Assembly (NCBI RefSeq): GCF_018476645.1
Contig: NZ_JAHCTB010000004.1
Coordinates: 248,001 to 312,000, forward strand
Reading direction: 5' to 3'
From: Aequorivita echinoideorum
GTDB lineage: Bacteria > Bacteroidota > Bacteroidia > Flavobacteriales > Flavobacteriaceae
DNA: 64,000 bases
The position numbers were made by a program, and so were the translations under genes. Shown piece by piece: positions 1 to 64,000 of this stretch (positions are counted from its first letter, which is position 1; every line of letters starts with the position of its first letter). The notes beneath the pieces are model-generated. The model did not search any database. It saw only the letters and a program-made list of their open reading frames with translations, and was not told the origin of the DNA.

Positions 1-346
1 TGATACCGCGACCTGCTACCTGCGGATTTGGATCTGTACTGCCTATTACCACGTTCCGGATCCCTTTTTCAATAATCAAATCGGCGCAGGGCGGCGTTTT
101 TCCAAAATGACTGCACGGTTCCAAGCTCACATATATGGTTGCTTGCTTCAAAAGGCCGGGATCTTTTACGCTCGCAATAGCATTGACTTCGGCGTGTGGC
201 AAGCCGGATTTAAAGTGCCAGCCCTCGCCGATGATTTTATTTTGATTTATAATTACACTGCCCACCAATGGGTTAGGATAGGTGGTTCCAAGCCCATTTT
301 TGGCCAATTGAATACAGCGCGCCATATATTTTTCGTGTATCTTCAC
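1..346 (-). CDS. ribD: Riboflavin biosynthesis deaminase RibD, 5' part (cut by window edge)
   Basis: The N-terminal 115 codons read on the minus strand and run off the left edge. This is the zinc-dependent deaminase domain that deaminates the pyrimidine intermediate of riboflavin synthesis; the reductase domain would lie outside. Visible motifs are YPNPLVGSVI, the zinc and proton-shuttle HAE in LPHAEVNA, and the two zinc cysteines in PCSHFGKTPPC, ending with DPNPQVAGRG. I start it at GTG 346, giving MKIHEKYMARCIQLA, which fits the usual RibD N-terminus; ATG 325 in the same frame would cut into the first helix. A TATTTTTA box at 351-358 lies 4 nt upstream of the GTG. It is divergent from the acetyltransferase gene, with only 27 nt between the two starts. 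Confidence 0.9.
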   Translation of the reverse strand, partial: MKIHEKYMARCIQLAKNGLGTTYPNPLVGSVIINQNKIIGEGWHFKSGLPHAEVNAIASVKDPGLLKQATIYVSLEPCSHFGKTPPCADLIIEKGIRNVVIGSTDPNPQVAGRGI

Positions 347-373
347 AGCGTAAAAATACAAGGTTTTAGGAAA

Positions 374-859
374 ATGGACACCCCAATAATTAGGCTAATT
401 GAAGAGAAGGACAATGCACAAATTGCAAAAGTAATTCGTACAGTTTTAGAGGATTTCAACGTCCCGAAAGTAGGCACTGCCTATGCGGATAAATCTTTGG
501 ACACAATGTTTGAAACATACCAAAAACCGAATTCCGTTTATTTTGTTGTTGAGGAAAACGGAAGGATAATTGGCGGTGCTGGCGTAGCAAAATTGGATAA
601 TTATGAAGGGAATGTATGCGAACTCCAGAAAATGTATTTTTTGCCTGAAGCCAGAGGGAAGGGCATAGGCGCACAGATGATGGAATTCTGTATTGGAAAG
701 GCACGCGAATTTAATTTTGAAAAAATATATTTGGAAACCATGGAATACATGACGCACGCCCAAAAACTGTATAAACAAGCAGGCTTTGAATATATTGATT
801 GCGCACTGGGCGATACCGGCCATTATTCCTGCCCCGTGCATATGATCAGGGATCTTTAA
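374..859 (+). CDS. GNAT family N-acetyltransferase
   Basis: A 161-aa acetyl-CoA-dependent acyltransferase of unknown substrate. The acetyl-CoA binding loop is visible as ARGKGIGAQMM at about residues 97-107, preceded by the beta-4 segment ELQKMYFLPE and followed by the C-terminal signature YLETMEYM...AQKLYKQAGFEYI. I start at ATG 374 (MDTPIIRLIEE); the frame stays open upstream, but that part is antisense to the ribD start and does not resemble GNAT proteins. Its promoter must overlap the beginning of ribD, because only 27 nt separate the two starts. No operon partner is evident. The target molecule cannot be predicted. Confidence 0.85.
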   Translation: MDTPIIRLIEEKDNAQIAKVIRTVLEDFNVPKVGTAYADKSLDTMFETYQKPNSVYFVVEENGRIIGGAGVAKLDNYEGNVCELQKMYFLPEARGKGIGAQMMEFCIGKAREFNFEKIYLETMEYMTHAQKLYKQAGFEYIDCALGDTGHYSCPVHMIRDL

Positions 860-900
860 ATCCCCCAAATTCCAAATTTTAAACCTCAAGTTAAGATAAT

Positions 901-954
901 AGCATCCACAGCATCCACAGCATCAATAGTAACAACAGCATCCATAGCATCAAA
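901..954. repeat. Tandem 9-bp repeat, six units
   Basis: Six consecutive nonamers related to AGCATCCAC (units starting at 901, 910, 919, 928, 937, 946) fill the space just before the prmC start. The period is exact and the units differ by 1-4 bases. An in-frame TAA at 892-894 means that the tract is not part of a longer PrmC. Confidence 0.8.
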
Positions 955-957
955 AAC

Positions 958-1815
958 TTGAATTTATCAGCTCTTAAAAACCATTTTAAAAAAGCTCTTT
1001 CAGAAATATATCCTTCGGAAGAAGTACAATCTTTTTTTAATATTCTTTCTGAAAAATATCTGAATCTCTCCCGAATCGAAATCGCCTTAAATCCTGAAAA
1101 GGAAATTAATGCTGAGGATTTTCAAAAATTCAATTTGGCAATGCTTCGGCTGAAAAACCACGAACCTATACAATACATAGTAGGCGAAACCGAATTTTAC
1201 GGACTTCCCTTCAATTTGAACAAGCATACCTTAATCCCTCGTCCCGAAACCGAGGAGCTGGTCGAGTGGATTTTAAATCAATTCAACAATCAACAATCAA
1301 CAATCAGCAATCAACAATTGCTTGATATAGGAACGGGCAGCGGCTGTATTGCAATTTCGCTTGCAAAGAATCTTCAAAATGTAAAAGTTTCTGCAATGGA
1401 TATTTCAAAAGAAGCTTTAAAAATGGCGGGGATGAATGCTGAAATCAATAATGTTGAAATCAATTTTTTTGAAGCTGATATTTTAAAAACGCACACGCTT
1501 CCAGCTAAATATGATGTTATCGTCTCCAATCCGCCTTACGTTCGCAATAAGGAAAAAACCCAAATGCAACCCAATGTTTTAAGGTACGAACCGGGCGGTG
1601 CACTGTTTGTTTCAAATGAAGACCCGCTTATTTTTTATCGCGCAATAGCAACAATTTCAAAAAAACATCTTAAAACCAACGGCAAACTTTTCTTTGAAAT
1701 AAATGAATTTTTAGCTGAGGAAATGTGCGGGCTAATAACGGATTTGGGTTTTATCGATATAAAAATTAAAAAAGATATATTTGGAAAAAACCGAATGCTC
1801 GCCTGCAAATTATGA
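958..1815 (+). CDS. prmC: Peptide chain release factor N5-glutamine methyltransferase PrmC (HemK)
   Basis: 285 aa. It methylates the glutamine of the GGQ motif of release factors 1 and 2 using S-adenosylmethionine. A helical N-terminal domain (about 1-95) is followed by the class I methyltransferase fold with RPETEELVEWIL, the SAM loop LLDIGTGSGCIAI (about 121-133) and the catalytic SNPPYVR (about 190-196). The start is TTG 958 (MNLSALKNHF), since an in-frame stop lies at 892 and no ATG fits. Residues about 110-121, the linker before the SAM loop, are encoded by five CAACAAT-type heptamers. The stop overlaps the next start as ATGA at 1812-1815, so the LOG gene is probably translationally coupled. 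Confidence 0.95.
   Translation: MNLSALKNHFKKALSEIYPSEEVQSFFNILSEKYLNLSRIEIALNPEKEINAEDFQKFNLAMLRLKNHEPIQYIVGETEFYGLPFNLNKHTLIPRPETEELVEWILNQFNNQQSTISNQQLLDIGTGSGCIAISLAKNLQNVKVSAMDISKEALKMAGMNAEINNVEINFFEADILKTHTLPAKYDVIVSNPPYVRNKEKTQMQPNVLRYEPGGALFVSNEDPLIFYRAIATISKKHLKTNGKLFFEINEFLAEEMCGLITDLGFIDIKIKKDIFGKNRMLACKL
1284..1318. repeat. Five heptamers (CAACAAT type) inside prmC
   Basis: Units at 1284, 1291, 1298, 1305 (CAGCAAT) and 1312 make a 35-bp tract within the coding sequence of PrmC, encoding a Gln/Asn/Ser-rich linker. One unit of expansion or loss would shift the reading frame. Confidence 0.85.
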
Positions 1816-2405
1816 TAGAAAAACTAGAAAAAATATGTGTCTTCTGCGGAAGCAGTGACGGCAACGATCCCGCAATTACGGAAGCCGCCATCCAGCTCGG
1901 CAAAATTCTAGCGGAGAAAAAAATAACCTTGGTGTATGGCGCTGCTAAAATTGGCGTTATGGGTACGCTTGCAAAAAGCGTTCTGGACCACAACGGTAAA
2001 GTTATCGGTATCATTCCAAATTTTTTAAAGACAAAGGAAGTGGTGCATTTGGGGCTAACCCAACTTGTCACCACCCAGAACATGCATGAACGTAAACTGA
2101 AAATGCAGGAAGCTAGCAATGGATTTATCGCTTTACCGGGCGGTATGGGTACTTTGGAAGAACTTTTTGAGATACTCACTTGGTTGCAGTTGGGCCTGCA
2201 CAGCAAACCTGTAGGTCTACTCAATACAAACAATTTTTATTCACCCCTAATCGAAATGCTCGATACTATGGTTGAAAGAAAATTTCTTTCCGAAGAAAAT
2301 CGCGCGCTCGTGCTGGTTTCTTCAGAAATTGGGGAATTGCTTCAGAAAATGGAAAACTTCAATCCGCCGCCAAAACCGAAATGGTTGAATGTGGAAAGAA
2401 CTTAA
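1812..2405 (+). CDS. LOG family protein (TIGR00730, cytokinin riboside 5'-monophosphate phosphoribohydrolase-like)
   Basis: 197 aa. Members of this family hydrolyse nucleoside 5'-monophosphates to free base and ribose 5-phosphate; in bacteria the physiological substrate is often AMP or a cytokinin nucleotide. The signature PGGMGTLEELFE is at about residues 112-123, after a Rossmann-like N-terminus with VFCGSSDGNDP (about 10-20) and LVYGAAKIGVMG (about 38-49), close to the common GG.GLMG motif. The start ATG 1812 overlaps the prmC stop by 4 nt. Function beyond family level is not predictable from context. Confidence 0.88.
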   Translation: MIEKLEKICVFCGSSDGNDPAITEAAIQLGKILAEKKITLVYGAAKIGVMGTLAKSVLDHNGKVIGIIPNFLKTKEVVHLGLTQLVTTQNMHERKLKMQEASNGFIALPGGMGTLEELFEILTWLQLGLHSKPVGLLNTNNFYSPLIEMLDTMVERKFLSEENRALVLVSSEIGELLQKMENFNPPPKPKWLNVERT

Positions 2406-4475
<2,070 letters not shown>

Positions 4476-4482
4476 CGTAAAA

Positions 4483-4528
4483 CTTCAAGGTTTTGAAAAC
4501 CTTGAAGTGCATTTTGAAAACCTTGCAG
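4483..4528. repeat. Perfect 25-bp palindrome plus second 21-bp-period copy downstream of ligA
   Basis: 4483-4507 is a perfect palindrome with half-site CTTCAAGGTTTT, centre G and the complement. TTTTGAAAACCTTG then recurs 21 bp later (from about 4512), ending TTGCAGG. It starts 8 nt after the ligA stop, so the RNA would fold into a strong hairpin, but no U tract follows. The second copy supplies the -33 TTTG of the next promoter. Confidence 0.8.
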
Positions 4529-4543
4529 GAAGCGTTATTTTTG
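4513..4543 (+). promoter_or_regulatory. Promoter of the DUF6913-dapA operon
   Basis: TTTG at 4513-4516, a 19-nt spacer, and TATTTTTG at 4536-4543: a full match to the Bacteroidetes -33/-7 consensus. The predicted leader before GTG 4564 is about 16 nt. Confidence 0.7.
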
Positions 4544-4563
4544 CAGGCTAATAAGTTGCTGGA

Positions 4564-5079
4564 GTGCTTGATAATATAAGACGATTTTCTTTAAAAAAAT
4601 CCATCGAAAGGAATTTGCAAAAGCGGGATATTTCACAGCGAAATGAGCCACTCGTTTATTTGGGTTTTTTGGTTGATGAAAATCTTCAGAAGAATTTGCA
4701 GCCGTTTTATGAGTTTAGCAAAGAGCTGGGATTGAAGGAAAAAGATGTGAAGATTTTCACTTTTATTGAAACAAAGCGGCGCATCCCAACCCTTCGAAAT
4801 AACCAAATAAGCAATAAGGAATTTACGCTGCGCGGAGAAATTGATAACCAAAATGCTTCGGAATTTTTGGATTTTCCATTTGATGTTTTGGTAGGTCTTT
4901 ACAAAGGAAAACATACATTTTTGGATGCTATGGTTTCAAAAAGCAAGGCAAAGTTCAAAATTGGTTTTAAAGATGCCGATGCGCGATTGTACGATTTACT
5001 GATTAATGTGCAACCATCGAATCTGGAAATCACAAAAAACGAAATAGAAAAATATTTAAAAATTCTGAACAAAATATAA
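4564..5079 (+). CDS. DUF6913 family protein
   Basis: 171 aa, conserved in flavobacteria directly upstream of dapA and of unknown function. The protein is basic at the N-terminus ([14 protein letters not shown]), has no signal peptide or membrane segment, and is mixed alpha/beta. [30 protein letters not shown] is split around a hydrophobic strand and a Lys-rich stretch at about 105-135. The start is GTG 4564, consistent with the promoter position; the gap to dapA is 2 nt, so they form an operon. The family name is from memory and the molecular role is unknown. Confidence 0.75.
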
Positions 5080-5081
5080 TT

Positions 5082-5957
5082 ATGAAAGAACTGATTGGCA
5101 CAGGAGTGGCTTTAATTACACCTTTTAAAAGTGATTTTTCGGTTGATGTTGAAGGCCTTAAAAAAGTAGTCAATTTCAATATTGAAAATGGAATAGATTA
5201 TTTAGTTGTTTTGGGGACAACTGCTGAAAGCGCCACACTTTCAAAAGAGGAAAAACAATTGGTTATCGACACAATAGTTTCTGCCAATAATGGAAGATTG
5301 CCATTGGTTTTGGGCATTGGCGGCAACAATACCCAAGAGGTGATTTCTGAAATGGAAACGCGCGACCTTTCTCCCTTTACGGCAATTCTTTCGGTTTCGC
5401 CATTTTATAATAAACCCACACAGGAAGGAATTTATCAGCATTTTGCGGCTATAGCGAAGGCTGCATCACTGCCTATCATTCTTTACAATGTACCGGGCAG
5501 GACGGCATCAAATATGCTTCCGGAAACGGTAATTCGCTTGGCTAATGATTTTGAAAAAATTGTCGGCATCAAGGAAGCAGCAGGGGATATAGTACAAGCA
5601 GTGAAATTAATTTCTGGCTGCCCAAAGGATTTTCTCGTGATTTCTGGCGATGATATGATTACGCTGCCTATGATTTTGGCCGGTGGGGCGGGAGTAATCT
5701 CGGTAATTGGTGAGGGTTTTCCAAAAGAATTTTCAAAAATGGTGAAATTAGGTTTGGAAAGAAAAGTGGATGAAGCCTACGAAATTCACTATAAAATAGC
5801 TCCGGCCATCGATTATATTTTTGCGGAAGGAAATCCCGCCGGGATAAAGACGGTTTTCAAGAAATTGGATATTTGCGGGGACACCGTGCGTCTGCCTTTG
5901 GTAGGCGTAAGCGACGGATTGCGCTCTAAAATCGATGCGTTTATTTCATCATTTTAA
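5082..5957 (+). CDS. dapA: 4-hydroxy-tetrahydrodipicolinate synthase
   Basis: 291 aa TIM-barrel aldolase that condenses pyruvate with aspartate semialdehyde in the lysine/diaminopimelate pathway. Visible are the pyruvate-binding GTTAES (about 46-51; most enzymes have GTTGES), the catalytic Tyr in LYNVPGRT (about 135-142), the Schiff-base Lys in VGIKEAAGD (about 163), and the C-terminal [11 protein letters not shown] (about 204-214). The start ATG 5082 follows the DUF6913 stop by 2 nt. The Gly-to-Ala change in the first motif is conservative, and the catalytic residues are present. Confidence 0.96.
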
Positions 5958-6042
5958 AATCCTCTTTTCAGTAGAAATGGAGTTCTTTCAATTCTCGATA
6001 TTTATTGAATTCAGGCACAATAATTTCGGTAAATAATAAGTT

Positions 6043-6072
6043 TTTGTAATCACGTTAAATTCCTTATTTTTG
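6043..6072 (+). promoter_or_regulatory. Promoter of the bamD-omega-coaBC-porD operon
   Basis: TTTG at 6043-6046, an 18-nt spacer and TATTTTTG at 6065-6072. The -7 box ends 4 nt before ATG 6077 and 19 nt before ATG 6092, which bears on the choice of the bamD start. Confidence 0.65.
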
Positions 6073-6091
6073 CCCGATGTTTTTGAAACCC

Positions 6092-6901
6092 ATGAAAGTA
6101 CCTTTTTTCGTAGCAATCTGCCTTCTATTTGTTTTCGCCTCTTGCAGCGAATACCAGCGTGTTCTTAGAAAAGATGACGTTGCCAAAAAATATGCAATGG
6201 CAGATTCACTTTACAGATTGGGCAAATACAAGAAAAGTTTAAAGTTAATGGAACAAATTGTTCCAGCCTACCGCGGAAAACCTCAAGCGGAACGCTTGAT
6301 GTTCATTTACGCAAACACCTATTACGAACTGGAGGATTTTTACCTTGCTGGTTACCAGTTTGAGCGTTTCACACAAGCATATCCGCAGAGTGATAGTGCG
6401 GAAGTGGCTGCGTTTAAGTCTGCCAAAAGCTTTTATGAACTTTCGCCAAGATATTCATTAGATCAAAAAGAAACCGATAAGGGCCTGGAAAAACTTCAGG
6501 AATTTATAAACCAATATCCCAATTCTGCCAAACGTCCACATGCAAATGAGCTGGTTGCTGAACTTCGGTACAAACTTGAAAAGAAGCAATTTGAAGTGGC
6601 AAAACAGTACTTGCGGGTTGAGGATTACAAAGCTGCAATTGAAGCATTTGACAACTTTATTCTGGACAATCCAGGTTCCGAATTTAGGGCCGAGGCATTT
6701 TTCAGAAGATTTGAATCCGCTTACGAATTGGCAATTGTGAGTATACCAAGTTTGGTGCAGGAGCGTTTGCTAACGGCGAAAGGATACTACAATAATTTTA
6801 CAAAATATTATAAGGACACGGAATTTGCGGCAGAGGCTGAAAAAATTATGCAGGATATCAATGCAAGAACCGTAACTACAGAAACAGAACCCACTACTTA
6901 A
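6092..6901 (+). CDS. bamD: Outer membrane protein assembly lipoprotein BamD
   Basis: 269 aa. An outer-membrane lipoprotein of the BAM complex that inserts beta-barrel proteins. The signal sequence ends in the lipobox FASC followed by SEYQRVLR, and the mature part is a series of TPR helices (ADSLYRLGKYKKSLKLMEQI; AYQFERF-type and YKAAIEAFDNFI motifs). I choose ATG 6092 (MKVPFFVAICLL), which gives a normal 18-residue signal to the cysteine; ATG 6077, five codons earlier (MFLKP), is in frame and would fit a leaderless transcript. It heads an operon with omega (9 nt), coaBC and porD. Confidence 0.92.
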   Translation: MKVPFFVAICLLFVFASCSEYQRVLRKDDVAKKYAMADSLYRLGKYKKSLKLMEQIVPAYRGKPQAERLMFIYANTYYELEDFYLAGYQFERFTQAYPQSDSAEVAAFKSAKSFYELSPRYSLDQKETDKGLEKLQEFINQYPNSAKRPHANELVAELRYKLEKKQFEVAKQYLRVEDYKAAIEAFDNFILDNPGSEFRAEAFFRRFESAYELAIVSIPSLVQERLLTAKGYYNNFTKYYKDTEFAAEAEKIMQDINARTVTTETEPTT

Positions 6902-6910
6902 ATACTAATT

Positions 6911-7240
6911 ATGGATATTAAAAATTCAGAAGCACCAATCAATACTGTCACGCTGGACAAAAATAGAATTGACGCGCCCACTAACAATATTTACGAGGCT
7001 ATTTCAATTATTTCGAAAAGAGCTACGCAGATTAATGGCGACATCAAAAAAGAACTTCTTGAGAAATTGGATGAATTTGCTACTTACAATGATAGTCTAG
7101 AAGAAATATTCGAAAACAAAGAGCAGATTGAGGTTTCCAAATTCTACGAAAAACTTCCGAAGCCACACGCATTGGCGGTTCAGGAATGGATGGATAATAA
7201 AATCTATTACCGAAATACCAAAGACGAAGTGGTAGAATAA
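6911..7240 (+). CDS. rpoZ: RNA polymerase omega subunit family protein
   Basis: 109 aa. It resembles the Bacteroidetes form of the omega subunit, which stabilises the beta' subunit of RNA polymerase. Recognisable is the omega core NNIYEAISIISKRATQI (about 26-42), the equivalent of the usual NRFELVLVAAKRARQL segment; the C-terminal half (KFYEKLPKPHALAVQEWMDNK) is typical of the Bacteroidetes version. It sits 9 nt after bamD and 48 nt before coaBC, an arrangement commonly seen in this phylum. Sequence similarity to the enterobacterial protein is low, so the assignment rests on the core motif and the neighbourhood. Confidence 0.82.
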   Translation: MDIKNSEAPINTVTLDKNRIDAPTNNIYEAISIISKRATQINGDIKKELLEKLDEFATYNDSLEEIFENKEQIEVSKFYEKLPKPHALAVQEWMDNKIYYRNTKDEVVE

Positions 7241-7288
7241 TGTTCAATCCAGGGTTTTAAAAGTAGATCCTGAAATTTGAAAAATACA

Positions 7289-8512
7289 ATGGCTGTTTTG
7301 CACGGGAAAAATATCTTGCTTGGAGTAACTGGCGGGATTGCCGCGTACAAAACAGCTTTTTTGGTTAGGTTACTAATCAAAAAAGGCGCAAACGTGAAGG
7401 TGGTTATGACGCCCGCCGCTAAAGAATTTGTAACGCCACTTACGCTTTCCACCTTATCCAAAAATGAGGTTTTTTCCTCTTTCACAAATGAAGGTGATGA
7501 CGATAATCATCGGGATGCCGTTTGGAATAATCACGTTGAGCTTGCGCTTTGGGCAGATTTTTTCATAATCGCCCCCGCCACGGCCAACACGCTTTCAAAA
7601 ATGGTGAGTGGAACGGTTGACAATCTTTTGCTTGCCGTTTATCTTTCCGCCAAATGCCCCGTATATTTTGCGCCGGCAATGGATTTGGATATGTACAAAC
7701 ATCCATCTACAGAAAATTCATTTCAAAAATTAAAAGATTTCGGAAATATCCAAATTCCGGCAGCTTTTGGTGAACTTGCCAGCGGATTGGTGGGAGAGGG
7801 CAGGATGGCCGAGCCTGAGGCAATTGTTTCATTTCTTGAAAAAGATATTCTGAAAAAAATGCCACTGAATGGAAAAAAAATTCTGATTACGGCAGGTCCT
7901 ACCTTTGAAGCAATTGATCCGGTTCGCTTTATAGGAAACCATTCCAGCGGAAAAATGGGATTTGCCCTAGCCGAAGAAGCTGCAAAATTAGGCGCTGAGG
8001 TTACATTAATTTCTGGTCCCGTGCATTTGGAAATAAAAAACAACGCCGTAAAATTGATTCGGGTCACTTCTGCTGAAGAAATGTACAACGCCGCACATCA
8101 AATTTTTGATACGTGTGATATTGCGATTTTAAGCGCGGCCGTGGCAGATTATCGTCCCGCTGCTATTGCTTCGGAAAAAATCAAAAAAGCGGAAAATGAA
8201 TTTCAGCTTCAATTAATTAAAACGAAAGATATTCTTGCTTCGCTAGGGACAATTAAAAAACATCAGTTTTTGGTAGGTTTTGCCCTTGAAACCCAAAACG
8301 AAATTGAGAACGCAAAATCAAAATTGAAAAAAAAGAATTTAGATTTAATTGTTTTAAATTCGCTTCGGGACAAAGGTGCAGGATTTCAAAGTGACACCAA
8401 TAAAATTACTTTAATTTCCAAGGACAATAAAACGATGCCTTTTTCTGTTAAGTCTAAAACCGAAGTAGCACAGGATATTTTACATTATATTATAGAACAA
8501 ACACATGCGTAA
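7289..8512 (+). CDS. coaBC: Bifunctional phosphopantothenoylcysteine decarboxylase / phosphopantothenate-cysteine ligase
   Basis: 407 aa bifunctional flavoprotein for two consecutive steps of coenzyme A synthesis. The N-terminal CoaC domain has GVTGGIAAYK (about 11-20), the catalytic His in NNHVELALWAD, APATANTLSKM (about 97-107), and the substrate-binding GRMAEPE (about 174-180). The CoaB half begins near 190 (KKILITAGPTFEAIDPVRFI), followed by NHSSGKMGFALAEEA and AAVADYRP. I start at ATG 7289 (MAVLHGKNILLG); an upstream TTG in frame adds nothing conserved. It overlaps porD by 8 nt. coaE lies 8 kb away in this window. Confidence 0.96.
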   Translation: MAVLHGKNILLGVTGGIAAYKTAFLVRLLIKKGANVKVVMTPAAKEFVTPLTLSTLSKNEVFSSFTNEGDDDNHRDAVWNNHVELALWADFFIIAPATANTLSKMVSGTVDNLLLAVYLSAKCPVYFAPAMDLDMYKHPSTENSFQKLKDFGNIQIPAAFGELASGLVGEGRMAEPEAIVSFLEKDILKKMPLNGKKILITAGPTFEAIDPVRFIGNHSSGKMGFALAEEAAKLGAEVTLISGPVHLEIKNNAVKLIRVTSAEEMYNAAHQIFDTCDIAILSAAVADYRPAAIASEKIKKAENEFQLQLIKTKDILASLGTIKKHQFLVGFALETQNEIENAKSKLKKKNLDLIVLNSLRDKGAGFQSDTNKITLISKDNKTMPFSVKSKTEVAQDILHYIIEQTHA

Positions 8513-9395
8513 ATTTATACTTTTCCTCTTATTTTTTTCTACTGTTTTTGCGGCAACCGCTCAAGAACTCAACTGCTCCGTGACCATTGACGCCGAGCAG
8601 ACCGGGCAACCCAATCAGCAGGTTTTCCGGACCTTGCAGGGCCAGCTTACAGAATTTTTGAACAATACAAAATGGACTTCCCGCGAATATAAAAACCAAG
8701 AGCGAATAGACTGCAATTTCACCTTCATACTTACGCAATATGATGGAACATCCTTTGGCGGTACGCTTCAAATCCAGTCTTCCAGACCGGTTTTTGATTC
8801 TACCTATGATAGCCCGGTTTATAATTATTTTGATAAACAGGTGAATTTCACCTATAAGGAATTTGAGCCATTAAACTTCAACATCAACACATTTCAGTCA
8901 AATCTCATTTCTATTATAGCTTTCCACGTTTATACGATTATTGGTCTAGACGCTGACACGTATTCATCTTATGGGGGAGAGGATTATTTTCAAATTGCGA
9001 AGCAAATTACGAATACTGCGGCCGGAAGCAATTTTGTGGGCTGGAAACCCACAGATGGCAATCAATCAAGATACCAATATAACGATGCGCTGCTTTCCAA
9101 TGTTTATAAGGAATTTCACGATGCCATGTATTTATATCACCGCGAGGGAATGGACCAAATGGCGAGTGACCCAAAAATTGGAAAACAAGGTGTTGCGGAT
9201 GCCATCAACAAATTGAAGAGTATTAACGATAGACGACCTAACAGTTATTTATTAAGAACATTTTTTGATGCCAAGGTTGATGAAATCCAGGCCATCTTCA
9301 GTGGTGGACCCCAAGTTGAAATTGCCCAACTGGTTGAAAACTTGAACAGAATGGCGCCCACAAAACGAAGTAACTGGAGCGAGATTAAATTTTAA
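8505..9395 (+). CDS. porD: DUF4835 / PorD-like T9SS-associated protein
   Basis: 296 aa with a signal peptide (MRKFILFLLFFSTVFAATAQ, cleavage after Ala-Gln). The DUF4835 family includes PorD, implicated in type IX secretion and gliding in Bacteroidetes. Visible features are the N-terminal ELNCSVTID, two further cysteines with spacing typical of the family, and the aromatic SPVYNYFDKQVNFTYKEFEPLNF region. The start ATG 8505 lies inside the 3' end of coaBC (8-nt overlap), consistent with translational coupling; in many flavobacteria this order coaBC-porD-recN is kept. A T9SS substrate occurs 3 kb downstream. Confidence 0.85.
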   Translation: MRKFILFLLFFSTVFAATAQELNCSVTIDAEQTGQPNQQVFRTLQGQLTEFLNNTKWTSREYKNQERIDCNFTFILTQYDGTSFGGTLQIQSSRPVFDSTYDSPVYNYFDKQVNFTYKEFEPLNFNINTFQSNLISIIAFHVYTIIGLDADTYSSYGGEDYFQIAKQITNTAAGSNFVGWKPTDGNQSRYQYNDALLSNVYKEFHDAMYLYHREGMDQMASDPKIGKQGVADAINKLKSINDRRPNSYLLRTFFDAKVDEIQAIFSGGPQVEIAQLVENLNRMAPTKRSNWSEIKF

Positions 9396-9423
9396 AATTC
9401 CCTTTTTTATATCTTATAAATTA

Positions 9424-9444
9424 ATTGCAACTTATTGTTGCAAT
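9424..9444. promoter_or_regulatory. Inverted repeat ATTGCAAC-N5-GTTGCAAT upstream of recN
   Basis: A perfect 8-bp dyad with a 5-nt spacer between porD and recN. No T run follows, so it is either an operator or a weak stem-loop rather than a terminator. Confidence 0.4.
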
Positions 9445-9495
9445 ATGCCGTTTTTCGCATCTTTTCATTATTTTTAGAATTCAAAAAAAGATTGG

Positions 9496-11148
9496 GTGAT
9501 TACTACACTTGCCATAAAAAATTACGCGCTCATTGAAGATATTCGAGTTGACCTTAACGCAGGTCTTACTATAATTACGGGCGAAACCGGTGCTGGTAAA
9601 TCCATACTTTTGGGTGCATTGGCGCTTCTTTTGGGAAAACGTGCGGACATTAGCAGCGTGAAAGATGCTTCAAAAAAATGTGTTGTGGAAGGCTACTTTT
9701 CCATAAATAATTATGGTCTCGAGAAAATTTTCGAGGAAAATGAATTGGATTATGAACCCCAGACCATACTTCGCCGTGAGATTTTGCCAAGTGGAAAATC
9801 CCGAGCTTTCGTAAATGATACTCCAGTTACACTGAACCAGCTTCAAGCTTTAGCACCTTTTTTGGTTGATGTGCATAGCCAGCACGATACATTGGAAATT
9901 ATTTCTGAAAATTTTCAGATGGAAATAATCGATGCCTTTGCCGGAAATGAGATTTTTCTTAAAAAGTATCAACAGCAATTTTCTGAATACAAGAAAATTT
10001 CAGAAGAACTAAAAAAATTACACAAAGAGCGTGAAAATGCTGCCAAAGAACTGGATTACAATACTTTTTTGTACAATGAACTTCAACTTGTGGGATTAAA
10101 AAATACAAATCAGCAGGATTTGGAGGAAAAATGCGAGACTTTGAACAATGCGGAGGCCATACAGGATTCGCTTCAGCAGGTTTCAAAACTTTTTGAAGAA
10201 GACCAAATAGGTTCATTGGAAACAGCGAAAGAAGCGCGGATAGTATTGGGAAGAATAAAGGAATTTTCAAAAACGTTTGATGAATTTTGGCAACGGTTGA
10301 ATAGTCTCATCATTGAACTTGAAGATTTGAGCAATGAGGTATTGAACAGCGCAGAAAATATTGAGGCAGACCCCGAACTGCTTTTCCAAACCAATGAAAA
10401 GTTGCAGCAACTCTATAAACTTCAACAGAAGCATGGAGTAACTTCTGTTGAGGAATTGGTTGAAATTCAGAATTCTTTGGAAGAAAAAGTAAATACTACG
10501 CTTGGGCTTGATGATAGAATTAATTCTTTGGAAAAAGAGAGTGTAACAATTCGTGAAGCCGCATTGAAAACTTCCGAAGCACTTCATAACAAGAGAACAG
10601 AAGCTATTCCAAAATTAAAACGGGAAATGGAAGAAATGCTCGCACCACTTGGGTTGCCCAATGCGCGCTTTCAGTTTGAACTGGAAAATTCATTAGAATT
10701 TAAAAATAACGGTACGGATTCCCTTCAGCTTTTATTCACAGCAAATAAAGGATTGGCCTACGGCACTTTGAAAAAAGTAGCATCCGGTGGTGAAATGAGC
10801 CGAATTATGCTGGTTATAAAGGCCGTTTTGGCGAAATACAAAAAACTTCCCACTATAGTTTTTGATGAAATAGATACCGGTGTTTCTGGGGAAGTGGCAA
10901 ATAAAATGGCAGATATAATGTTACGGATGAGTGGCGGGGTGCAACTTTTGAGCATCACGCATTTACCCCAAATTGCGGCGAAAGGCGAGTATCATATTAA
11001 GGTTTACAAAAGTGAGGAAAATGATGTAACCACCACAAGGCTAAAAATGCTTAGCGAATCTGAACGCATAAATGAAATAGCACAAATGCTGGGTGGAGCA
11101 ACCGTTACGGAAGCGGCAATAGCGAATGCAAAAGAATTACTGAATTAA
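9496..11148 (+). CDS. recN: DNA repair protein RecN
   Basis: 550 aa SMC-like ATPase acting early in double-strand break repair. The Walker A motif GETGAGKSIL is at about 30-39, followed by a long coiled coil (about 150-370, heptad-rich KKISEELKKLHKERENAAKEL), then the ABC signature SGGEMSRIML (about 427-436), Walker B IVFDEIDTGVSG (about 454-465) and the His switch ITHLPQIAA. The start is GTG 9496 (MITTLAIKNYALIEDI), which matches the conserved N-terminus. The length is normal. There is no obvious operon with fabI, which begins 86 nt later. Confidence 0.97.
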   Translation: MITTLAIKNYALIEDIRVDLNAGLTIITGETGAGKSILLGALALLLGKRADISSVKDASKKCVVEGYFSINNYGLEKIFEENELDYEPQTILRREILPSGKSRAFVNDTPVTLNQLQALAPFLVDVHSQHDTLEIISENFQMEIIDAFAGNEIFLKKYQQQFSEYKKISEELKKLHKERENAAKELDYNTFLYNELQLVGLKNTNQQDLEEKCETLNNAEAIQDSLQQVSKLFEEDQIGSLETAKEARIVLGRIKEFSKTFDEFWQRLNSLIIELEDLSNEVLNSAENIEADPELLFQTNEKLQQLYKLQQKHGVTSVEELVEIQNSLEEKVNTTLGLDDRINSLEKESVTIREAALKTSEALHNKRTEAIPKLKREMEEMLAPLGLPNARFQFELENSLEFKNNGTDSLQLLFTANKGLAYGTLKKVASGGEMSRIMLVIKAVLAKYKKLPTIVFDEIDTGVSGEVANKMADIMLRMSGGVQLLSITHLPQIAAKGEYHIKVYKSEENDVTTTRLKMLSESERINEIAQMLGGATVTEAAIANAKELLN

Positions 11149-11233
11149 AATGTATCTTTACTTATTCGGAATTTTAAGAATCATTTATTTTAAAAAATCA
11201 GTTATAACAGAAAAACTACAAACCATTAAGAAT

Positions 11234-12052
11234 ATGTCTTATAATTTATTGAAAGGAAAAAGGGGAATTATTTTCGGCGCGTTGGATGCCAATTCAATTG
11301 CTTGGAAAACCGCTGAAAGAGTCCACGAAGAGGGCGGAAAATTTGTTCTCACAAACGCACCCATAGCAATGAGAATGGGACAGATAAAAGACTTGGCGCA
11401 ACAAACAGAATCTGAAATAGTTCCTGCAGATGCAACAAGTATCGAGGATCTTGAGAATTTGGTTGAAAAAGCAATGGAAATTTTGGGCGGCAAGATTGAT
11501 TTTGTGCTGCACTCGATAGGCATGTCCATTAATGTGCGCAAAGGCAATCACTATACAAACCAAAACTATGATTGGACGCACAAGGGATGGGATGTTTCTG
11601 CGGGTTCCTTCCATAAAACTATGCAAGTATTATATCAAAAAGATGCTATGAACGAGTGGGGAAGCATAATTGCCCTTACCTACATGGCATCGCAGCGTGT
11701 GTTCCCAGATTATAATGATATGGCAGATAATAAAGCATATTTGGAAAGTATAGCACGCAGTTTTGGGTACTTTTTCGGAAGGGATAAAAAAGTGCGGGTT
11801 AATACCATTTCCCAGTCGCCAACGCCTACCACTGCTGGACAAGGTGTAAAAGGTTTTGATGGATTTATAAGTTATGCCGAAAAAATGTCGCCATTGGGCA
11901 ATGCTACCGCCCTGGACTGCGCCAATTATACCGTGGCCATGTTCAGCGACCTTACAAAACGAGTTACCCTTCAGAATCTGTATAACGACGGAGGATTCTC
12001 AAATATGGGCGTGAGCGATGGTGTGATGGAAGCTTTTGTAGGTAACAAATAA
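11234..12052 (+). CDS. fabI: Enoyl-[acyl-carrier-protein] reductase FabI
   Basis: 272 aa SDR-type enzyme that reduces enoyl-ACP in the last step of fatty acid elongation, the target of triclosan-class inhibitors. It shows the FabI-type cofactor site (GALDANSIAWKTAERVHEEG, about 15-34), LHSIGMS (about 95-101), and the FabI catalytic Tyr-x6-Lys in YNDMADNKAYLE (about 157-168) rather than the classical YxxxK. The C-terminus has LYNDGGFSNMG. I start at ATG 11234 (MSYNLLKGKRG); an upstream in-frame ATG near 11150 would add a non-conserved hydrophobic stretch. A strong terminator follows. Confidence 0.93.
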   Translation: MSYNLLKGKRGIIFGALDANSIAWKTAERVHEEGGKFVLTNAPIAMRMGQIKDLAQQTESEIVPADATSIEDLENLVEKAMEILGGKIDFVLHSIGMSINVRKGNHYTNQNYDWTHKGWDVSAGSFHKTMQVLYQKDAMNEWGSIIALTYMASQRVFPDYNDMADNKAYLESIARSFGYFFGRDKKVRVNTISQSPTPTTAGQGVKGFDGFISYAEKMSPLGNATALDCANYTVAMFSDLTKRVTLQNLYNDGGFSNMGVSDGVMEAFVGNK

Positions 12053-12072
12053 ATTCTCATATCATGAAAAAG

Positions 12073-12101
12073 AAAAGTCCCCCAAAATGGTGGGACTTTT
12101 T
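12073..12101 (+). terminator. Rho-independent terminator after fabI
   Basis: Stem AAAAGTCCC / GGGACTTTT (12073-12081 with 12092-12100), extended inward by CC/GG, followed by T-rich DNA. Confidence 0.85.
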
Positions 12102-12138
12102 CATTTTAATGGTTGATAAAAATAAATTCATTTTTTTT

Positions 12139-12162
12139 GTATTTAACTTAAATTTTAAATAC
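12139..12162. promoter_or_regulatory. Inverted repeat GTATTTAA-N8-TTAAATAC upstream of the T9SS substrate gene
   Basis: A perfect 8-bp dyad in very AT-rich DNA, 34 nt before the start codon. It could be an operator, but AT-rich dyads also arise by chance. Confidence 0.25.
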
Positions 12163-12195
12163 ATTTAAACAATTATTAACTAATTACTTGAAAAC

Positions 12196-14544
12196 ATGAA
12201 AAAAACTATTTTATTTGGTTTATGTTTAGGATTATTATGTATTAATGTAAATTCCCAAACTAACTTACAAAACAATGTACAGTCATCTTCTGTACAACAG
12301 CCAAAAAAAATTCTCTCTTTAGAAGAATTACTGGTTAAATATAGGACTATTGGCACGAAAAGCGGGTCAGTATCAGAATACTTTACCGCAGAAGAACAAA
12401 AAACTTTAAGGAACTATTTAAAAAATGAAATTGCTGATAGGCCTATTCCGCCATATTGTGGACCTTTAGACTTTACAAATGCTGTAGAGCCTATAACACT
12501 CGTAAATGTTGCAAATATAAATAATGTAACAGGTGCAGCTGTGAATGGTACGCCGGATCACGAAGATTTTACTTCTATAACTGGAAATATGGAGTTAGGC
12601 ATGAGCTATACCATTGCTCTTGAAGGTAATACTGATGGAAATTTTACGAATCGTTTTGTTGTGTTTATTGACTGGAATCAAAATGATGTATTGAATGATG
12701 CTGGTGAAGTTTATGAAATTACCAACTTACTTGTTAATTCTACAGGGACCGATGGTCAACAATCTATAGGAACGATAATAGTTCCTCCAACTGCATCTTT
12801 GGGCATTACAAGAATGCGGGTTAAAAAACAGTTTGGTACTACAAACTACTTAGATCCCTGTCTTGCTACTGGTTTTGGCCAAGCTGAGGATTATAGTGTT
12901 AATGTTTCTGCTGGTGGAGGAGGAAATGTCCTTGATACGGCTTATGGAATTAACAATAGCAATCAAGATGTTATAGGTTTTAATGTTGCTGACCCTTTAA
13001 ATACTGAAGTTTTTGCCACTTCACCTGTAACTGTTAATTTTGAGAATGCTGGAGCTATTGATCCCAACAATCCAACAACTGGTTACTCTCTAGATAATGG
13101 TGGGGATTTATATAGTTTTGATATCAGTACAGGATTCTACACTTTTATTGGGAATATCCCAGGTAGCTGGTTGGGAATGGAATATGATCAAAACTCTGGT
13201 ATTCTATATGCAATCACGGGAACAGAATTATATACAATAGACACAACGGCTATTTCAGCAACATTGGTAGGGCCTTTAGGTTTTGATGGTGTAACTCAAG
13301 TACCAATAGCTCTAGCAATTAATGGATCTGGAGTTGGATATACTTACGATATTGGAAATGATACTTTATATACTGTGGATTTGACCAATGGAGCAACCAC
13401 TGCTGTTGGTCTAATAGGATTTGATGCAAGTTTTGGGCAAGGAATGTGTTATGATGCACTTACTGATACAGTCTATATGGCAGCTTTCAATGCTACAACT
13501 TTCCAAGCAGAATGGCGATCAGTTAATACAACAACTGGTATGTCTACATTGATTGGGCCAATTGTTACAGATGAAGCTACTACTCAAGTTGGATGGGTAT
13601 CCATTGGAGAAACACTTCCGATGCCTACGTGTTTGGAACCAACAAATCTTGCTGTATCAAATATTACTGAAAACACAGTCGATTTATCTTGGGATGCTGA
13701 ACCCAATGCTACTAATGGATATATTTGGTATGTGATGAATCAAGGTGAAAATCCAATAACGGGATCGCCTGTAGATACTGGTACAACTCCTGCTGGTACT
13801 ATTACTGCCACCGCATCTGGATTAACAAATGCTACTTTATATGATTTTTACGTTGTTGCGGATTGCGATGGTGATGGATTAAGTAGATTTGCGGGACCTG
13901 TAGAATTCGCAACATTGGTTACGCCACCAGCTTGTGACGGTAAATTCTTTGATACTGGCGGGCCAGGAGCAAATTATCAAAATGATGAAATGGTTACAAC
14001 TACGATTGTTCCAGATAATCCTGGTGATGCTGTTACTGTTACATTTACAGCATTTAATGTTGAAGATACTTGGGATGCATTATATGTTTATGATGGTCCA
14101 GATGCTACATTTCCTCTAATCTCAAGTGGAAATCCAGCAACGCAGAGTGGATTTCCTGCAGGTGGATATTACGGAACTAGTATACCTGGCCCTTTCACAT
14201 CTTCAGATTCTAGTGGAGCATTAACTTTTGTTTTTATGAGCGATAATACTGTTACGACTGCAGGATGGGAAGCAGATGTTACTTGTGATGTACTAGGCAT
14301 ATCTGACAACGCACTTGCTGGTTTTGCTTATTTTCCAAATCCAACTTCAAATATTCTTTCTTTAAAATCTGTGAATAATATTGAAGCTGTTTCAATGTTC
14401 AGCATTTTAGGTCAAAAAGTTATGGATTTAAATATTGGAGCTACCACTTCAGACATTAATTTATCTGGATTACAGAGTGGAACATATATTATGAAAGTTA
14501 CAGTTGATGGTCAAACTGGAACTTTTAGAGTATTGAAAAACTAA
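12196..14544 (+). CDS. Secreted multidomain protein with T9SS type A sorting domain
   Basis: 782 aa. A signal peptide (about 1-20, ending VNSQ) is followed by a GEVED-type domain (about 125-235, FVVFIDWNQNDVLNDAGEVY), a beta-propeller-like repeat region (about 250-475, with LYSFDISTGFYTFIG, LYTIDTTAISATLVG and LYTVDLTNGATTAVG blades), a fibronectin type III domain (about 476-575, NLAVSNITENTVDLSWD), a CUB-like domain (about 580-700, DTWDALYVYDGPDA) and a C-terminal sorting domain (about 707-782, FAYFPNPTSNILSLK to GTFRVLKN). The last domain marks it for T9SS export and cell-surface attachment or release. Adhesion or matrix binding is inferred; no catalytic domain is visible. It stands alone between two terminators and looks more AT-rich than the genes before it. 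Confidence 0.88.
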   Translation: MKKTILFGLCLGLLCINVNSQTNLQNNVQSSSVQQPKKILSLEELLVKYRTIGTKSGSVSEYFTAEEQKTLRNYLKNEIADRPIPPYCGPLDFTNAVEPITLVNVANINNVTGAAVNGTPDHEDFTSITGNMELGMSYTIALEGNTDGNFTNRFVVFIDWNQNDVLNDAGEVYEITNLLVNSTGTDGQQSIGTIIVPPTASLGITRMRVKKQFGTTNYLDPCLATGFGQAEDYSVNVSAGGGGNVLDTAYGINNSNQDVIGFNVADPLNTEVFATSPVTVNFENAGAIDPNNPTTGYSLDNGGDLYSFDISTGFYTFIGNIPGSWLGMEYDQNSGILYAITGTELYTIDTTAISATLVGPLGFDGVTQVPIALAINGSGVGYTYDIGNDTLYTVDLTNGATTAVGLIGFDASFGQGMCYDALTDTVYMAAFNATTFQAEWRSVNTTTGMSTLIGPIVTDEATTQVGWVSIGETLPMPTCLEPTNLAVSNITENTVDLSWDAEPNATNGYIWYVMNQGENPITGSPVDTGTTPAGTITATASGLTNATLYDFYVVADCDGDGLSRFAGPVEFATLVTPPACDGKFFDTGGPGANYQNDEMVTTTIVPDNPGDAVTVTFTAFNVEDTWDALYVYDGPDATFPLISSGNPATQSGFPAGGYYGTSIPGPFTSSDSSGALTFVFMSDNTVTTAGWEADVTCDVLGISDNALAGFAYFPNPTSNILSLKSVNNIEAVSMFSILGQKVMDLNIGATTSDINLSGLQSGTYIMKVTVDGQTGTFRVLKN

Positions 14545-14567
14545 ACATAGTTTTATATGTTTATTTA

Positions 14568-14599
14568 CCACCCGTCAATAAAACGGGTGGTTTTTTTTT
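14568..14599 (+). terminator. Terminator after the T9SS substrate gene
   Basis: Perfect 8-bp stem CCACCCGT / ACGGGTGG with a 7-nt loop, followed by nine T residues. Confidence 0.93.
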
Positions 14600-14602
14600 A
14601 AC

Positions 14603-14610
14603 TATTTTTG
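14603..14610 (+). promoter_or_regulatory. -7 box TATTTTTG of the glycosyltransferase gene
   Basis: Lies directly after the terminator T tract and ends 4 nt before ATG 14615. No -33 TTTG is visible because the upstream position is inside the terminator stem. Predicts a leaderless transcript if real. Confidence 0.45.
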
Positions 14611-14614
14611 GGCA

Positions 14615-15613
14615 ATGCAAAATTTATATTCATTCATTATTCCTGTTTTTAACCGCCCACAGGAGGTTAGGGAATTGCTTGAAAGTTTCGTTGCTCTAGA
14701 TTTTTCAAGAGACTTCGAAATTGTAATCATTGAGGACGGTTCCACGGAATCATCAGAAGTAGTAGTGTCCCAATTTCAGGATGAACTTACTATTTCATAT
14801 TATTCAAAAAAAAATTCTGGGCCCGGTGATTCTAGGAATTTCGGTATGGCAAAAGCTAGGGGAAACTATTTTATAATTTTGGACTCAGATTGTATCCTGC
14901 CTTCTCATTATCTTAAAACTGTAGACGAATTTCTCACCAAAAATTTTTACCATTGTTTTGGGGGAGCTGATGGTGCGCATAAAGATTTTACACCTTTGCA
15001 GAAAGCAATAAATTTTACGATGACATCTTTTATAACAACGGGTGGTATTCGCGGAAGTAAAAACAGTGTAAGCAGTTTTGAGCCCCGAAGCTTCAATATG
15101 GGTATATCCAAAAAAGCTTTTGAAAAAACGGGTGGCTTTGCTAAAATACACCCCGGTGAAGACCCAGATCTCTCACATCGCATACATAAAGCTGGATTTC
15201 AATCCACATTTATTCCTGGTGCTTTTGTTTATCACAAACGTCGAATTTCTTGGTCGAAATTTTATTCACAGGTAAAAAAATTCGGTACCGTTCGCCCAAT
15301 CTTGAACAGTTGGCATCCACATTCTGAAAAAATTACTTTTTGGTTTCCCACACTGTTCGTTTTTTTCGTAGTACTTTCTATATTTTTCGCATTTTGGCAG
15401 CCTATTTTTTTATTTCCGCTGGCCGTCTATTCGCTGCTCATCTTTCTTGGCTCGTCCATTTCAAATCGAAACCCATACATAGGATTTCTATCCATAATTG
15501 CGGTTTACATTCAATTTTTCGGCTATGGAATGGCATTCTTAAAATCAACATATTACATCAAATTCTTAAAGAAAGATCCACAGAAACAATTTCCCTCCTT
15601 ATTTTTTAAGTAA
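14615..15613 (+). CDS. Glycosyltransferase family 2 with C-terminal membrane segments
   Basis: 332 aa. The GT-A domain (about 1-230) has the nucleotide-sugar region FIIPVFNRPQEVRELL (about 7-22), IIEDGSTESS (about 38-47), the DxD-type ILDSDCILP (about 87-95) and the acceptor-side GEDPDLSHRIHKAG (about 183-196). The C-terminus contains two strongly hydrophobic segments (about 245-290 and 293-315), so the enzyme is anchored in the inner membrane with a cytoplasmic catalytic domain. The substrate is not predictable; polysaccharide or lipid-linked glycan synthesis is the usual role. YbbR and coaE genes follow on the same strand with 27-nt gaps, suggesting an operon. Confidence 0.88.
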   Translation: MQNLYSFIIPVFNRPQEVRELLESFVALDFSRDFEIVIIEDGSTESSEVVVSQFQDELTISYYSKKNSGPGDSRNFGMAKARGNYFIILDSDCILPSHYLKTVDEFLTKNFYHCFGGADGAHKDFTPLQKAINFTMTSFITTGGIRGSKNSVSSFEPRSFNMGISKKAFEKTGGFAKIHPGEDPDLSHRIHKAGFQSTFIPGAFVYHKRRISWSKFYSQVKKFGTVRPILNSWHPHSEKITFWFPTLFVFFVVLSIFFAFWQPIFLFPLAVYSLLIFLGSSISNRNPYIGFLSIIAVYIQFFGYGMAFLKSTYYIKFLKKDPQKQFPSLFFK

Positions 15614-15640
15614 TTTTAAGCTGAAGGAAATTATCTAAAT

Positions 15641-16591
15641 ATGTTCAAAGATTTTTTTTCAAACATCAAAAGTTCAAAAGTCCGGCTTTTTCTTTTTTTT
15701 CTGTTTCTCGCAGTAATATTTTGGTTTTTGACCAAATTCAGCAGAGAATTCACCACAACCATGGTAGCCAAAATCAAGTATGAAAATATTCCTGAAACCG
15801 CTGTACTGGCTGAAGACAATCCAAGCAGTTTAACGTTTGACCTTACGGCAAATGGTTTTGAAATTTTGTTCTATAAATTTAAAAGACCAACTATCGATAT
15901 TCAGGTAAGTGAATATTATTCGAAAGAAAATGAAAATTTTATTATTTCCGATAATGAACTTGCACGAATTGTAAAGTCCAAATTCAATCGAAATTTAGCT
16001 GTGAAGAATTTATCGGTTGATCAGCTCATAGTTCATTTGGACCCCATTGTTCTTAAAAATGTAAAAATTATAGCCAATACTCAGATTGTTTTCAAAAATG
16101 GCTTTAAAGCTACAGATTCCATTATCGTGGAACCAGATTCCGTGAAAATATCTGGTCCCGCGGGAAGTTTAAAAAATATTGAATTTGTGGAAACCGAACT
16201 CTTTACGGCAAAGAACGTTGATAACATAATTTCAGATAACGTAAAGATTGCAAATCCGGGAGCAGACGTAGTTTCTTTTTCGCCAAAAGAGGTAGCCATT
16301 AAATTAGAAGTTGCTGAGTTTTCACAGGGGAAAATAATGTTGCCTGTTGAAGTGATTAATCTCCCGCCCAATTTAAATATTAAGTTAATTCAAAAGTCAA
16401 TCACAATCAGCTATGAAAGTTCCGTGAACGATTTTTCAACGATTTCAAAGGAAAATTTTCGGGTTGTTTGTGATTTTTCAAAAAGAAACGAGGACGAGAA
16501 TTTTATGATTCCCATTTTGGAAAAAAAACCGATGGGCGCAAGAAATGTTGAATTTTCACCAAAGAAAATTGACTTTTTAGTTTTCAAATAA
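15641..16591 (+). CDS. YbbR-like domain protein
   Basis: 316 aa. A single N-terminal transmembrane helix (LFLFFLFLAVIFWFLTKF, about 15-32) precedes an extracytoplasmic region with YbbR-like repeats (for example VKISGPAGSLKNIEFVETE at about 167-185). In Firmicutes the YbbR protein CdaR regulates the diadenylate cyclase CdaA; whether that applies in Bacteroidota is unknown, and no cdaA gene is present in this window. Located between the glycosyltransferase and coaE, a neighbourhood I recognise from other flavobacteria. The family call rests on architecture and context. Confidence 0.75.
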   Translation: MFKDFFSNIKSSKVRLFLFFLFLAVIFWFLTKFSREFTTTMVAKIKYENIPETAVLAEDNPSSLTFDLTANGFEILFYKFKRPTIDIQVSEYYSKENENFIISDNELARIVKSKFNRNLAVKNLSVDQLIVHLDPIVLKNVKIIANTQIVFKNGFKATDSIIVEPDSVKISGPAGSLKNIEFVETELFTAKNVDNIISDNVKIANPGADVVSFSPKEVAIKLEVAEFSQGKIMLPVEVINLPPNLNIKLIQKSITISYESSVNDFSTISKENFRVVCDFSKRNEDENFMIPILEKKPMGARNVEFSPKKIDFLVFK

Positions 16592-16618
16592 ATCAATTTA
16601 TTTCGAAAAAATTTTTAT

Positions 16619-17203
16619 ATGAAAATTGTAGGGCTTACCGGAGGAATAGGTAGTGGAAAAACTACGGTCGCCAACATGTTTGCCGAAGAGGGCGTTCCCA
16701 TTTACATAGCAGACATTGAAGCTAGAAATCTTTCAAACACGTTACCGATTATCCGCGAGGAAATAATTGAAATTTTCGGAGAAGCTGCATATCAAAATTC
16801 AATTCTTGACAGAAAATTTATTGCAGATAAGGTATTCAACAATACTGGATTGTTGGAAAAGCTCAATTCCATAATTCACCCAAGAATTGCTGAACATTTT
16901 AAGGAATGGACCTCAAAACAAAATGCGACATATGTTATAAAAGAAGCCGCAATTTTATTTGAAAATGGCGGATATAAGGAGTGTGATTACAACATACTGG
17001 TCACAGCACCAAAAAAAACTAGAATTGAAAGAATTTTAGCCCGTGATGAAACAACCGAATCAGATATTTTAAAACGAATGGAAAATCAATGGAGCGATGA
17101 AAGAAAGGAAAAATTCGCGGATTTTACCATTATAAACATAGATTTGGAATCAACGAGAAATGCGGTAAAATATATTCATAAATCCTTGCTAGAAATGATC
17201 TAA
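16619..17203 (+). CDS. coaE: Dephospho-CoA kinase
   Basis: 194 aa. It phosphorylates dephospho-CoA at the 3'-hydroxyl in the last step of coenzyme A synthesis. The P-loop [17 protein letters not shown] is at residues 5-21. The substrate region [10 protein letters not shown] (about 32-41; many enzymes have DAD) and IHPRI (about 87-91) follow, then [16 protein letters not shown] (about 108-123) and the LID Arg residues in [15 protein letters not shown]. The length is typical. Start ATG 16619; 27 nt after the YbbR gene. Confidence 0.95.
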
Positions 17204-17267
17204 AATTCCCAAAATTTTTCATTGTTAACATTTGGTTAAAGGGGCTAAGGGCTAAATGTTAAAATCT

Positions 17268-17275
17268 TACTTTTG
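17268..17275 (+). promoter_or_regulatory. -7 box TACTTTTG of the two-component operon
   Basis: Ends 4 nt before ATG 17280. It rules out the longer in-frame start at 17256, which would lie upstream of the promoter element. Confidence 0.55.
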
Positions 17276-17279
17276 GGGA

Positions 17280-18839
17280 ATGAACAAAAAGCTATTCGTA
17301 TTGCTCATAGCGCTCATGAGCCTCTCTTTGTTAGGGATAGTATTTGTGCAAGGATATTGGATTACAAACGCATATCAAACCAAAGAGGAACAATTCGCCA
17401 TAAATGCACGCCAAATTCTACTGGACGTTGCGCAGGAAATTCAGCTACGGGAAGTTAAGGAATATTATGACGTTTACAGTAAATATGTAGATAGTATCGA
17501 AGTCCCGGATGATGCCGTTTTTACTGAATTGGCCTACAAAATAAAAAATAACAACAGCAACGAAACTTACATTTTTACGGATGGTATTCTGGAACAGGAT
17601 TATAAATTGTCCTCAGGTTTTGATACGGATATTGACAGTATTCAATTCAAAAAATTAACCAGCAGAAAAACCAAGACCACTATAACGCAGGGAATTGACG
17701 GGATAGCCAAAACCGATATCCGTACCGAATCCTTTTCGCGATTGAAAGATTACGAACGCAACCAATTTGAGGATTTCATTCGGAATATTTCATCCATGAC
17801 ACCCATTTATAAACGGGTTTCCAAAGAAGAAATTGAAAACCTAATGGTACGGGAGCTGAGCGAGCGCGGGCTAGACATTCCGTTTGAATATGCTGTTTAC
17901 AGTAATAATATTGAAACCAACGTGCATTCAGATAATTTTGTGAATGATGAAGAAAGCGTATATGTGGTTCCACTTTTTGTGAATGAGGATTTAAAAACTG
18001 GATTTGAATTATACGTGAGCTTTTCAGAAAAAAATAAATTGGTATGGAACAGCATTTTGGGTATGGCCATTCTCTCCCTTATTTTCACATCAGTTATTAT
18101 TTTGGCGTACGCTAGCGCCATTTCACAAATTTATAAACAGCGCCAGATTTCGCAGATTAAAACGGATTTCATAAATAATATGACGCACGAATTTAAAACT
18201 CCCATCGCCACTATTAATTTGGCTCTGGATTCTTTGAAAAATCCTAAGGTGAAGGATAATCGTGAATTTTTGGACAGATATTTAGGGATGATTCGTGATG
18301 AAAACAAAAGAATGCACGCCCAAGTTGAAAACGTATTACGAATTTCAAAATTGGAAAAAAATGAACTGGATCTTCCAAAGGAACGCGTAAATCTTCAAAA
18401 TGTGGTTGAGGATTCCATTTCTCACGTAAGTCTTATCGTCGAGGATCGAGGCGGGTACATAAAAACGCATTATGGCGCATTGAAATCTACCGTATTGGCA
18501 AACGATTCCCACTTGGGAAATGTTATCGTAAATATTCTGGACAATGCCATTAAATATTCCGAGGACGAACCGAAAATTGATATTTATTCCGAAAACGTAA
18601 AAAATAGCATCATCCTAAAAATTCGCGATCAAGGAATGGGAATGACCAAGCAGGTTCAGAAAAAAATATTCGAAAAATTTTACCGGGAGCATACCGGTGA
18701 TATTCACAACGTAAAAGGCCATGGCCTTGGTCTTGCCTATGTAAAACGCATTCTTGACGATCATGATGCGGAGATTTACGTGGAAAGCGAAAAAGGAAAA
18801 GGCAGCACATTTATACTAAAACTACACTTAATATCTTAA
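17280..18839 (+). CDS. Sensor histidine kinase
   Basis: 519 aa. Two transmembrane helices (about 5-23 and 258-280) flank a periplasmic sensor region of about 230 residues that I do not recognise. The cytoplasmic part has HisKA with the phospho-accepting His in NNMTHEFKTPIATI, then the HATPase N box LGNVIVNILDNAIKYSED, G1 RDQGMGM and G2 GHGLGLAYVKRI. The start is ATG 17280 (MNKKLFVLLIAL), fixed by the -7 box just upstream. The response regulator gene begins 4 nt after the stop, so the two form a cognate pair. The signal sensed is not predictable. Confidence 0.93.
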   Translation: MNKKLFVLLIALMSLSLLGIVFVQGYWITNAYQTKEEQFAINARQILLDVAQEIQLREVKEYYDVYSKYVDSIEVPDDAVFTELAYKIKNNNSNETYIFTDGILEQDYKLSSGFDTDIDSIQFKKLTSRKTKTTITQGIDGIAKTDIRTESFSRLKDYERNQFEDFIRNISSMTPIYKRVSKEEIENLMVRELSERGLDIPFEYAVYSNNIETNVHSDNFVNDEESVYVVPLFVNEDLKTGFELYVSFSEKNKLVWNSILGMAILSLIFTSVIILAYASAISQIYKQRQISQIKTDFINNMTHEFKTPIATINLALDSLKNPKVKDNREFLDRYLGMIRDENKRMHAQVENVLRISKLEKNELDLPKERVNLQNVVEDSISHVSLIVEDRGGYIKTHYGALKSTVLANDSHLGNVIVNILDNAIKYSEDEPKIDIYSENVKNSIILKIRDQGMGMTKQVQKKIFEKFYREHTGDIHNVKGHGLGLAYVKRILDDHDAEIYVESEKGKGSTFILKLHLIS

Positions 18840-18843
18840 AATT

Positions 18844-19560
18844 ATGGAAACTGAAAACAAAAAAATCCTTCTAGTTGAAGACGATCCCAACTTCGGGACA
18901 GTACTGAAAGATTACCTTGCCATGAACGATTATAACGTTACCCACGCCAAAAATGGAATGGAAGGTTTTGAAAAATTTAAAAAAGACGATTTTGATCTTT
19001 GCATCCTCGACGTGATGATGCCGTATAAGGATGGTTTCACGCTTGCTAAGGAAATTCGTGAAAAGAATGAGGATGTGCCGATTATATTTCTTACCGCAAA
19101 AGCGATGAAAGAGGACGTTTTGAAAGGTTATAAAGTAGGGGCAGACGATTATCTGAACAAACCTTTTGACAGTGAGGTTCTCTTGATGAAAATAAAAGCA
19201 ATCATCCAGCGCAAGGCAACAGATAGCATTGCAGACAGCAAACAATTTGAGTTTGAAATAGGTAATTTCTTTCTTAATTCAAAATTGCGGTTTTTAACGT
19301 ATATGAAAGAGGATCCTATCAAACTATCACCAAAGGAAAATGAGTTGCTGCGTTTGTTAGCGCTTCATAAAAATGATTTGATGCCGCGCGAATTGGCACT
19401 TACAAAAATATGGAGGGATGATAATTACTTCACTTCAAGAAGTATGGACGTTTACATCGCTAAATTGCGCAAATATTTAAGTAAAGATGACGGTGTCGAA
19501 ATCATAAACATTCACGGTGAAGGATTCCGGTTGGTTGTAAAAGATGAAGTTGACAACTAA
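18844..19560 (+). CDS. OmpR-family response regulator
   Basis: 238 aa. The receiver domain (about 1-120) has the acidic pocket VEDD (about 11-14), phospho-acceptor Asp in LCILDVMMP (about 57), the switch Thr in FLTAKA and the Lys in LNKPF. The winged-helix DNA-binding domain (about 135-235) shows KLSPKENELLRLLALHKNDL, SRSMDVYIAKLRKYL and IINIHGEGFRLV. Expected to be phosphorylated by the kinase encoded 4 nt upstream. No target sites can be assigned. Confidence 0.95.
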   Translation: METENKKILLVEDDPNFGTVLKDYLAMNDYNVTHAKNGMEGFEKFKKDDFDLCILDVMMPYKDGFTLAKEIREKNEDVPIIFLTAKAMKEDVLKGYKVGADDYLNKPFDSEVLLMKIKAIIQRKATDSIADSKQFEFEIGNFFLNSKLRFLTYMKEDPIKLSPKENELLRLLALHKNDLMPRELALTKIWRDDNYFTSRSMDVYIAKLRKYLSKDDGVEIINIHGEGFRLVVKDEVDN

Positions 19561-19580
19561 TTTTTAAATAAGATAAGTGT

Positions 19581-19612
19581 AAAAAAACGCCTCAATTCAA
19601 GGCGTTTTTTTC
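19581..19612. terminator. Bidirectional terminator between response regulator and miaA
   Basis: Stem ACGCCT / AGGCGT (19587-19592 with 19600-19605), 7-nt loop, with A7 before and T8 after. It works in both directions and touches the last base of the miaA stop codon. Confidence 0.85.
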
Positions 19613-20512
19613 TTTTATAAATTCAATTATTTCCGAAGCATCCGTTTGATAGTCAAACCAATCTATCTCGGTATTTTTTTTGAACCACGTAAGCTGCCGC
19701 TTTGCAAACCGTCGCGTATTTTTCTTTATTTCTGAAATTGCCTCCTCTTTACTGAATTTTCCATCCAGAAAATTAAAAATCTCACGGTAGCCAACCGTTT
19801 GGAGAGCGTTTATTTTTCGGTATTCGTATAGATTTTTGGCCTCTTCAAATAAACCTTCGGCCATCATTAAATCTACCCGCTTATTTATTCTATCATAAAT
19901 AATTTCACGCGCTGCCGTTAAACCGATAAATTGGGTGTCAAAAAATCGTTGCTTTGGTTTTTCTTTTAAAAATGAAGAATATGTTTTTCCACTCGCCCTA
20001 AAAATTTCCAAAGCACGGATGAGCCGGTGTGGATTCTGAATATCTACTTTTTCAAAATAGATGGGATCGACACTTTTCAATTCATTTTGCAGGTATTCAA
20101 TACCCGCTGTTTCCAATTCAGAATTTAATTTTTGCCGAATTTCATTTGGAACGTGTGGGAAACGGTCCAATCCCTTTATAACCGCATCCACATAAAGGCC
20201 GGAGCCGCCAACCATTACCACAATATTTTTTTCTTTGAAAAGATTCTTCAAAAGGGCGAGTGCTTCTATTTCAAAATCACCAACGCTGTAATCATTAAAA
20301 ATTGATTTATTCTGTATGAAATGATGTGGTATTTCTGCCAATTCTTCATTTGAAGGAACAGCCGTTCCTATTTTCATTTCCTTGAAAAATTGCCTGGAGT
20401 CTGCCGATATTATTTCAGTAGAAAAAACTTTCGCAATCTGGATTGCCAACCTTGTCTTGCCAATGGCCGTAGGACCTACAACGCATATGAGCAATGGCTT
20501 GCTGGCACTCAT
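19592..20512 (-). CDS. miaA: tRNA dimethylallyltransferase MiaA
   Basis: 306 aa. It transfers the dimethylallyl group to N6 of A37 in tRNAs reading UNN codons. The P-loop is VVGPTAIGKTRLAIQIA at about 10-26, followed by SADSRQFFKEM (about 37-47), VMVGGSGLYVDAVIKGLD (about 99-116), and NPHRLIRALEI (about 158-168). The length is normal. The ATG overlaps the stop of the upstream channel gene by 4 nt (20509-20512), implying translational coupling of two functionally unrelated proteins. Confidence 0.95.
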   Translation of the reverse strand: MSASKPLLICVVGPTAIGKTRLAIQIAKVFSTEIISADSRQFFKEMKIGTAVPSNEELAEIPHHFIQNKSIFNDYSVGDFEIEALALLKNLFKEKNIVVMVGGSGLYVDAVIKGLDRFPHVPNEIRQKLNSELETAGIEYLQNELKSVDPIYFEKVDIQNPHRLIRALEIFRASGKTYSSFLKEKPKQRFFDTQFIGLTAAREIIYDRINKRVDLMMAEGLFEEAKNLYEYRKINALQTVGYREIFNFLDGKFSKEEAISEIKKNTRRFAKRQLTWFKKNTEIDWFDYQTDASEIIEFIKEKNALN

Positions 20513-21381
20513 TTTTTATGTTTTGACTTAAAGTCGAGGTCTTCGGTATGTAGTGGATAACCACATTTATGGCAGTATTTAGCGTCATCGCGATGACGCT
20601 TTGCATTACAATGGCGGCAAGACTGTGTGTTTACGTGCACATAATCTTCATTTTCATTCATTCCTTTTGCCGCGTACTGCGCGCTCACAATACCTGTGGG
20701 TACTGCAATTACACCATAACCCAAAATCATAATAAGCGTTGCCAAAAATTGGCCCGCTGGCGTTACCGGGGCTATATCGCCAAAACCAACGGTCGTGAGC
20801 GTAACAATGCACCAATATACACTTACAGGAATGCTTTTAAAACCACTCTGCTCACCTTCAATTAAATACATAAGCGTACCGGCGATAATAGCCACAATCA
20901 ATACGGCAAAAATGAATATTGAAATTTTTGCCCGGCTGTCTATCAATGCTTTTCTTAATTTATTTCCCTCGCCAATGTATCTCGTAATTTTTAATATTCG
21001 AAAAACGCGTAACAGCCGCAATGCACGTACGGTCAATAAGTAGTTACTTCCTACAAAAATGAATGATAGATAGAGTGGGATGGTAGAGAGCAAATCGATT
21101 ATTCCATAAAAACTGAAAATATAGGCTGAAGGTTTTCTTACCGTAAGTACACGTGCTATATATTCAATGCTGAAAAAAATAGTGATTACCCATTCAATAA
21201 TATAAAACAACCTATGGTATTGAATATCAATGCTCTGTACGCTTTCAAGCATTACAATGACAACGCTTACCAGAATCAATGCAAGAAGAACGATATCAAA
21301 AAGTCTTCCCATGGGAGTATCTGCTTCATAAATTATCTCATGAAGTTTATAGCGCCAAGAATCTTTTTTGTATGGTTTCAA
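20509..21381 (-). CDS. Voltage-gated-type potassium channel with C-terminal zinc ribbon
   Basis: 290 aa, six-transmembrane Kv-like channel. S1 is at about 27-45 and S2 at about 58-78. The S4 voltage sensor carries regularly spaced arginines (VRALRLLRVFRILKITR, about 116-132). The pore has the K+ selectivity filter TTVGFGD between S5 and S6. After S6 (ATLIMILGYGVIAVPTGIV) a short cytosolic tail contains CRHC-x11-CHKC, a zinc-ribbon pattern. Tetramerisation in the inner membrane is expected from the family. It is the first gene of a two-gene unit with miaA. Confidence 0.9.
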   Translation of the reverse strand: MKPYKKDSWRYKLHEIIYEADTPMGRLFDIVLLALILVSVVIVMLESVQSIDIQYHRLFYIIEWVITIFFSIEYIARVLTVRKPSAYIFSFYGIIDLLSTIPLYLSFIFVGSNYLLTVRALRLLRVFRILKITRYIGEGNKLRKALIDSRAKISIFIFAVLIVAIIAGTLMYLIEGEQSGFKSIPVSVYWCIVTLTTVGFGDIAPVTPAGQFLATLIMILGYGVIAVPTGIVSAQYAAKGMNENEDYVHVNTQSCRHCNAKRHRDDAKYCHKCGYPLHTEDLDFKSKHKK

Positions 21382-21419
21382 ATAATGGGATTTTGAAGGG
21401 CTAAAATAAGCAACTTTAC

Positions 21420-22805
21420 TTAATTAGCGGGTTTTGGACTTAGTTTTAGAATCTTCAATACCTTGTTTTTTCTTAGATAACTTTGAATAATGTGCTGCGT
21501 ATCCCTATTATTTTCCATTGGTGTAATGATAGATTTTAAAATTTCTGGATTATTGATTTGATAATTTAAGCTGTAAAAGCCATACCCAATAAATTCACCA
21601 TTTTCTATTAAAATTACAGAACGTTCATCCACTTCCCGGCCTCTGTCTATAAGTGCTACGCTCTGTTTTTGAAAACTGTTCTGTTCCAAAAATCTTTCTA
21701 CGCGGCTGTTATAATACTCAGGCGATTCTTCTTGAAGGCACGCTCCATAGCATTCTTTAATTCCATACAAAAAACAGCCCTTCGTAGTTTTATCCAGCCC
21801 ATTCAACTTTTGGCACAACTGGTTCTCACTCGTAATTTTGAATAGCGATGTCTTTGCCTGTTGGTAATTACTGAAGGTAGTTATCGCTTTTTTACGGCCA
21901 TCCGCTGGTTCAATCTGAAGGTTTATGTATCCATTTTGGTCAATAACGGAAGTCAATTGATGTGTAAACAAATTTTTCCTTCCTCTACTGCTGAATTTTG
22001 GCTTGTTGCGTTTTAGCTCAATATTTTCTTTTAGGTGCGCAATGAGTTCATTTCCAGTTTTTTCGAAAGTTACGGTTTTTACCTGCGCTTGAAGCTGTCT
22101 CGATTTTTTATTATCGTTCGTAAAATGCTGAAGCACTCGTTTTTTGATGTTTTTACTTCTACCGATGTAAATGATTTTCCCGGCTTCATTGTGCATATAA
22201 TAAACCCCAATTTCCGACGGTAACTTTTCAACAATATCTAGCAGTTTCGGCTGTAACTTTTCCTTTCCTTTGGAGTGCTTTTGAATGGTTTCCGTTATTA
22301 TTTCTTTTGAAGTGTCCTTCGCCAACAACAATTTAAAAAGAGCCACCGTGGCTTTGGCATCGCCCTGCGCCCTGTGCCTATCACTTAGTGGAATGCCGAG
22401 TGATCGTACCAATTTACCCAAACTGTACGATGGCATATCGGGCAATAATTTTTGCGATAATTCCACCGTGCAGAGGGATTCGCGCTCAAAATTATATCCC
22501 AAGCGGTCAAATTCCGTAGCCAAAATTCTTTGGTCAAAAAGGGCATTGTGCGCCACGAGAATGCAACCTTCCGTAATTTCGATAATGCGTTTGGCTACCT
22601 CGTAAAATTTTGGCGCGTGCCGAAGCATCTCATTATTGATGCCCGTAAGGTTTACAACAAACGGCTGAATAGGTTTTTCGGGATTTATTAGGCTAGAAAA
22701 TTGATCAACAACCGTGTGGCCGTCAAATTTATATATCGCAATTTCCGTGATTCCTTCCTCATTGTATTTGCCGCCCGTTGTCTCTATATCTAAAATTGCG
22801 TACAC
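21420..22805 (-). CDS. DEDDh exonuclease fused to GIY-YIG (UvrC/Cho-like) nuclease
   Basis: 461 aa. The N-terminal DnaQ-like 3'-5' exonuclease (about 1-165) shows ExoI AILDIETTGG, ExoII AHNALFDQRIL (about 85-95) and the ExoIII His-Asp in HRAQGDAKATVAL (about 143-155). A GIY-YIG domain follows (about 195-275) with GVYYMHNEAGKIIYIGRSKNIKKRVLQHF split as GVYYMHNEAGK and IIYIGRS, and the downstream Glu in LKENIELKRNKPKF. The C-terminus (about 280-461) has a Cys pattern GCFLYGIKECYGACLQEE as in UvrC-related proteins. Such DnaQ/UvrC fusions are known; a role in excision repair is inferred. Confidence 0.88.
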   Translation of the reverse strand: MYAILDIETTGGKYNEEGITEIAIYKFDGHTVVDQFSSLINPEKPIQPFVVNLTGINNEMLRHAPKFYEVAKRIIEITEGCILVAHNALFDQRILATEFDRLGYNFERESLCTVELSQKLLPDMPSYSLGKLVRSLGIPLSDRHRAQGDAKATVALFKLLLAKDTSKEIITETIQKHSKGKEKLQPKLLDIVEKLPSEIGVYYMHNEAGKIIYIGRSKNIKKRVLQHFTNDNKKSRQLQAQVKTVTFEKTGNELIAHLKENIELKRNKPKFSSRGRKNLFTHQLTSVIDQNGYINLQIEPADGRKKAITTFSNYQQAKTSLFKITSENQLCQKLNGLDKTTKGCFLYGIKECYGACLQEESPEYYNSRVERFLEQNSFQKQSVALIDRGREVDERSVILIENGEFIGYGFYSLNYQINNPEILKSIITPMENNRDTQHIIQSYLRKNKVLKILKLSPKPAN

Positions 22806-22823
22806 TGAAAATTATTTTTGAAA

Positions 22824-22903
22824 AGATTAAAAGGTTAAGAGATTAAAAGACTAAATGATTAAATGACTAAAAGAGTAAAAGAGTAATAGAGTAAAAGATT
22901 AAA
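22824..22903. repeat. Tandem 8-bp repeat, ten units
   Basis: Ten consecutive octamers related to AGATTAAA (units every 8 bp from 22824 to 22896), differing mostly at positions 3-4. Lies between the exonuclease/GIY-YIG start and a second, heptameric tract. Confidence 0.85.
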
Positions 22904-22925
22904 TATTTAGAATTAAGCTATTTTC

Positions 22926-22988
22926 ACTACTAACAACTAACTACTAACTACTCACTACTAACTACTCACTACTCACTACTCACTACTC
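22926..22988. repeat. Tandem 7-bp repeat, nine units, overlapping the yggS stop
   Basis: Nine heptamers ACTACT(C/A) from 22926 to 22988. The minus-strand TAG stop of yggS (22983-22985) and the preceding Glu codon lie inside the tract. Confidence 0.88.
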
Positions 22989-23645
22989 ATTATAATTGCG
23001 TTCCCCAAAAATAGCGCTGCCCACTCGCACCATGTTGCTTCCGTTTTCAATGGCTATTTTGTAGTCGCCGCTCATGCCCATACTTAAAATGTTTAGATCG
23101 GGGTTTTTTGTTTTGAACTTATCATAAATCTGTTTCAAATGCTGAAACTCAGACTTCACTTGTTCTTCATCATCTGTAAATGTCGCCATTCCCATCAACC
23201 CCACTATTTTAATATTCTGAAATTTTTTTATTTCCTCTGAAGCAAGCAAATCCGCGGCATCGGCTTCATCCATTCCAAATTTACTGTCCTCTTCGGCAAT
23301 TTTTATCTGAAGCAGACAATTAATGGTACGGTCGTTTTTTTTCGCTTCCTTATTTATTTCCTTCAAAAGTTTAAGGCTATCCACGGCGTGCACCAAACTC
23401 ACGAATGGTGCCATATATTTTACCTTGTTTCGTTGCACGTGACCAATCATATGCCACTGTATATCTTTCGGCATTTCCTGCCACTTGCCCGCCATTTCCT
23501 GGATTTTATTCTCCCCAAAAATTCGTTGTCCTGCGTTGTACGCTTCCATCAAATCTGATACAGGTTTTGTTTTTGAAACCGCTACGAGGGTCACGTTTTG
23601 TGGCAATTCCGAATAAAATTCTTTTATATTTTCTGAAATATTCAT
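22983..23645 (-). CDS. yggS: YggS-family pyridoxal phosphate homeostasis protein
   Basis: 220 aa single-domain PLP-binding TIM-barrel protein that buffers pyridoxal phosphate and influences amino acid and keto acid pools. The PLP lysine is in LVAVSKTKP (about residues 20-28), followed by FGENKIQE (about 43-50), WHMIGHVQRNK (about 64-74), and the phosphate-binding MGMSGDYKIAIENGSNMVRVGSAIFG split at the C-terminus (about 190-215). The length is slightly short compared with E. coli but normal for flavobacteria. The stop codon is supplied by the adjacent heptamer tract. Confidence 0.94.
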   Translation of the reverse strand: MNISENIKEFYSELPQNVTLVAVSKTKPVSDLMEAYNAGQRIFGENKIQEMAGKWQEMPKDIQWHMIGHVQRNKVKYMAPFVSLVHAVDSLKLLKEINKEAKKNDRTINCLLQIKIAEEDSKFGMDEADAADLLASEEIKKFQNIKIVGLMGMATFTDDEEQVKSEFQHLKQIYDKFKTKNPDLNILSMGMSGDYKIAIENGSNMVRVGSAIFGERNYNE

Positions 23646-23684
23646 TTTGTAGCTTAATTCAAATTTCTTTAGATGAAGAAATCT

Positions 23685-24923
23685 TTAAAACTCATAAACC
23701 GTTACGCCACTGCGCAATTTTGGTTCTATGTACGTGCTTTTTGGTGGCATCCTTAAACCTTCATCGGCAATTTTTTTTAACTCCTCCGTTGTTACGGGAA
23801 GGAGCCCAAAACCCACGGCAAAATTCCCAGAGTCCACCGCCGTTTTCACATATGCCAAGTCCTTTTTGCCGTGGGCATATTCAATGCGCTGATCATTTCT
23901 CAAATCTTCAATCCCCAAAATTGGTTTCAATACGGTTTCAAATAAAATTTGGGTATCCAGCGCGTCCAATGCATTTTTGATTTCATAATTGTTTTTCCGA
24001 AGGTAAAGCGAGTAAAATTCGCCGTCCAGATACATACTGAAATGGTGCTTCTTGGAAGGCTTGTAATATTCCATCCCACGGTTTTCAATTCGGAAATATG
24101 CATCGAGCCGTATTAAAAATTCGTCTTTCTGCAAGCCGTTCAAATCTTTGACCAACCGATTGAATTCGTAGATTTTTAAATCGCTTTCGGGAATTAAATA
24201 GCTCATAAAATAATTATATAATTCTGAACCATTGTGATTGGGGTTATCATTTTCCAAATCCTTTGCGAGCAAATACGAGGAAGCGGAGCGATGATGACCG
24301 TCCGCGATGTAAAGCGCGGGCATTTCCGAAAATATATTCTGGATTTTTTTGAGAATGGTTTCATCATCAACGTTCCATAAATAATGCGTGTCCCGGTAGG
24401 TTGTGGTGAATTCATATTCCGGCCGGCTTTGCATCACAAAATCGATAATGACTTCCAATTCCTTATTGTCCGGATAGGTTAAAAGGACCGCTTCCGCGTT
24501 GAACCCCACGGTTTTTAGGTATTCCTTGAAAACTACTTCCCTAAATTCCAGCGTGTCCTCGTGCTTTTTGATAATGTCGTTTTCATAATCCGCCACACTT
24601 GCCGCCGCCACAATTCCATTAAATTCCAGACCATCCCTGTTTACGATTTTATAAATGTAAAATGATTGATTTTCCTCCTGCATAAAAATGCCCTCTTCCT
24701 TAAATTCCTGATATCTATTTCTTACCAAGGAATAGCGCAATTCACCGGAAATCTCCTTTTGGTATTTGTAGCCCGGATTTACAATGTGCAAAAATGAAAA
24801 CGGATTGTCCCTCAATCTAGATTCTACTTGGGCAGGCGTATAGCTATCGTAAGAACGCGCCGCAAGTAAACTTACCTTGTCCCGAGTGGGTCTAACTGCT
24901 TTAAATGGGAGGATTTTGGCCAT
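23685..24923 (-). CDS. DUF1015 family protein
   Basis: 412 aa, a widespread family of unknown molecular function. Hallmarks are KAVRPTRDKVSLLAARSYDSYTP near the N-terminus (about 8-30), NPFSFLHIVNPG (about 40-51), the strongly conserved ADGHHRSASSYLLAKD (about 205-220) and the C-terminal LRMPPKSTYIEPKLRSGV. There is no signal or membrane segment. In other genomes the gene often neighbours serine or glycine metabolism genes; here the neighbours are yggS and, beyond a repeat-bounded small gene, hbd. Function remains open. Confidence 0.9.
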   Translation of the reverse strand: MAKILPFKAVRPTRDKVSLLAARSYDSYTPAQVESRLRDNPFSFLHIVNPGYKYQKEISGELRYSLVRNRYQEFKEEGIFMQEENQSFYIYKIVNRDGLEFNGIVAAASVADYENDIIKKHEDTLEFREVVFKEYLKTVGFNAEAVLLTYPDNKELEVIIDFVMQSRPEYEFTTTYRDTHYLWNVDDETILKKIQNIFSEMPALYIADGHHRSASSYLLAKDLENDNPNHNGSELYNYFMSYLIPESDLKIYEFNRLVKDLNGLQKDEFLIRLDAYFRIENRGMEYYKPSKKHHFSMYLDGEFYSLYLRKNNYEIKNALDALDTQILFETVLKPILGIEDLRNDQRIEYAHGKKDLAYVKTAVDSGNFAVGFGLLPVTTEELKKIADEGLRMPPKSTYIEPKLRSGVTVYEF

Positions 24924-24932
24924 TTCTTATAG

Positions 24933-24960
24933 TATTCAGTGTCCGGTGTTCAGTATTGAG
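24933..24960. repeat. Left heptamer tract bordering the four-helix-bundle gene
   Basis: Four heptamers, TATTCAG TGTCCGG TGTTCAG TATTGAG. It matches the reverse complement of the right tract (25361-25390) at 22 of 28 positions when aligned by eye. Confidence 0.6.
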
Positions 24961-24979
24961 TTGATCACTTTGTATTGGT

Positions 24980-25351
24980 TTATGAAATTTTTACTCCAAA
25001 TTTTTCAGGATTTCTTATCATGTAATTTATAAGTTTTCCAACTTCTATACTGGAATCAAATAACTTTTTATATTCCGAATCATTTATATAGTTGCATTTT
25101 AAACTATACTCAAGCCATACCTGTGTTTCTGAATTTTCTGCATCGCTATCGGTAAGTTTACTAATAAAATTTTTTAGATAAAGTCTTTTTCGGTATGCTT
25201 CTGCAATATTTGCTGAAACACTCCTTGAAGACCTTCTTATTTGATCTGTCAATGAATATTTTTCTTCCGTTGGAAATGATTTTGATATTGAAAAAATTTC
25301 CATAGAAAGATCAACTGATTTCTGATAAGCAAATAGTTCTTGAAACTTCAT
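24980..25351 (-). CDS. Four-helix-bundle protein (S23 / rRNA intervening-sequence protein family)
   Basis: 123 aa. It belongs to the family first seen as ORFs in 23S rRNA intervening sequences (S23) and related to the Avd accessory proteins of diversity-generating retroelements. Signature segments are FQELFAYQKSVDLSMEIF (about 3-20), SLTDQIRRSSRSVSANIAEA (about 33-52), and the C-terminal DSSIEVGKLINYMI. I start at ATG 25351 (MKFQELFAYQ), the conserved family N-terminus; an upstream in-frame ATG at 25390 would translate repeat DNA. It is bordered on both sides by inverted heptamer tracts. No reverse transcriptase or variable repeat is nearby. Function unknown. Confidence 0.85.
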   Translation of the reverse strand: MKFQELFAYQKSVDLSMEIFSISKSFPTEEKYSLTDQIRRSSRSVSANIAEAYRKRLYLKNFISKLTDSDAENSETQVWLEYSLKCNYINDSEYKKLFDSSIEVGKLINYMIRNPEKFGVKIS

Positions 25352-25360
25352 TGTTTTTTT

Positions 25361-25390
25361 TCTGAATGCTGAAAACTGAACACTGAACAC
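25361..25390. repeat. Right heptamer tract bordering the four-helix-bundle gene
   Basis: CTGAATG CTGAAAA CTGAACA CTGAACA, beginning at 25362 and followed by C. Inverted relative to the left tract at 24933-24960; ACTGAACAC (25375-25383 and again 25382-25390) pairs with GTGTTCAGT at 24946-24954. Confidence 0.6.
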
Positions 25391-25408
25391 AGGTTACCGT
25401 TGCGTAAA

Positions 25409-26299
25409 TTATTTCAGAAACATTTTCGAAACCACTTCAGCCTTCCTGTTTTCACTGTAATCGTAAAAACCTTCTCCGCTTTTTGCGCCAAGCTTTCCGG
25501 CCATTACCATATTCACCAAAAGGGGACAAGGCGCGTATTTCGGGTTTTTAAAACCATCATACATAACCTTTAAAATGGAAAGACAAACATCCAGCCCAAT
25601 AAAATCAGCAAGGGCCAGCGGTCCCATGGGGTGCGCCATTCCCAGCATCATTACCGTATCAATTTCCTTTACGCCGGCCACGCCGTTGTATAATGTTTCA
25701 ATCGCTTCATTGATCATTGGCATTAAAATTCTGTTCGCCACAAATCCAGGGTAATCGTTGACCTCTACGGGAACTTTTTTCAACTCTTTTGAAAGTGATT
25801 CCACCGTACTGTACGTTGCGTCACTTGTGCTGTAGCCTTTTATTATTTCTACCAATTTCATAATAGGAACGGGATTCATAAAATGCATGCCGATAACCTG
25901 TTGCGGTCGCGAAGTAGCTGCGGCAATTTGGGTGATAGAAATGGAAGAAGTATTGCTCGCTAAAATTGCATCCTTTGAACAGAATTTATCCAAATCCCGA
26001 AAGATTTTAAGTTTGAGATCCAGATTTTCAGTGGCCGCCTCTACAACCAAATCTACCGATTTTACACCTTCCTCAAGATTTGTAAAAGTGGTAATATTCT
26101 TCAGCGTATTGGTTTTATCGGTTTCAGAAATTGTTTCCTTTAAAACCATTCTGTCCAGATTTTTTGTGATGGTCGCTAAACCTTTGTCCAGCGAAGCCTG
26201 CTGGATGTCAATTAAATTTACCTTAAAATTGAACTGCGCAAACGTGTGGGCAATCCCGTTGCCCATGGTTCCTGCGCCTATTACTGCAATATTTTTCAT
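25409..26299 (-). CDS. hbd: 3-hydroxyacyl-CoA (3-hydroxybutyryl-CoA) dehydrogenase
   Basis: 296 aa. NAD(P)-dependent oxidation or reduction at the 3-hydroxyacyl-CoA. The Rossmann motif VIGAGTMGNGIAHTFAQ is at about 5-21; ASNTSSISIT (about 115-124) and the catalytic His in GMHFMNPVPIMKLVEII (about 136-152) follow, and the C-terminal helical domain has PGFVANRILMPMINEAI and LGMAHPMGPLALADFIGLD. Single-domain form, about 290 residues, as in clostridial Hbd. The direction of the pathway (butyrate synthesis, fatty acid or aromatic degradation) cannot be decided, as no thiolase or crotonase is nearby. Confidence 0.94.
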   Translation of the reverse strand: MKNIAVIGAGTMGNGIAHTFAQFNFKVNLIDIQQASLDKGLATITKNLDRMVLKETISETDKTNTLKNITTFTNLEEGVKSVDLVVEAATENLDLKLKIFRDLDKFCSKDAILASNTSSISITQIAAATSRPQQVIGMHFMNPVPIMKLVEIIKGYSTSDATYSTVESLSKELKKVPVEVNDYPGFVANRILMPMINEAIETLYNGVAGVKEIDTVMMLGMAHPMGPLALADFIGLDVCLSILKVMYDGFKNPKYAPCPLLVNMVMAGKLGAKSGEGFYDYSENRKAEVVSKMFLK

Positions 26300-26366
26300 A
26301 AATGGCTATATAATTTAAAACCGAAATTCTTCGGAATGTGATTTTAATATTTGGAATTAAGTTGCT

Positions 26367-27335
26367 TCAAATTTTTCTGAAATTTTCAATAATCATCATT
26401 GCCACGCGAAGCGCTTCCGTTCCCTGGCCCAGTGAAACCTCGGGAACACGGTCTGCTTTTATGGCTTCGGCAAAGCTTTCGAGCTCATCTAGGATGGCAT
26501 TATTGTTTTCCACCTTCGGATTTTCAAAATAAATTTGCTTTTTTACTCCTTCCGCATTGGTGAGTACCATCGCAAAATCATCGGCATCCTTTGGTGCATC
26601 CTTCATCTTTACAACTTCACATTTTTTCTCAAGAAAATCTACTGAAATGTAGGCATCGCGCTGAAAAAACCGAGCCTTTCGCATTTTTTTCAACGAAATC
26701 CGGCTCGCGGTGAGGTTTGCCACGCAACCATTTTCAAACTCAATACGCGCATTGGCAATATCCGGTGTTTCGCTCAAAACGCTTACGCCACTGGCGCTCA
26801 CGTTCTTCACATCACTTTTTACCACGCTCAAAATGGCATCAATATCGTGGATCATTAAATCCAGAACCACCGAAACGTCCGTCCCGCGCGGGTTGAATTC
26901 CGCCAGGCGATGCGTTTCTATAAACATGGGGTTGGTAATTTTATCCTTGATTGCCGTAAACGCGGGATTAAAACGTTCTACCTGTCCCACTTGACCGCGC
27001 ACTTTGTGCTTTTTGGCGAGATCCCGAATTTGCTCGGCCTCGGTCACGGTTTGGGTAATGGGTTTTTCTATAAAGATATGTTTACCCGCTTTTATTACTT
27101 TTTCGGCACAGGCAAAATGCGTGCTGGTGGGCGTTACCACAACCACCATTTCGCAGGCGTCAATAAGCGCTTCCATCGAGGGAAAACTTTTATAGCCAAA
27201 TTCCTTTTCTATTTCAAGGGATGCTTGTTGATTAGCATCATAGAACCCAACCAAGTCATATTTTTCAGATTGTTTGAGCAGTTTTAAATGAATTTTTCCT
27301 AAGTGCCCAGCACCCAGAACGCCTGCTTTTAGCAT
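26367..27335 (-). CDS. Gfo/Idh/MocA family oxidoreductase
   Basis: 322 aa NAD(P)-dependent oxidoreductase, probably acting on a sugar, inositol or similar polyol. The N-terminal Rossmann domain has GVLGAGHLGKIHLKLL (about 5-20), VVVVTPTSTHF (about 68-78) and the catalytic-region Lys in FIEKPITQTVTEAE (about 93-106). The C-terminal alpha/beta domain follows (about 125-320) with the conserved DLMIHDIDAILSVV. A TATCTTTG -7 box lies on the minus strand at 27353-27360, giving a short leader. Substrate unknown. Confidence 0.9.
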   Translation of the reverse strand: MLKAGVLGAGHLGKIHLKLLKQSEKYDLVGFYDANQQASLEIEKEFGYKSFPSMEALIDACEMVVVVTPTSTHFACAEKVIKAGKHIFIEKPITQTVTEAEQIRDLAKKHKVRGQVGQVERFNPAFTAIKDKITNPMFIETHRLAEFNPRGTDVSVVLDLMIHDIDAILSVVKSDVKNVSASGVSVLSETPDIANARIEFENGCVANLTASRISLKKMRKARFFQRDAYISVDFLEKKCEVVKMKDAPKDADDFAMVLTNAEGVKKQIYFENPKVENNNAILDELESFAEAIKADRVPEVSLGQGTEALRVAMMIIENFRKI

Positions 27336-27352
27336 TGTGTACGTGTTTTTTT

Positions 27353-27360
27353 CAAAGATA
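27353..27360 (-). promoter_or_regulatory. -7 box TATCTTTG of the Gfo/Idh/MocA gene
   Basis: Matches TAnnTTTG on the minus strand, 17 nt upstream of the start at 27335. No clear -33 element. Confidence 0.45.
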
Positions 27361-27561
27361 ATGGTTTTTGGGAAGAAGAGCGGCGGGTTTGCAAGTTTAT
27401 GAAATTCTCATTTTTGGCACTTTTGCATATTTATATTCCGAAACTTCGGAAGTAGTTTTTTTTTCTGAAATAGTTCAAATTTGAAGAATTGATTGTTGTA
27501 ACATATTCTTTAGAATTGGTTACTTTGTAAAACCGAAAATATATAAACTGAAAAATTAAAT

Positions 27562-28203
27562 TTGAAAGACACTTTTACCCATCAAGGAATGCGAAAGAAA
27601 TTGGTTGAAACCTTGAAAACCAAAGGGATTACCGATAGAAATGTTTTGCAGGCCATCGGTAAAATTCCGAGGCATCTTTTTATGGATTCCGGTTTCGTGG
27701 ATCACGCGTACGTGGACAAAGCTTTTCCCATCGCGGCGGAGCAAACTATTTCCCAGCCGTACACTGTTGCCAGACAAACCGAGCTCTTGGAAGTAAAAAA
27801 AGGCGATAAAATTTTGGAAATAGGGACGGGCAGCGGCTACCAGGCCGCGGTATTGCTAGAGATGAATGCATTACTCTATACCATTGAACGCCAAAATGAA
27901 CTTTTTAAAAAAACACGACTTTTTCTCCCAAAATTAGGGTACAAGCCCAAACGGATGATTTTTGGTGATGGCTATATAGGTCTTGAGGATGAAGCGCCAT
28001 TTAATGGAATTATTGTTACTGCTGGTGCGCCTTTTGTACCCCAGCCGTTGCTGGCCCAATTAAAAATAGGAGGGAAGCTCGTAATTCCAGTTGGGGAAAA
28101 TGTGCAGGTTATGACAGTTTTCCACAGAAAATCCGAAACTGAATTTGAAAAAAAGGAATACGGTGAATTCAAGTTTGTGCCTTTGCTGGAAGACAAAAAT
28201 TAA
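27562..28203 (+). CDS. pcm: Protein-L-isoaspartate O-methyltransferase
   Basis: 213 aa SAM-dependent methyltransferase that repairs isoaspartyl residues in aged proteins. Diagnostic segments are IPRHLFM (about 34-40), the substrate-binding EQTISQPYTVARQTELL (about 60-76), SAM loop ILEIGTGSGYQAAVL (about 85-99), GDGYIGL and VTAGAPFVPQPLLAQLKIGGKLVIPVG, split here at VTAGAPFVPQP and LKIGGKLVIPVG. I use TTG 27562 (MKDTFTHQGMRKKLVETL); the next ATG (MRKKLVE) is nine codons on and also possible. It is divergent from the oxidoreductase and converges with DUF5686 with no gap. Confidence 0.95.
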   Translation: MKDTFTHQGMRKKLVETLKTKGITDRNVLQAIGKIPRHLFMDSGFVDHAYVDKAFPIAAEQTISQPYTVARQTELLEVKKGDKILEIGTGSGYQAAVLLEMNALLYTIERQNELFKKTRLFLPKLGYKPKRMIFGDGYIGLEDEAPFNGIIVTAGAPFVPQPLLAQLKIGGKLVIPVGENVQVMTVFHRKSETEFEKKEYGEFKFVPLLEDKN

Positions 28204-30684
28204 TTACCTATCGATAATATTTAAGAATTTAAGTCCAAAAATAAAGGCACCTTCATTTCCGCCTTCAAAAAAACTGCGAACGTAATCCAAACGGAGGAAA
28301 CGGAATTTCCCAATTCCAAGATTATCCAAGCCTAACGAAACTTCAGAATACGGCTTTCGGTTTTCGGTGCTCAAAAAATGTGCGCCCGCAACTAGATTCC
28401 AATTAAGTTGATTGATTCCGGGGATTTTTCCCAGAATAAATCCCCTGAAATCGTGTTCCAAATGCCCTTCAAAATAACTTTTATTGGTGCTCAATTGATA
28501 ATAAGGAAGCAAATTGAACACATTCGTATAATTTGGCGAAGTGCCCACACGGGTCTGATTTCCGTTGAAATGTTTATAATCGATGAACGAAATAGTTTCG
28601 GCATTTAAAAATGTCCCGCCTTTTAAGTTGTATACAAATTCACCCTTATTTCCCAAAGTTATTGATTGGTTCAGGCTCGCTTGAAATTGGGTATAATTAT
28701 AATCACTATTTGAGGATGCCGCGCCGTTTTCAACAATTATGTTAAGTTCTGGGTATTTTGAATCCTCAACAGTGAATTTCATATCAGGATTCGATGCGTA
28801 TTTCTGTGCAAAATTAATTCGGGCACGTAGGTAGGATTTTAGGATATTATGTTCCGTAATTACGGGATTGCTAAAATCATTAGGCGCCAGAGGATTATTG
28901 CTGGTATAGCTTACATCTGCATTTGGGATGGTTACATAATCTGAAGTGTTAAAAAGCGGCTGTCTATTTTCAAACCCTACGCGGCCGTAAAGGTGCAGGC
29001 CATTGAAAATTTCACGGCTATAACCAACCCTGCCGTAATTCAACTCGTAGAGTTTCATATAATTTCTTTCAAAAAATAATGTAGAAACCGTATTTATTAA
29101 AGGCGAAATAGGTTCAAGTGCATTGAACTGCGCTACTTGGCTACCCCCTGTAATGCTTATCCTTGATTTATTTGTCCAATTGAAATTGCGGACCAAAACC
29201 CCGGAAAATCGTAATCTACCTTCGGAAATTCCATAGTTGGCATTTAAGGCCGTGTAAAGTGTGTTGGTCTGGTTATCATCATACCACTTTAAAAAATTAA
29301 GCCCAGCCGAAGCATTCCAGCCTTGAACAGTATTAAAGTTTATTTTTGAAATAGGCCCTTCATAACTCACGCGCCATTTTTCAAAACTATTCTTGTAAGT
29401 ATACCCGGTAAGGGGATCCAAAATGCCAAATTTATTTGATTTGGCATCGAGGGAATCTAAGTACGTTTTGGAACTCCGCAGAATCTGGATGCTGTCTTTT
29501 TTCACATAATCCTTCAATTCTTCATTGGTTAAGGGCACAGGCCGAATGCCTTTCCAAAAAATACTGTCTTTTTTGTTCGCTTCGGAAGCGAAGGATATCA
29601 CTTCGTTCGTAAAACTTTTTCTGTTGAAATTGGGGGCAAAATTATAGTTGCTATAGACGGCAATAAACCGCGCATCGCCTTCCATCGCCATCAAACCAAA
29701 ACCAAAATCAATAGTTTGTGAAATTTTCACCCAAAAATCATTTGCACCGTCATATTTGTAATTCTGCTTAATCATTAAAGCACTCACAAATGGAATTTGT
29801 ATCGCCGCACCGGTAGTGGTGAGTTCAATACCGTATAGCTGCCAATCCTCTTCCACAATGTATATAAAACCTTTCCAGACGCGATCGTTGGGGCGTTTCG
29901 GGATAACTTCAATTTTATTTATGAGTTTGTTTCCTTCATAAAAAATCCCGTCCAACCTGTAATTGTAATAATAGAGAGCGTTGTTTGCGATAGGCGAAAC
30001 GAGTGCCGCATTTATTTCAACGGTATTTTCATAGAATGAAAATTCGGCACTTTGGGCACTGTTAAAACTGAAGCCGTTATCGTTTCCACTTACTTTGCTT
30101 GCGATAATCTTTTCGGTGAAATTATCTGGTTTTTGATAAGCTATTTCTGAAATTGTTTCAGAGAGATAAACAATTCCCGTCCGGGTTGAATCCAGTGCAC
30201 CATCAAAATCCCCAATTTCCTGCCCCAATATTTTTTCTGGCAAATCCTTCACGCGCCACAGACCCCGGGAGTAGAAATCTGCCGTAAATGCGCTGAGCCT
30301 TTCCAGATTTTCCTTTCGCTGTGCAATGGTTTCGCGGATGATGCGATATGCTGGGTCTTCGCCAGTAGTTACTACCACTTCTTCTAGGCTGGTGGATTCT
30401 TCAGTTAGTGAAACATTCAATATAAACGGAAAAGATTGAGGTTCAATACTCTTTGTAGTGGATTTATAGCCTAAAAATTGGAAGACGACTTCGTATTTTT
30501 TCTCTTCGGAAGCATTCAAAATATAATTGCCATCATCATTCGTGGTAGTACCGATGTAGCTATTTTGAAGATAAATATTTACGTACGGCAGCGGATTGCC
30601 CTTGGCATCCGTAACCTTGCCAACTATTTGCGCCGTAATGGAGGCAGAAATAAAAACGAAGAGCAGGCTAAAGGTAAAGCGCAT
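28204..30684 (-). CDS. DUF5686 / CarboxypepD_reg outer-membrane protein
   Basis: 826 aa. A signal peptide (about 1-18, ending ITAQ) is followed by a carboxypeptidase-regulatory-like beta-sandwich (about 19-95, VGKVTDAKGNPLPYVNIYLQ and FLGYKSTTKSIE) as in the N-terminus of TonB-dependent receptors. The remaining 700 residues are the DUF5686 region, rich in alternating amphipathic strands and ending in an aromatic-rich barrel-like pattern with terminal FGLKFLNIIDR, consistent with an outer-membrane beta-barrel. No TonB plug is visible. Function unknown; upstream of it at 10 nt is smpB. Confidence 0.85.
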   Translation of the reverse strand: MRFTFSLLFVFISASITAQIVGKVTDAKGNPLPYVNIYLQNSYIGTTTNDDGNYILNASEEKKYEVVFQFLGYKSTTKSIEPQSFPFILNVSLTEESTSLEEVVVTTGEDPAYRIIRETIAQRKENLERLSAFTADFYSRGLWRVKDLPEKILGQEIGDFDGALDSTRTGIVYLSETISEIAYQKPDNFTEKIIASKVSGNDNGFSFNSAQSAEFSFYENTVEINAALVSPIANNALYYYNYRLDGIFYEGNKLINKIEVIPKRPNDRVWKGFIYIVEEDWQLYGIELTTTGAAIQIPFVSALMIKQNYKYDGANDFWVKISQTIDFGFGLMAMEGDARFIAVYSNYNFAPNFNRKSFTNEVISFASEANKKDSIFWKGIRPVPLTNEELKDYVKKDSIQILRSSKTYLDSLDAKSNKFGILDPLTGYTYKNSFEKWRVSYEGPISKINFNTVQGWNASAGLNFLKWYDDNQTNTLYTALNANYGISEGRLRFSGVLVRNFNWTNKSRISITGGSQVAQFNALEPISPLINTVSTLFFERNYMKLYELNYGRVGYSREIFNGLHLYGRVGFENRQPLFNTSDYVTIPNADVSYTSNNPLAPNDFSNPVITEHNILKSYLRARINFAQKYASNPDMKFTVEDSKYPELNIIVENGAASSNSDYNYTQFQASLNQSITLGNKGEFVYNLKGGTFLNAETISFIDYKHFNGNQTRVGTSPNYTNVFNLLPYYQLSTNKSYFEGHLEHDFRGFILGKIPGINQLNWNLVAGAHFLSTENRKPYSEVSLGLDNLGIGKFRFLRLDYVRSFFEGGNEGAFIFGLKFLNIIDR

Positions 30685-30694
30685 CTGGAAAATT

Positions 30695-31159
30695 CTAATT
30701 GTTGAAGGCTTTTTTAATCCTACTAAGCTGTTTTTTATTGTCGCGATCCTTTATAGTTTCGCGCTTGTCATATTCTTTTTTACCGCGGCAAAGTGCTATA
30801 TCCAGCTTTGCAAGGCCTCGATCATTGGTAAACAACACCAGTGGAATGATGGTAAGCCCAGAGTTTTTCACTTCTTTTTCCAGTTTTTTTAATTCGCTTC
30901 TGTTCAGCAAAAGTTTTCGCTCACTTTTTGGGGCGTGGCTGTAATGCGTGGCGTGGCTATATTCCTGCACGGTCATATTAATGGCAAACAGCTCGCCATT
31001 GCTGAATTCGCAAAAACTTTCGGCAATGGAGGCTTTTCCTTCCCGAATTGCCTTTATCTCTGTACCACGCAGAACGATGCCAGCGGTGTAGGTATCGAGG
31101 ATTTCATATTCAAATTTCGCTTTGCGATTTTTAATCTTTATATTTTTCTGAATTGCCAT
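30695..31159 (-). CDS. smpB: SsrA-binding protein SmpB
   Basis: 154 aa. It delivers tmRNA to stalled ribosomes. Visible signatures are KIKNRKAKFEYEILDTYTAG (about 6-25), GIVLRGTEIKAIREGKASI (about 24-42), RKLLLNRSELKKLEKEV (about 84-100), and the C-terminal basic tail GKKEYDKRETIKDRDNKK with the codon-like helix. I start at ATG 31159 (MAIQKNIKIKN), supported by the -7 box 5 nt upstream; a longer in-frame ATG at 31189 lies beyond that promoter element. The tmRNA gene itself is not in this window. Confidence 0.96.
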   Translation of the reverse strand: MAIQKNIKIKNRKAKFEYEILDTYTAGIVLRGTEIKAIREGKASIAESFCEFSNGELFAINMTVQEYSHATHYSHAPKSERKLLLNRSELKKLEKEVKNSGLTIIPLVLFTNDRGLAKLDIALCRGKKEYDKRETIKDRDNKKQLSRIKKAFNN

Positions 31160-31164
31160 AGCTG

Positions 31165-31172
31165 CAAAGGTA
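31165..31172 (-). promoter_or_regulatory. -7 box TACCTTTG of smpB
   Basis: Minus-strand TAnnTTTG ending 5 nt before the smpB ATG at 31159. Predicts a transcript with almost no leader and decides the shorter start. Confidence 0.5.
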
Positions 31173-31207
31173 GAATGATTAATGAACAATGATTGATGAA
31201 TACAGAA

Positions 31208-31744
31208 TTATTCCACCGTGAGGATTTCAACATTTCTATCATTGCCGTTAATGGTTACTATAAACAGGGTTGAATTATCTGAATCATCCATATTTTCATA
31301 TTTTTCCTCACCAATCAATTGGTTGGCCAATTGCGGGATGGTATTGCTGTGGCCCACGATCAAGATGTTCTTCCCGCGGGTGTTGGCCAGAAATTTTTCA
31401 GAAAAAAGTCTTTCCGGCACATAAGTCTGTATGGTAATTTGCTTCTGTTGCGCAATGGTGGACACGGTCTGTTTGGTACGAATATATTTGGTGGCATAAA
31501 CGGCATCCAGTGGTATGGTTTCAAAATGCGTTGCCCAGCGCTTGGAGCGTTGCAAACCTTCAATGCTTAGATTGGGATCTTCATCGTAAGCGTTTGTACG
31601 TACTTTTTCGGCGTGTCTCATTAAATAATAGGTGGAAGTTTCTGGCTGCGTGGATTCTTCGGATTTATTGATTTCAGAAGTCTTTGTTTCAGAATTATTA
31701 CTGGAAATTGAAAATATGAGTAACAATAACAGCAGATTTTTCAT
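31208..31744 (-). CDS. Histidine phosphatase superfamily (SixA/phosphoglycerate mutase-like), exported
   Basis: 178 aa. An N-terminal hydrophobic signal (MKNLLLLLLIFSIS) is followed by a low-complexity Ser/Thr/Glu linker to about residue 40, then the branch-1 phosphatase core: YYLMRHAEK with the catalytic His (about 41-49), AVYATKYIRTKQT (about 83-95) and the second catalytic His in ILIVGHSNTIPQL (about 129-141). I start at ATG 31744 because it opens directly with the signal; an ATG seven codons upstream is in frame. Substrate unknown; it probably acts in the periplasm. Confidence 0.88.
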   Translation of the reverse strand: MKNLLLLLLIFSISSNNSETKTSEINKSEESTQPETSTYYLMRHAEKVRTNAYDEDPNLSIEGLQRSKRWATHFETIPLDAVYATKYIRTKQTVSTIAQQKQITIQTYVPERLFSEKFLANTRGKNILIVGHSNTIPQLANQLIGEEKYENMDDSDNSTLFIVTINGNDRNVEILTVE

Positions 31745-31848
31745 GATAAAATTTTTATGTAACACTATTTAAGAGAGTTTGGCAATTTTATAACTAAATA
31801 AATACATTCTTTAATATTTAATTACCACTTCTGCGGTACAGATTGCCT

Positions 31849-31856
31849 TATCTTTA
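31849..31856 (+). promoter_or_regulatory. Putative -7 box TATCTTTA of csbD
   Basis: One mismatch to TAnnTTTG, 38 nt upstream of the csbD start. No clear -33 element. Confidence 0.3.
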
Positions 31857-31894
31857 CTAAAGTAAACATTAAAAATAATTTAAAACAAAAAGCT

Positions 31895-32080
31895 ATGAAC
31901 GAAGATCAATTTAAAGGCAAATGGAACCAAGTAAAAGGTAAGATGAAACAAGCTTACGGAAACCTGACCGATGATGATTTAAAATATGCTGAAGGAAAAT
32001 CTGATGAATTACTTGGGCGCCTTCAGGAAAAAACTGGTAAAACCAAAGAAGAGTTAAAGAGCCAGATTGACAAGTGGTAA
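31895..32080 (+). CDS. CsbD family stress-response protein
   Basis: 61 aa, highly charged helical protein with the CsbD pattern [20 protein letters not shown] (about 6-25) and [20 protein letters not shown] (about 31-50). Family members are induced by general stress in Bacillus and many proteobacteria; the molecular function is not known. It is a single gene followed by a strong terminator. ATG 31895 is the only sensible start. Confidence 0.92.
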
Positions 32081-32118
32081 TTTTCCCTAAACTTTAATTA
32101 CCGCTTAATTTGAAGCCG

Positions 32119-32165
32119 GATCCGTCAAAATTTCACAAGTTGAAATCTTGACGGATCTTTTTTTT
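32119..32165 (+). terminator. Strong terminator after csbD
   Basis: Stem GATCCGTCAA-n-ATTTCA / TGAAAT-n-TTGACGGATC (16 pairs with one internal mismatch), a 5-nt loop, then eight T residues. Confidence 0.93.
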
Positions 32166-32247
32166 GTGGATACTATGAATGTTTCTCGATTCTTATTTTT
32201 TTTAAATTTAATTCTGTCGAAGAGTTTATAATCTAAAAATATATACC

Positions 32248-32730
32248 ATGGCAAACCTCAGTTATAATCTAATTCACGAGACGCTGGATGAAACCAGAAT
32301 GAGTACAATCTTTCAAAAACTTGAAGAAATTAAAGCGCTATTGCCACTGGGAACACTAACTCCCGAAGAACGAAAGCAATACCGTAGTCTAGACGTCCGC
32401 AACCATGCATTTGTGGAAGATGCAATAAGGGTTCAGAAAAATCTTGGTGAGAATCTGCTGCCTGCCGATTTAAAAAGTGATGCTATGGAAACAGATTTCC
32501 TATTGGGGAAACAAATAAAAAGTGTTCGTGAACGCGTTAAAAATATTGAGAATATCCTTGCGGATGTGGCGAGAATAGTAGATCACGAATCTTTTGGTAT
32601 GGCTTCAACTCAATATAAACTGTATAAAGTGGGCGCCAAGGTGGGAATTCCCAATGCGCGGACGGCAGTAGAAGAACTGCGGTGGCGTTTTGAGAATCAA
32701 GGAGGTAGGACCCTGGATATAATACCATAA
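32248..32730 (+). CDS. Hypothetical protein, 160 aa
   Basis: I do not recognise this protein. It has no signal peptide or membrane segment and appears mainly alpha-helical, with charged amphipathic helices (MSTIFQKLEEIKALL about 18-32; LGKQIKSVRERVKNIENILADV about 86-107 in two runs) and a glycine-containing C-terminal part (KVGAKVGIPNARTAVEEL about 128-145) ending GGRTLDIIP. A predicted soluble cytoplasmic protein. It is followed by the 21-bp-period dyad array and then the HTH regulator gene on the same strand, with 253 nt between the two coding regions. Nothing in the sequence shows a catalytic site. Confidence 0.7.
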   Translation: MANLSYNLIHETLDETRMSTIFQKLEEIKALLPLGTLTPEERKQYRSLDVRNHAFVEDAIRVQKNLGENLLPADLKSDAMETDFLLGKQIKSVRERVKNIENILADVARIVDHESFGMASTQYKLYKVGAKVGIPNARTAVEELRWRFENQGGRTLDIIP

Positions 32731-32764
32731 AATAAATTGCTTCTCTTGATATTTAGATATTTTA

Positions 32765-32955
32765 TGTAACCTTTTTACATACCGCTGTAACCATTTTACT
32801 TACTGCTGTAACTTTTTTACTTACAGCTGTATCCATTTTACTTACCGCTGTAACCTTTTTACTTACAGCTGTATCTTTTTTACTTACCGCTGTATCCATT
32901 TTACTTACATCTGTATCCATTTTACTTACCGCTGTATCTTTTTTGCTTACATTTG
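32765..32955. repeat. Nine-unit 21-bp direct repeat array with TAC-N4-GTA dyads, upstream of HTH gene
   Basis: Unit starts (TGTA or TGTG) fall exactly at 32765, 32786, 32807, 32828, 32849, 32870, 32891, 32912, 32933 and 32954. Each unit has TGTA(A/T)C at the left, TTTTACTTAC in the middle and a variable AGC/CGC/TGC/ATC end. Every junction reads TTAC-N-GC-TGTA or close to it; at 32822-32831 and 32864-32873 it is the perfect palindrome TACAGCTGTA. Eight junctions keep TAC-N4-GTA; the ninth is TACATTTGTG. There are no unique spacers, so this is not a CRISPR array. An operator array is the best explanation. Confidence 0.85.
32948..32955 (+). promoter_or_regulatory. -7 box TACATTTG of the HTH gene, inside the last repeat
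   Basis: Perfect TAnnTTTG, formed where the ninth dyad of the array deviates from the consensus. Predicted leader to ATG 32984 about 25 nt. Binding of a regulator to the array would be expected to affect this promoter. Confidence 0.6.
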
Positions 32956-32983
32956 TGATGTTAAAACTGAAAATTTTTAAAAA

Positions 32984-33331
32984 ATGGTGACCTCAATAAA
33001 AACAAAAGCCCCAGATGTAGGATCAATGTTGCAAATGCACTACAAAAAACACAAGATCAATAGGGCCGCACTGGCCAGAAAACTGAATCTGCACAGGGTA
33101 ACGGTAGCAAAATACGATCAAAGAAGTAGCCTACATGTGCGGGTATTGTGGGATGTAGCCATAGCGCTGGAACATAATTTTTTTGCGGACATCGCAGCCC
33201 AAATGCCAAAAGAATACGCTACCAATGTGCCCCAAAACAATGTTCAGGCCGAACGGATTGCGGCATTGGAGGCGGAGAACGCATTGTTGAAAAGTAAGGT
33301 GGAAACCCTTATGCAGGTGGTGGGGAAGTGA
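32984..33331 (+). CDS. Small helix-turn-helix DNA-binding protein with C-terminal coiled coil
   Basis: 115 aa. An N-terminal XRE-like helix-turn-helix is visible at about 16-60: MLQMHYKKHKINRAALARKL then NLHRVTVAKYDQRSSL, the second helix being the probable recognition helix. The C-terminus (about 88-113) is a leucine-zipper-like coiled coil, AERIAALEAENALLKSKVET, suggesting a dimer. The -7 box and the array of nine dyads directly upstream suggest autoregulation, but this is inference. The upstream 160-aa gene could be a partner. Similar small regulators occur in Bacteroidota; no specific name is known to me. Confidence 0.8.
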   Translation: MVTSIKTKAPDVGSMLQMHYKKHKINRAALARKLNLHRVTVAKYDQRSSLHVRVLWDVAIALEHNFFADIAAQMPKEYATNVPQNNVQAERIAALEAENALLKSKVETLMQVVGK

Positions 33332-33374
33332 GGAATAATTATATTTGGGGGAAAATTAAAAATTTAGTGAGTAT

Positions 33375-33389
33375 TTGTGCATAGCACAA
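33375..33389. promoter_or_regulatory. Palindrome TTGTGC-ATA-GCACAA
   Basis: A perfect 6-bp dyad with 3-nt centre between the HTH gene and the lipoprotein gene, embedded in a longer imperfect dyad (TATTTGTG / CACAAATA). Possible operator or short hairpin; no T tract. Confidence 0.4.
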
Positions 33390-33456
33390 TATCCACAAAT
33401 ATTTCAGGTACCGAAAATGTAGTCACGCCCATTGTAATTAATTTAAAAAACTGCAA

Positions 33457-33993
33457 ATGAAAAAAACAATTCTATTGTCATTTATATCATTTATTCTTTG
33501 TAGTTGCACATCAGAGAACTTTTATGAAACACAGCGATATTTCAATACCGATAAGGAATCATATAATGTTGGGGATGAATTTGAATTGACCATTTTTATC
33601 GCGCCTCAAAAAGATGAAAAAGAAATCCGACTATACGACAATTATAAGAATTTACAAATATCATTTTCTTTAATAAATAGTGAGAAAGGAATTCATAATG
33701 GTAGCTGGACTAAAAGATCAAATGAATTTTTAAATGACACATCAACGACAAAATTCAGAATCACTAAAAAAAAACCATTCAAAAAGTCCTTCACAGGAAT
33801 AATTTCTGAAACAGAAACAGAAATTATTATTGAAATACCTGAGTTGAATTTTAGTGACGGATTACCGAAATCTGAATTTGGTGCAAATAATAAGGTTCGA
33901 ATTCATGGACTGTGTGACCCAATTGATCCAGAAATTGGAGCATCAATAGAAGAATTTATCGAAGTAAAGGATATAGAAATTATAACAATATAA
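33457..33993 (+). CDS. Putative lipoprotein, 178 aa
   Basis: The N-terminus is a lipoprotein signal (MKKTILLSFISFILCSC) with the lipobox LCSC, followed by TSENFYETQ. The mature part (about 20-178) is probably an all-beta immunoglobulin-like fold: FNTDKESYNVGDEFELTIFI at about 30-49 resembles the start of a bacterial Ig-like or alpha-2-macroglobulin-type domain. No catalytic motif. The gene is visibly AT-rich compared with clpB or glyA, as is the next gene, hinting at an acquired segment. Function unknown. Confidence 0.7.
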   Translation: MKKTILLSFISFILCSCTSENFYETQRYFNTDKESYNVGDEFELTIFIAPQKDEKEIRLYDNYKNLQISFSLINSEKGIHNGSWTKRSNEFLNDTSTTKFRITKKKPFKKSFTGIISETETEIIIEIPELNFSDGLPKSEFGANNKVRIHGLCDPIDPEIGASIEEFIEVKDIEIITI

Positions 33994-34147
33994 AAATGCT
34001 TTTTAATAATGCATAAAGATTATGGTGGGCGAGCGGTCTACGGCACTTTTTTCGCTCCGCAGATAATTTTGATTTCTGAGAACAAGATGGCGTTTCGAAA
34101 GCGACAAAAATAGACACAAACCTTTATAATTAATTAAATACACAACT

Positions 34148-34723
34148 ATGAAACAAAATTTATTACTGACATTATTATTGATTTTTACAATTAATACGTA
34201 TTCTCAAGATTCAAAATTCAGTATTGAGGCTAATTACCCCATTACAATTGACAACAATTTTCTACAAGATGCATATGGTATAGTTGATATTGGGTTAAAG
34301 TATAGATTTGTGGAATTAAACCCGATAAAGATTGGAGTTAGTCTAAATGGTGGGGTTCTAATAGATAATTCAAATCAAAATAATTCTCCACAAGATTTTT
34401 TGGTGACTACGTATATTATTCAACCTAAAGTATTCGGAGAACTAAATCTTGAATCAATCGAAAAATTACATCCTTTTTTAGGTTTAGGATATACATTTAT
34501 GAACTATCAATTGTCAGGTTCAAATAACGGAATAGATGTTTCTGGTATATCTGAAAATTTGAGTGGATTTGGACTAAATTTAGGCGTTGCCTATGACATT
34601 AGTAACAAGATTTTTGTGCAAGTTCAATATGATTTCACCAAACTGAATATAAAAGATGGCCCAAATGAAAAATTCAACACAAATGTCAACTTACTGAAAA
34701 TTGGTATTGGACTTAAAATATAA
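34148..34723 (+). CDS. Putative outer-membrane beta-barrel protein, 191 aa
   Basis: A signal peptide (about 1-20, ending NTYSQ) is followed by alternating amphipathic strands: FSIEANYPITID, VDIGLKYRFVELNPIKIGVSLNGGVLID (in two runs), HPFLGLGYTFMNYQL, GFGLNLGVAYDISNKIFVQV and the terminal LLKIGIGLKI. This pattern is that of a small eight-stranded OmpA/OmpX-like or OMP_b-brl barrel. AT-rich, like the lipoprotein gene before it, and separated from it by a 154-nt gap in which I see nothing except a GC-richer stretch at about 34025-34070. Ligand unknown. Confidence 0.72.
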   Translation: MKQNLLLTLLLIFTINTYSQDSKFSIEANYPITIDNNFLQDAYGIVDIGLKYRFVELNPIKIGVSLNGGVLIDNSNQNNSPQDFLVTTYIIQPKVFGELNLESIEKLHPFLGLGYTFMNYQLSGSNNGIDVSGISENLSGFGLNLGVAYDISNKIFVQVQYDFTKLNIKDGPNEKFNTNVNLLKIGIGLKI

Positions 34724-34881
34724 ATAACTACCTAAATAGGGCAAGGCTATAACAATAAAAGATCAGGCTAAATGTATATACTTAAATTACTTTCTTTTAC
34801 ATTTATACTAAAAATTCAAATATAAAACTGGAGATGGCTGTTATGTGATACAATTTTAAATAAAAAGCATAATAAAATTTT

Positions 34882-34909
34882 AAAACCCCAAGCAAAAGCA
34901 AGGGGTTTT
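34882..34909. terminator. Bidirectional terminator between barrel gene and clpB
   Basis: Stem AAAACCCC / GGGGTTTT with a 12-nt loop, able to act in both directions. The 158 nt before it (34724-34881) contain no gene that I can see. Confidence 0.75.
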
Positions 34910-34916
34910 CTATTTT

Positions 34917-35044
34917 CCATCAACCATCAACCATCAACCATCAACCATCAACCATCAACCATCAACCATCAACCATCAACCATCAACCATCAACCATCAA
35001 CCATCAACCATCAACAATCAACCATCAACCATCAACCATCAACC
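34917..35044. repeat. Tandem 7-bp repeat (CCATCAA), about 18 units, overlapping the clpB 3' end
   Basis: Near-perfect heptamers, one unit being CAATCAA. On the minus strand the last codons of clpB (Leu-Val-Asp-Gly) and its TGA stop (35032-35034) are encoded by the tract itself. Confidence 0.95.
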
Positions 35045-37635
35045 AAGTTCTCCTGATTTCTAAAAACCAGCCCATCATCAAAACTATCCAGCAGAATAAT
35101 ACTGTCCGTAGTAATTCTTGCTGAAAGAATCTCTTTGGAAAGCTCGTTTAAAACCTCTCGCTGAATAATCCTCTTTACAGGTCTGGCGCCAAACTGCGGA
35201 TCAAATCCTTTTTGTGAAAGATAGGCGATGGCCTCTGGCGTGGCATCCAGCACGATGTTTTGCTTTAAAAGCATTTTTGAGACACCTTTCAGCTGCAATT
35301 CCACAATCTTGTTAATATCAGATTTTGAAAGCGGGGTGAACATAATAATATCGTCTATCCTGTTCAAAAATTCTGGACGCACCGTTTGTTTTAAAAGCGC
35401 GAGTACTTCAACTTTGGCGCCTTCCATCGCAGTGTCCGGATCCTTCACGGCTTCGAAACGCTCTTGGATTATATGGCTGCCCATATTGCTGGTCATAATA
35501 ATAATCGTGTTTTTGAAATCCGCCAGACGGCCTTTGTTGTCCGTTAACCTACCTTCGTCCAAGACCTGCAATAAAATATTAAAAGTATCTGGGTGCGCTT
35601 TTTCGATTTCATCCAGTAGCACCACGCTGTAAGGCTTGCGGCGAACGGCCTCGGTAAGCTGCCCTCCTTCATCATACCCTACATATCCTGGAGGTGCACC
35701 CACCAAACGGCTTACGCTGTGCCGTTCTTGGTACTCGCTCATATCAATACGGGTCATGGCGTTTTCATCGTCAAAGAGATATTCCGCTAGGGCTTTCGCA
35801 AGCTCGGTTTTACCTACTCCTGTTGTACCAAGGAAAAGGAAGCTACCAATCGGTTTTTTCTCATCCTGCAATCCCGCGCGGCTTCGGCGAATGGCATCAC
35901 TTACAGCTTGAATGGCTTCATTTTGACCCACTACACGTTTATGCAAATGGTCCTCAAGCGTCAATAGTTTTTCCCTATCGCTTTGAAGCATTTTAGTCAC
36001 CGGAATCCCGGTCCATTTTGCCACCACTTCTGCAATGTCCTCTCGGTTTACTTCTTCTTTAATCATGGAAGAACCTTCTTGATTTTCAGCCAATTGGTTT
36101 TCCAATTTATTTAGGTTTTCTTGTGCTTCCTTAATTTTTCCGTAACGAAGTTCCGCAACTTTCCCAAAATCACCCTCGCGCTCAGCACGTTCTGCTTCCA
36201 GCTTAAATTCCTCAATCTGGGTTTTCAGATTTTGAACATTGTCCACAACTTCTTTTTCACTCTGCCATTTTGCATTAAGTTCATTGCGCTCTTCCTTTAA
36301 ATTGGCCAAATCTGCGTGAAGGGATTTCAATTTGGTTTCATCTTTTTCACGTTTTATGGCTTCAATTTCAATTTCAAGCTGCATAATTTTTCTATCCAAA
36401 ACATCCAATTCCTCGGGTTTTGAATTAATTTCCATCCGAAGTTTACTGGCGGCTTCATCCATAAGGTCAATAGCCTTATCCGGAAGAAAACGATTGGTAA
36501 TATACCTTTCAGACAGTTCTACCGCAGCAATGATTGCTTCGTCCTTAATGCGCACTTTGTGGTGCGTCTCATACTTTTCCTTGATTCCTCTCAAAATGGA
36601 AATAGCACTCTCCGTATCGGGCTCATCAACCATTACCTTTTGGAAACGGCGTTCCAGCGCTTTGTCTTTTTCAAAGTATTTTTGGTATTCGTCCAGCGTT
36701 GTGGCACCAATTGCACGAAGTTCCCCACGGGCAAGTGCGGGCTTCAGGATATTGGCCGCATCCATAGCCCCCTGTCCGCCACCGGCACCCACAAGGGTGT
36801 GAATCTCATCAATAAAAAGGACAATATCACCCTCGCTTGAAGTTACTTCCTTGATCACGGCCTTTAAGCGTTCCTCAAATTCCCCTTTATATTTGGCGCC
36901 GGCTATAAGCGCGCCCATATCCAAGGAATAAATTTCTTTCGACTTTAAATTTTCGGGAACATCGCCGTCTACAATTCTGTGGGCAAGACCTTCTGCAATT
37001 GCGGTTTTTCCGGTTCCCGGTTCGCCCACGAGCATAGGGTTGTTTTTGGTGCGTCGGGAAAGTATTTGAAGAATTCGACGAATTTCCTCATCACGCCCAA
37101 TTACTGGATCAAGCTTGCTATCGCGCGCCAACTGATTCAAGTTTTTGGCATATTTATTTAAGGAATTGTAAGTTTCCTCGGCGCTTTGCGATGTTACTTT
37201 TTCGCCGCCGCGAAGCTCATCAATGGCCGCATTCATTGTTTTTTCGGTAACGCCTTGATCCTTTAAGCTCTGGGCAATCCCACTTTTGGAATTGAGAATC
37301 GCCAAAAGTAAATGCTCAATGGAAACATATTTGTCGCCCATTTTCTTCGCTATGTTTGTAGCTTCCAAAACCGTTTTGTTCGCTTCCCTTGAAAGCATAA
37401 TATTACCCCCAGAAACTTTGGGAAAACTTTCCAACTGCTTGGTTAGAATTTGTTGCAGTGTGGTAAGATTCACATTTAATTTTTTGAGAATAAAGTGGAG
37501 AACATTTTCATCTACTTCAAAAATAGCTTTCAGTAAATGTTCGTTCTCTATTTGTTGGTGTCCAAGGCCTTGAGCAATTTGTTGTGCTTGCTGAATGGCC
37601 TCTTGACTTTTTATTGTGAAATTATTGAAGTTCAT
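35032..37635 (-). CDS. clpB: ATP-dependent chaperone ClpB
   Basis: 867 aa, full length. Hexameric disaggregase working with DnaK. The N-domain has two Clp repeats (about 1-145); nucleotide-binding domain 1 carries Walker A GEPGTGKT (about 205-212) and Walker [10 protein letters not shown]. The ClpB-specific coiled-coil M domain is at about 410-525, and NBD2 has GTTGVGKT (about 604-611) and [11 protein letters not shown]. Arginine fingers and the GYVGYDEGG pore loop are present. The last four residues come from the heptamer tract, so the extreme C-terminus is probably not conserved. Start ATG 35032-37635 minus strand, [18 protein letters not shown]. Confidence 0.98.
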
Positions 37636-37680
37636 ATATATAGTATTTTGAAAAACTTGGTTTTTACTTAATTTTTATCT

Positions 37681-37695
37681 GAAGAATTATTCTTC
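37681..37695. promoter_or_regulatory. Palindrome GAAGAAT-T-ATTCTTC upstream of clpB
   Basis: A perfect 7-bp dyad about 46 nt upstream of the clpB start. Position suits an operator, but it is not the CIRCE element and I cannot name a regulator. Confidence 0.35.
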
Positions 37696-37821
37696 GCACG
37701 AGCAGGAATCAATTATAAAGCCACACTAAATTTAAGACAAAATGTCCGCTAAAACCTGCATTTATACAGACATTATGACGGTTTTAACAGCGAAGTTTCG
37801 GCAATAATCAGTCATATATCT

Positions 37822-37829
37822 TAGTTTTG
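37822..37829 (+). promoter_or_regulatory. -7 box TAGTTTTG of the bacilliredoxin gene
   Basis: Matches TAnnTTTG, 17 nt before ATG 37847. An imperfect inverted repeat (CTAAAACC at 37749-37756 and GGTTTTA at 37780-37786) lies upstream. Confidence 0.5.
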
Positions 37830-37846
37830 CAAAAAGAGAAACAACT

Positions 37847-38242
37847 ATGGGATTTTTTGATAAATTTAAAACGCAACGCGATATTGTAAAGGAAGAAATT
37901 GTGGAAGTTCCTTGGCACATTTTAAACCAATTGGAACAACTGGAAACTTTAGTAGAAGAGTCACAACAAAAGCCAGTGGCCATTTTTAAGCATTCCACCC
38001 GATGTGGCATAAGCCGGGCAGTCCTAAAAATGTTTGAGCGAAATTATAACTTGAATGAAGACCAAATTAAATTGTATTTTCTTGATCTTCTAGAAAATAG
38101 GGATATTTCAAATGAAATTGCCAATCGATTTGGCGTACGTCACGAAAGTCCACAAATGATCGTAATTAAAAATGGTACGGTAATCCACCACGATTCACAC
38201 CACTCCATTGATGCGGAACACCTTAAAAAAATAGTGGCATAA
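37847..38242 (+). CDS. ytxJ: Bacillithiol system redox-active protein YtxJ (bacilliredoxin-like)
   Basis: 131 aa with a thioredoxin-like fold (about 28-131). The redox-active motif is HSTRCGISR (about 47-55), with a single resolving cysteine, as in the YtxJ family thought to remove bacillithiol from mixed disulfides. VRHESPQMIVIKNG (about 98-111) contains the cis-Pro preceding the beta strand. The N-terminal 25 residues are a charged lead-in. No other bacillithiol gene lies in this window. Located divergent to clpB, so a link to stress is plausible but inferred. Confidence 0.85.
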   Translation: MGFFDKFKTQRDIVKEEIVEVPWHILNQLEQLETLVEESQQKPVAIFKHSTRCGISRAVLKMFERNYNLNEDQIKLYFLDLLENRDISNEIANRFGVRHESPQMIVIKNGTVIHHDSHHSIDAEHLKKIVA

Positions 38243-38265
38243 ATTCTTTGGGATACCCAAAAAAA

Positions 38266-38315
38266 ACCACGAACCCACGATTTATTTATTTCGTGAATTC
38301 TTGGTTTTATTATTT
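38266..38315. terminator. Imperfect hairpin terminator between ytxJ and fahA
   Basis: ACCACGAACCCACGA pairs with TCGTGAATTCTTGGT with 12 of 15 pairs by eye, preceded by an A tract and followed by T-rich DNA. A smaller hairpin TTTGGG-ATA-CCCAAA lies at 38247-38261. Confidence 0.5.
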
Positions 38316-38329
38316 TAAAAACAGAGAAC

Positions 38330-39607
38330 TTACTGCTTGTTTGCAGGTAACAGTCTCGTGCGACATTCGCCGAAGCCTATACGCACATGCTCGTTGGAAC
38401 AATGTCCTCTCAAAATTACGGTATCGTTATCGTTTATGAATTTACGCTCACTTCCATCAGATAGTTTGATGGGTTTTTCACCGCGCCACGTGAGCTCGAG
38501 CATAGAGCCGTAAGAATCTGGAGTTGGGCCCGAGATGGTTCCGCTACCCATCATATCGCCGCTGTTTACATTGCAACCGTTAATGGTGTGGTGGGCCAAT
38601 TGCTGCGCCATATTCCAATACATATATTTGAAATTTGACGAAGTAATCTTATTTTCCTCTCCATTTTCCGGACATATATAGACTTCTAATTCTATATTAT
38701 AGCTCTTTTTCCCTTTATACTGAAGGTAGGGGAGTTGCTCCATTTCCGGTTTAGGACCCTCAACTTTAAAGGGTTGTAGCGCATCCAACGTTACAATCCA
38801 AGGGGAAATGGATGAAGCAAAATTCTTGGCCAAAAATGGCCCAAGTGGCACATATTCCCATTTTTGAATATCGCGTGCGCTCCAGTCATTGAACAGCACC
38901 AAACCAAAAATATATTCCTCGGCCTCGTTTACGGGAATGGGTTCGCCAAGTGCATTGGCATCTGTAGTTATAAAAGCCATTTCCAGCTCAAAATCTACTA
39001 ATTTTGACGGACCAAAAACGGGCTCGGTGGCGCCATCGGGCATTGTTTGCCCCCACGGCCTGCGCACATTTATATCGCTAGGGATAATGGATGAGCTCCT
39101 ACCGTGATATCCCACAGGAATATGGAGCCAGTTCGGCATAAGCGCGTTGTCCTTCCCACGAAACATAGTACCCACGTTTGTAGCGTGTTCCTTGCTTGAA
39201 TAAAAATCTGTATAATCACCTACTTGCACGGGAAGTTGCATTTCAACCTCTTCCATCGTAAATAGAATGTGTTTTCTGTGCTCCTCATTATCACGGAGCT
39301 TCGGGTTTTCTTTATCAAAAATATCTGCGATTCGGTTTCGCACCAGTCGCCACGTTTTTCTTCCGTCACTTATAAAGTCATTCAAGGTATCTTGAAGAAA
39401 AATATCATCGGTAAGTTCTATTCCATTAAAATATCCCAATTGGTGAAGCGCGCCCAGATCGATGGCATAATCTCCAATTCGGGTTCCAATGGTTATAATA
39501 TCATCGCGCGTTAAAAATACGCCGAAGGGGATGTTCTGTATGGGAAAGTCGGTATCCGGTTTTGTGTCTAACCAGGTTTTGCGCTTAGGGTCGTTGGCGG
39601 TAATCAT
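38330..39607 (-). CDS. fahA: Fumarylacetoacetase
   Basis: 425 aa. It cleaves fumarylacetoacetate to fumarate and acetoacetate, the last step of tyrosine/homogentisate degradation. An SH3-like N-terminal domain (about 1-120) is followed by the FAH beta-roll with DFYSSKEHATNVGTMFRG (about 132-149), HIPVGYHGRSSSI (about 160-172), metal-binding Asp/Glu in DFELEMAFI (about 208-216) and VLFNDWSARDIQKWEYVPLGPF (about 241-262, in two runs), and LLGSGTISGP-type MGSGTISGPTPDS (about 361-373). Length is normal. The other homogentisate genes are not in the window. Confidence 0.96.
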   Translation of the reverse strand: MITANDPKRKTWLDTKPDTDFPIQNIPFGVFLTRDDIITIGTRIGDYAIDLGALHQLGYFNGIELTDDIFLQDTLNDFISDGRKTWRLVRNRIADIFDKENPKLRDNEEHRKHILFTMEEVEMQLPVQVGDYTDFYSSKEHATNVGTMFRGKDNALMPNWLHIPVGYHGRSSSIIPSDINVRRPWGQTMPDGATEPVFGPSKLVDFELEMAFITTDANALGEPIPVNEAEEYIFGLVLFNDWSARDIQKWEYVPLGPFLAKNFASSISPWIVTLDALQPFKVEGPKPEMEQLPYLQYKGKKSYNIELEVYICPENGEENKITSSNFKYMYWNMAQQLAHHTINGCNVNSGDMMGSGTISGPTPDSYGSMLELTWRGEKPIKLSDGSERKFINDNDTVILRGHCSNEHVRIGFGECRTRLLPANKQ

Positions 39608-39769
39608 TGTTAAGTAGCTTTAATTCAGATAAATAAATCTAACTAATTTTTTTTAATCTATTGATTATTAATAATGTAATTAGCGAAGTTTTTACTTGAG
39701 CCTGAAATTTTTGTTAGTAAAATATGTTTCAAATATATAGATTTCATAATACTAAACGAATGCTTTTAG

Positions 39770-39777
39770 TATTTTTG
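39770..39777 (+). promoter_or_regulatory. Candidate -7 box TATTTTTG of glyA
   Basis: The only TAnnTTTG match on the plus strand that I noticed in the 274-nt fahA-glyA divergent region; it predicts an unusually long leader of about 100 nt. No riboswitch fold is recognised in the leader. Confidence 0.35.
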
Positions 39778-39881
39778 GAATTAATTAACTTTCAAAAAAA
39801 ATGCAGTGTTATAATCTTGGTTTTACTTCGAAATAATTTCAACAAAAATCAAGATATAAAACTTAAAAAGAAATATAGAAT

Positions 39882-41156
39882 ATGAATCGTGACCAACAGA
39901 TTTTTGACCTTATTCAAGAAGAAAAAGAACGCCAATTAAACGGCTTGGAATTAATAGCTTCAGAAAATTTTGTAAGCGAACAAGTGCTGGAGGCGGCAGG
40001 TTCGGTTTTAACCAATAAATATGCGGAAGGCTATCCCGGTAAGCGTTATTACGGTGGATGCGAAGTAGTGGATGAAGTGGAACAAATTGCGATTGATAGG
40101 GCAAAAACGCTTTTTGGGGCTGAATATGCCAATGTGCAACCGCATAGTGGCTCCCAAGCAAATACGGCTGTTTTTGCCGCGTGTTTAAAGCCGGGCGACA
40201 AATTTTTAGGTTTCGATCTTTCCCACGGAGGCCACCTTACCCACGGTTCTCCCGTAAATTTTTCCGGAAAACTCTATGAACCTATATTTTACGGCGTTGA
40301 CGAAAAAACCGGAAGAATAGATTACGATAAATTGGAAACCCTTGCCACAAAAGAAAAACCAAAAATGATAATCGCTGGGGCGTCGGCGTACTCACGCGAA
40401 ATTGATTACAAACGCTTCCGCGAGATTGCAGACAAGGTTGGTGCCCTACTCATGGCAGACATAGCCCACCCTGCTGGATTAATAGCCAAGGGGATTATTG
40501 GCGATCCGCTTCCGCATTGCCACGTGGTTACTACAACTACGCATAAAACATTGCGCGGACCACGCGGAGGTATGATTTTGATGGGAAAAGATTTTGACAA
40601 TCCTTTTGGGCAAAAACTTAAAAATGGAAATCTCAAAAAAATGAGTACACTTTTAGACAGTGCCATTTTTCCCGGAAATCAAGGCGGACCACTCGAGCAT
40701 ATCATCGCTGCAAAAGCTGTTGCATTTGGTGAAGCATTGACCGACGGATTTTTGCATTATGCCGTACAGGTAAAGAAAAATGCTGAGGTAATGGCGAAGC
40801 GTTTTGTTGAAAAAAATTATAAGGTCATTTCTGGCGGAACAGATAACCATATGATGCTTATCGATCTTCGGAACAAGGATATTTCTGGAAAAGAGGCCGA
40901 AGAAGCATTAAATGAAGCTGAAATTACAGTAAATAAAAATATGGTTCCTTTTGATGATAAATCACCATTTATTACCAGCGGAATAAGAATAGGTACAGCT
41001 GCCGTCACTACCCGAGGTTTGGTTGAAAAAGATATGGAACAAATTGTAGATTTGATTGATGAGGTGGTTCAAAATTTCAAAGACGAAAGTGTACTTGAAG
41101 ACGTAGCCGAAAAAGTGAATGAAATGATGAACGGTCGGCCTCTCTTTAAAGGCTAA
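39882..41156 (+). CDS. glyA: Serine hydroxymethyltransferase
   Basis: 424 aa PLP enzyme interconverting serine and glycine with tetrahydrofolate. Seen: [18 protein letters not shown] (about 25-42), [15 protein letters not shown] (about 45-59), QPHSGSQAN (about 86-94), [12 protein letters not shown] (about 193-204) and the PLP lysine in [15 protein letters not shown] (about 217-231). The start ATG 39882 is the conserved [14 protein letters not shown]. Three genes follow on the same strand with gaps of 3, 27 and 12 nt, so this may be the first gene of an operon extending to 42.7 kb. Confidence 0.98.
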
Positions 41157-41159
41157 TTT

Positions 41160-41654
41160 ATGATCTATACCGAAAGACTTCAAATTCGTAAATATACATT
41201 GCTTGATGCTCCATTTATCTACGAATTAATGAATAGCGAAGGCTGGCTAAAGAATATTGGCAATCGAAATATCAATTCCATCGCAGATGCCGAAGCCTAT
41301 TTGGAAAGACATTATTTGAGCATTTATTCTTCCCAAGGTTTTGGTCCCTACAAGGTCTTGCTGAAGGATTCCAGCACGGCAATTGGTTCTTGCGGACTTT
41401 ATAAGCGGGATAATTTGGATTTTCCTGACATAGGTTTTGCTTTTTTGCCAGAATTTGTAGGACAAGGTTATGCACTGGAAGCGGCTAAAGCCATAATGAA
41501 ATACGCTTCAGAAGAATTGAAAATTGAAAAAATTGTCGGTATTACACTGCCTGAAAATATTACTTCAGTTAAACTGCTGAAAAAAATTGGCCTTGCTGAA
41601 ATTGGCACCTATAATTTTGAGTATGTCGAAGAACTTTTGCTTTTTTCAACTTAA
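41160..41654 (+). CDS. GNAT family N-acetyltransferase (RimJ/RimL-like)
   Basis: 164 aa. The N-terminal strand YTERLQIRKYTLLDAPFI (about 3-20) and the acetyl-CoA loop at FLPEFVGQGYALEAAKAIMK (about 96-115) place it in the RimJ/RimL-like branch, which acetylates protein N-termini or small molecules. The C-terminal IVGITLPENITSVKLLKKIG fits the family. It begins 3 nt after the glyA stop, so co-transcription and perhaps coupling with glyA is likely. Substrate unknown. Confidence 0.88.
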   Translation: MIYTERLQIRKYTLLDAPFIYELMNSEGWLKNIGNRNINSIADAEAYLERHYLSIYSSQGFGPYKVLLKDSSTAIGSCGLYKRDNLDFPDIGFAFLPEFVGQGYALEAAKAIMKYASEELKIEKIVGITLPENITSVKLLKKIGLAEIGTYNFEYVEELLLFST

Positions 41655-41681
41655 AAAATTCATATAAAATATATTCGAAAA

Positions 41682-42161
41682 ATGATTTCCGAAAGAGATT
41701 CCTATTTTATAAAACGAGCTATTCAATTAGCGGAAGAAGGCATGAAAAGTAATGCTGGCGGACCGTTTGGAGCTGTAATTGTGAAAAATGATAAAATCAT
41801 AGCAGAAGGATTCAATCAAGTAACCTCGTCAAATGACCCCACCGCACACGCAGAAGTAGTTGCGATTAGAAAGGCCTGCGATAAACTGAAATCCTTTCAG
41901 TTGGAAGATTGCATAGTGTATACTTCCTGCGAGCCTTGCCCTATGTGTCTTGGTGCAATTTATTGGGCGCGGCCTAAAGCTGTCTTTTATGCCTGTACCA
42001 AGGAAGATGCCGCCGCAATAGGGTTTGATGATCATTTTATTTATGAAGAAATTGAAAAGGACATCGAAAACAGGCGGATTAAATTCATTAATATGGAAAG
42101 GGCAGAGGGGGTTAAGGTTTTTGAGCAATGGGCCAAGAAAGAAGAAAAAACAGAATATTAA
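41682..42161 (+). CDS. Nucleoside/guanine deaminase (CDA fold)
   Basis: 159 aa zinc-dependent deaminase. The zinc His and catalytic Glu are in PTAHAEVVAIRKAC (about 50-63), and the two zinc cysteines in SCEPCPMCLGAIYWA (about 85-99); GGPFGAVIVK (about 26-35) binds the substrate. The length, the C-terminal helix and IGFDDHFIYEEI resemble Bacillus guanine deaminase GuaD more than tRNA adenosine deaminase TadA. I favour guanine deaminase, but TadA-like activity cannot be excluded from sequence alone. Third gene after glyA. Confidence 0.82.
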   Translation: MISERDSYFIKRAIQLAEEGMKSNAGGPFGAVIVKNDKIIAEGFNQVTSSNDPTAHAEVVAIRKACDKLKSFQLEDCIVYTSCEPCPMCLGAIYWARPKAVFYACTKEDAAAIGFDDHFIYEEIEKDIENRRIKFINMERAEGVKVFEQWAKKEEKTEY

Positions 42162-42173
42162 ATAATTTCAAGA

Positions 42174-42704
42174 ATGTTTGATCGCGTTAAAATAATTTTC
42201 CTTCTCATTATTTTCTGCGGAAGTTTGATCGGTTGCCGTGAGGAAACACGAACTGTTTCGAGGGAAAAAATAACGAAAAAGGATATTACTGGCATGTGGA
42301 AACTTGAAAGTATGAAGGTGCGCGATACCGCAACAAATATTTGGAAACACTATCGCGGCGGAATGGATGGCTATCTTTTGTATGATGGAAGCGGCCACGT
42401 AGCGCTGCATCTTTATGAGAAAGGTTATGAGAATACCGCTTTGGAGTTTGCCAATTTCAGTGATGCCATTCCACTGGAATCTTTGAAACATCTAACAAAA
42501 TCATACTATTATATGGGAAACTATTCAGTTTCAGATAGTATCGTTTCCCATTTCAAACTTTCACATTCCAACCCAAAAGAATTTGGCGATACGGCCGAAA
42601 GAAAATTCCATTTCCGCGGCGATACGTTAGTTTTGGAACCTGTAGAAAGCCAGAATGCGAATCTTCAACTAAAATTGCTTCGGAATAAATCCTCGAATTT
42701 ATAA
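42174..42704 (+). CDS. Lipocalin-like lipoprotein
   Basis: 176 aa. The N-terminal hydrophobic segment with lipobox LIGC (MFDRVKIIFLLIIFCGSLIG then Cys21) marks a lipoprotein. The mature part shows a lipocalin-like pattern: ITGMWKLESMKVRD (about 38-51), MDGYLLYDGSGHVALHLY (about 64-81) and YYMGNYSVSDSIVSHFKLSH (about 107-126), ending with HFRGDTLVLEP. Similar lipocalin-like domains bind small ligands or have unknown roles. Converges with the beta-helix gene, overlapping it by 6 nt at the 3' ends. Confidence 0.8.
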   Translation: MFDRVKIIFLLIIFCGSLIGCREETRTVSREKITKKDITGMWKLESMKVRDTATNIWKHYRGGMDGYLLYDGSGHVALHLYEKGYENTALEFANFSDAIPLESLKHLTKSYYYMGNYSVSDSIVSHFKLSHSNPKEFGDTAERKFHFRGDTLVLEPVESQNANLQLKLLRNKSSNL

Positions 42705-44222
42705 TTCGGGAAAAGTTGTGCTTTCATAAGCTCCGGCATCCGGCGGTGTGCTTCTGGCAGTTCCATTTAAATCCACTAACGGTTGTACGTTGCTGAGTCC
42801 AATGTTTTCGGCGCCTGAAGTTCCATTTTCAATGTTAAAATTATTCAAATTGGTATTTTGGAACGCGGGATCTTCATTGAAAATAATATTGGAATACAAC
42901 GAAGGATTCGAAAAATCGTATAATGGATTCCCGTCAAATTCGTTATTGGTATCTTCGAAACGAATCAAACTGTTTGAAAAATTAAAGTTGAAGTCCGCGT
43001 CATTGCTTCGGAAAAGCGAAATCTCGCGGCGTTCATTTCCGTAGATAATGCAATTAGTGAAATTTGCCTGTACCAAATCTGCAACAAACAGAACTTCTTC
43101 GGTTTCAAGAATGTTATCAATACTCACGGAAGGAAAACTTCGGAAACCATTGGTCCAATAATTTACAAATGTGCAGTGCCTAAAATCGTAGCTTCCGCCC
43201 AATTGAATTGCCAATGAAGATTGGCCACTATTATTGATAACCATATTTTCTCCCACAACGTCGCCCGTACGCGCCAAAACACCCACATTCGCGTTGTTAT
43301 AAATTTGAACATTGCTGAAATCTGCAGAACTGTTGTCCACCAAAACCCCAACGGTGCTATTTTTTATGGTTGTGTACTCAAACTGATTGTCCACACTGCC
43401 GGAGGTGAGCCAGATTGTGCCCCACTGCCCGGGAATATCGGCGAAGGCTGGTTCCAGTCTATCACCTTCAAAAATGATTTCATTTTCCATAGCTTCAGCG
43501 TCGTTACTTGCCGCGCCTATTGATTTTATGGAACCATTTTGTGCTACCAGAATACCGCTATTTGCGTGAAAGTGGATGCGGGCACCGGGTTCAATGTTGA
43601 GAGTTCTATTGCCGGGAACGGCCGCGTATCCATAAATAACATAGGGTTTTTCATTTGTAAAAGTGAGCTCATCATCCTCGAGGAAAAAGCCTTCAATTTG
43701 TGTCGCGTTTTCTCCCTCACCCAGCGTTAGTGTCTCCACCATTCCGCCACCTATCTGTGCGGGAAATAGAAAAACGGCATCCTGTACAAGTGTTACCAGT
43801 TCCACTTTTTGCTCGTTTCCGCCAGTGTCAAACAAAATTTGATCTGTGTAAAGAAAATTATTTCCGCCCGCGGGCAAGTTGTTGATATCAATTGTGGTTT
43901 CAACGAATATGAAAATACTGTCCTTGGCAAGAACCTGGATATTTTCGAAAACCTTTCCCGGAAGACCGTCCACGTTCAATCTATAATTAGAGGATTCGCC
44001 TTGGCCCAAGCGTACGGAGGGGATGGTAACGTCCTCGTCGCTTCGGTTATAAACTTTTAAATTATAAGTGCTCGAGCCAATAGTGGAAAAAATGGTATCA
44101 AGATAAATTGTATCCCTTGAGAATTCAAGGTTGCCGGTGCTGGGCACGCTCTCAAAATCATTTCGGCACGAGCTCCATAGCAATAATGAACATATAACCG
44201 CAAATCCGTACAAATACTTCAT
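42699..44222 (-). CDS. Lipoprotein with right-handed parallel beta-helix region
   Basis: 507 aa. A lipoprotein signal (MKYLYGFAVICSLLLWSSC) is followed by a beta-sandwich-like domain (about 25-150, DTIFSTIGSSTYNLKVYNRSD) and a parallel beta-helix region (about 200-420) with repeated Asn-rich turns such as FEYTTIKNSTVGVLVDNSSA, VQIYNNANVGVLARTG and MVINNSGQSSLAIQLGG, ending with a PDAGAYES motif typical of choice-of-anchor or pectate-lyase-like repeat proteins. Probably surface exposed. Carbohydrate binding or cleavage is possible, but no catalytic residues can be assigned. Confidence 0.82.
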   Translation of the reverse strand: MKYLYGFAVICSLLLWSSCRNDFESVPSTGNLEFSRDTIYLDTIFSTIGSSTYNLKVYNRSDEDVTIPSVRLGQGESSNYRLNVDGLPGKVFENIQVLAKDSIFIFVETTIDINNLPAGGNNFLYTDQILFDTGGNEQKVELVTLVQDAVFLFPAQIGGGMVETLTLGEGENATQIEGFFLEDDELTFTNEKPYVIYGYAAVPGNRTLNIEPGARIHFHANSGILVAQNGSIKSIGAASNDAEAMENEIIFEGDRLEPAFADIPGQWGTIWLTSGSVDNQFEYTTIKNSTVGVLVDNSSADFSNVQIYNNANVGVLARTGDVVGENMVINNSGQSSLAIQLGGSYDFRHCTFVNYWTNGFRSFPSVSIDNILETEEVLFVADLVQANFTNCIIYGNERREISLFRSNDADFNFNFSNSLIRFEDTNNEFDGNPLYDFSNPSLYSNIIFNEDPAFQNTNLNNFNIENGTSGAENIGLSNVQPLVDLNGTARSTPPDAGAYESTTFPEL

Positions 44223-44344
44223 TCAAAAAATTTTTGGTAAAAATATAACTTTTATTGAAGCATATTATTGTCGCGCTTGGAAGTTTTCAGTATCCCATTT
44301 CAAATGGCTTTGAAATATAATAGTTATGGATAACTATTGGATTT

Positions 44345-45436
44345 TTATTGTTTTTTGCTGCGTTTTGCCTTTCGTTCCGCTTTTTTGCGTTCGTGTTTTA
44401 TTCTTCTGAATTCTTGGGTATTTTTATAGGCTTGCTTTGCTTTTTCGTACCAATTGGGGTCTTTCTTCGGAGTTTCCTCTTCAAATGAGATTCCTCCCGT
44501 AACAACAACTTCTCCCAAAAATCCACCGTATTCTAATTTGACATCAATCTGTTTGTTTTCTGAAGAGCAGACAATTTCCTTAGACTCAAAACCCACATAA
44601 CTGAAAACCAAGATAGTTCCAGGCTCAGCTTCAATGGAATAATTGCCATCAAAATCTGTTTGAGTGCCTACAGAAGTACCTTTTATAACAACATTCGCGC
44701 CCGGAAGTGGCAATCCGGTATCGTCATTTACAGTTCCTTTTATAGTAATTGAATGCGAATCATTTTCGTTTACAGGTGCATTACTCCTTATTTTTCCTAC
44801 AATCACGGTATGTGTACGCGTGGTTTCAGTATCTGAAGTCATCACAACATTTATTTTTTCAGATTTATTTCTTAAGCGCGCGGTCTGCGAATCGTACTTA
44901 TCTTTAGTGAAGGTCAAAATTTCATTGTTAAGCGTTACAATGCGGTATTCGCCATTTTTATTGGTCCATTTGCGGGTGTTGGTTTCGTGGGATTTTATTT
45001 CAACGTTTTTCAATGGATCGCCATTTTCATCTGTAATTCTGCCAACGGTAATTATTTGTATTCTTTCGGTTGTGGGAGAACTGAAGCGCCCAATTCCAAT
45101 TGAGATTTTGGGTTTTTCTGAAGAAATTTTTGTTTTTGAGGAGGGATTATTTGAAAGTAACGTCAACGGAAGTAGAAGTGAAGCTGCGAATGGCGCGAGG
45201 CTTATACCACTTTTTCGTTCAAGTTTCATTTCACGGTTCAATTGATTTTTTGTCAATCTGCCACAGGCATTTTTATTTTCGGAAAGAATTTTTATCAGCT
45301 CTTCATCCGTTTTTTTGGTGAAGTCAAAAACTTCTTTGGTACAAACGGCACAAAACTTTCCTTTTTCGGTTGGGGTCATTTCTGCCCAATCTTCGTGGCA
45401 GGGCTCCGGGATACTAATTACAATTGATTTTTTCAT
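44345..45436 (-). CDS. CarboxypepD_reg-like domain protein with N-terminal Cys-rich motif
   Basis: 363 aa. The N-terminus has no signal peptide but a conserved Cys-rich module: IPEPCHEDWAEMTPTEKGKF (about 9-28), CAVC (29-32), KEVFDFTKKTDEELI and NACGRL, followed by one hydrophobic segment (about 81-95, LAPFAASLLLPLTLL). Two carboxypeptidase-regulatory-like beta-sandwiches follow (about 128-210 and 227-310; GTVNDDTGLPLPGANVVIKG, VFSYVGFESKEI), then a strongly basic C-terminal tail (about 335-363). The Cys module occurs widely in Bacteroidota; its ligand is unknown to me, metal binding being a guess. Confidence 0.78.
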   Translation of the reverse strand: MKKSIVISIPEPCHEDWAEMTPTEKGKFCAVCTKEVFDFTKKTDEELIKILSENKNACGRLTKNQLNREMKLERKSGISLAPFAASLLLPLTLLSNNPSSKTKISSEKPKISIGIGRFSSPTTERIQIITVGRITDENGDPLKNVEIKSHETNTRKWTNKNGEYRIVTLNNEILTFTKDKYDSQTARLRNKSEKINVVMTSDTETTRTHTVIVGKIRSNAPVNENDSHSITIKGTVNDDTGLPLPGANVVIKGTSVGTQTDFDGNYSIEAEPGTILVFSYVGFESKEIVCSSENKQIDVKLEYGGFLGEVVVTGGISFEEETPKKDPNWYEKAKQAYKNTQEFRRIKHERKKAERKAKRSKKQ

Positions 45437-45488
45437 GGCTTTAGATTATTTAGTACACCAAAGCAACCAAATTACAGTCCACAAAAAA

Positions 45489-45509
45489 ACCGCCTTTGAG
45501 CAAAGCGGT
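45489..45509. terminator. Hairpin between the CarboxypepD_reg gene and glutaminyl cyclotransferase gene
   Basis: ACCGC-TTTG pairs with CAAA-GCGGT (one bulge), preceded by A7 and followed by TCTTTT. On the minus strand it lies just after the glutaminyl cyclotransferase stop, with a U-rich tail. Confidence 0.65.
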
Positions 45510-45556
45510 CTTTTGACTGAGGGAAATGTTTTTAAATATGAATTTTGAAGTTTTAC

Positions 45557-46600
45557 CTACTTCGTCATTATCTGTATTTTAAAGAGCTTGTCCCAATTTT
45601 TCCCGGTGATGTAAAGGATATTGGGCTCGCCGTTGTATGCAATACCATTCAGAACATTTAATTGGGGATGCTGGGTAACTTTATCCTTCAAATCGGTTAA
45701 ATCAATGACGCCCTCCACGGCGCCAGTTTTTGGGTCTATAATTGCAATGGAACCTTGCTCGTACACATTTGCATAAATTTTTCCGTCCACCCATTCCAGC
45801 TCGTTCACACTTTTAATTTTACTGGTATTGGTAAAAATTTCAATAAAATCCTTTTCCGCAAGGGTATTTGAATTTAACGTCCAGATTTTATCGGTTCCGT
45901 CGCTTTTATAAATATTATTGTCATCGTCGTGGCAAAGGCCCCAACCTTCGCGGCTCTCGTTATATACAAAGGTTCCCACTTGCTCAAAAGTTTCCAAATT
46001 GTAGATAAAGCCTGTGTTTTCCTGCCAAGTCAATTGATAAATCTTATTGTTGAGAATGGTAATTCCTTCACCAAAATAGGCATCTGGAAGATCAACTTTT
46101 TTGAGAACTTCACCAGTTTTATAATTCGTTTTTCGAAGTGAGGAAACTGTTTTCAGCCCCGTACTTTCGTACAAAGTATCGCTTTCAAATTCCAGACCTT
46201 GCGTGTACGCTTTGATATCGTGCGGATATTCCTCCAAAATTTTATAGGTATACAGTTTCGGTTTTTCAGAAGCAAGGATTGTAATATTGGTTGATGCGGA
46301 ATATTCTTTGCCGTCACCATAAATTTTTGCGGTAAAATTGCGTTCCCCTAATTTTTTTCCTTCGAGCGAAATACTATTTGAAGTTGCATCAATTCGATCT
46401 TTATTTAAAAAATAAACTACTGAATCTATTTCAATATTTTTTTTATTCACCAATTCAAAAGATATTTTATCTTTTGCAGTATAAGTTTTCTTCGGGTTTT
46501 TAATTTCTATTGAAAATAAATCTTTTTCTTCTTCGGTATCACCGCAACTTGCTGTAGCCAGTATTAAAACAGTGGCAATTAAAAGGTTATGAATTTTCAT
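45557..46600 (-). CDS. Glutaminyl-peptide cyclotransferase, lipoprotein
   Basis: 347 aa. Predicted to convert N-terminal glutamine to pyroglutamate, by the five-bladed propeller (plant/bacterial-type) family. The lipobox is TASCGDTEE (about 16-24), followed by an Ig-like domain (about 25-115) and the propeller (about 116-347) with YPHDIKAYTQGLEFESDTLYESTG, in two runs, NELEWVDGKIYANVY and QLNVLNGIAYNG. I start at ATG 46600 (MKIHNLLIATVL); the frame continues upstream to 46693, but that would overlap the SRP RNA. Propeller QCs in Bacteroidota usually sit in the periplasm and modify signal-peptidase products starting with Gln. Confidence 0.9.
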   Translation of the reverse strand: MKIHNLLIATVLILATASCGDTEEEKDLFSIEIKNPKKTYTAKDKISFELVNKKNIEIDSVVYFLNKDRIDATSNSISLEGKKLGERNFTAKIYGDGKEYSASTNITILASEKPKLYTYKILEEYPHDIKAYTQGLEFESDTLYESTGLKTVSSLRKTNYKTGEVLKKVDLPDAYFGEGITILNNKIYQLTWQENTGFIYNLETFEQVGTFVYNESREGWGLCHDDDNNIYKSDGTDKIWTLNSNTLAEKDFIEIFTNTSKIKSVNELEWVDGKIYANVYEQGSIAIIDPKTGAVEGVIDLTDLKDKVTQHPQLNVLNGIAYNGEPNILYITGKNWDKLFKIQIMTK

Positions 46601-46654
46601 AATCATGTTTAAATTTTTCGCAAGGTATTTATTAAAATTGAAATGTGAAAACAC

Positions 46655-46684
46655 TTGTAAAAACTGTAAAAACCTGTATCTTTG
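46655..46684 (+). promoter_or_regulatory. Promoter of the SRP RNA gene
   Basis: TTG at 46655-46657, 19-nt spacer, TATCTTTG at 46677-46684. A near-consensus promoter whose expected transcription start fits the 5' end of the RNA. Confidence 0.75.
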
Positions 46685-46688
46685 CAGC

Positions 46689-46782
46689 GGCAAGTCCTAC
46701 ACAACCAGCTCCTGTTGAATCCCCCAGGGCGGGAACGCAGCAAGGGTAAACGGTCGTAGCGGTGTGATGTAGGTAGCTTGCC
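46689..46782 (+). ncRNA. ffs: Bacterial small signal recognition particle RNA (4.5S type)
   Basis: About 94-100 nt. The ends GGCAAG (46689-46694) and CTTGCC (46777-46782) form the closing helix. The middle contains the domain IV hairpin with the conserved asymmetric loop and tetraloop region, CCAGGGCGGGAACGCAGCAA at about 46724-46743, followed by GGGTAA. TCCTACACAACC and GTGTGATGTAGGTAG supply the flanking helix. Followed by a T6 run. It guides co-translational targeting with Ffh. The RNA begins shortly after a strong -7 box. Confidence 0.93.
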
Positions 46783-46991
46783 ATTTTTTGTGCAATAAAC
46801 TTTCCTATAAAAATCTAATTTTGCTTAAGGAATAAAAGCTATACACGGCTCGTTTCTTTGGTGTTTTTATCCCTCCGTACTTTTTCTAAGAAAAAATTAA
46901 TGATCGCTGAGCTTTTTTCCCATTGCTTTTTCCTTAAAACTATTTGGAAAAGAACTGGCGTAACCGCATCTTTGCCATTCAACCTGCATTT

Positions 46992-47798
46992 ATGAGTAAA
47001 GTTGTATTGATTACTGGCGGTTCTTCGGGGATTGGGAAGGCCATCGGCGATTATCTTTCTTCCCGAAATTACACTGTTTACGGTACCAGCCGCAATCCTG
47101 ATACTATTCAAAATTCACTTTTTCCATTGTTGAAAATGGATGTTTGTAACTTAGAATCTATTGAATCTGCAATTTCAGAATTAATTGAAGCCACGGGGAA
47201 AATAGATGTTCTTATAAATAATGCTGGTGTTGGGATTACGGGACCAATCGAAGAAACCCCAACCGAGGAAATGAAAAAAGCCTTTGATACCAACCTATAC
47301 GGGCCCATTAATGTAATTAAAACCGTACTTCCATATATGCGCTCCCAGAAGCGAGGGCATATTATAAATATCACATCCATTGCGGGATATATGGGCTTAC
47401 CCTATCGCGGAATTTATTCGGCCACCAAATCTGCACTCGAAATCACCATTGAAGCAATGCGAATGGAAACATTGCAATTCGGTATAAAAATGACAAATGT
47501 AGCGCCGGGAGATTTCGCCACAAATATCGCTGCGGGCCGCTACCACGCGCCAGTCCTGGAAAATTCGCCATACAAAGAGGCGTATAGCAGTACGTTAAAA
47601 ATGATGAATGAACACGTGGATCACGGCGAAGATCCTTCAAAAATGGCCAAAGTAGTGCATCAAATCATTGAAAACGAAAATCCGAAAATTCATTACAAAG
47701 TGGGTGCGCCTATGCAAAAGTTTTCAATCGTCCTAAAACGAATTTTGCCCGATAAAGTGTATGAACGTATGCTTTTGAAGCATTATGGATTAAAGTAA
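46992..47798 (+). CDS. Short-chain dehydrogenase/reductase
   Basis: 268 aa classical SDR. The cofactor motif ITGGSSGIGKAIG is at about 7-19, followed by NNAGVG (about 78-83), the catalytic Ser in IINITSIAGYMG (about 128-139) and YRGIYSATKSALEI with Tyr-x3-Lys (about 143-156). The C-terminal part (PMQKFSIVLKRILPDKVYERM) is typical of the retinol-dehydrogenase-like branch. I use ATG 46992 (MSKVVLITGG); a frame extension to 46944 lacks similarity. Substrate unknown. Confidence 0.92.
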   Translation: MSKVVLITGGSSGIGKAIGDYLSSRNYTVYGTSRNPDTIQNSLFPLLKMDVCNLESIESAISELIEATGKIDVLINNAGVGITGPIEETPTEEMKKAFDTNLYGPINVIKTVLPYMRSQKRGHIINITSIAGYMGLPYRGIYSATKSALEITIEAMRMETLQFGIKMTNVAPGDFATNIAAGRYHAPVLENSPYKEAYSSTLKMMNEHVDHGEDPSKMAKVVHQIIENENPKIHYKVGAPMQKFSIVLKRILPDKVYERMLLKHYGLK

Positions 47799-47857
47799 TT
47801 GAATTATATTTCAAGCCAAAAATCAGCCTTCGGATAAAACAATCTATTAAATCTTTC

Positions 47858-47865
47858 TACTTTTG
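47858..47865 (+). promoter_or_regulatory. -7 box TACTTTTG of fsa
   Basis: TAnnTTTG match 23 nt upstream of ATG 47889. Confidence 0.5.
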
Positions 47866-47888
47866 CATTATAACCTGAAAAAACTGCT

Positions 47889-48542
47889 ATGAAATTCTTT
47901 ATTGATACCGCAAACCTCGACCAAATAAAAGAAGCCCAAGACCTTGGCGTACTTGACGGTGTAACCACCAATCCATCATTAATGGCGAAGGAAGGGATTA
48001 AGGGAAAAAATAATATTCTCAAGCATTACGTGGACATCTGCAATATCGTTGATGGCGATGTTTCCGCTGAGGTTATCGCAACAGATTTTGAAGGAATGGT
48101 TAAGGAGGGCGAAGAGCTTTCAGAACTTCATAATCAGATTGTGGTGAAAGTACCGATGATTAAGGAAGGTGTAAAGGCCATAAAATATTTCAGTGATCGC
48201 GGTATCCGCACAAATTGTACTTTGGTATTTTCTGCGGGACAGGCACTTTTGGCGGCAAAGGCCGGTGCTACATATGTTTCTCCATTTATAGGGAGACTTG
48301 ACGATATTTCAACAGATGGGCTTGAGCTTATATCAGATATTCGCTTAATTTACGACAATTACGATTTTGATACCCAGATTCTTGCAGCATCCGTGCGCCA
48401 TACCATGCACGTAATACATTGCGCGAAAATAGGAGCAGATGTTATGACCGGGCCGTTATCGTCCATTGAAGGTTTATTGAAACATCCATTGACCGATAGC
48501 GGTTTGAAGCAATTTTTGGAAGATTATAAAAAGGGAAATTAA
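47889..48542 (+). CDS. fsa: Fructose-6-phosphate aldolase / small transaldolase (TalC/Fsa family)
   Basis: 217 aa, the short transaldolase subfamily forming decamers. Signatures: [33 protein letters not shown] (about 4-36, in two runs), the Schiff-base Lys in [11 protein letters not shown] (about 82-92), and [36 protein letters not shown], split over about 104-139. Whether the enzyme is transaldolase or fructose-6-phosphate aldolase depends on an active-site Gln/Glu and Phe/Tyr that I cannot settle by eye; in an organism of this type a role in the pentose phosphate pathway is likely. Confidence 0.92.
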
Positions 48543-48583
48543 ATTTTTTTTGGAATACTAAAAGAAATTTAGGTATAGAAATT

Positions 48584-49981
48584 TTATCTGTTGAGATAGC
48601 CTAATAATAACTCTTCAAAATTTGAATTGAACATATTGGTGTTGCCTTCAAGGATAATTCCGTTTTTATCAACAATAATTACCTTGTTGATGGAATTCAA
48701 TACCAATTTGTTTCTACTATCGGTCAAGTTTTCCAGTTGAAATTCCTCGGAAACATCATAACCTGTTTTTTGAATCGTTTCCCGCCATCGCTTAAAGTGG
48801 GAATCGGTGTTTATTCCTATAAAATCGTACTCCGGAAATTTTGATTTCAGTTCTGCACTGCGAGTATGGATGTCCCTAAAATGTTTAACGGAGCTTGCGG
48901 ACCAAAAATAAAGTACGGTAGGTTTTTCAATAATTTCAGAAATAGTTGCTACCACATTTTCGGTATTCACCAAAGGTATATCAGGAATACTATTTCCAGG
49001 AGCCAATTTAATGGTCGCTGATGCCAGTTCATCAATTTCCGCCACATCTTCCTTATCCGTACTCAGTTTTTTATAAAGCGCCACCATTTTCTGCTCTTCA
49101 ATGGCACTTCTTCCGCGAATTAAATACCGGACCATCGTGCCACGCAACAATGAATTTTTTAAAGTATCAGAAAAAACAAGACTATCAATCATATTCAGTT
49201 TTCTGAAATTATAATCATAGGAAGTTCGGTCTATTTCAGTAATGTTACCATATTTTTCCATTACCAAATTTTCAAAATATCGGTTTAGGAAACGATAATA
49301 CGGATAATAAAACCGAAGCCCATTTTGTTGGAAATCAATATCTTTTCGGTAATTAAAAAAAGACTGTGGAAATTGTTTGACGTTTCTAAGGTTTGCCGAA
49401 ATATAGAGCTCTTTTCGAAGATAGTTGTTATAACGGATTCCTGCCTTCGCAATTTTTTCAAATTCTGGATTTATACCATCATTTCGGTCTATGAAATTTT
49501 CCAATTGTGAAAATTTATCATTTCTTAGCGAATCTACCTTGTTTGAAAAGTTTTCCGGACTTAATTTGTACCATTCCTGAAGAGCTTCATTTTCCTTTTC
49601 ATTTTTCAGAAAAAGATTGATAAGAAAATTATTTTGCTCACCGCCTTTTCCTGAATACGATAATGATTCATCAAATTCAATCGTATTTACGTGTATTAAA
49701 AGACTATCGCCCGGCTCAATAAAAAATACCTGACTTTCACCGTGCCGGAATGAATATAATCCGGTTTGAATTTTTTCAGATTTGTAGATGAAGAAATTAT
49801 TGGAGTCTAATTTTACGGTATCTGCATTCTGGTCGCCTTTTCCAAAAATAACGTAATCAAACTTTGGATTAATGACTTGGCCTGAAATCCAAGTGGTTGC
49901 AACTTCATTTTTCTCCCCGAAATCACAGGAAAAAAAAAGAATCGAAAGAATAAAGATGAGTAAAATTCTGTATGGCCCCAC
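48584..49981 (-). CDS. Thioredoxin-fold (TlpA-like) lipoprotein lacking the CxxC motif
   Basis: 465 aa. Lipoprotein signal MGPYRILLIFILSILFFSC, GTG start 49981. The first 325 residues form a DUF4369-like and helical region as in Bacteroidetes TlpA proteins (WISGQVINPKFDYVIFGKGD). The C-terminal part (about 330-465) has a thioredoxin-like fold: PGNSIPDIPLVNTENVVATI, TVLYFWSASSVKHFRDIH and VIIVDKNGIIL. Where functional family members carry CxxC after the W, this one has Ser-Ala-Ser-Ser. It is therefore unlikely to be a thiol oxidoreductase. A TACATTTG -7 box lies at 50002-50009. Confidence 0.82.
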   Translation of the reverse strand: MGPYRILLIFILSILFFSCDFGEKNEVATTWISGQVINPKFDYVIFGKGDQNADTVKLDSNNFFIYKSEKIQTGLYSFRHGESQVFFIEPGDSLLIHVNTIEFDESLSYSGKGGEQNNFLINLFLKNEKENEALQEWYKLSPENFSNKVDSLRNDKFSQLENFIDRNDGINPEFEKIAKAGIRYNNYLRKELYISANLRNVKQFPQSFFNYRKDIDFQQNGLRFYYPYYRFLNRYFENLVMEKYGNITEIDRTSYDYNFRKLNMIDSLVFSDTLKNSLLRGTMVRYLIRGRSAIEEQKMVALYKKLSTDKEDVAEIDELASATIKLAPGNSIPDIPLVNTENVVATISEIIEKPTVLYFWSASSVKHFRDIHTRSAELKSKFPEYDFIGINTDSHFKRWRETIQKTGYDVSEEFQLENLTDSRNKLVLNSINKVIIVDKNGIILEGNTNMFNSNFEELLLGYLNR

Positions 49982-50001
49982 TTGTTTTTTAGATTCTAAA
50001 A

Positions 50002-50009
50002 CAAATGTA
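50002..50009 (-). promoter_or_regulatory. -7 box TACATTTG of the thioredoxin-fold lipoprotein gene
   Basis: Minus-strand TAnnTTTG match 20 nt upstream of GTG 49981, supporting that start. Confidence 0.45.
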
Positions 50010-50093
50010 TGCGAGTGCCCGTAGGCATTGTGTTAATTGGGCGTTAAAAGGATTTTTAAAACGTTAATCTTTCTTTGGTAACACTGAAATGGC

Positions 50094-50101
50094 TACTTTT
50101 G
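50094..50101 (+). promoter_or_regulatory. -7 box TACTTTTG of the ABC-F gene
   Basis: TAnnTTTG, with TTTG at 50074-50077 16 nt upstream (slightly short spacing). Predicted leader about 19 nt. Confidence 0.55.
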
Positions 50102-50114
50102 CGCAAATTTATAA

Positions 50115-51747
<1,633 letters not shown>

Positions 51748-51749
<2 letters not shown>

Positions 51750-51780
51750 AAAAGGCGACCAAAAATTGGTCGCCTTTTTT
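51748..51780. terminator. Bidirectional terminator after the ABC-F gene
   Basis: Stem AAAAGGCGACCAA / TTGGTCGCCTTTT with a 3-nt loop and flanking A and T tracts, shared by convergent DUF2007. Confidence 0.93.
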
Positions 51781-51796
51781 ATTAAAATGATATCTT

Positions 51797-52039
51797 TTAT
51801 TCGCCGATTTCGACTAAAAATTCATCGACAATGGGTTGTGCTTTTGTAAGTTCATCCTGTCTTACAAAAATTCGGATTTGGTCTGAATAATTATTTCCCG
51901 AGCCAAACATTACACCATTTTGTTGATCGTCTCTCGCTATGGGAACAATCCCATGTTCCTTTAGTCTACCTACCAACCCTTCAGCTACAAGGATAGGTCC
52001 AGTATATATTCTAACTGTTTCTTCGTGATTTTCTGACAT
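51797..52039 (-). CDS. DUF2007 domain protein
   Basis: 80 aa, single DUF2007 (putative signal-transducing, ferredoxin-like fold resembling a PII/ACT-like half) domain: VRIYTGPILVAEGLVGRLKE (about 9-28), GIVPIARDD (about 30-38), and a C-terminal strand/helix IRIFVRQDELTKAQPIVDEF. No membrane segment. Situated 47 nt downstream of, and on the same strand as, the two-TM gene at 52087. The function is unknown despite the name. Confidence 0.8.
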   Translation of the reverse strand: MSENHEETVRIYTGPILVAEGLVGRLKEHGIVPIARDDQQNGVMFGSGNNYSDQIRIFVRQDELTKAQPIVDEFLVEIGE

Positions 52040-52086
52040 TTTTCTATTTTTAAGGTTATTGGTTTTTTTGATAATTATTTTTGAAA

Positions 52087-52803
52087 CTAAGCATTGTAGT
52101 ATTTACTGTCCCAAATGGCACCGTTGAAATTTTTTCCTTTAGCAAATCCGTAATATAATACAATACCCGCAACACCTTTAAATATGAAAAGAAACAGGAG
52201 AACCTGTTCTTGCATTCCGTAGGTTGTTGAGAGCAAATGGGTAGGAGTGAGCGCCGTAAGGATGATGCTTATCACAAAAACCGTAAATATTAAATTTTCG
52301 AAACTTTTGTAAGGCCACATTTGCCATTTGCGCAGAGGGTGCAGATCATTTCCCCATTTGTGGATTAAATAAAAATAATCATTCCCCATAGGAGCAAAAA
52401 GCAAAGGATCGTCTGCATTTTCTAATTTCAAAAGTTTGGCCGGCGCAACAATCTTGAAATTTTTGAGTGTTGTCCCGTGCTGTTTTTCCAACATTCTTAT
52501 TTCTGAAATGGCTTCTTCGGGAAATTCGCCCTTAAAATATTTTGAATCCAAAAACCGCAACCGGTAATTCACACATAAATTTTTAATATCGTTTATGTGA
52601 AAAATTTGGGAGGACTGAAGCAGATTGAAATTAAAATCATTTTCTCCACCGGATTTTCCATCGGTAAGCGTTGTCAATATGGTTGTGCGTTCTGTTTCGT
52701 TTTCAGAAAAAATACGCTCAACTTCGTTTAAAATTGCTGCTTCATCAATACGTTTGGTGCGATATTTTAGCAGTTGTTTTTCAAGGTCTGTGGGTGAAAA
52801 CAT
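52087..52803 (-). CDS. Hypothetical membrane protein, 238 aa
   Basis: I do not recognise a named family. The first 170 residues are soluble and mixed alpha/beta (LEKQLLKYRTKRIDEAAIL, AISEIRMLEKQHGTTLKNFK), including a conserved-looking YYLIHKWGNDLHPLRKWQMW stretch (about 149-168). Two transmembrane helices follow (about 172-190, ENLIFTVFVISIILTAL, and 202-222, LLFLFIFKGVAGIVLYYG). The topology suggests a cytosolic N-terminal domain with a C-terminal membrane hairpin. DUF2007 follows 47 nt downstream and is likely co-transcribed. Confidence 0.7.
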   Translation of the reverse strand: MFSPTDLEKQLLKYRTKRIDEAAILNEVERIFSENETERTTILTTLTDGKSGGENDFNFNLLQSSQIFHINDIKNLCVNYRLRFLDSKYFKGEFPEEAISEIRMLEKQHGTTLKNFKIVAPAKLLKLENADDPLLFAPMGNDYFYLIHKWGNDLHPLRKWQMWPYKSFENLIFTVFVISIILTALTPTHLLSTTYGMQEQVLLFLFIFKGVAGIVLYYGFAKGKNFNGAIWDSKYYNA

Positions 52804-52950
52804 ATTTTGGAAAATTTAAAATTAAATGTAATGAGTACTATTTTGCCATCCAACTATTTAACGTTTGTTTTGAAATATACTAAGAATATGGCCTCATGAA
52901 AGAAAACGGCAACATATTTGTTATCTTTATTGCTTTAAAAATTAAAAAAT

Positions 52951-53526
52951 ATGCTTTCAAAAAATATTTTGTCCTTTGTCGTTATTACATTGGTAACCCT
53001 TTCTGTTACTGCGCAAAAATATAAAACAACCGATATGCAAACGGTGACGGACCAATGGAATGAAAATATTTTCACTTCCGATAAAACTATTGCTGAAAAT
53101 ATTTCCGAAGCGCCAGAACTCACCATTCTTGCAAAAGCAATGAAGGATAACGCTGCACTGCAAGCTGCACTGGAAAAGGAAGAAATGGTAACAATCTTCA
53201 TCACAAAAGATAGTGCCTTTGCAAATCTTCCCGAAAAAACACGCGATTCAATTTCTGAAAATCCGATTTTGATGGCGTCTATGGTGAAATTCCAGACCAT
53301 CCCAGGCAGGATGGATAGTTATGCGATAAAAGATGCTGTTGAAAAAAATGGTGGGCTTGCATATTTCTCAAATTTGAATGGTAGTAGGATAGGAATTAAG
53401 GAAGTAGGTGGAAAACTATATTTGATTGATGAAGAGAATAGAACAGCACTACTATCAGGCGTAAACTTTTACCATAAAAATGGATTTTTCCATATTGTTG
53501 ACGGTGTTGTGCTGCCTCCAAAATAA
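52951..53526 (+). CDS. Secreted fasciclin-domain protein (first of two)
   Basis: 191 aa. A signal peptide (about 1-21, ending SVTAQ) is followed by a fasciclin (FAS1) domain: NISEAPELTILAKAMKDNAA (about 50-69), the box-1 like MVTIFITKDSAFANLPEKT (about 85-103) and the C-terminal FFHIVDGVVLPP (about 178-189). The domain is divergent compared with the next gene: TIFITKDSAF replaces the usual TVFAPTNEAF. FAS1 proteins mediate adhesion or matrix association. Separated from the second fasciclin gene by a hairpin. Confidence 0.85.
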   Translation: MLSKNILSFVVITLVTLSVTAQKYKTTDMQTVTDQWNENIFTSDKTIAENISEAPELTILAKAMKDNAALQAALEKEEMVTIFITKDSAFANLPEKTRDSISENPILMASMVKFQTIPGRMDSYAIKDAVEKNGGLAYFSNLNGSRIGIKEVGGKLYLIDEENRTALLSGVNFYHKNGFFHIVDGVVLPPK

Positions 53527-53565
53527 AGTCATATTTAGGTTTTATAAAATTGTTAAAAAAGTATT

Positions 53566-53603
53566 AAAGTTCGAAGATTGCGAAACCGCCATTTTCGAAC
53601 TTT
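53566..53603. promoter_or_regulatory. Inverted repeat AAAGTTCGAA-N18-TTCGAACTTT between the fasciclin genes
   Basis: A perfect 10-bp dyad with an 18-nt spacer, 46 nt upstream of the second fasciclin start. No T tract follows, so an operator or an RNA processing/stability hairpin is more likely than a terminator. Confidence 0.5.
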
Positions 53604-53648
53604 CGTTTATAATGCAAATAACATTTTATGAATCTTAAAAATTACCAC

Positions 53649-54242
53649 ATGAAAAAATTAAACTTTTACACACTCGCGGTTATGGTCTTTTCATTTATAA
53701 TTTCCTCAGGAGCTTTTGCACAGGAGAAAAAAATGATGGATCAAAAAAACAGCGAAAAAACAGTAATGGTTGGCGGAGCCGCAATGTATCCCAGCAAGAA
53801 TATTGTTGAAAATGCAATCAATTCTAAAGATCACACCACACTCGTTGCAGCGGTTAAAGCTGCAGATTTAGTGAAAACACTTCAAAGTGATGGCCCGTTT
53901 ACCGTTTTTGCCCCAACAAATGCCGCTTTCAGTAAACTCCCCACAGGTACAGTTGAAAATTTACTGAAGCCAGAAAATAAAGAAAAATTACAGAATGTTT
54001 TAACCTACCATGTGATTTCCGGAAAACATAGTGCAATGGATATTATGAACGACATCAAAAAAGGAAACGGAACCGCGACTTATAAAACAGTTAGCGGAGG
54101 TACAATCAAAGCTATGATGAAGGGAAAAAATGTTGTGCTTCAAGATGAAAACGGCGGAATTTCAATGGTCACTATTGCAGACGTGAATCAATCTAACGGT
54201 GTAATTCACGTTGTGGACAGCGTGGCGCTACCAAAAATGTAA
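53649..54242 (+). CDS. Secreted fasciclin-domain protein (second of two)
   Basis: 197 aa. Signal peptide about 1-25 (ending GAFAQ), a short charged linker, then a canonical FAS1 domain: NIVENAINSKDHTTLVAAVK (about 49-68), box 1 PFTVFAPTNAAFSKLPTGTV (about 83-102), LQNVLTYHVISGKHS (about 113-127), and box 2 NGVIHVVDSVALPKM at the end. I use ATG 53649 (MKKLNFYTLAVM), which begins the signal directly; ATG 53628 is in frame but adds a poor lead. Probably a surface or matrix protein. Confidence 0.92.
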   Translation: MKKLNFYTLAVMVFSFIISSGAFAQEKKMMDQKNSEKTVMVGGAAMYPSKNIVENAINSKDHTTLVAAVKAADLVKTLQSDGPFTVFAPTNAAFSKLPTGTVENLLKPENKEKLQNVLTYHVISGKHSAMDIMNDIKKGNGTATYKTVSGGTIKAMMKGKNVVLQDENGGISMVTIADVNQSNGVIHVVDSVALPKM

Positions 54243-54271
54243 TTACCTACTATTCTATACTCCCCAAATCT

Positions 54272-54305
54272 AAAAAAGCGGCTCTTTTTGAGCCGCTTTT
54301 TTTAT
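54272..54305. terminator. Bidirectional terminator between fasciclin and pheT
   Basis: Stem AAAAAAGCGGCTC / GAGCCGCTTTTTT with a 5-nt T loop, usable from both convergent genes. Confidence 0.93.
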
Positions 54306-54320
54306 TTTCTGAAAAAACAA

Positions 54321-56747
54321 TTAGCGCAAAACGGCACCAAAATCCTTTTCAAATTTTTGCTGCAATTTGTTCATGATTTTATCAATCTGTTTATCGGTAA
54401 GCGTTTTTTTCTCGTCTTGAATTGTAAAACTAAGCGCGTAGGATTTTTTTCCTTGTGGAAGATTTTCGCCTTGATAAACATCAAAAAGGGAAACATTTTT
54501 CAAAAGTTTTCGCTCGGTTTGTGTGGCGGCATTTTTTAAATCTGAAAATTTTACAGAATTATCCAAAAGCAAAGCAAAATCACGCTGCGCAGCTTGATAT
54601 TTCGCAATTGGTTTAAATTTTAAATCTTTCGTGGAAATTTGTTTCAAGATTTCATCCCAATGGAAATCCGCGAAAAATACCTCAGCTTCAATATCAAATG
54701 CTGCTGTGATTTTCTTTTTTACGATTCCGAAATCTACAAGAGTTGCTTTTTTTCTTTTAAATGAAAGCGCTTCGGAAAAAAAGTCACTTTCCGAGGAATC
54801 TTCAGAATAATCACTTAATCCCAAGCGTTCCAAGATCGCGGAAACACTTCCCTTTCCGAAGAAAAAATCAGTTTTCTCTTCACTTACGGCCCAATTTCCT
54901 TCAGATTTTGATCCTGAAATGAATAGCGCCAAATGTTTGATTTCAGTTCTGTTTCCAGGGAAATTATGATAGGTTTTTCCAAATTCAAAAAGACGCAAAT
55001 TGCTGTTTTTTCTATTGCTATTGTAAGCAATGGCTTCCAGGCCGCTGAATAACATCGCTTGCCGCATTACGGAAAGATCCTGACTCAGCGGATTGAGCAT
55101 TTTTACGCTATAGTCTTCCTTGAGCGCATCACTCAATGAAAGATATTTTGGTGTGGTAAGCGAATTGCTCATCATTTCGTTAAAACCCAGTGCGGTAAGC
55201 TGTGCCGCTATTTTACTTTGTACTTGGTAGTCTTCCCCCATTTTTATATTGCTGATGGAGGCATTCAGTTTTTGTGTAAACTTAACGTTGTTATAACCGT
55301 AAACGCGCAAAATTTCCTCGATAACATCAACGTCCCGTGTCACGTCATTTCGGTAAGCGGGAATAGTCATACCTATGCCTGTTTCCGTAACGTTGTTAAT
55401 TTTCATTTCCAGCGAGGTAAGTATATCTTTTATGGTTTCCTTAGGAATATTTTCTCCAATCAGCTTGCTTGCTTTTTCGAAATTCAGAAAGACTTGATGG
55501 TCTTCAATTTTCTTCGGATAAATATCTACCAAATCACTCGTTATGTGGCCTTCCGCAAGTTGTACAATCAATATTGCCGCATGGCGAAGGGCATAGTCCG
55601 TTATATTGGGATCAATCCCTCGCTCAAATCTGAAAGATGCGTCCGTGCTTAGGCCGTGTCTTTTAGCAGTCTTACGAATACTTACCGGATTGAAATACGC
55701 GCTTTCCAGAAAAATACTTGTTGTGTTTTCGGTTACGCCACTTTGAATTCCCCCAAAAACGCCCGCAATGCACATCGGTTTTTCAGCATCACAAATCATA
55801 AGGTCTTCTTCGTGCAATTCACGTTCAACACCATCCAATGTTGTGAACTTTGTGCCCGCAGGCAAGGTCTTCACATTAATTTCTTTCCCTGAAATTTTTT
55901 CAGCATCAAATGCGTGTAAGGGTTGGCCGAGTTCGTGCAGCACATAATTTGTGGCATCTACCACATTGTTGATTGGTGATACGCCAATGGCACGCAATCT
56001 ATTTTGAAGCCAATTGGGAGATGGTCCTACTTTTAGGCCGCTAATTGTAACGCCACAATAGCGAGGCGCAAGTGAATTGTCCTTAATCTTCACGGCAATT
56101 TTCAAGGTGCGGCTCTCCACGCCGAAATTGCTCGTAGAGGGCGTATTAATTTTAGCTGAAATGCCCCGATGCAAAAATCCTGCTTTAAGATCACGCGCTA
56201 CACCCCAATGGCTCATTGCATCTGCGCGATTTGGGGTTAATCCTATTTCAAAAATTTTATCGTTTTCAATTTCAAAAATCTTGGCTACTGGAGTTCCGGG
56301 TTTTAATTTTGAATCTAAAATAAGAATGCCGTCGTGCGATTTTCCAAGGCCCAGTTCATCTTCCGCACAAATCATCCCTTCGCTGGATTCGCCTCTAATT
56401 TTTCCTTTATTTATTTGCCAGGGTTTTCCGTCGTTATCAAAAAGTGTGGTGCCTATGGTTGCCACGGGAACTTTTTGCCCGGCCGCCACATTCGGTGCCC
56501 CACATACTATTTGCAGATTTGTACCGGTACCCACATCAACTTTTGTGATTTTTAGACGATCCGCGTTTGGGTGTGGAATGCATTCGAGTACATGACCAAC
56601 TACAACCCCTTCCAAACCTCCTTTTACTGATGAAAAATCTTCAATCCCTTCTACTTCAAGGCCGAGATCGGTTAATAATTCACCTGTTTTTTCTGCATCC
56701 CACGGTAGATTTATGAATTGTTTGAGCCAATTATAGGAAATGTTCAT
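54321..56747 (-). CDS. pheT: Phenylalanyl-tRNA synthetase beta chain
   Basis: 808 aa, full length. The beta subunit supports tRNA binding and editing of mischarged tyrosine. Domains in order: N-terminal region (MNISYNWLKQFI), the tRNA-binding/EMAP-like domain (about 40-155, VVGHVLECIPHPNADRLKIT), B3/B4 editing domain (about 205-395), B5 domain (about 400-475, KRHGLSTDASFRFERG nearby), the catalytic-like domain, and the C-terminal anticodon-binding ferredoxin fold (about 715-808, AQRDFALLLDNSVKF, SLFDVYQGENLPQGKKSYAL). I start at ATG 56747; an in-frame extension to 56837 lies upstream of the -7 box at 56770-56777. The alpha subunit gene is not nearby. Confidence 0.97.
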   Translation of the reverse strand: MNISYNWLKQFINLPWDAEKTGELLTDLGLEVEGIEDFSSVKGGLEGVVVGHVLECIPHPNADRLKITKVDVGTGTNLQIVCGAPNVAAGQKVPVATIGTTLFDNDGKPWQINKGKIRGESSEGMICAEDELGLGKSHDGILILDSKLKPGTPVAKIFEIENDKIFEIGLTPNRADAMSHWGVARDLKAGFLHRGISAKINTPSTSNFGVESRTLKIAVKIKDNSLAPRYCGVTISGLKVGPSPNWLQNRLRAIGVSPINNVVDATNYVLHELGQPLHAFDAEKISGKEINVKTLPAGTKFTTLDGVERELHEEDLMICDAEKPMCIAGVFGGIQSGVTENTTSIFLESAYFNPVSIRKTAKRHGLSTDASFRFERGIDPNITDYALRHAAILIVQLAEGHITSDLVDIYPKKIEDHQVFLNFEKASKLIGENIPKETIKDILTSLEMKINNVTETGIGMTIPAYRNDVTRDVDVIEEILRVYGYNNVKFTQKLNASISNIKMGEDYQVQSKIAAQLTALGFNEMMSNSLTTPKYLSLSDALKEDYSVKMLNPLSQDLSVMRQAMLFSGLEAIAYNSNRKNSNLRLFEFGKTYHNFPGNRTEIKHLALFISGSKSEGNWAVSEEKTDFFFGKGSVSAILERLGLSDYSEDSSESDFFSEALSFKRKKATLVDFGIVKKKITAAFDIEAEVFFADFHWDEILKQISTKDLKFKPIAKYQAAQRDFALLLDNSVKFSDLKNAATQTERKLLKNVSLFDVYQGENLPQGKKSYALSFTIQDEKKTLTDKQIDKIMNKLQQKFEKDFGAVLR

Positions 56748-56769
56748 TTTTGAAAATCTTAAAGAGGGG

Positions 56770-56777
56770 CAAAGATA
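56770..56777 (-). promoter_or_regulatory. -7 box TATCTTTG of pheT
   Basis: Minus-strand TAnnTTTG, 22 nt upstream of the pheT ATG. No attenuator leader peptide is seen. Confidence 0.55.
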
Positions 56778-56900
56778 GTATTTACTTTGAAGTTTACAGG
56801 GTGGAAATCTTATGCTTTTCATTTTGGCGAAGGACAATAATTGAAATATAACTGGATATTAATATTTTCGGTTTGGGGATTTTTAAGAAAATGCAAATCC

Positions 56901-56908
56901 TATCTTTG
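56901..56908 (+). promoter_or_regulatory. -7 box TATCTTTG of the MATE gene
   Basis: TAnnTTTG match 15 nt before TTG 56924, supporting that start. No -33 at standard spacing. Confidence 0.5.
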
Positions 56909-56923
56909 CCCAAATTTTAAAAA

Positions 56924-58315
56924 TTGGCACTTTCAGACTACACCCAAGAGTTCAAATACAACACAAAATTGGCTGCCCCAGTGATTTTGGGTATGCTCGG
57001 GCATACGCTCGTGGCTTTCGTGGACAATGTGATGGTGGGTCAAATGGGAACTGCGGAACTTGCCGCGGTGTCGCTGGGAAATAGTTTTATGTTCATCGCT
57101 ATGTCACTGGGAATAGGCTTTTCCACAGCCATAACACCTCTAGTCGCAGAAGCGGATGGAGAAAATAACTTTGAAGCTGGAAAATCTGCATTCAAGCATG
57201 GTCTTTTTCTTTGCACGGTTTTGGGAATCGCATTGGTATTGATTGTTTTCGCGGCAAAGCCTTTAATGTATGTTATGGGTCAGCCGCCGGAAGTAGTGGA
57301 TTTAGCCATGCCTTATTTGAATTTGGTTGCCATCTCGCTCTTGCCTTTGGTTGTTTTTCAGGGTTTTAAGCAATTTAGTGATGGTCTTTCCATGACCAAG
57401 TACCCAATGTACGCAACCTTCGCTGCGAATATTGTAAACGTAATTTTGAATTATCTTTTCATCTTCGGAAAATTTGGCTTTCCCGAACTGGGTATCGTGG
57501 GTGCCGCAATAGGGACCTTGGCATCACGTGTAATTTTAGTTGGTTATCTCTGGTTTCTTTTGGCGAAAAATGAAAAATCGAAATATTTTGTAACCCAAAT
57601 AAAAATTTTCAATTTGGCAAAACCAATGCTTAAAAAATTGATCAATTTGGGCTTTCCTTCTGCCATGCAAATGTTTTTTGAGGTTGCCATTTTCACTTGT
57701 GCCATTTGGCTATCTGGAGTTTTGGGAAAAAATCCACAAGCGGCCAATCAAATCGCGCTCAATCTGGCATCCATGACATTTATGGTTGCAATGGGTTTTA
57801 GCGTAGCCGCAATGATACGCGTGGGAAACCAAAAAGGCTTAAAAAATTATGTGGATTTAAGGCGAATAGCATTTTCCATTGTTTTGCTCACCACCATTTT
57901 GGCGGTTATTTTCGCCCTGTTTTTTATGGTTTTTAATACCGCACTTCCAAAACTCTATTTGGATTACGATGACCCAAATCTTTTTGCCGATAATTATGAA
58001 GTAGTATCAATAGCTTCGCGGTTGCTAATTATTGCGGCGGTTTTTCAAATATCAGACGCGCTGCAAGTTGTGGCTTTGGGCGCGCTGCGTGGCTTACAAG
58101 ACGTAAAAATTCCAACCATTATTACCTTTGTTGCATATTGGGCAATTGGTTTTCCCATAATGTATTACTTGGCAATTGCCACAAATCTGGGAAGCGAAGG
58201 ATTATGGTACGGACTGTTGGCTGGTTTAACGGCCTCTGGAGCTATGCTTTTTGTGAGATTTAACTATCTTTCGAAGAAATTAATTCGGAGAGAATTAGAA
58301 ATCAATGCTGTATAA
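56924..58315 (+). CDS. MATE family efflux transporter (NorM-like)
   Basis: 463 aa, about 12 transmembrane helices in two related MatE halves (about 15-175 and 235-400). Signatures: APVILGMLGHTLVAFVDNVM, GTAELAAVSLGNSFMFI (about 42-58) and, in the second half, MQMFFEVAIFTCAIWLSG plus NQIALNLASMTFMVAMGFS. Family members are Na+- or H+-driven exporters of cationic drugs or metabolites. The start is TTG 56924 (MALSDYTQEFKYNTKLA), consistent with the -7 box. The substrate is not predictable. Confidence 0.94.
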   Translation: MALSDYTQEFKYNTKLAAPVILGMLGHTLVAFVDNVMVGQMGTAELAAVSLGNSFMFIAMSLGIGFSTAITPLVAEADGENNFEAGKSAFKHGLFLCTVLGIALVLIVFAAKPLMYVMGQPPEVVDLAMPYLNLVAISLLPLVVFQGFKQFSDGLSMTKYPMYATFAANIVNVILNYLFIFGKFGFPELGIVGAAIGTLASRVILVGYLWFLLAKNEKSKYFVTQIKIFNLAKPMLKKLINLGFPSAMQMFFEVAIFTCAIWLSGVLGKNPQAANQIALNLASMTFMVAMGFSVAAMIRVGNQKGLKNYVDLRRIAFSIVLLTTILAVIFALFFMVFNTALPKLYLDYDDPNLFADNYEVVSIASRLLIIAAVFQISDALQVVALGALRGLQDVKIPTIITFVAYWAIGFPIMYYLAIATNLGSEGLWYGLLAGLTASGAMLFVRFNYLSKKLIRRELEINAV

Positions 58316-58358
58316 ATAAAATTTTTTCAGAAAAATTAAACACGAAATATATCAAAAA

Positions 58359-58589
58359 ATGGACTTTCCAAAATATTTATTAGGCGATAACAGCGATTAT
58401 CCTAATGCAATTTTCGTGATACACACGGAGTTTCCTCGCTTTATTATCAATCTTGAGGATGATGAGGTTGAATGGCTGGAGGATTTTGATGCCGAAGACC
58501 AAAAAGAATTGGAGGCAGAGGCCGAAAATTTAATCCAACAAGCCACGGAATTTTACGATCGGGAAATTGCCCGTTACGATGAAGATTAA
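58359..58589 (+). CDS. Small acidic hypothetical protein, 76 aa
   Basis: Strongly acidic, soluble, with N-terminal beta segments (AIFVIHTEFPRFIINLEDD, about 17-35) and a Glu-rich C-terminal helix (DQKELEAEAENLIQQATEFY, about 47-66). I know similar short proteins in flavobacteria but no function. It lies 43 nt after the MATE gene and 33 nt before the PAP2 gene on the same strand, so it is probably co-transcribed with them. The sequence has coding-like codon structure and a clear ATG. Confidence 0.72.
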   Translation: MDFPKYLLGDNSDYPNAIFVIHTEFPRFIINLEDDEVEWLEDFDAEDQKELEAEAENLIQQATEFYDREIARYDED

Positions 58590-58622
58590 TTCAATAAATA
58601 TTGAATTGTTTAAATCCTTTCC

Positions 58623-59189
58623 ATGCTTGAAGAATTATTAAAATACGACACACAGTTATTCCTCTTTCTGAATAATCTTGGCAATTCTTCGTGGGATGGA
58701 TTTTGGCGTTTCGTTACTGAAAAATGGTCTTCTATACCCATTTATGCCATTCTGCTTTATTTGGTTTTCAAAAATTATGGCTGGAAAGGAACACTCATAA
58801 TCTTGATTTGTGTGGCATTGATGATTACGGCTACCGACCAAATTGCTAATTTATTTAAATATGGCGTTAAACGCCCAAGGCCTTGCCAAGTAGAAATTTT
58901 AAAAGAATCTATGCGGTTTGTGGCAGATGGTTGCGGTAGGTTCGGTTATTTTTCTGCACATGCGGCAAGTTCAATGGCGGCTGCGATTTTCTTGAGTCTA
59001 ACCTTGCAGAAATGGTATAAATATCTTCCTTACTTTTTAATTATTTGGGCGATTTTAACAGGATATAGCCGTATATATTTAGGCGTTCATTATCCGCTGG
59101 ATGTCTTCAGCGGAATGATTTTCGGAGGTTTTTTGGGCTGGCTTTTCTTTAGATTACAGAAATGGGGGCAGCGCCGCTTCAATCAATAA
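58623..59189 (+). CDS. PAP2-family membrane phosphatase
   Basis: 188 aa with about five transmembrane helices. The three phosphatase motifs are KYGVKRPRP (C1, about 79-87), YFSAHAASSMA (C2, about 109-119) and SRIYLGVHYPLDV (C3, about 149-161). C2 keeps the catalytic His but reads Ser-Ala-His rather than the usual Ser-Gly-His. Likely substrates are undecaprenyl diphosphate or phosphatidic/lipid A phosphates; the neighbouring convergent glycosylation operon favours lipid carrier or lipid A metabolism, but this is inference. Confidence 0.9.
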   Translation: MLEELLKYDTQLFLFLNNLGNSSWDGFWRFVTEKWSSIPIYAILLYLVFKNYGWKGTLIILICVALMITATDQIANLFKYGVKRPRPCQVEILKESMRFVADGCGRFGYFSAHAASSMAAAIFLSLTLQKWYKYLPYFLIIWAILTGYSRIYLGVHYPLDVFSGMIFGGFLGWLFFRLQKWGQRRFNQ

Positions 59190-59190
59190 C

Positions 59191-60816
59191 CTAATTTTTG
59201 GTTACTATAAATAAGTCCCGGTAAAGTCGCTCCTTATGCGTTCGGCTGTCTTTTCCTTTTGGGTTCATATCATAGCGAGCCTGTCGCTCTCTTCTAAATG
59301 TTGGGAAGGTCTGCTTGAAAAGTTCCAGATTTTCTTCAGAAACCAATACACCAAATTTATTTTCTTCTGGAATTTCTATTTCATTATTTTTTCTAAGGAT
59401 TTCAATTTTTTCACCGTAATCCCAAACCAGTTCTGGCGTAAAGTCGGTAAGCTCGTAAACTTCAATATCAGTTGTTTCCTGCCATTTTTTTAATTCTGAA
59501 AAAGATTTGTACTCCGCATTTATAGTAATTGCATTGCTTAGCGGAAGACCAAACCATATTATGGAAATAATAAAGACAATCGTCAAATAAAAAACGCGAT
59601 CAATGTTCCTTTTATAGAGATTTCGAAACATTAAAAATCCAATAGCAAAAAGACAGAAGGAAAGAATAACAAACCAAAGCCAATATCCAGAAATTCCATT
59701 TTTCAGAAAAAAATAGCCTCCAACTGGAAAAATAATTCCGATGCTAGCAATAAGCCCAAAATTGAAATAAACCGGAATGGTTTCTTTTTTATCTCTTAAA
59801 TCTTTAAATCTTCTGAAAAGATATTCGATATAAAACCCTGTGTTCAGCGCCATAGGGATTAAAACGGGCAAAAGGTAACGCGATTTTTTTTCGGGAATCA
59901 ATGAAAGTAAAATTACCGAAAGCAGCGTCCAAAGAAATGAAAATAAGTATGCTTTTTTGTTGAAAACACGATTTTTCAAATAGGGGTAAAGTAGCCCAAT
60001 AAACGCGGGAATAGTCCAGACGCCGCTTTGCGTGAAGAAACTCCAGTAATAGTAAAAAGGTTTTGTTTCGTAATTGATCCAATTTGTGGTTTCGTTTTTC
60101 GTGATTTCCGCAGCCGCGGGATCAAATTTCATCGTGTACCAATGCCACCAACCGGAAATGACGAACGCCACGGCCAAAAATGCCAAAAGTGGCAACCATC
60201 GAGACTTAAAATTTTTGAATCTGTAAACAATTCCGAATGAAATTAAAAAGGGTAGCAGTAGGGCATACAATGAAACGGGGCCTTTGCTCAAAAATGAAAA
60301 TCCGAAGAAAATCCCCGCAAATAGTGCATTTTTAAATTTGTCATTTTCTTCAGTGAAAAATTTAAATAACAGAAAAATACAGAGCATCATAAACCCGTGC
60401 GTGTAAATATCCCACTGTCCATCACGCGCAGAGGCCACTATGTAAAAGGAAGTTGCTAAGACTAATGAACTGATGAAAGCATATTTTTTTTCTGAGGTAA
60501 GTTTTTTGGCAAATTTGTATGAAAACAAAACCAAAACCATCGAAATAATTGCCGCCGGAAGCCTAAGCGCCCATACATTCTTTATTCCGAAAATTGCACC
60601 TGAAAATGCAGTTAGCCAAGTGGGCAAAGGCGGTTTTTGATAGCGAGGCTCGCCGTTGATTGTAGTTAAAATCCAGTTCCCGTCCGTTAACATTTCCCGC
60701 GCGGTAATAAAATTTCGGGCTTCCATGATATTTACTGGCAGCGAATTTAAATTGACGAAAAATATCGCGGCACACGTTATTAACAATAACCAAATGTAAT
60801 TTTTTTCAATTTTCAT
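59191..60816 (-). CDS. Family 39 (ArnT/PMT-like) membrane glycosyltransferase
   Basis: 541 aa, about 11-12 transmembrane helices with a large extracytoplasmic loop after the first (about 30-75) containing EARNFITAREMLTDGNWILT, then GEPRYQKPPLPTWLTA: the GT39 glycosyl donor-binding pattern with an acidic residue in loop 1 and the PPL motif. Such enzymes use lipid-linked sugar donors in the periplasm to modify lipid A or proteins. The C-terminal 100 residues are a soluble domain. Its start overlaps the LAB_N gene by 11 nt, so it is the third gene of one operon. Confidence 0.9.
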   Translation of the reverse strand: MKIEKNYIWLLLITCAAIFFVNLNSLPVNIMEARNFITAREMLTDGNWILTTINGEPRYQKPPLPTWLTAFSGAIFGIKNVWALRLPAAIISMVLVLFSYKFAKKLTSEKKYAFISSLVLATSFYIVASARDGQWDIYTHGFMMLCIFLLFKFFTEENDKFKNALFAGIFFGFSFLSKGPVSLYALLLPFLISFGIVYRFKNFKSRWLPLLAFLAVAFVISGWWHWYTMKFDPAAAEITKNETTNWINYETKPFYYYWSFFTQSGVWTIPAFIGLLYPYLKNRVFNKKAYLFSFLWTLLSVILLSLIPEKKSRYLLPVLIPMALNTGFYIEYLFRRFKDLRDKKETIPVYFNFGLIASIGIIFPVGGYFFLKNGISGYWLWFVILSFCLFAIGFLMFRNLYKRNIDRVFYLTIVFIISIIWFGLPLSNAITINAEYKSFSELKKWQETTDIEVYELTDFTPELVWDYGEKIEILRKNNEIEIPEENKFGVLVSEENLELFKQTFPTFRRERQARYDMNPKGKDSRTHKERLYRDLFIVTKN

Positions 60817-61441
60817 ATTGACCCTGTTTTTTCCAAATGAAAATATTTCGAACGTAAATTATAAGTCCTGCAATGTGCCCCACAAAGAGAACGGGATCTT
60901 TTCTGAAAATGGCGTACGCCAAAATTAGGGATGCCCCCAAAACACTCATTCTCCAGAAGCCAACGGGCAATTGTGAAGTCTTTGTTTTTTCAGAATAAAT
61001 CCATTGGTATATAAAACGAAGGGTAAAAATTACCTGTGAAATTATGCCCAGAAGTAAAAGCCAAAGCGGAATTGCTTCGTTACGGAAGAGTTTTTCAATA
61101 TCGTATTGGCCATTATTGTAAGCATATAGTACAACGAAAATGGGAAACGCGAACAGAAATAGTTGAAACCATTTTGGAGATTTTTGCCATTCTCCCTGCA
61201 ATTGCAAATTCCTAATATAGATATAATAAGTTAGCGCTTGTCCCAGCATTATAGCGAAGTCATTGCGCAAATGGCCGTACAAAAAAAGTAAAAACGATGC
61301 AAGAAGGCTGAGTTTCCAAAAGATGGATGGCGTGATTACACGTTTGTTTTTTTCGGAAAGAATCCACTGCAATATTAACCGTCCGCTAAATAGGATTTGC
61401 GCCAAAAATCCGACTGTATAAACAATCCAATTGCTGCTCAT
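60806..61441 (-). CDS. Membrane protein with two tandem lipid-A-disaccharide-synthase N-terminal-like (LAB_N) units
   Basis: 211 aa, six to seven transmembrane helices. Two similar halves are visible: GFLAQILFSGRLILQWILSE with FWKLSLLASFLLFLYGHLRN (about 11-61), and GIISQVIFTLRFIYQWIYSE with FWRMSVLGASLILAYAIFRK (about 132-183); each ends with an IYIRN/IYVRN motif. This is an internal duplication of the LAB_N domain. The gene overlaps the upstream GT2 gene (ATGA, 61438-61441) and the downstream GT39 gene (11 nt). A flippase-like or accessory role for the lipid-linked sugar is plausible but unproven. Confidence 0.85.
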   Translation of the reverse strand: MSSNWIVYTVGFLAQILFSGRLILQWILSEKNKRVITPSIFWKLSLLASFLLFLYGHLRNDFAIMLGQALTYYIYIRNLQLQGEWQKSPKWFQLFLFAFPIFVVLYAYNNGQYDIEKLFRNEAIPLWLLLLGIISQVIFTLRFIYQWIYSEKTKTSQLPVGFWRMSVLGASLILAYAIFRKDPVLFVGHIAGLIIYVRNIFIWKKQGQYEN

Positions 61442-62148
61442 CCTTTGCTTTTAATCTCGTAATTGATGTATTTTTTTTTCATCCACAAATATGCGAAGCA
61501 ATCCATCAACGGCCCTAAAAGTCTGTTCCAAAGGCCAAACTTGGCGGTTCCTGCAATTCTGGGGAAATGTTTGATGGGCACTTGAAGTATTTTTCCATTT
61601 TGTAAAAGAATCATCGCCGGTAAAAACCTGTGAAGTCCTTTAAACATGGGGATTCGTTTAGCAAAATCTGTTTTAATTACTTTTAATGGGCAACCGGTGT
61701 CGTCCATGCCATCGTGGGTAAATGCGCGCCGAATTCCGTTTGCAATTTTAGAAGACATATTTTTCACAAATTTGTCCTTCCTATTTGCGCGCACGCCTGT
61801 TACAAGGTCATATTCCCCAATGTGCTGCAACAAAAGATTGAAATCCTCCGGCACAGTTTGCAAATCGCTATCAATATAACCCGTTAGCGGTGCTTCCACG
61901 TGGTCAAAACCAGCTTTTATGGCCGCACTGAGACCACGATTTTCCTTAAAATTTATATAATGGAAAGCATCGTTTCTATTGCATATGGCTTCAATCAAGC
62001 TTTGGCTGTTATCCTTTGAGCCATCGTTCACGAATAGAATTGATGTTTTTTTTGAAGCAATTTTAGTATAAGCCAGCAGTTCCTTTTCAACCCGATCCAG
62101 GTTTTCCTCTTCATTATATACAGGTACGATGATGGTAAATTCGAACAT
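61438..62148 (-). CDS. Family 2 glycosyltransferase (dolichol-phosphate mannosyltransferase / ArnC-like)
   Basis: 236 aa. The GT-A core has IIVPVYNEEENLDRVEKELL (about 6-25), ILFVNDGSKDNSQSLIEAI (about 37-55), NRGLSAAIKAGFDHVEAPL (about 69-87) and the metal-binding YIDSDLQTVPEDF (about 91-103), then the QxxRW-like region HRFLPAMILLQNGKI. No C-terminal membrane helices. Expected to charge undecaprenyl phosphate with a sugar, providing the donor for the GT39 enzyme two genes downstream. A TACTTTTG -7 box lies at 62172-62179. Confidence 0.9.
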   Translation of the reverse strand: MFEFTIIVPVYNEEENLDRVEKELLAYTKIASKKTSILFVNDGSKDNSQSLIEAICNRNDAFHYINFKENRGLSAAIKAGFDHVEAPLTGYIDSDLQTVPEDFNLLLQHIGEYDLVTGVRANRKDKFVKNMSSKIANGIRRAFTHDGMDDTGCPLKVIKTDFAKRIPMFKGLHRFLPAMILLQNGKILQVPIKHFPRIAGTAKFGLWNRLLGPLMDCFAYLWMKKKYINYEIKSKG

Positions 62149-62171
62149 TAATTTTTTTGAGAAGGTTTTTG

Positions 62172-62179
62172 CAAAAGTA
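62172..62179 (-). promoter_or_regulatory. -7 box TACTTTTG of the GT2-LAB_N-GT39 operon
   Basis: Minus-strand TAnnTTTG, 23 nt upstream of the GT2 start. The 178-nt divergent region before the epimerase holds nothing else I can name. Confidence 0.5.
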
Positions 62180-62326
62180 ATTTTTTTTAGGTTACGACTG
62201 CATTAGTTGCGGTGTTTCTACTTTATTGGCTAAAGTAATATCCAATATTGCCAGTGTTTTGCGTAAAAAGGTTTTATTTTGCCGAGCTATTAAGTGGGAA
62301 ACAGAAATTTCTGAAATAAATTTTAT

Positions 62327-63268
62327 ATGAAAATACTCCTCACCGGAGCGGCTGGATTTATAGGTTCGCATACTGCGGAAAGACTTTGCGCTATGGGCCA
62401 TCAAGTAATTGGCGTCGATAATTTTTCTGAATATTATGATATTTCATTGAAAAAATTGAATGCAGAAGCATTAACCGATGCGGGCATAACCGTGATGGAA
62501 ATGGACCTGCGCACCGCAAATCTTAAAGAAAAACTACAAAGCGACTTCGATATTATTTTTCATTTTGCGGCACATCCGGGGATTTCAGCAAATTCTACTT
62601 TTGAGGATTATTTCAGCAATAATATTTTAGCCACGCAGCATTTGATTGAATATGCCGAAGGTTGTTCAAATAAACCCTTTTTCGTGAATATTGCCACTTC
62701 TTCCATTTACGGTTTGGAGGCAACTTTTCCTGAAGACGTTCCGCCGAAACCAGCATCTTGGTACGGTGTTACAAAATTGGCGGCAGAGCAGTTGGTACTT
62801 GCAAAAAGCCGCGAGAATAAAATAAAAGCAACATCTCTTAGGCTGTATTCGGTGTATGGTCCGCGTGAAAGACCGGATAAATTATACACAAGTTTGATTG
62901 ATTGCGCCTTGAATGACAAGCCATTTCCGCTCTTTGATGGCAGCGAAAAACACCTGCGCAGTTTTACGTACGTGCAGGATATTGTGGATGGAATTGTAAG
63001 TGTTATTGGCAAAGAAGATTTGTGCAACGGTGAGATTTTCAATCTTGGAACGGAAGTAGAAAATACCACGGCACAGGGAATTGCCGCTGTTGAGGAAATT
63101 CTTCAGAAAAAAATTAAAACCGAAAACAAACCGCCACGTGCTGGCGATCAATCGCGAACCAAAGCGAATATTGACAAAGCAAGAAAATTATTGAATTATA
63201 ATCCTAAAACAACCTTAATGGAAGGTTTAGAAGCACAGGTTTTGTGGTTCAAGGAAAATTTTATGTGA
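62327..63268 (+). CDS. NAD-dependent sugar epimerase/dehydratase
   Basis: 313 aa extended SDR. Rossmann GAAGFIGSHTAERL (about 7-20), VDNFSEYYD (about 31-39), the conserved HFAAHPGISANS (about 80-91) and the active-site SSIYG with YGVTKLAAEQL giving Tyr-x3-Lys (about 145-155). The DNFSxYYD and C-terminal RAGDQSRTKANIDKARKLLNY segments resemble UDP-glucuronate 4-epimerases and related nucleotide-sugar 4-epimerases. The exact sugar is not fixed. Divergent from the lipid-glycosylation operon, which makes an envelope-sugar role likely. Confidence 0.9.
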   Translation: MKILLTGAAGFIGSHTAERLCAMGHQVIGVDNFSEYYDISLKKLNAEALTDAGITVMEMDLRTANLKEKLQSDFDIIFHFAAHPGISANSTFEDYFSNNILATQHLIEYAEGCSNKPFFVNIATSSIYGLEATFPEDVPPKPASWYGVTKLAAEQLVLAKSRENKIKATSLRLYSVYGPRERPDKLYTSLIDCALNDKPFPLFDGSEKHLRSFTYVQDIVDGIVSVIGKEDLCNGEIFNLGTEVENTTAQGIAAVEEILQKKIKTENKPPRAGDQSRTKANIDKARKLLNYNPKTTLMEGLEAQVLWFKENFM

Positions 63269-63270
63269 GG

Positions 63271-64000
63271 TTATTTCAGCTTCAATAGTTTTTCCGCGGC
63301 TTCAAATGGAGTGGTTTTATTTTCGTGAAGCAATTTCAATTGTATTTCCATTTCCTTTTTGACGGAAGCGTTTGAATAAAAATCACTTTTCAGTCTTCCT
63401 TCAATGGTTTGCATCAACCAGAATTTATCCTGCTCCTTTCTTTTTTTCTCAAAGAATCCATTTTTTTTTGTAAGCTCAAAATAGTTGGCGATGGTATCCC
63501 AAATCTCTACAATTCCTTCGTTTTTTAGGGCACTTGCGAGAAGTGTTTTTGTTGTCCAATCGTTTTCTTTGGAAGGGTAGAGGTGGAGCGCACGATTAAA
63601 TTCTGTTTTTGCCAATTTTGCGGCTTTTAGATTTTCGCCATCTGCCTTGTTTATAACTATGGTATCTGCCATTTCCATAATTCCACGTTTTATTCCCTGC
63701 AATTCATCCCCCGCGCCGGCGAGTTTTAGAAGCAGAAAAAAATCTGTCATGGAATGTACGGCGGTTTCACTTTGTCCCACGCCCACCGTTTCAATAATAA
63801 TAACGTCAAATCCGGCAGCCTCACATAAAATAATGGTTTCGCGCGTTTTTCTAGCAACGCCTCCCAGTGTTTCACCACTGGCAGATGGCCGAATAAATGC
63901 ATTTTTTTCCTTTACCAATTCTTCCATTCGGGTTTTATCGCCCAAAATGCTGCCCTTGCTCAAACTGCTGCTGGGATCAACCGCGAGCACGGCAATTCTT
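63271..64000 (-). CDS. meaB: Methylmalonyl-CoA mutase-associated GTPase MeaB (ArgK family), 3' part
   Basis: The C-terminal 242 codons are present and the frame runs off the right edge. Visible are [20 protein letters not shown], the switch-like [18 protein letters not shown], the G3-type [12 protein letters not shown], the DxxG-equivalent region and the G4 base-recognition VINKADGEN. MeaB protects adenosylcobalamin-dependent methylmalonyl-CoA mutase from inactivation. The Walker A motif would lie just beyond the window. It ends 2 nt after the convergent epimerase stop. The mutase genes are not seen here. Confidence 0.94.

Follow-up and report, generated by a model that had tools for sequence, protein, structure and literature searches.

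The window analysed here, a stretch of 64,000 nucleotides of Aequorivita echinoideorum DNA, belongs to contig C22 of the organism's own 2.93-Mb genome (G000). The features that concern us lie in its middle part:

32248..32730, + strand: gene of a 160-aa helical protein ('up') without a known family; homologues lie upstream of 28 of 39 HTH genes
32765..32953, no strand: array of nine 21-bp units with TAC-N4-GTA junctions, proposed to serve the HTH protein as operators
32948..32955, + strand: TACATTTG, by sequence a candidate −7 box for the HTH gene, unconserved in the family (3 of 39 loci)
32984..33331, + strand: gene of a 115-aa protein with an HTH region and a long C-terminal helix (coiled coil)
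33340..33347, + strand: TATATTTG, a putative Pc-like promoter box serving the genes downstream, shortly 3' of the HTH stop codon
33457..33993, + strand: cargo gene 1, 178 aa, lipoprotein-like (by eye), with a match in the own genome only (1 of 28 genus genomes)
34148..34723, + strand: cargo gene 2, an outer-membrane beta-barrel protein (OMP_b-brl) with relatives of 38–40% identity in 2 of 27 other genus genomes

This group of genes is flanked by a CsbD gene and by clpB (the latter named by eye). The heptamer CCATCAA occurs in about 18 copies at 34917–35045, between cargo gene 2 and clpB, and adjoining arrays of AAAAGATT (about ten copies) and TCACTAC (about nine copies) were observed at 22821–22989 of the window.

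The array consists of nine exact 21-bp units, whose starts (32765, 32786 and so on to 32933) follow each other at a constant step with no insertion or deletion. The start of a tenth unit, TGTG, is found at 32954, and 30 bp separate the end of the array from the start of the HTH gene. TRF reported 8.9 copies at period 21 (score 246) and a score of 290 at period 63. The lag-21 identity of the 220 bp upstream of the gene was 0.75 vs a mean best-lag value of 0.38 for 200 dinucleotide shuffles, and no shuffle reached 0.75. Eight of the nine unit junctions read TAC-N4-GTA and the ninth is TACATTTGTG, as the initial annotation had claimed; its further description of the array, with the 21-bp step, two junctions forming the palindrome TACAGCTGTA and a TAnnTTTG match in TACATTTG, also proved correct in detail. 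The dyad of the window unit exceeded chance slightly (column permutation, p 0.038). On the reverse strand the array forms a 52-aa open reading frame with heptad repeats, which arises because 21 is three times seven. This frame was rejected as a gene, since the unit sequences differ between paralogues while the period stays constant, and we take it as a coincidence.

The window HTH protein matched the Pfam family HTH_26 at E 0.05, below the cutoff, so that the sequence evidence for its HTH label is weak; among 37 family members the best E-value was 2.3e-5, and 16 of the 37 matched at E ≤ 0.1. Its AF2 model was weak as well (pLDDT 70, pTM 0.34). The model of the window 160-aa protein was all-helical (pLDDT 80, pTM 0.62) and gave no significant match among PDB folds. 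This protein had no Pfam match, and 32 members of its family gave only scattered weak ones (best E 0.0013). The structure and PDB searches returned nothing useful.

Relatives of the HTH gene were sampled at 12 loci of the genome contigs collection and at four places of the own genome (full-length copies on C22, which is the window copy, on C8 and on C20, and a fragment); matches were found in 5 of 349 family genomes (weak in G251) and in 19 of 28 genus genomes, in some as fragments only. After dropping duplicates and hits starting beyond profile position 45, 39 distinct HTH genes were kept, two of them broken (L078 and L087). The same layout is seen elsewhere with different unit sequences, so the window copy is not the only one: a module of 160-aa helical protein, 21/22-bp array and HTH gene was found in Aequorivita, in another genus (G233) and in Flavobacterium. 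The best upstream lag was 21 or 22 bp in 37 of the 39 HTH genes and exceeded all 200 shuffles in 36 of them, the arrays not being independent as several loci are close orthologues or duplicates. The lag was 22 in L003, L011, L012, L061, L064 and L076 and 21 in the remaining 31. Exceptions were L006 (best lag 11; TRF periods 21, 43 and 64), L042 (no array) and L076 (lag 22 at p 0.015). Control upstream regions had their best lag at 21 or 22 in 38 of 206 cases, which is somewhat commoner than 2 of 25 lags predicts; an autocorrelation of at least 0.45 was seen at these lags in only one of the 206. Unit sequences vary widely between loci with the period kept, and the array fits hold at least five units.

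The association of the array with the upstream 160-aa gene, suggested by the initial annotation, was borne out, as this gene precedes the HTH gene on the same strand in 28 of the 39 loci, and no case with the gene on the opposite strand was found. The distance is 239–370 bp in 27 of them; the 28th, L067, has an uncorrected start and was left out of this range. Relatives of the 160-aa protein occur in 8 of 349 family genomes, some being distant. Seven distant loci in four other genomes (L032–L038), two of which end at a contig end, had no family HTH among the listed open reading frames as judged by eye. Pure AGCAC pentamer arrays stand shortly before such distant relatives in L032 (1801–1871, 14 copies) and L033 (1808–1855, 10 copies; reverse-complement coordinates). 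At L014, 14 copies of a different 21-bp unit, CCTCAAAGCCAATATCATTTC, occupy 4739–5035, about 2 kb from a match to the HTH 3' end. Lone 3'-end fragments of the HTH gene were found in L004, L055, L075, L086 and others, some near attC matches (L086 ends at a contig end); perhaps such fragments are retained for the promoter box that they hold.

Array and HTH domain change together. Across 34 loci (416 pairs of equal period; L006, L042, L076 and the broken L078 and L087 were left out), unit similarity correlated with the identity of the HTH part of the protein (Mantel rho 0.32, a value reached by none of 2000 label permutations) but hardly with that of the C-terminal part (rho 0.12, reached by 7% of permutations). 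The ten pairs with an HTH identity of at least 0.7 had a mean unit similarity of 0.87, vs 0.37 for the 301 pairs below 0.4. The mean identity across the family proteins is 37% in the HTH part and 61% in the C-terminal part. Common descent contributes to the correlation, although the contrast with the C-terminal part argues against descent alone. Paralogues within one genome (26 scorable of 31 listed pairs) had a median unit similarity of 0.395, i.e. at the background of random pairs (0.379), with L009/L010 (a recent duplicate, 0.99) and L040/L045 (0.71) as exceptions. Since the units differ between most paralogues and track the HTH domain, each HTH protein most likely binds its own array. As computed, the repeats behave like operators that adjoin their own gene and match its protein, by array linkage and co-diversification, respectively. 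The proposal of a multi-operator for the adjacent HTH protein gains support from this co-diversification, and the array is probably a private operator array of the HTH regulator.

A second array of about four window-type units was found on contig C24 of the own genome (L056, about 1650–1735; G000:C24, about 120650–120735), in the divergent intergenic region between pepE and a carboxypeptidase-like gene (names given by eye). In a survey of 28 pepE loci, of which 21 were scorable and seven lacked a start, 21-bp arrays also preceded pepE in G254 and G359 and weakly in G363. G359 has the pepE array and no window-group HTH was found there; G027 and G360 have the window-group HTH without a pepE array, and G368 combines the HTH with a weak pepE signal. 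A role of pepE as a trans target of the window-type HTH may serve as a lead; array presence does not follow the window-group HTH cleanly. The expected joint occurrence of array and HTH gene in related genomes held in one direction: almost every HTH gene comes with an array, but the arrays at pepE have no HTH gene beside them.

The dyad and the −7 box that the initial annotation had pointed out are real in the window but not general. The dyad reached p ≤ 0.05 (column permutation) in 14 of 39 loci and was rejected as a family feature; it is present in all eight loci grouped with the window (L001, L063, L048, L052, L068, L040, L071 and L073), a group set by eye and without a tree. Similarly, TAnnTTTG within 100 nt before the HTH start was found in 3 of 39 loci vs 38 of 256 controls, and a promoter box inside the array was rejected as a family feature.

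Downstream of the HTH gene, signs of integrons were found. TAnnTTTG follows the HTH stop codon within 30 nt in 22 of 39 loci vs 5 of 245 control open reading frames. In 15 of 33 testable loci, a 9-nt stretch that starts with GTTR recurs as an exact reverse complement after the first gene; in controls, with GTTR starts paired with other loci, this was so in 9 of 396 pairings. Such matched ends are the logic of an integron cassette, because the two ends that pair are the cassette's own. Matches to an attC model occur within 2.5 kb downstream in 16 of 38 HTH loci, all on the expected strand; seven of these 16 contributed to the training of the model and the other nine gave no training sequence. 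This tally uses 44 of 71 matches, the rest being in loci without a full-length HTH gene. Together, 22 of the 38 searched loci have an attC match or matched ends, six of them matched ends only. In three loci (L002, L049 and L078), an attC match was found upstream of the HTH gene too.

In nine aligned attC sites, the bottom-strand stem is 93.2% paired, with compensatory changes in 11 of 20 pairs and a covariation of 0.486 vs 0.156 after shuffling, the training sites having been chosen partly for complementarity. The sites of the relatives have the R''/L''/L'/R' architecture and a bottom-strand hairpin. Folding of three attC-like examples favoured the bottom strand in one (−20.8 vs −15.2 kcal/mol) and was near-equal between the strands in two. 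At G^TTR, six loci have a conservation edge, with an identity of 91% over the 20 nt that precede it and of 40% beyond it; over all 16 boundaries compared the values are 52% and 48%, so that the edge is sharp among close relatives only. The covariance model found from 2 to at least 78 attC matches per genome in all 28 genus genomes (with rough E-values). Since 9 of these 28 have attC-like sites and no HTH match, the integron does not need the module. Neither integron sign was detected in 16 of the 38 searched loci, including both Flavobacterium modules (L011 and L012) and also L060 and L064, which have less than 230 bp of downstream sequence. Judged from these sequence comparisons, the module is probably the head of integron platforms in relatives.

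In the window, no attC was detectable (best E 0.55) and no matched cassette ends were found (best with two mismatches). Neither of the two cargo genes of the window turned up as a cassette elsewhere, and L148 and L149 had no attC match. In G254, a module at the same position between CsbD and clpB is followed by at least four cargo genes and an attC match. With no detectable attC and two rare cargo genes, the window copy looks eroded: it appears to have kept the array, the regulator and the promoter box, its cassettes being fixed or eroded. A PADLOC scan of ten cargo proteins gave four matches, LmuA, LmuB, DzbA and Cas4d (weak). LmuA and LmuB (Lamassu) stand behind the module in G254 and DzbA in G368 (loci L092 and L096).

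The most complete arrangement was seen in G368, a single contig, where the 160-aa gene, the array, the HTH gene, a reverse-oriented integrase-like gene, a GTT boundary and nine attC matches follow each other within 14.6 kb. The recombinase of G368, a tyrosine recombinase of 274 aa, has its gene between the HTH gene and the attC matches, on the opposite strand. In G365, the gene of a 374-aa tyrosine recombinase comes directly after the HTH gene and has the same orientation. In the own genome, a 376-aa recombinase is encoded on contig C11, with an attC match at the contig end; no recombinase was recognized by eye among the open reading frames listed beside the window module. Six recombinases scored 165–219 bits against TIGR02249, and because none of them reaches the curated integron-integrase cutoff of 265, they are termed integrase-like here. 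Such an integrase may act in trans on other platforms. Many attC matches were observed over about 65 kb in G354 (L108; G354:C1, about 1591–1657 kb) beside a 387-aa recombinase gene, in a region near pnp- and rpsO-like genes; G354 has no HTH match.

Small HTH proteins with multiple operators before their own gene are known from autoregulated repressors of the Xre/Cro type. The module shares with them the small HTH protein and the position of the operators, whereas its array has at least five direct repeats at a constant 21 or 22 bp and the units are private to each paralogue. With sedentary chromosomal integrons it has in common the attC-type bottom-strand hairpins on the expected strand, the matched ends around GTT/AAC, a possible promoter before the first cassette and, in G368, the opposite-strand recombinase between the head gene and the cassettes. 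In contrast to those integrons, the head here consists of an HTH gene, the 21/22-bp array belonging to it and a 160-aa gene, an adjacent integrase is usually missing, several platforms occur per genome and the recombinases fall below the integron-integrase cutoff. Clusters of attC sites without an integron-integrase (CALINs) resemble most module-linked arrays, in that no recombinase was seen beside the latter; the parts of PMC8618304 that deal with CALIN origins do not mention a dedicated head module. The literature documents integrons in Bacteroidota with respect to their distribution (PMC9668308 and PMC8618304) and intI in the Bacteroidetes/Chlorobi group (PMC2426708). No description of an HTH/operator-array head module was found among the open-licence PMC literature matches listed.

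The array, its linkage to the module, its co-diversification with the HTH domain, the cassette boundaries, the attC hairpins and the −7 box were all obtained by computation. The HTH/coiled-coil protein would dimerize or form a higher oligomer via the coiled coil, would bind the two-turn-spaced units cooperatively on one face of the DNA and would control its own promoter, presumably by autorepression. The 160-aa gene, the array and the HTH gene make up one module, which in Aequorivita and G233 would often head a chromosomal integron platform. The cassette promoter at the 3' end of the HTH gene would be followed about 50–130 bp further on by an attI-like point and then by attC-bearing cassettes. 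The integrase would mostly be encoded elsewhere in the genome and act in trans, its gene standing beside the HTH gene in two loci. As the operators of most paralogous modules of one genome are unrelated, each platform may have an insulated regulator. From the computed features we infer binding, autorepression, an effect on cassette expression and recombination. Autoregulation together with control of the cassettes is plausible, at about even odds. We lean towards the combined reading, i.e. a private operator array of the HTH regulator in a module that is a frequent integron platform head. A further step, that a chromosome holds several mutually insulated integron docking sites, each with a regulator acting on its own array only and served by an integrase in trans, is put forward tentatively; as part of this, the docking-site regulator could possibly set the expression (or insertion) of the captured cassettes.

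The module may also have nothing to do with integrons and be simply an autoregulated repressor with a multi-operator, near which cassettes just accumulate in some lineages. This would account for the 16 of 38 loci without an integron sign, both Flavobacterium modules included, and for the lack of such signs in the window, yet it leaves aside that 22 of 39 loci have a −7 box behind the HTH stop, that six share a stretch conserved as far as G^TT and that in two a recombinase directly adjoins the HTH gene, and we consider it rather unlikely. An architectural role, in which the HTH-array complex would be a nucleoprotein filament shaping or marking the attI region for recombination instead of controlling transcription, would agree with the spacing of 21 or 22 bp kept over very different sequences, with the five or more units of the array fits and with the closeness of the insertion point. 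It is improbable, however, as the array precedes the HTH gene and is some 400–600 bp away from that point, and 16 of 38 loci have no cassette sign.

Regular repeats adjoining a small HTH gene and the gene of a helical protein could also form a site like a centromere or an iteron, as the initial annotation had considered; it would then belong to an element that is selfish or derived from a plasmid. This found no support and appears very improbable: in G254 and G368 the module resides on single contigs the size of a chromosome, and each of G000, G027, G254 and G233 has three to six full-length copies. Searches with the window protein gave no match among 72,556 plasmid records or among 50,697 phage records, and the family profile matched nothing in viral contigs.

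The expression of integron cassettes is usually thought to depend on the promoter of the platform, and the integrase to be under SOS control. If the combined reading is true, a platform that carries a repressor co-evolving with an operator array of its own would amount to regulated gene capture, and private regulators would explain how several cassette sites are kept separate in one genome. Moreover, the 37 natural pairs of HTH protein and array (period 21 or 22) make up a set for studying how the DNA specificity of small HTH proteins changes. The cargo includes phage-defence-like genes according to the PADLOC matches.
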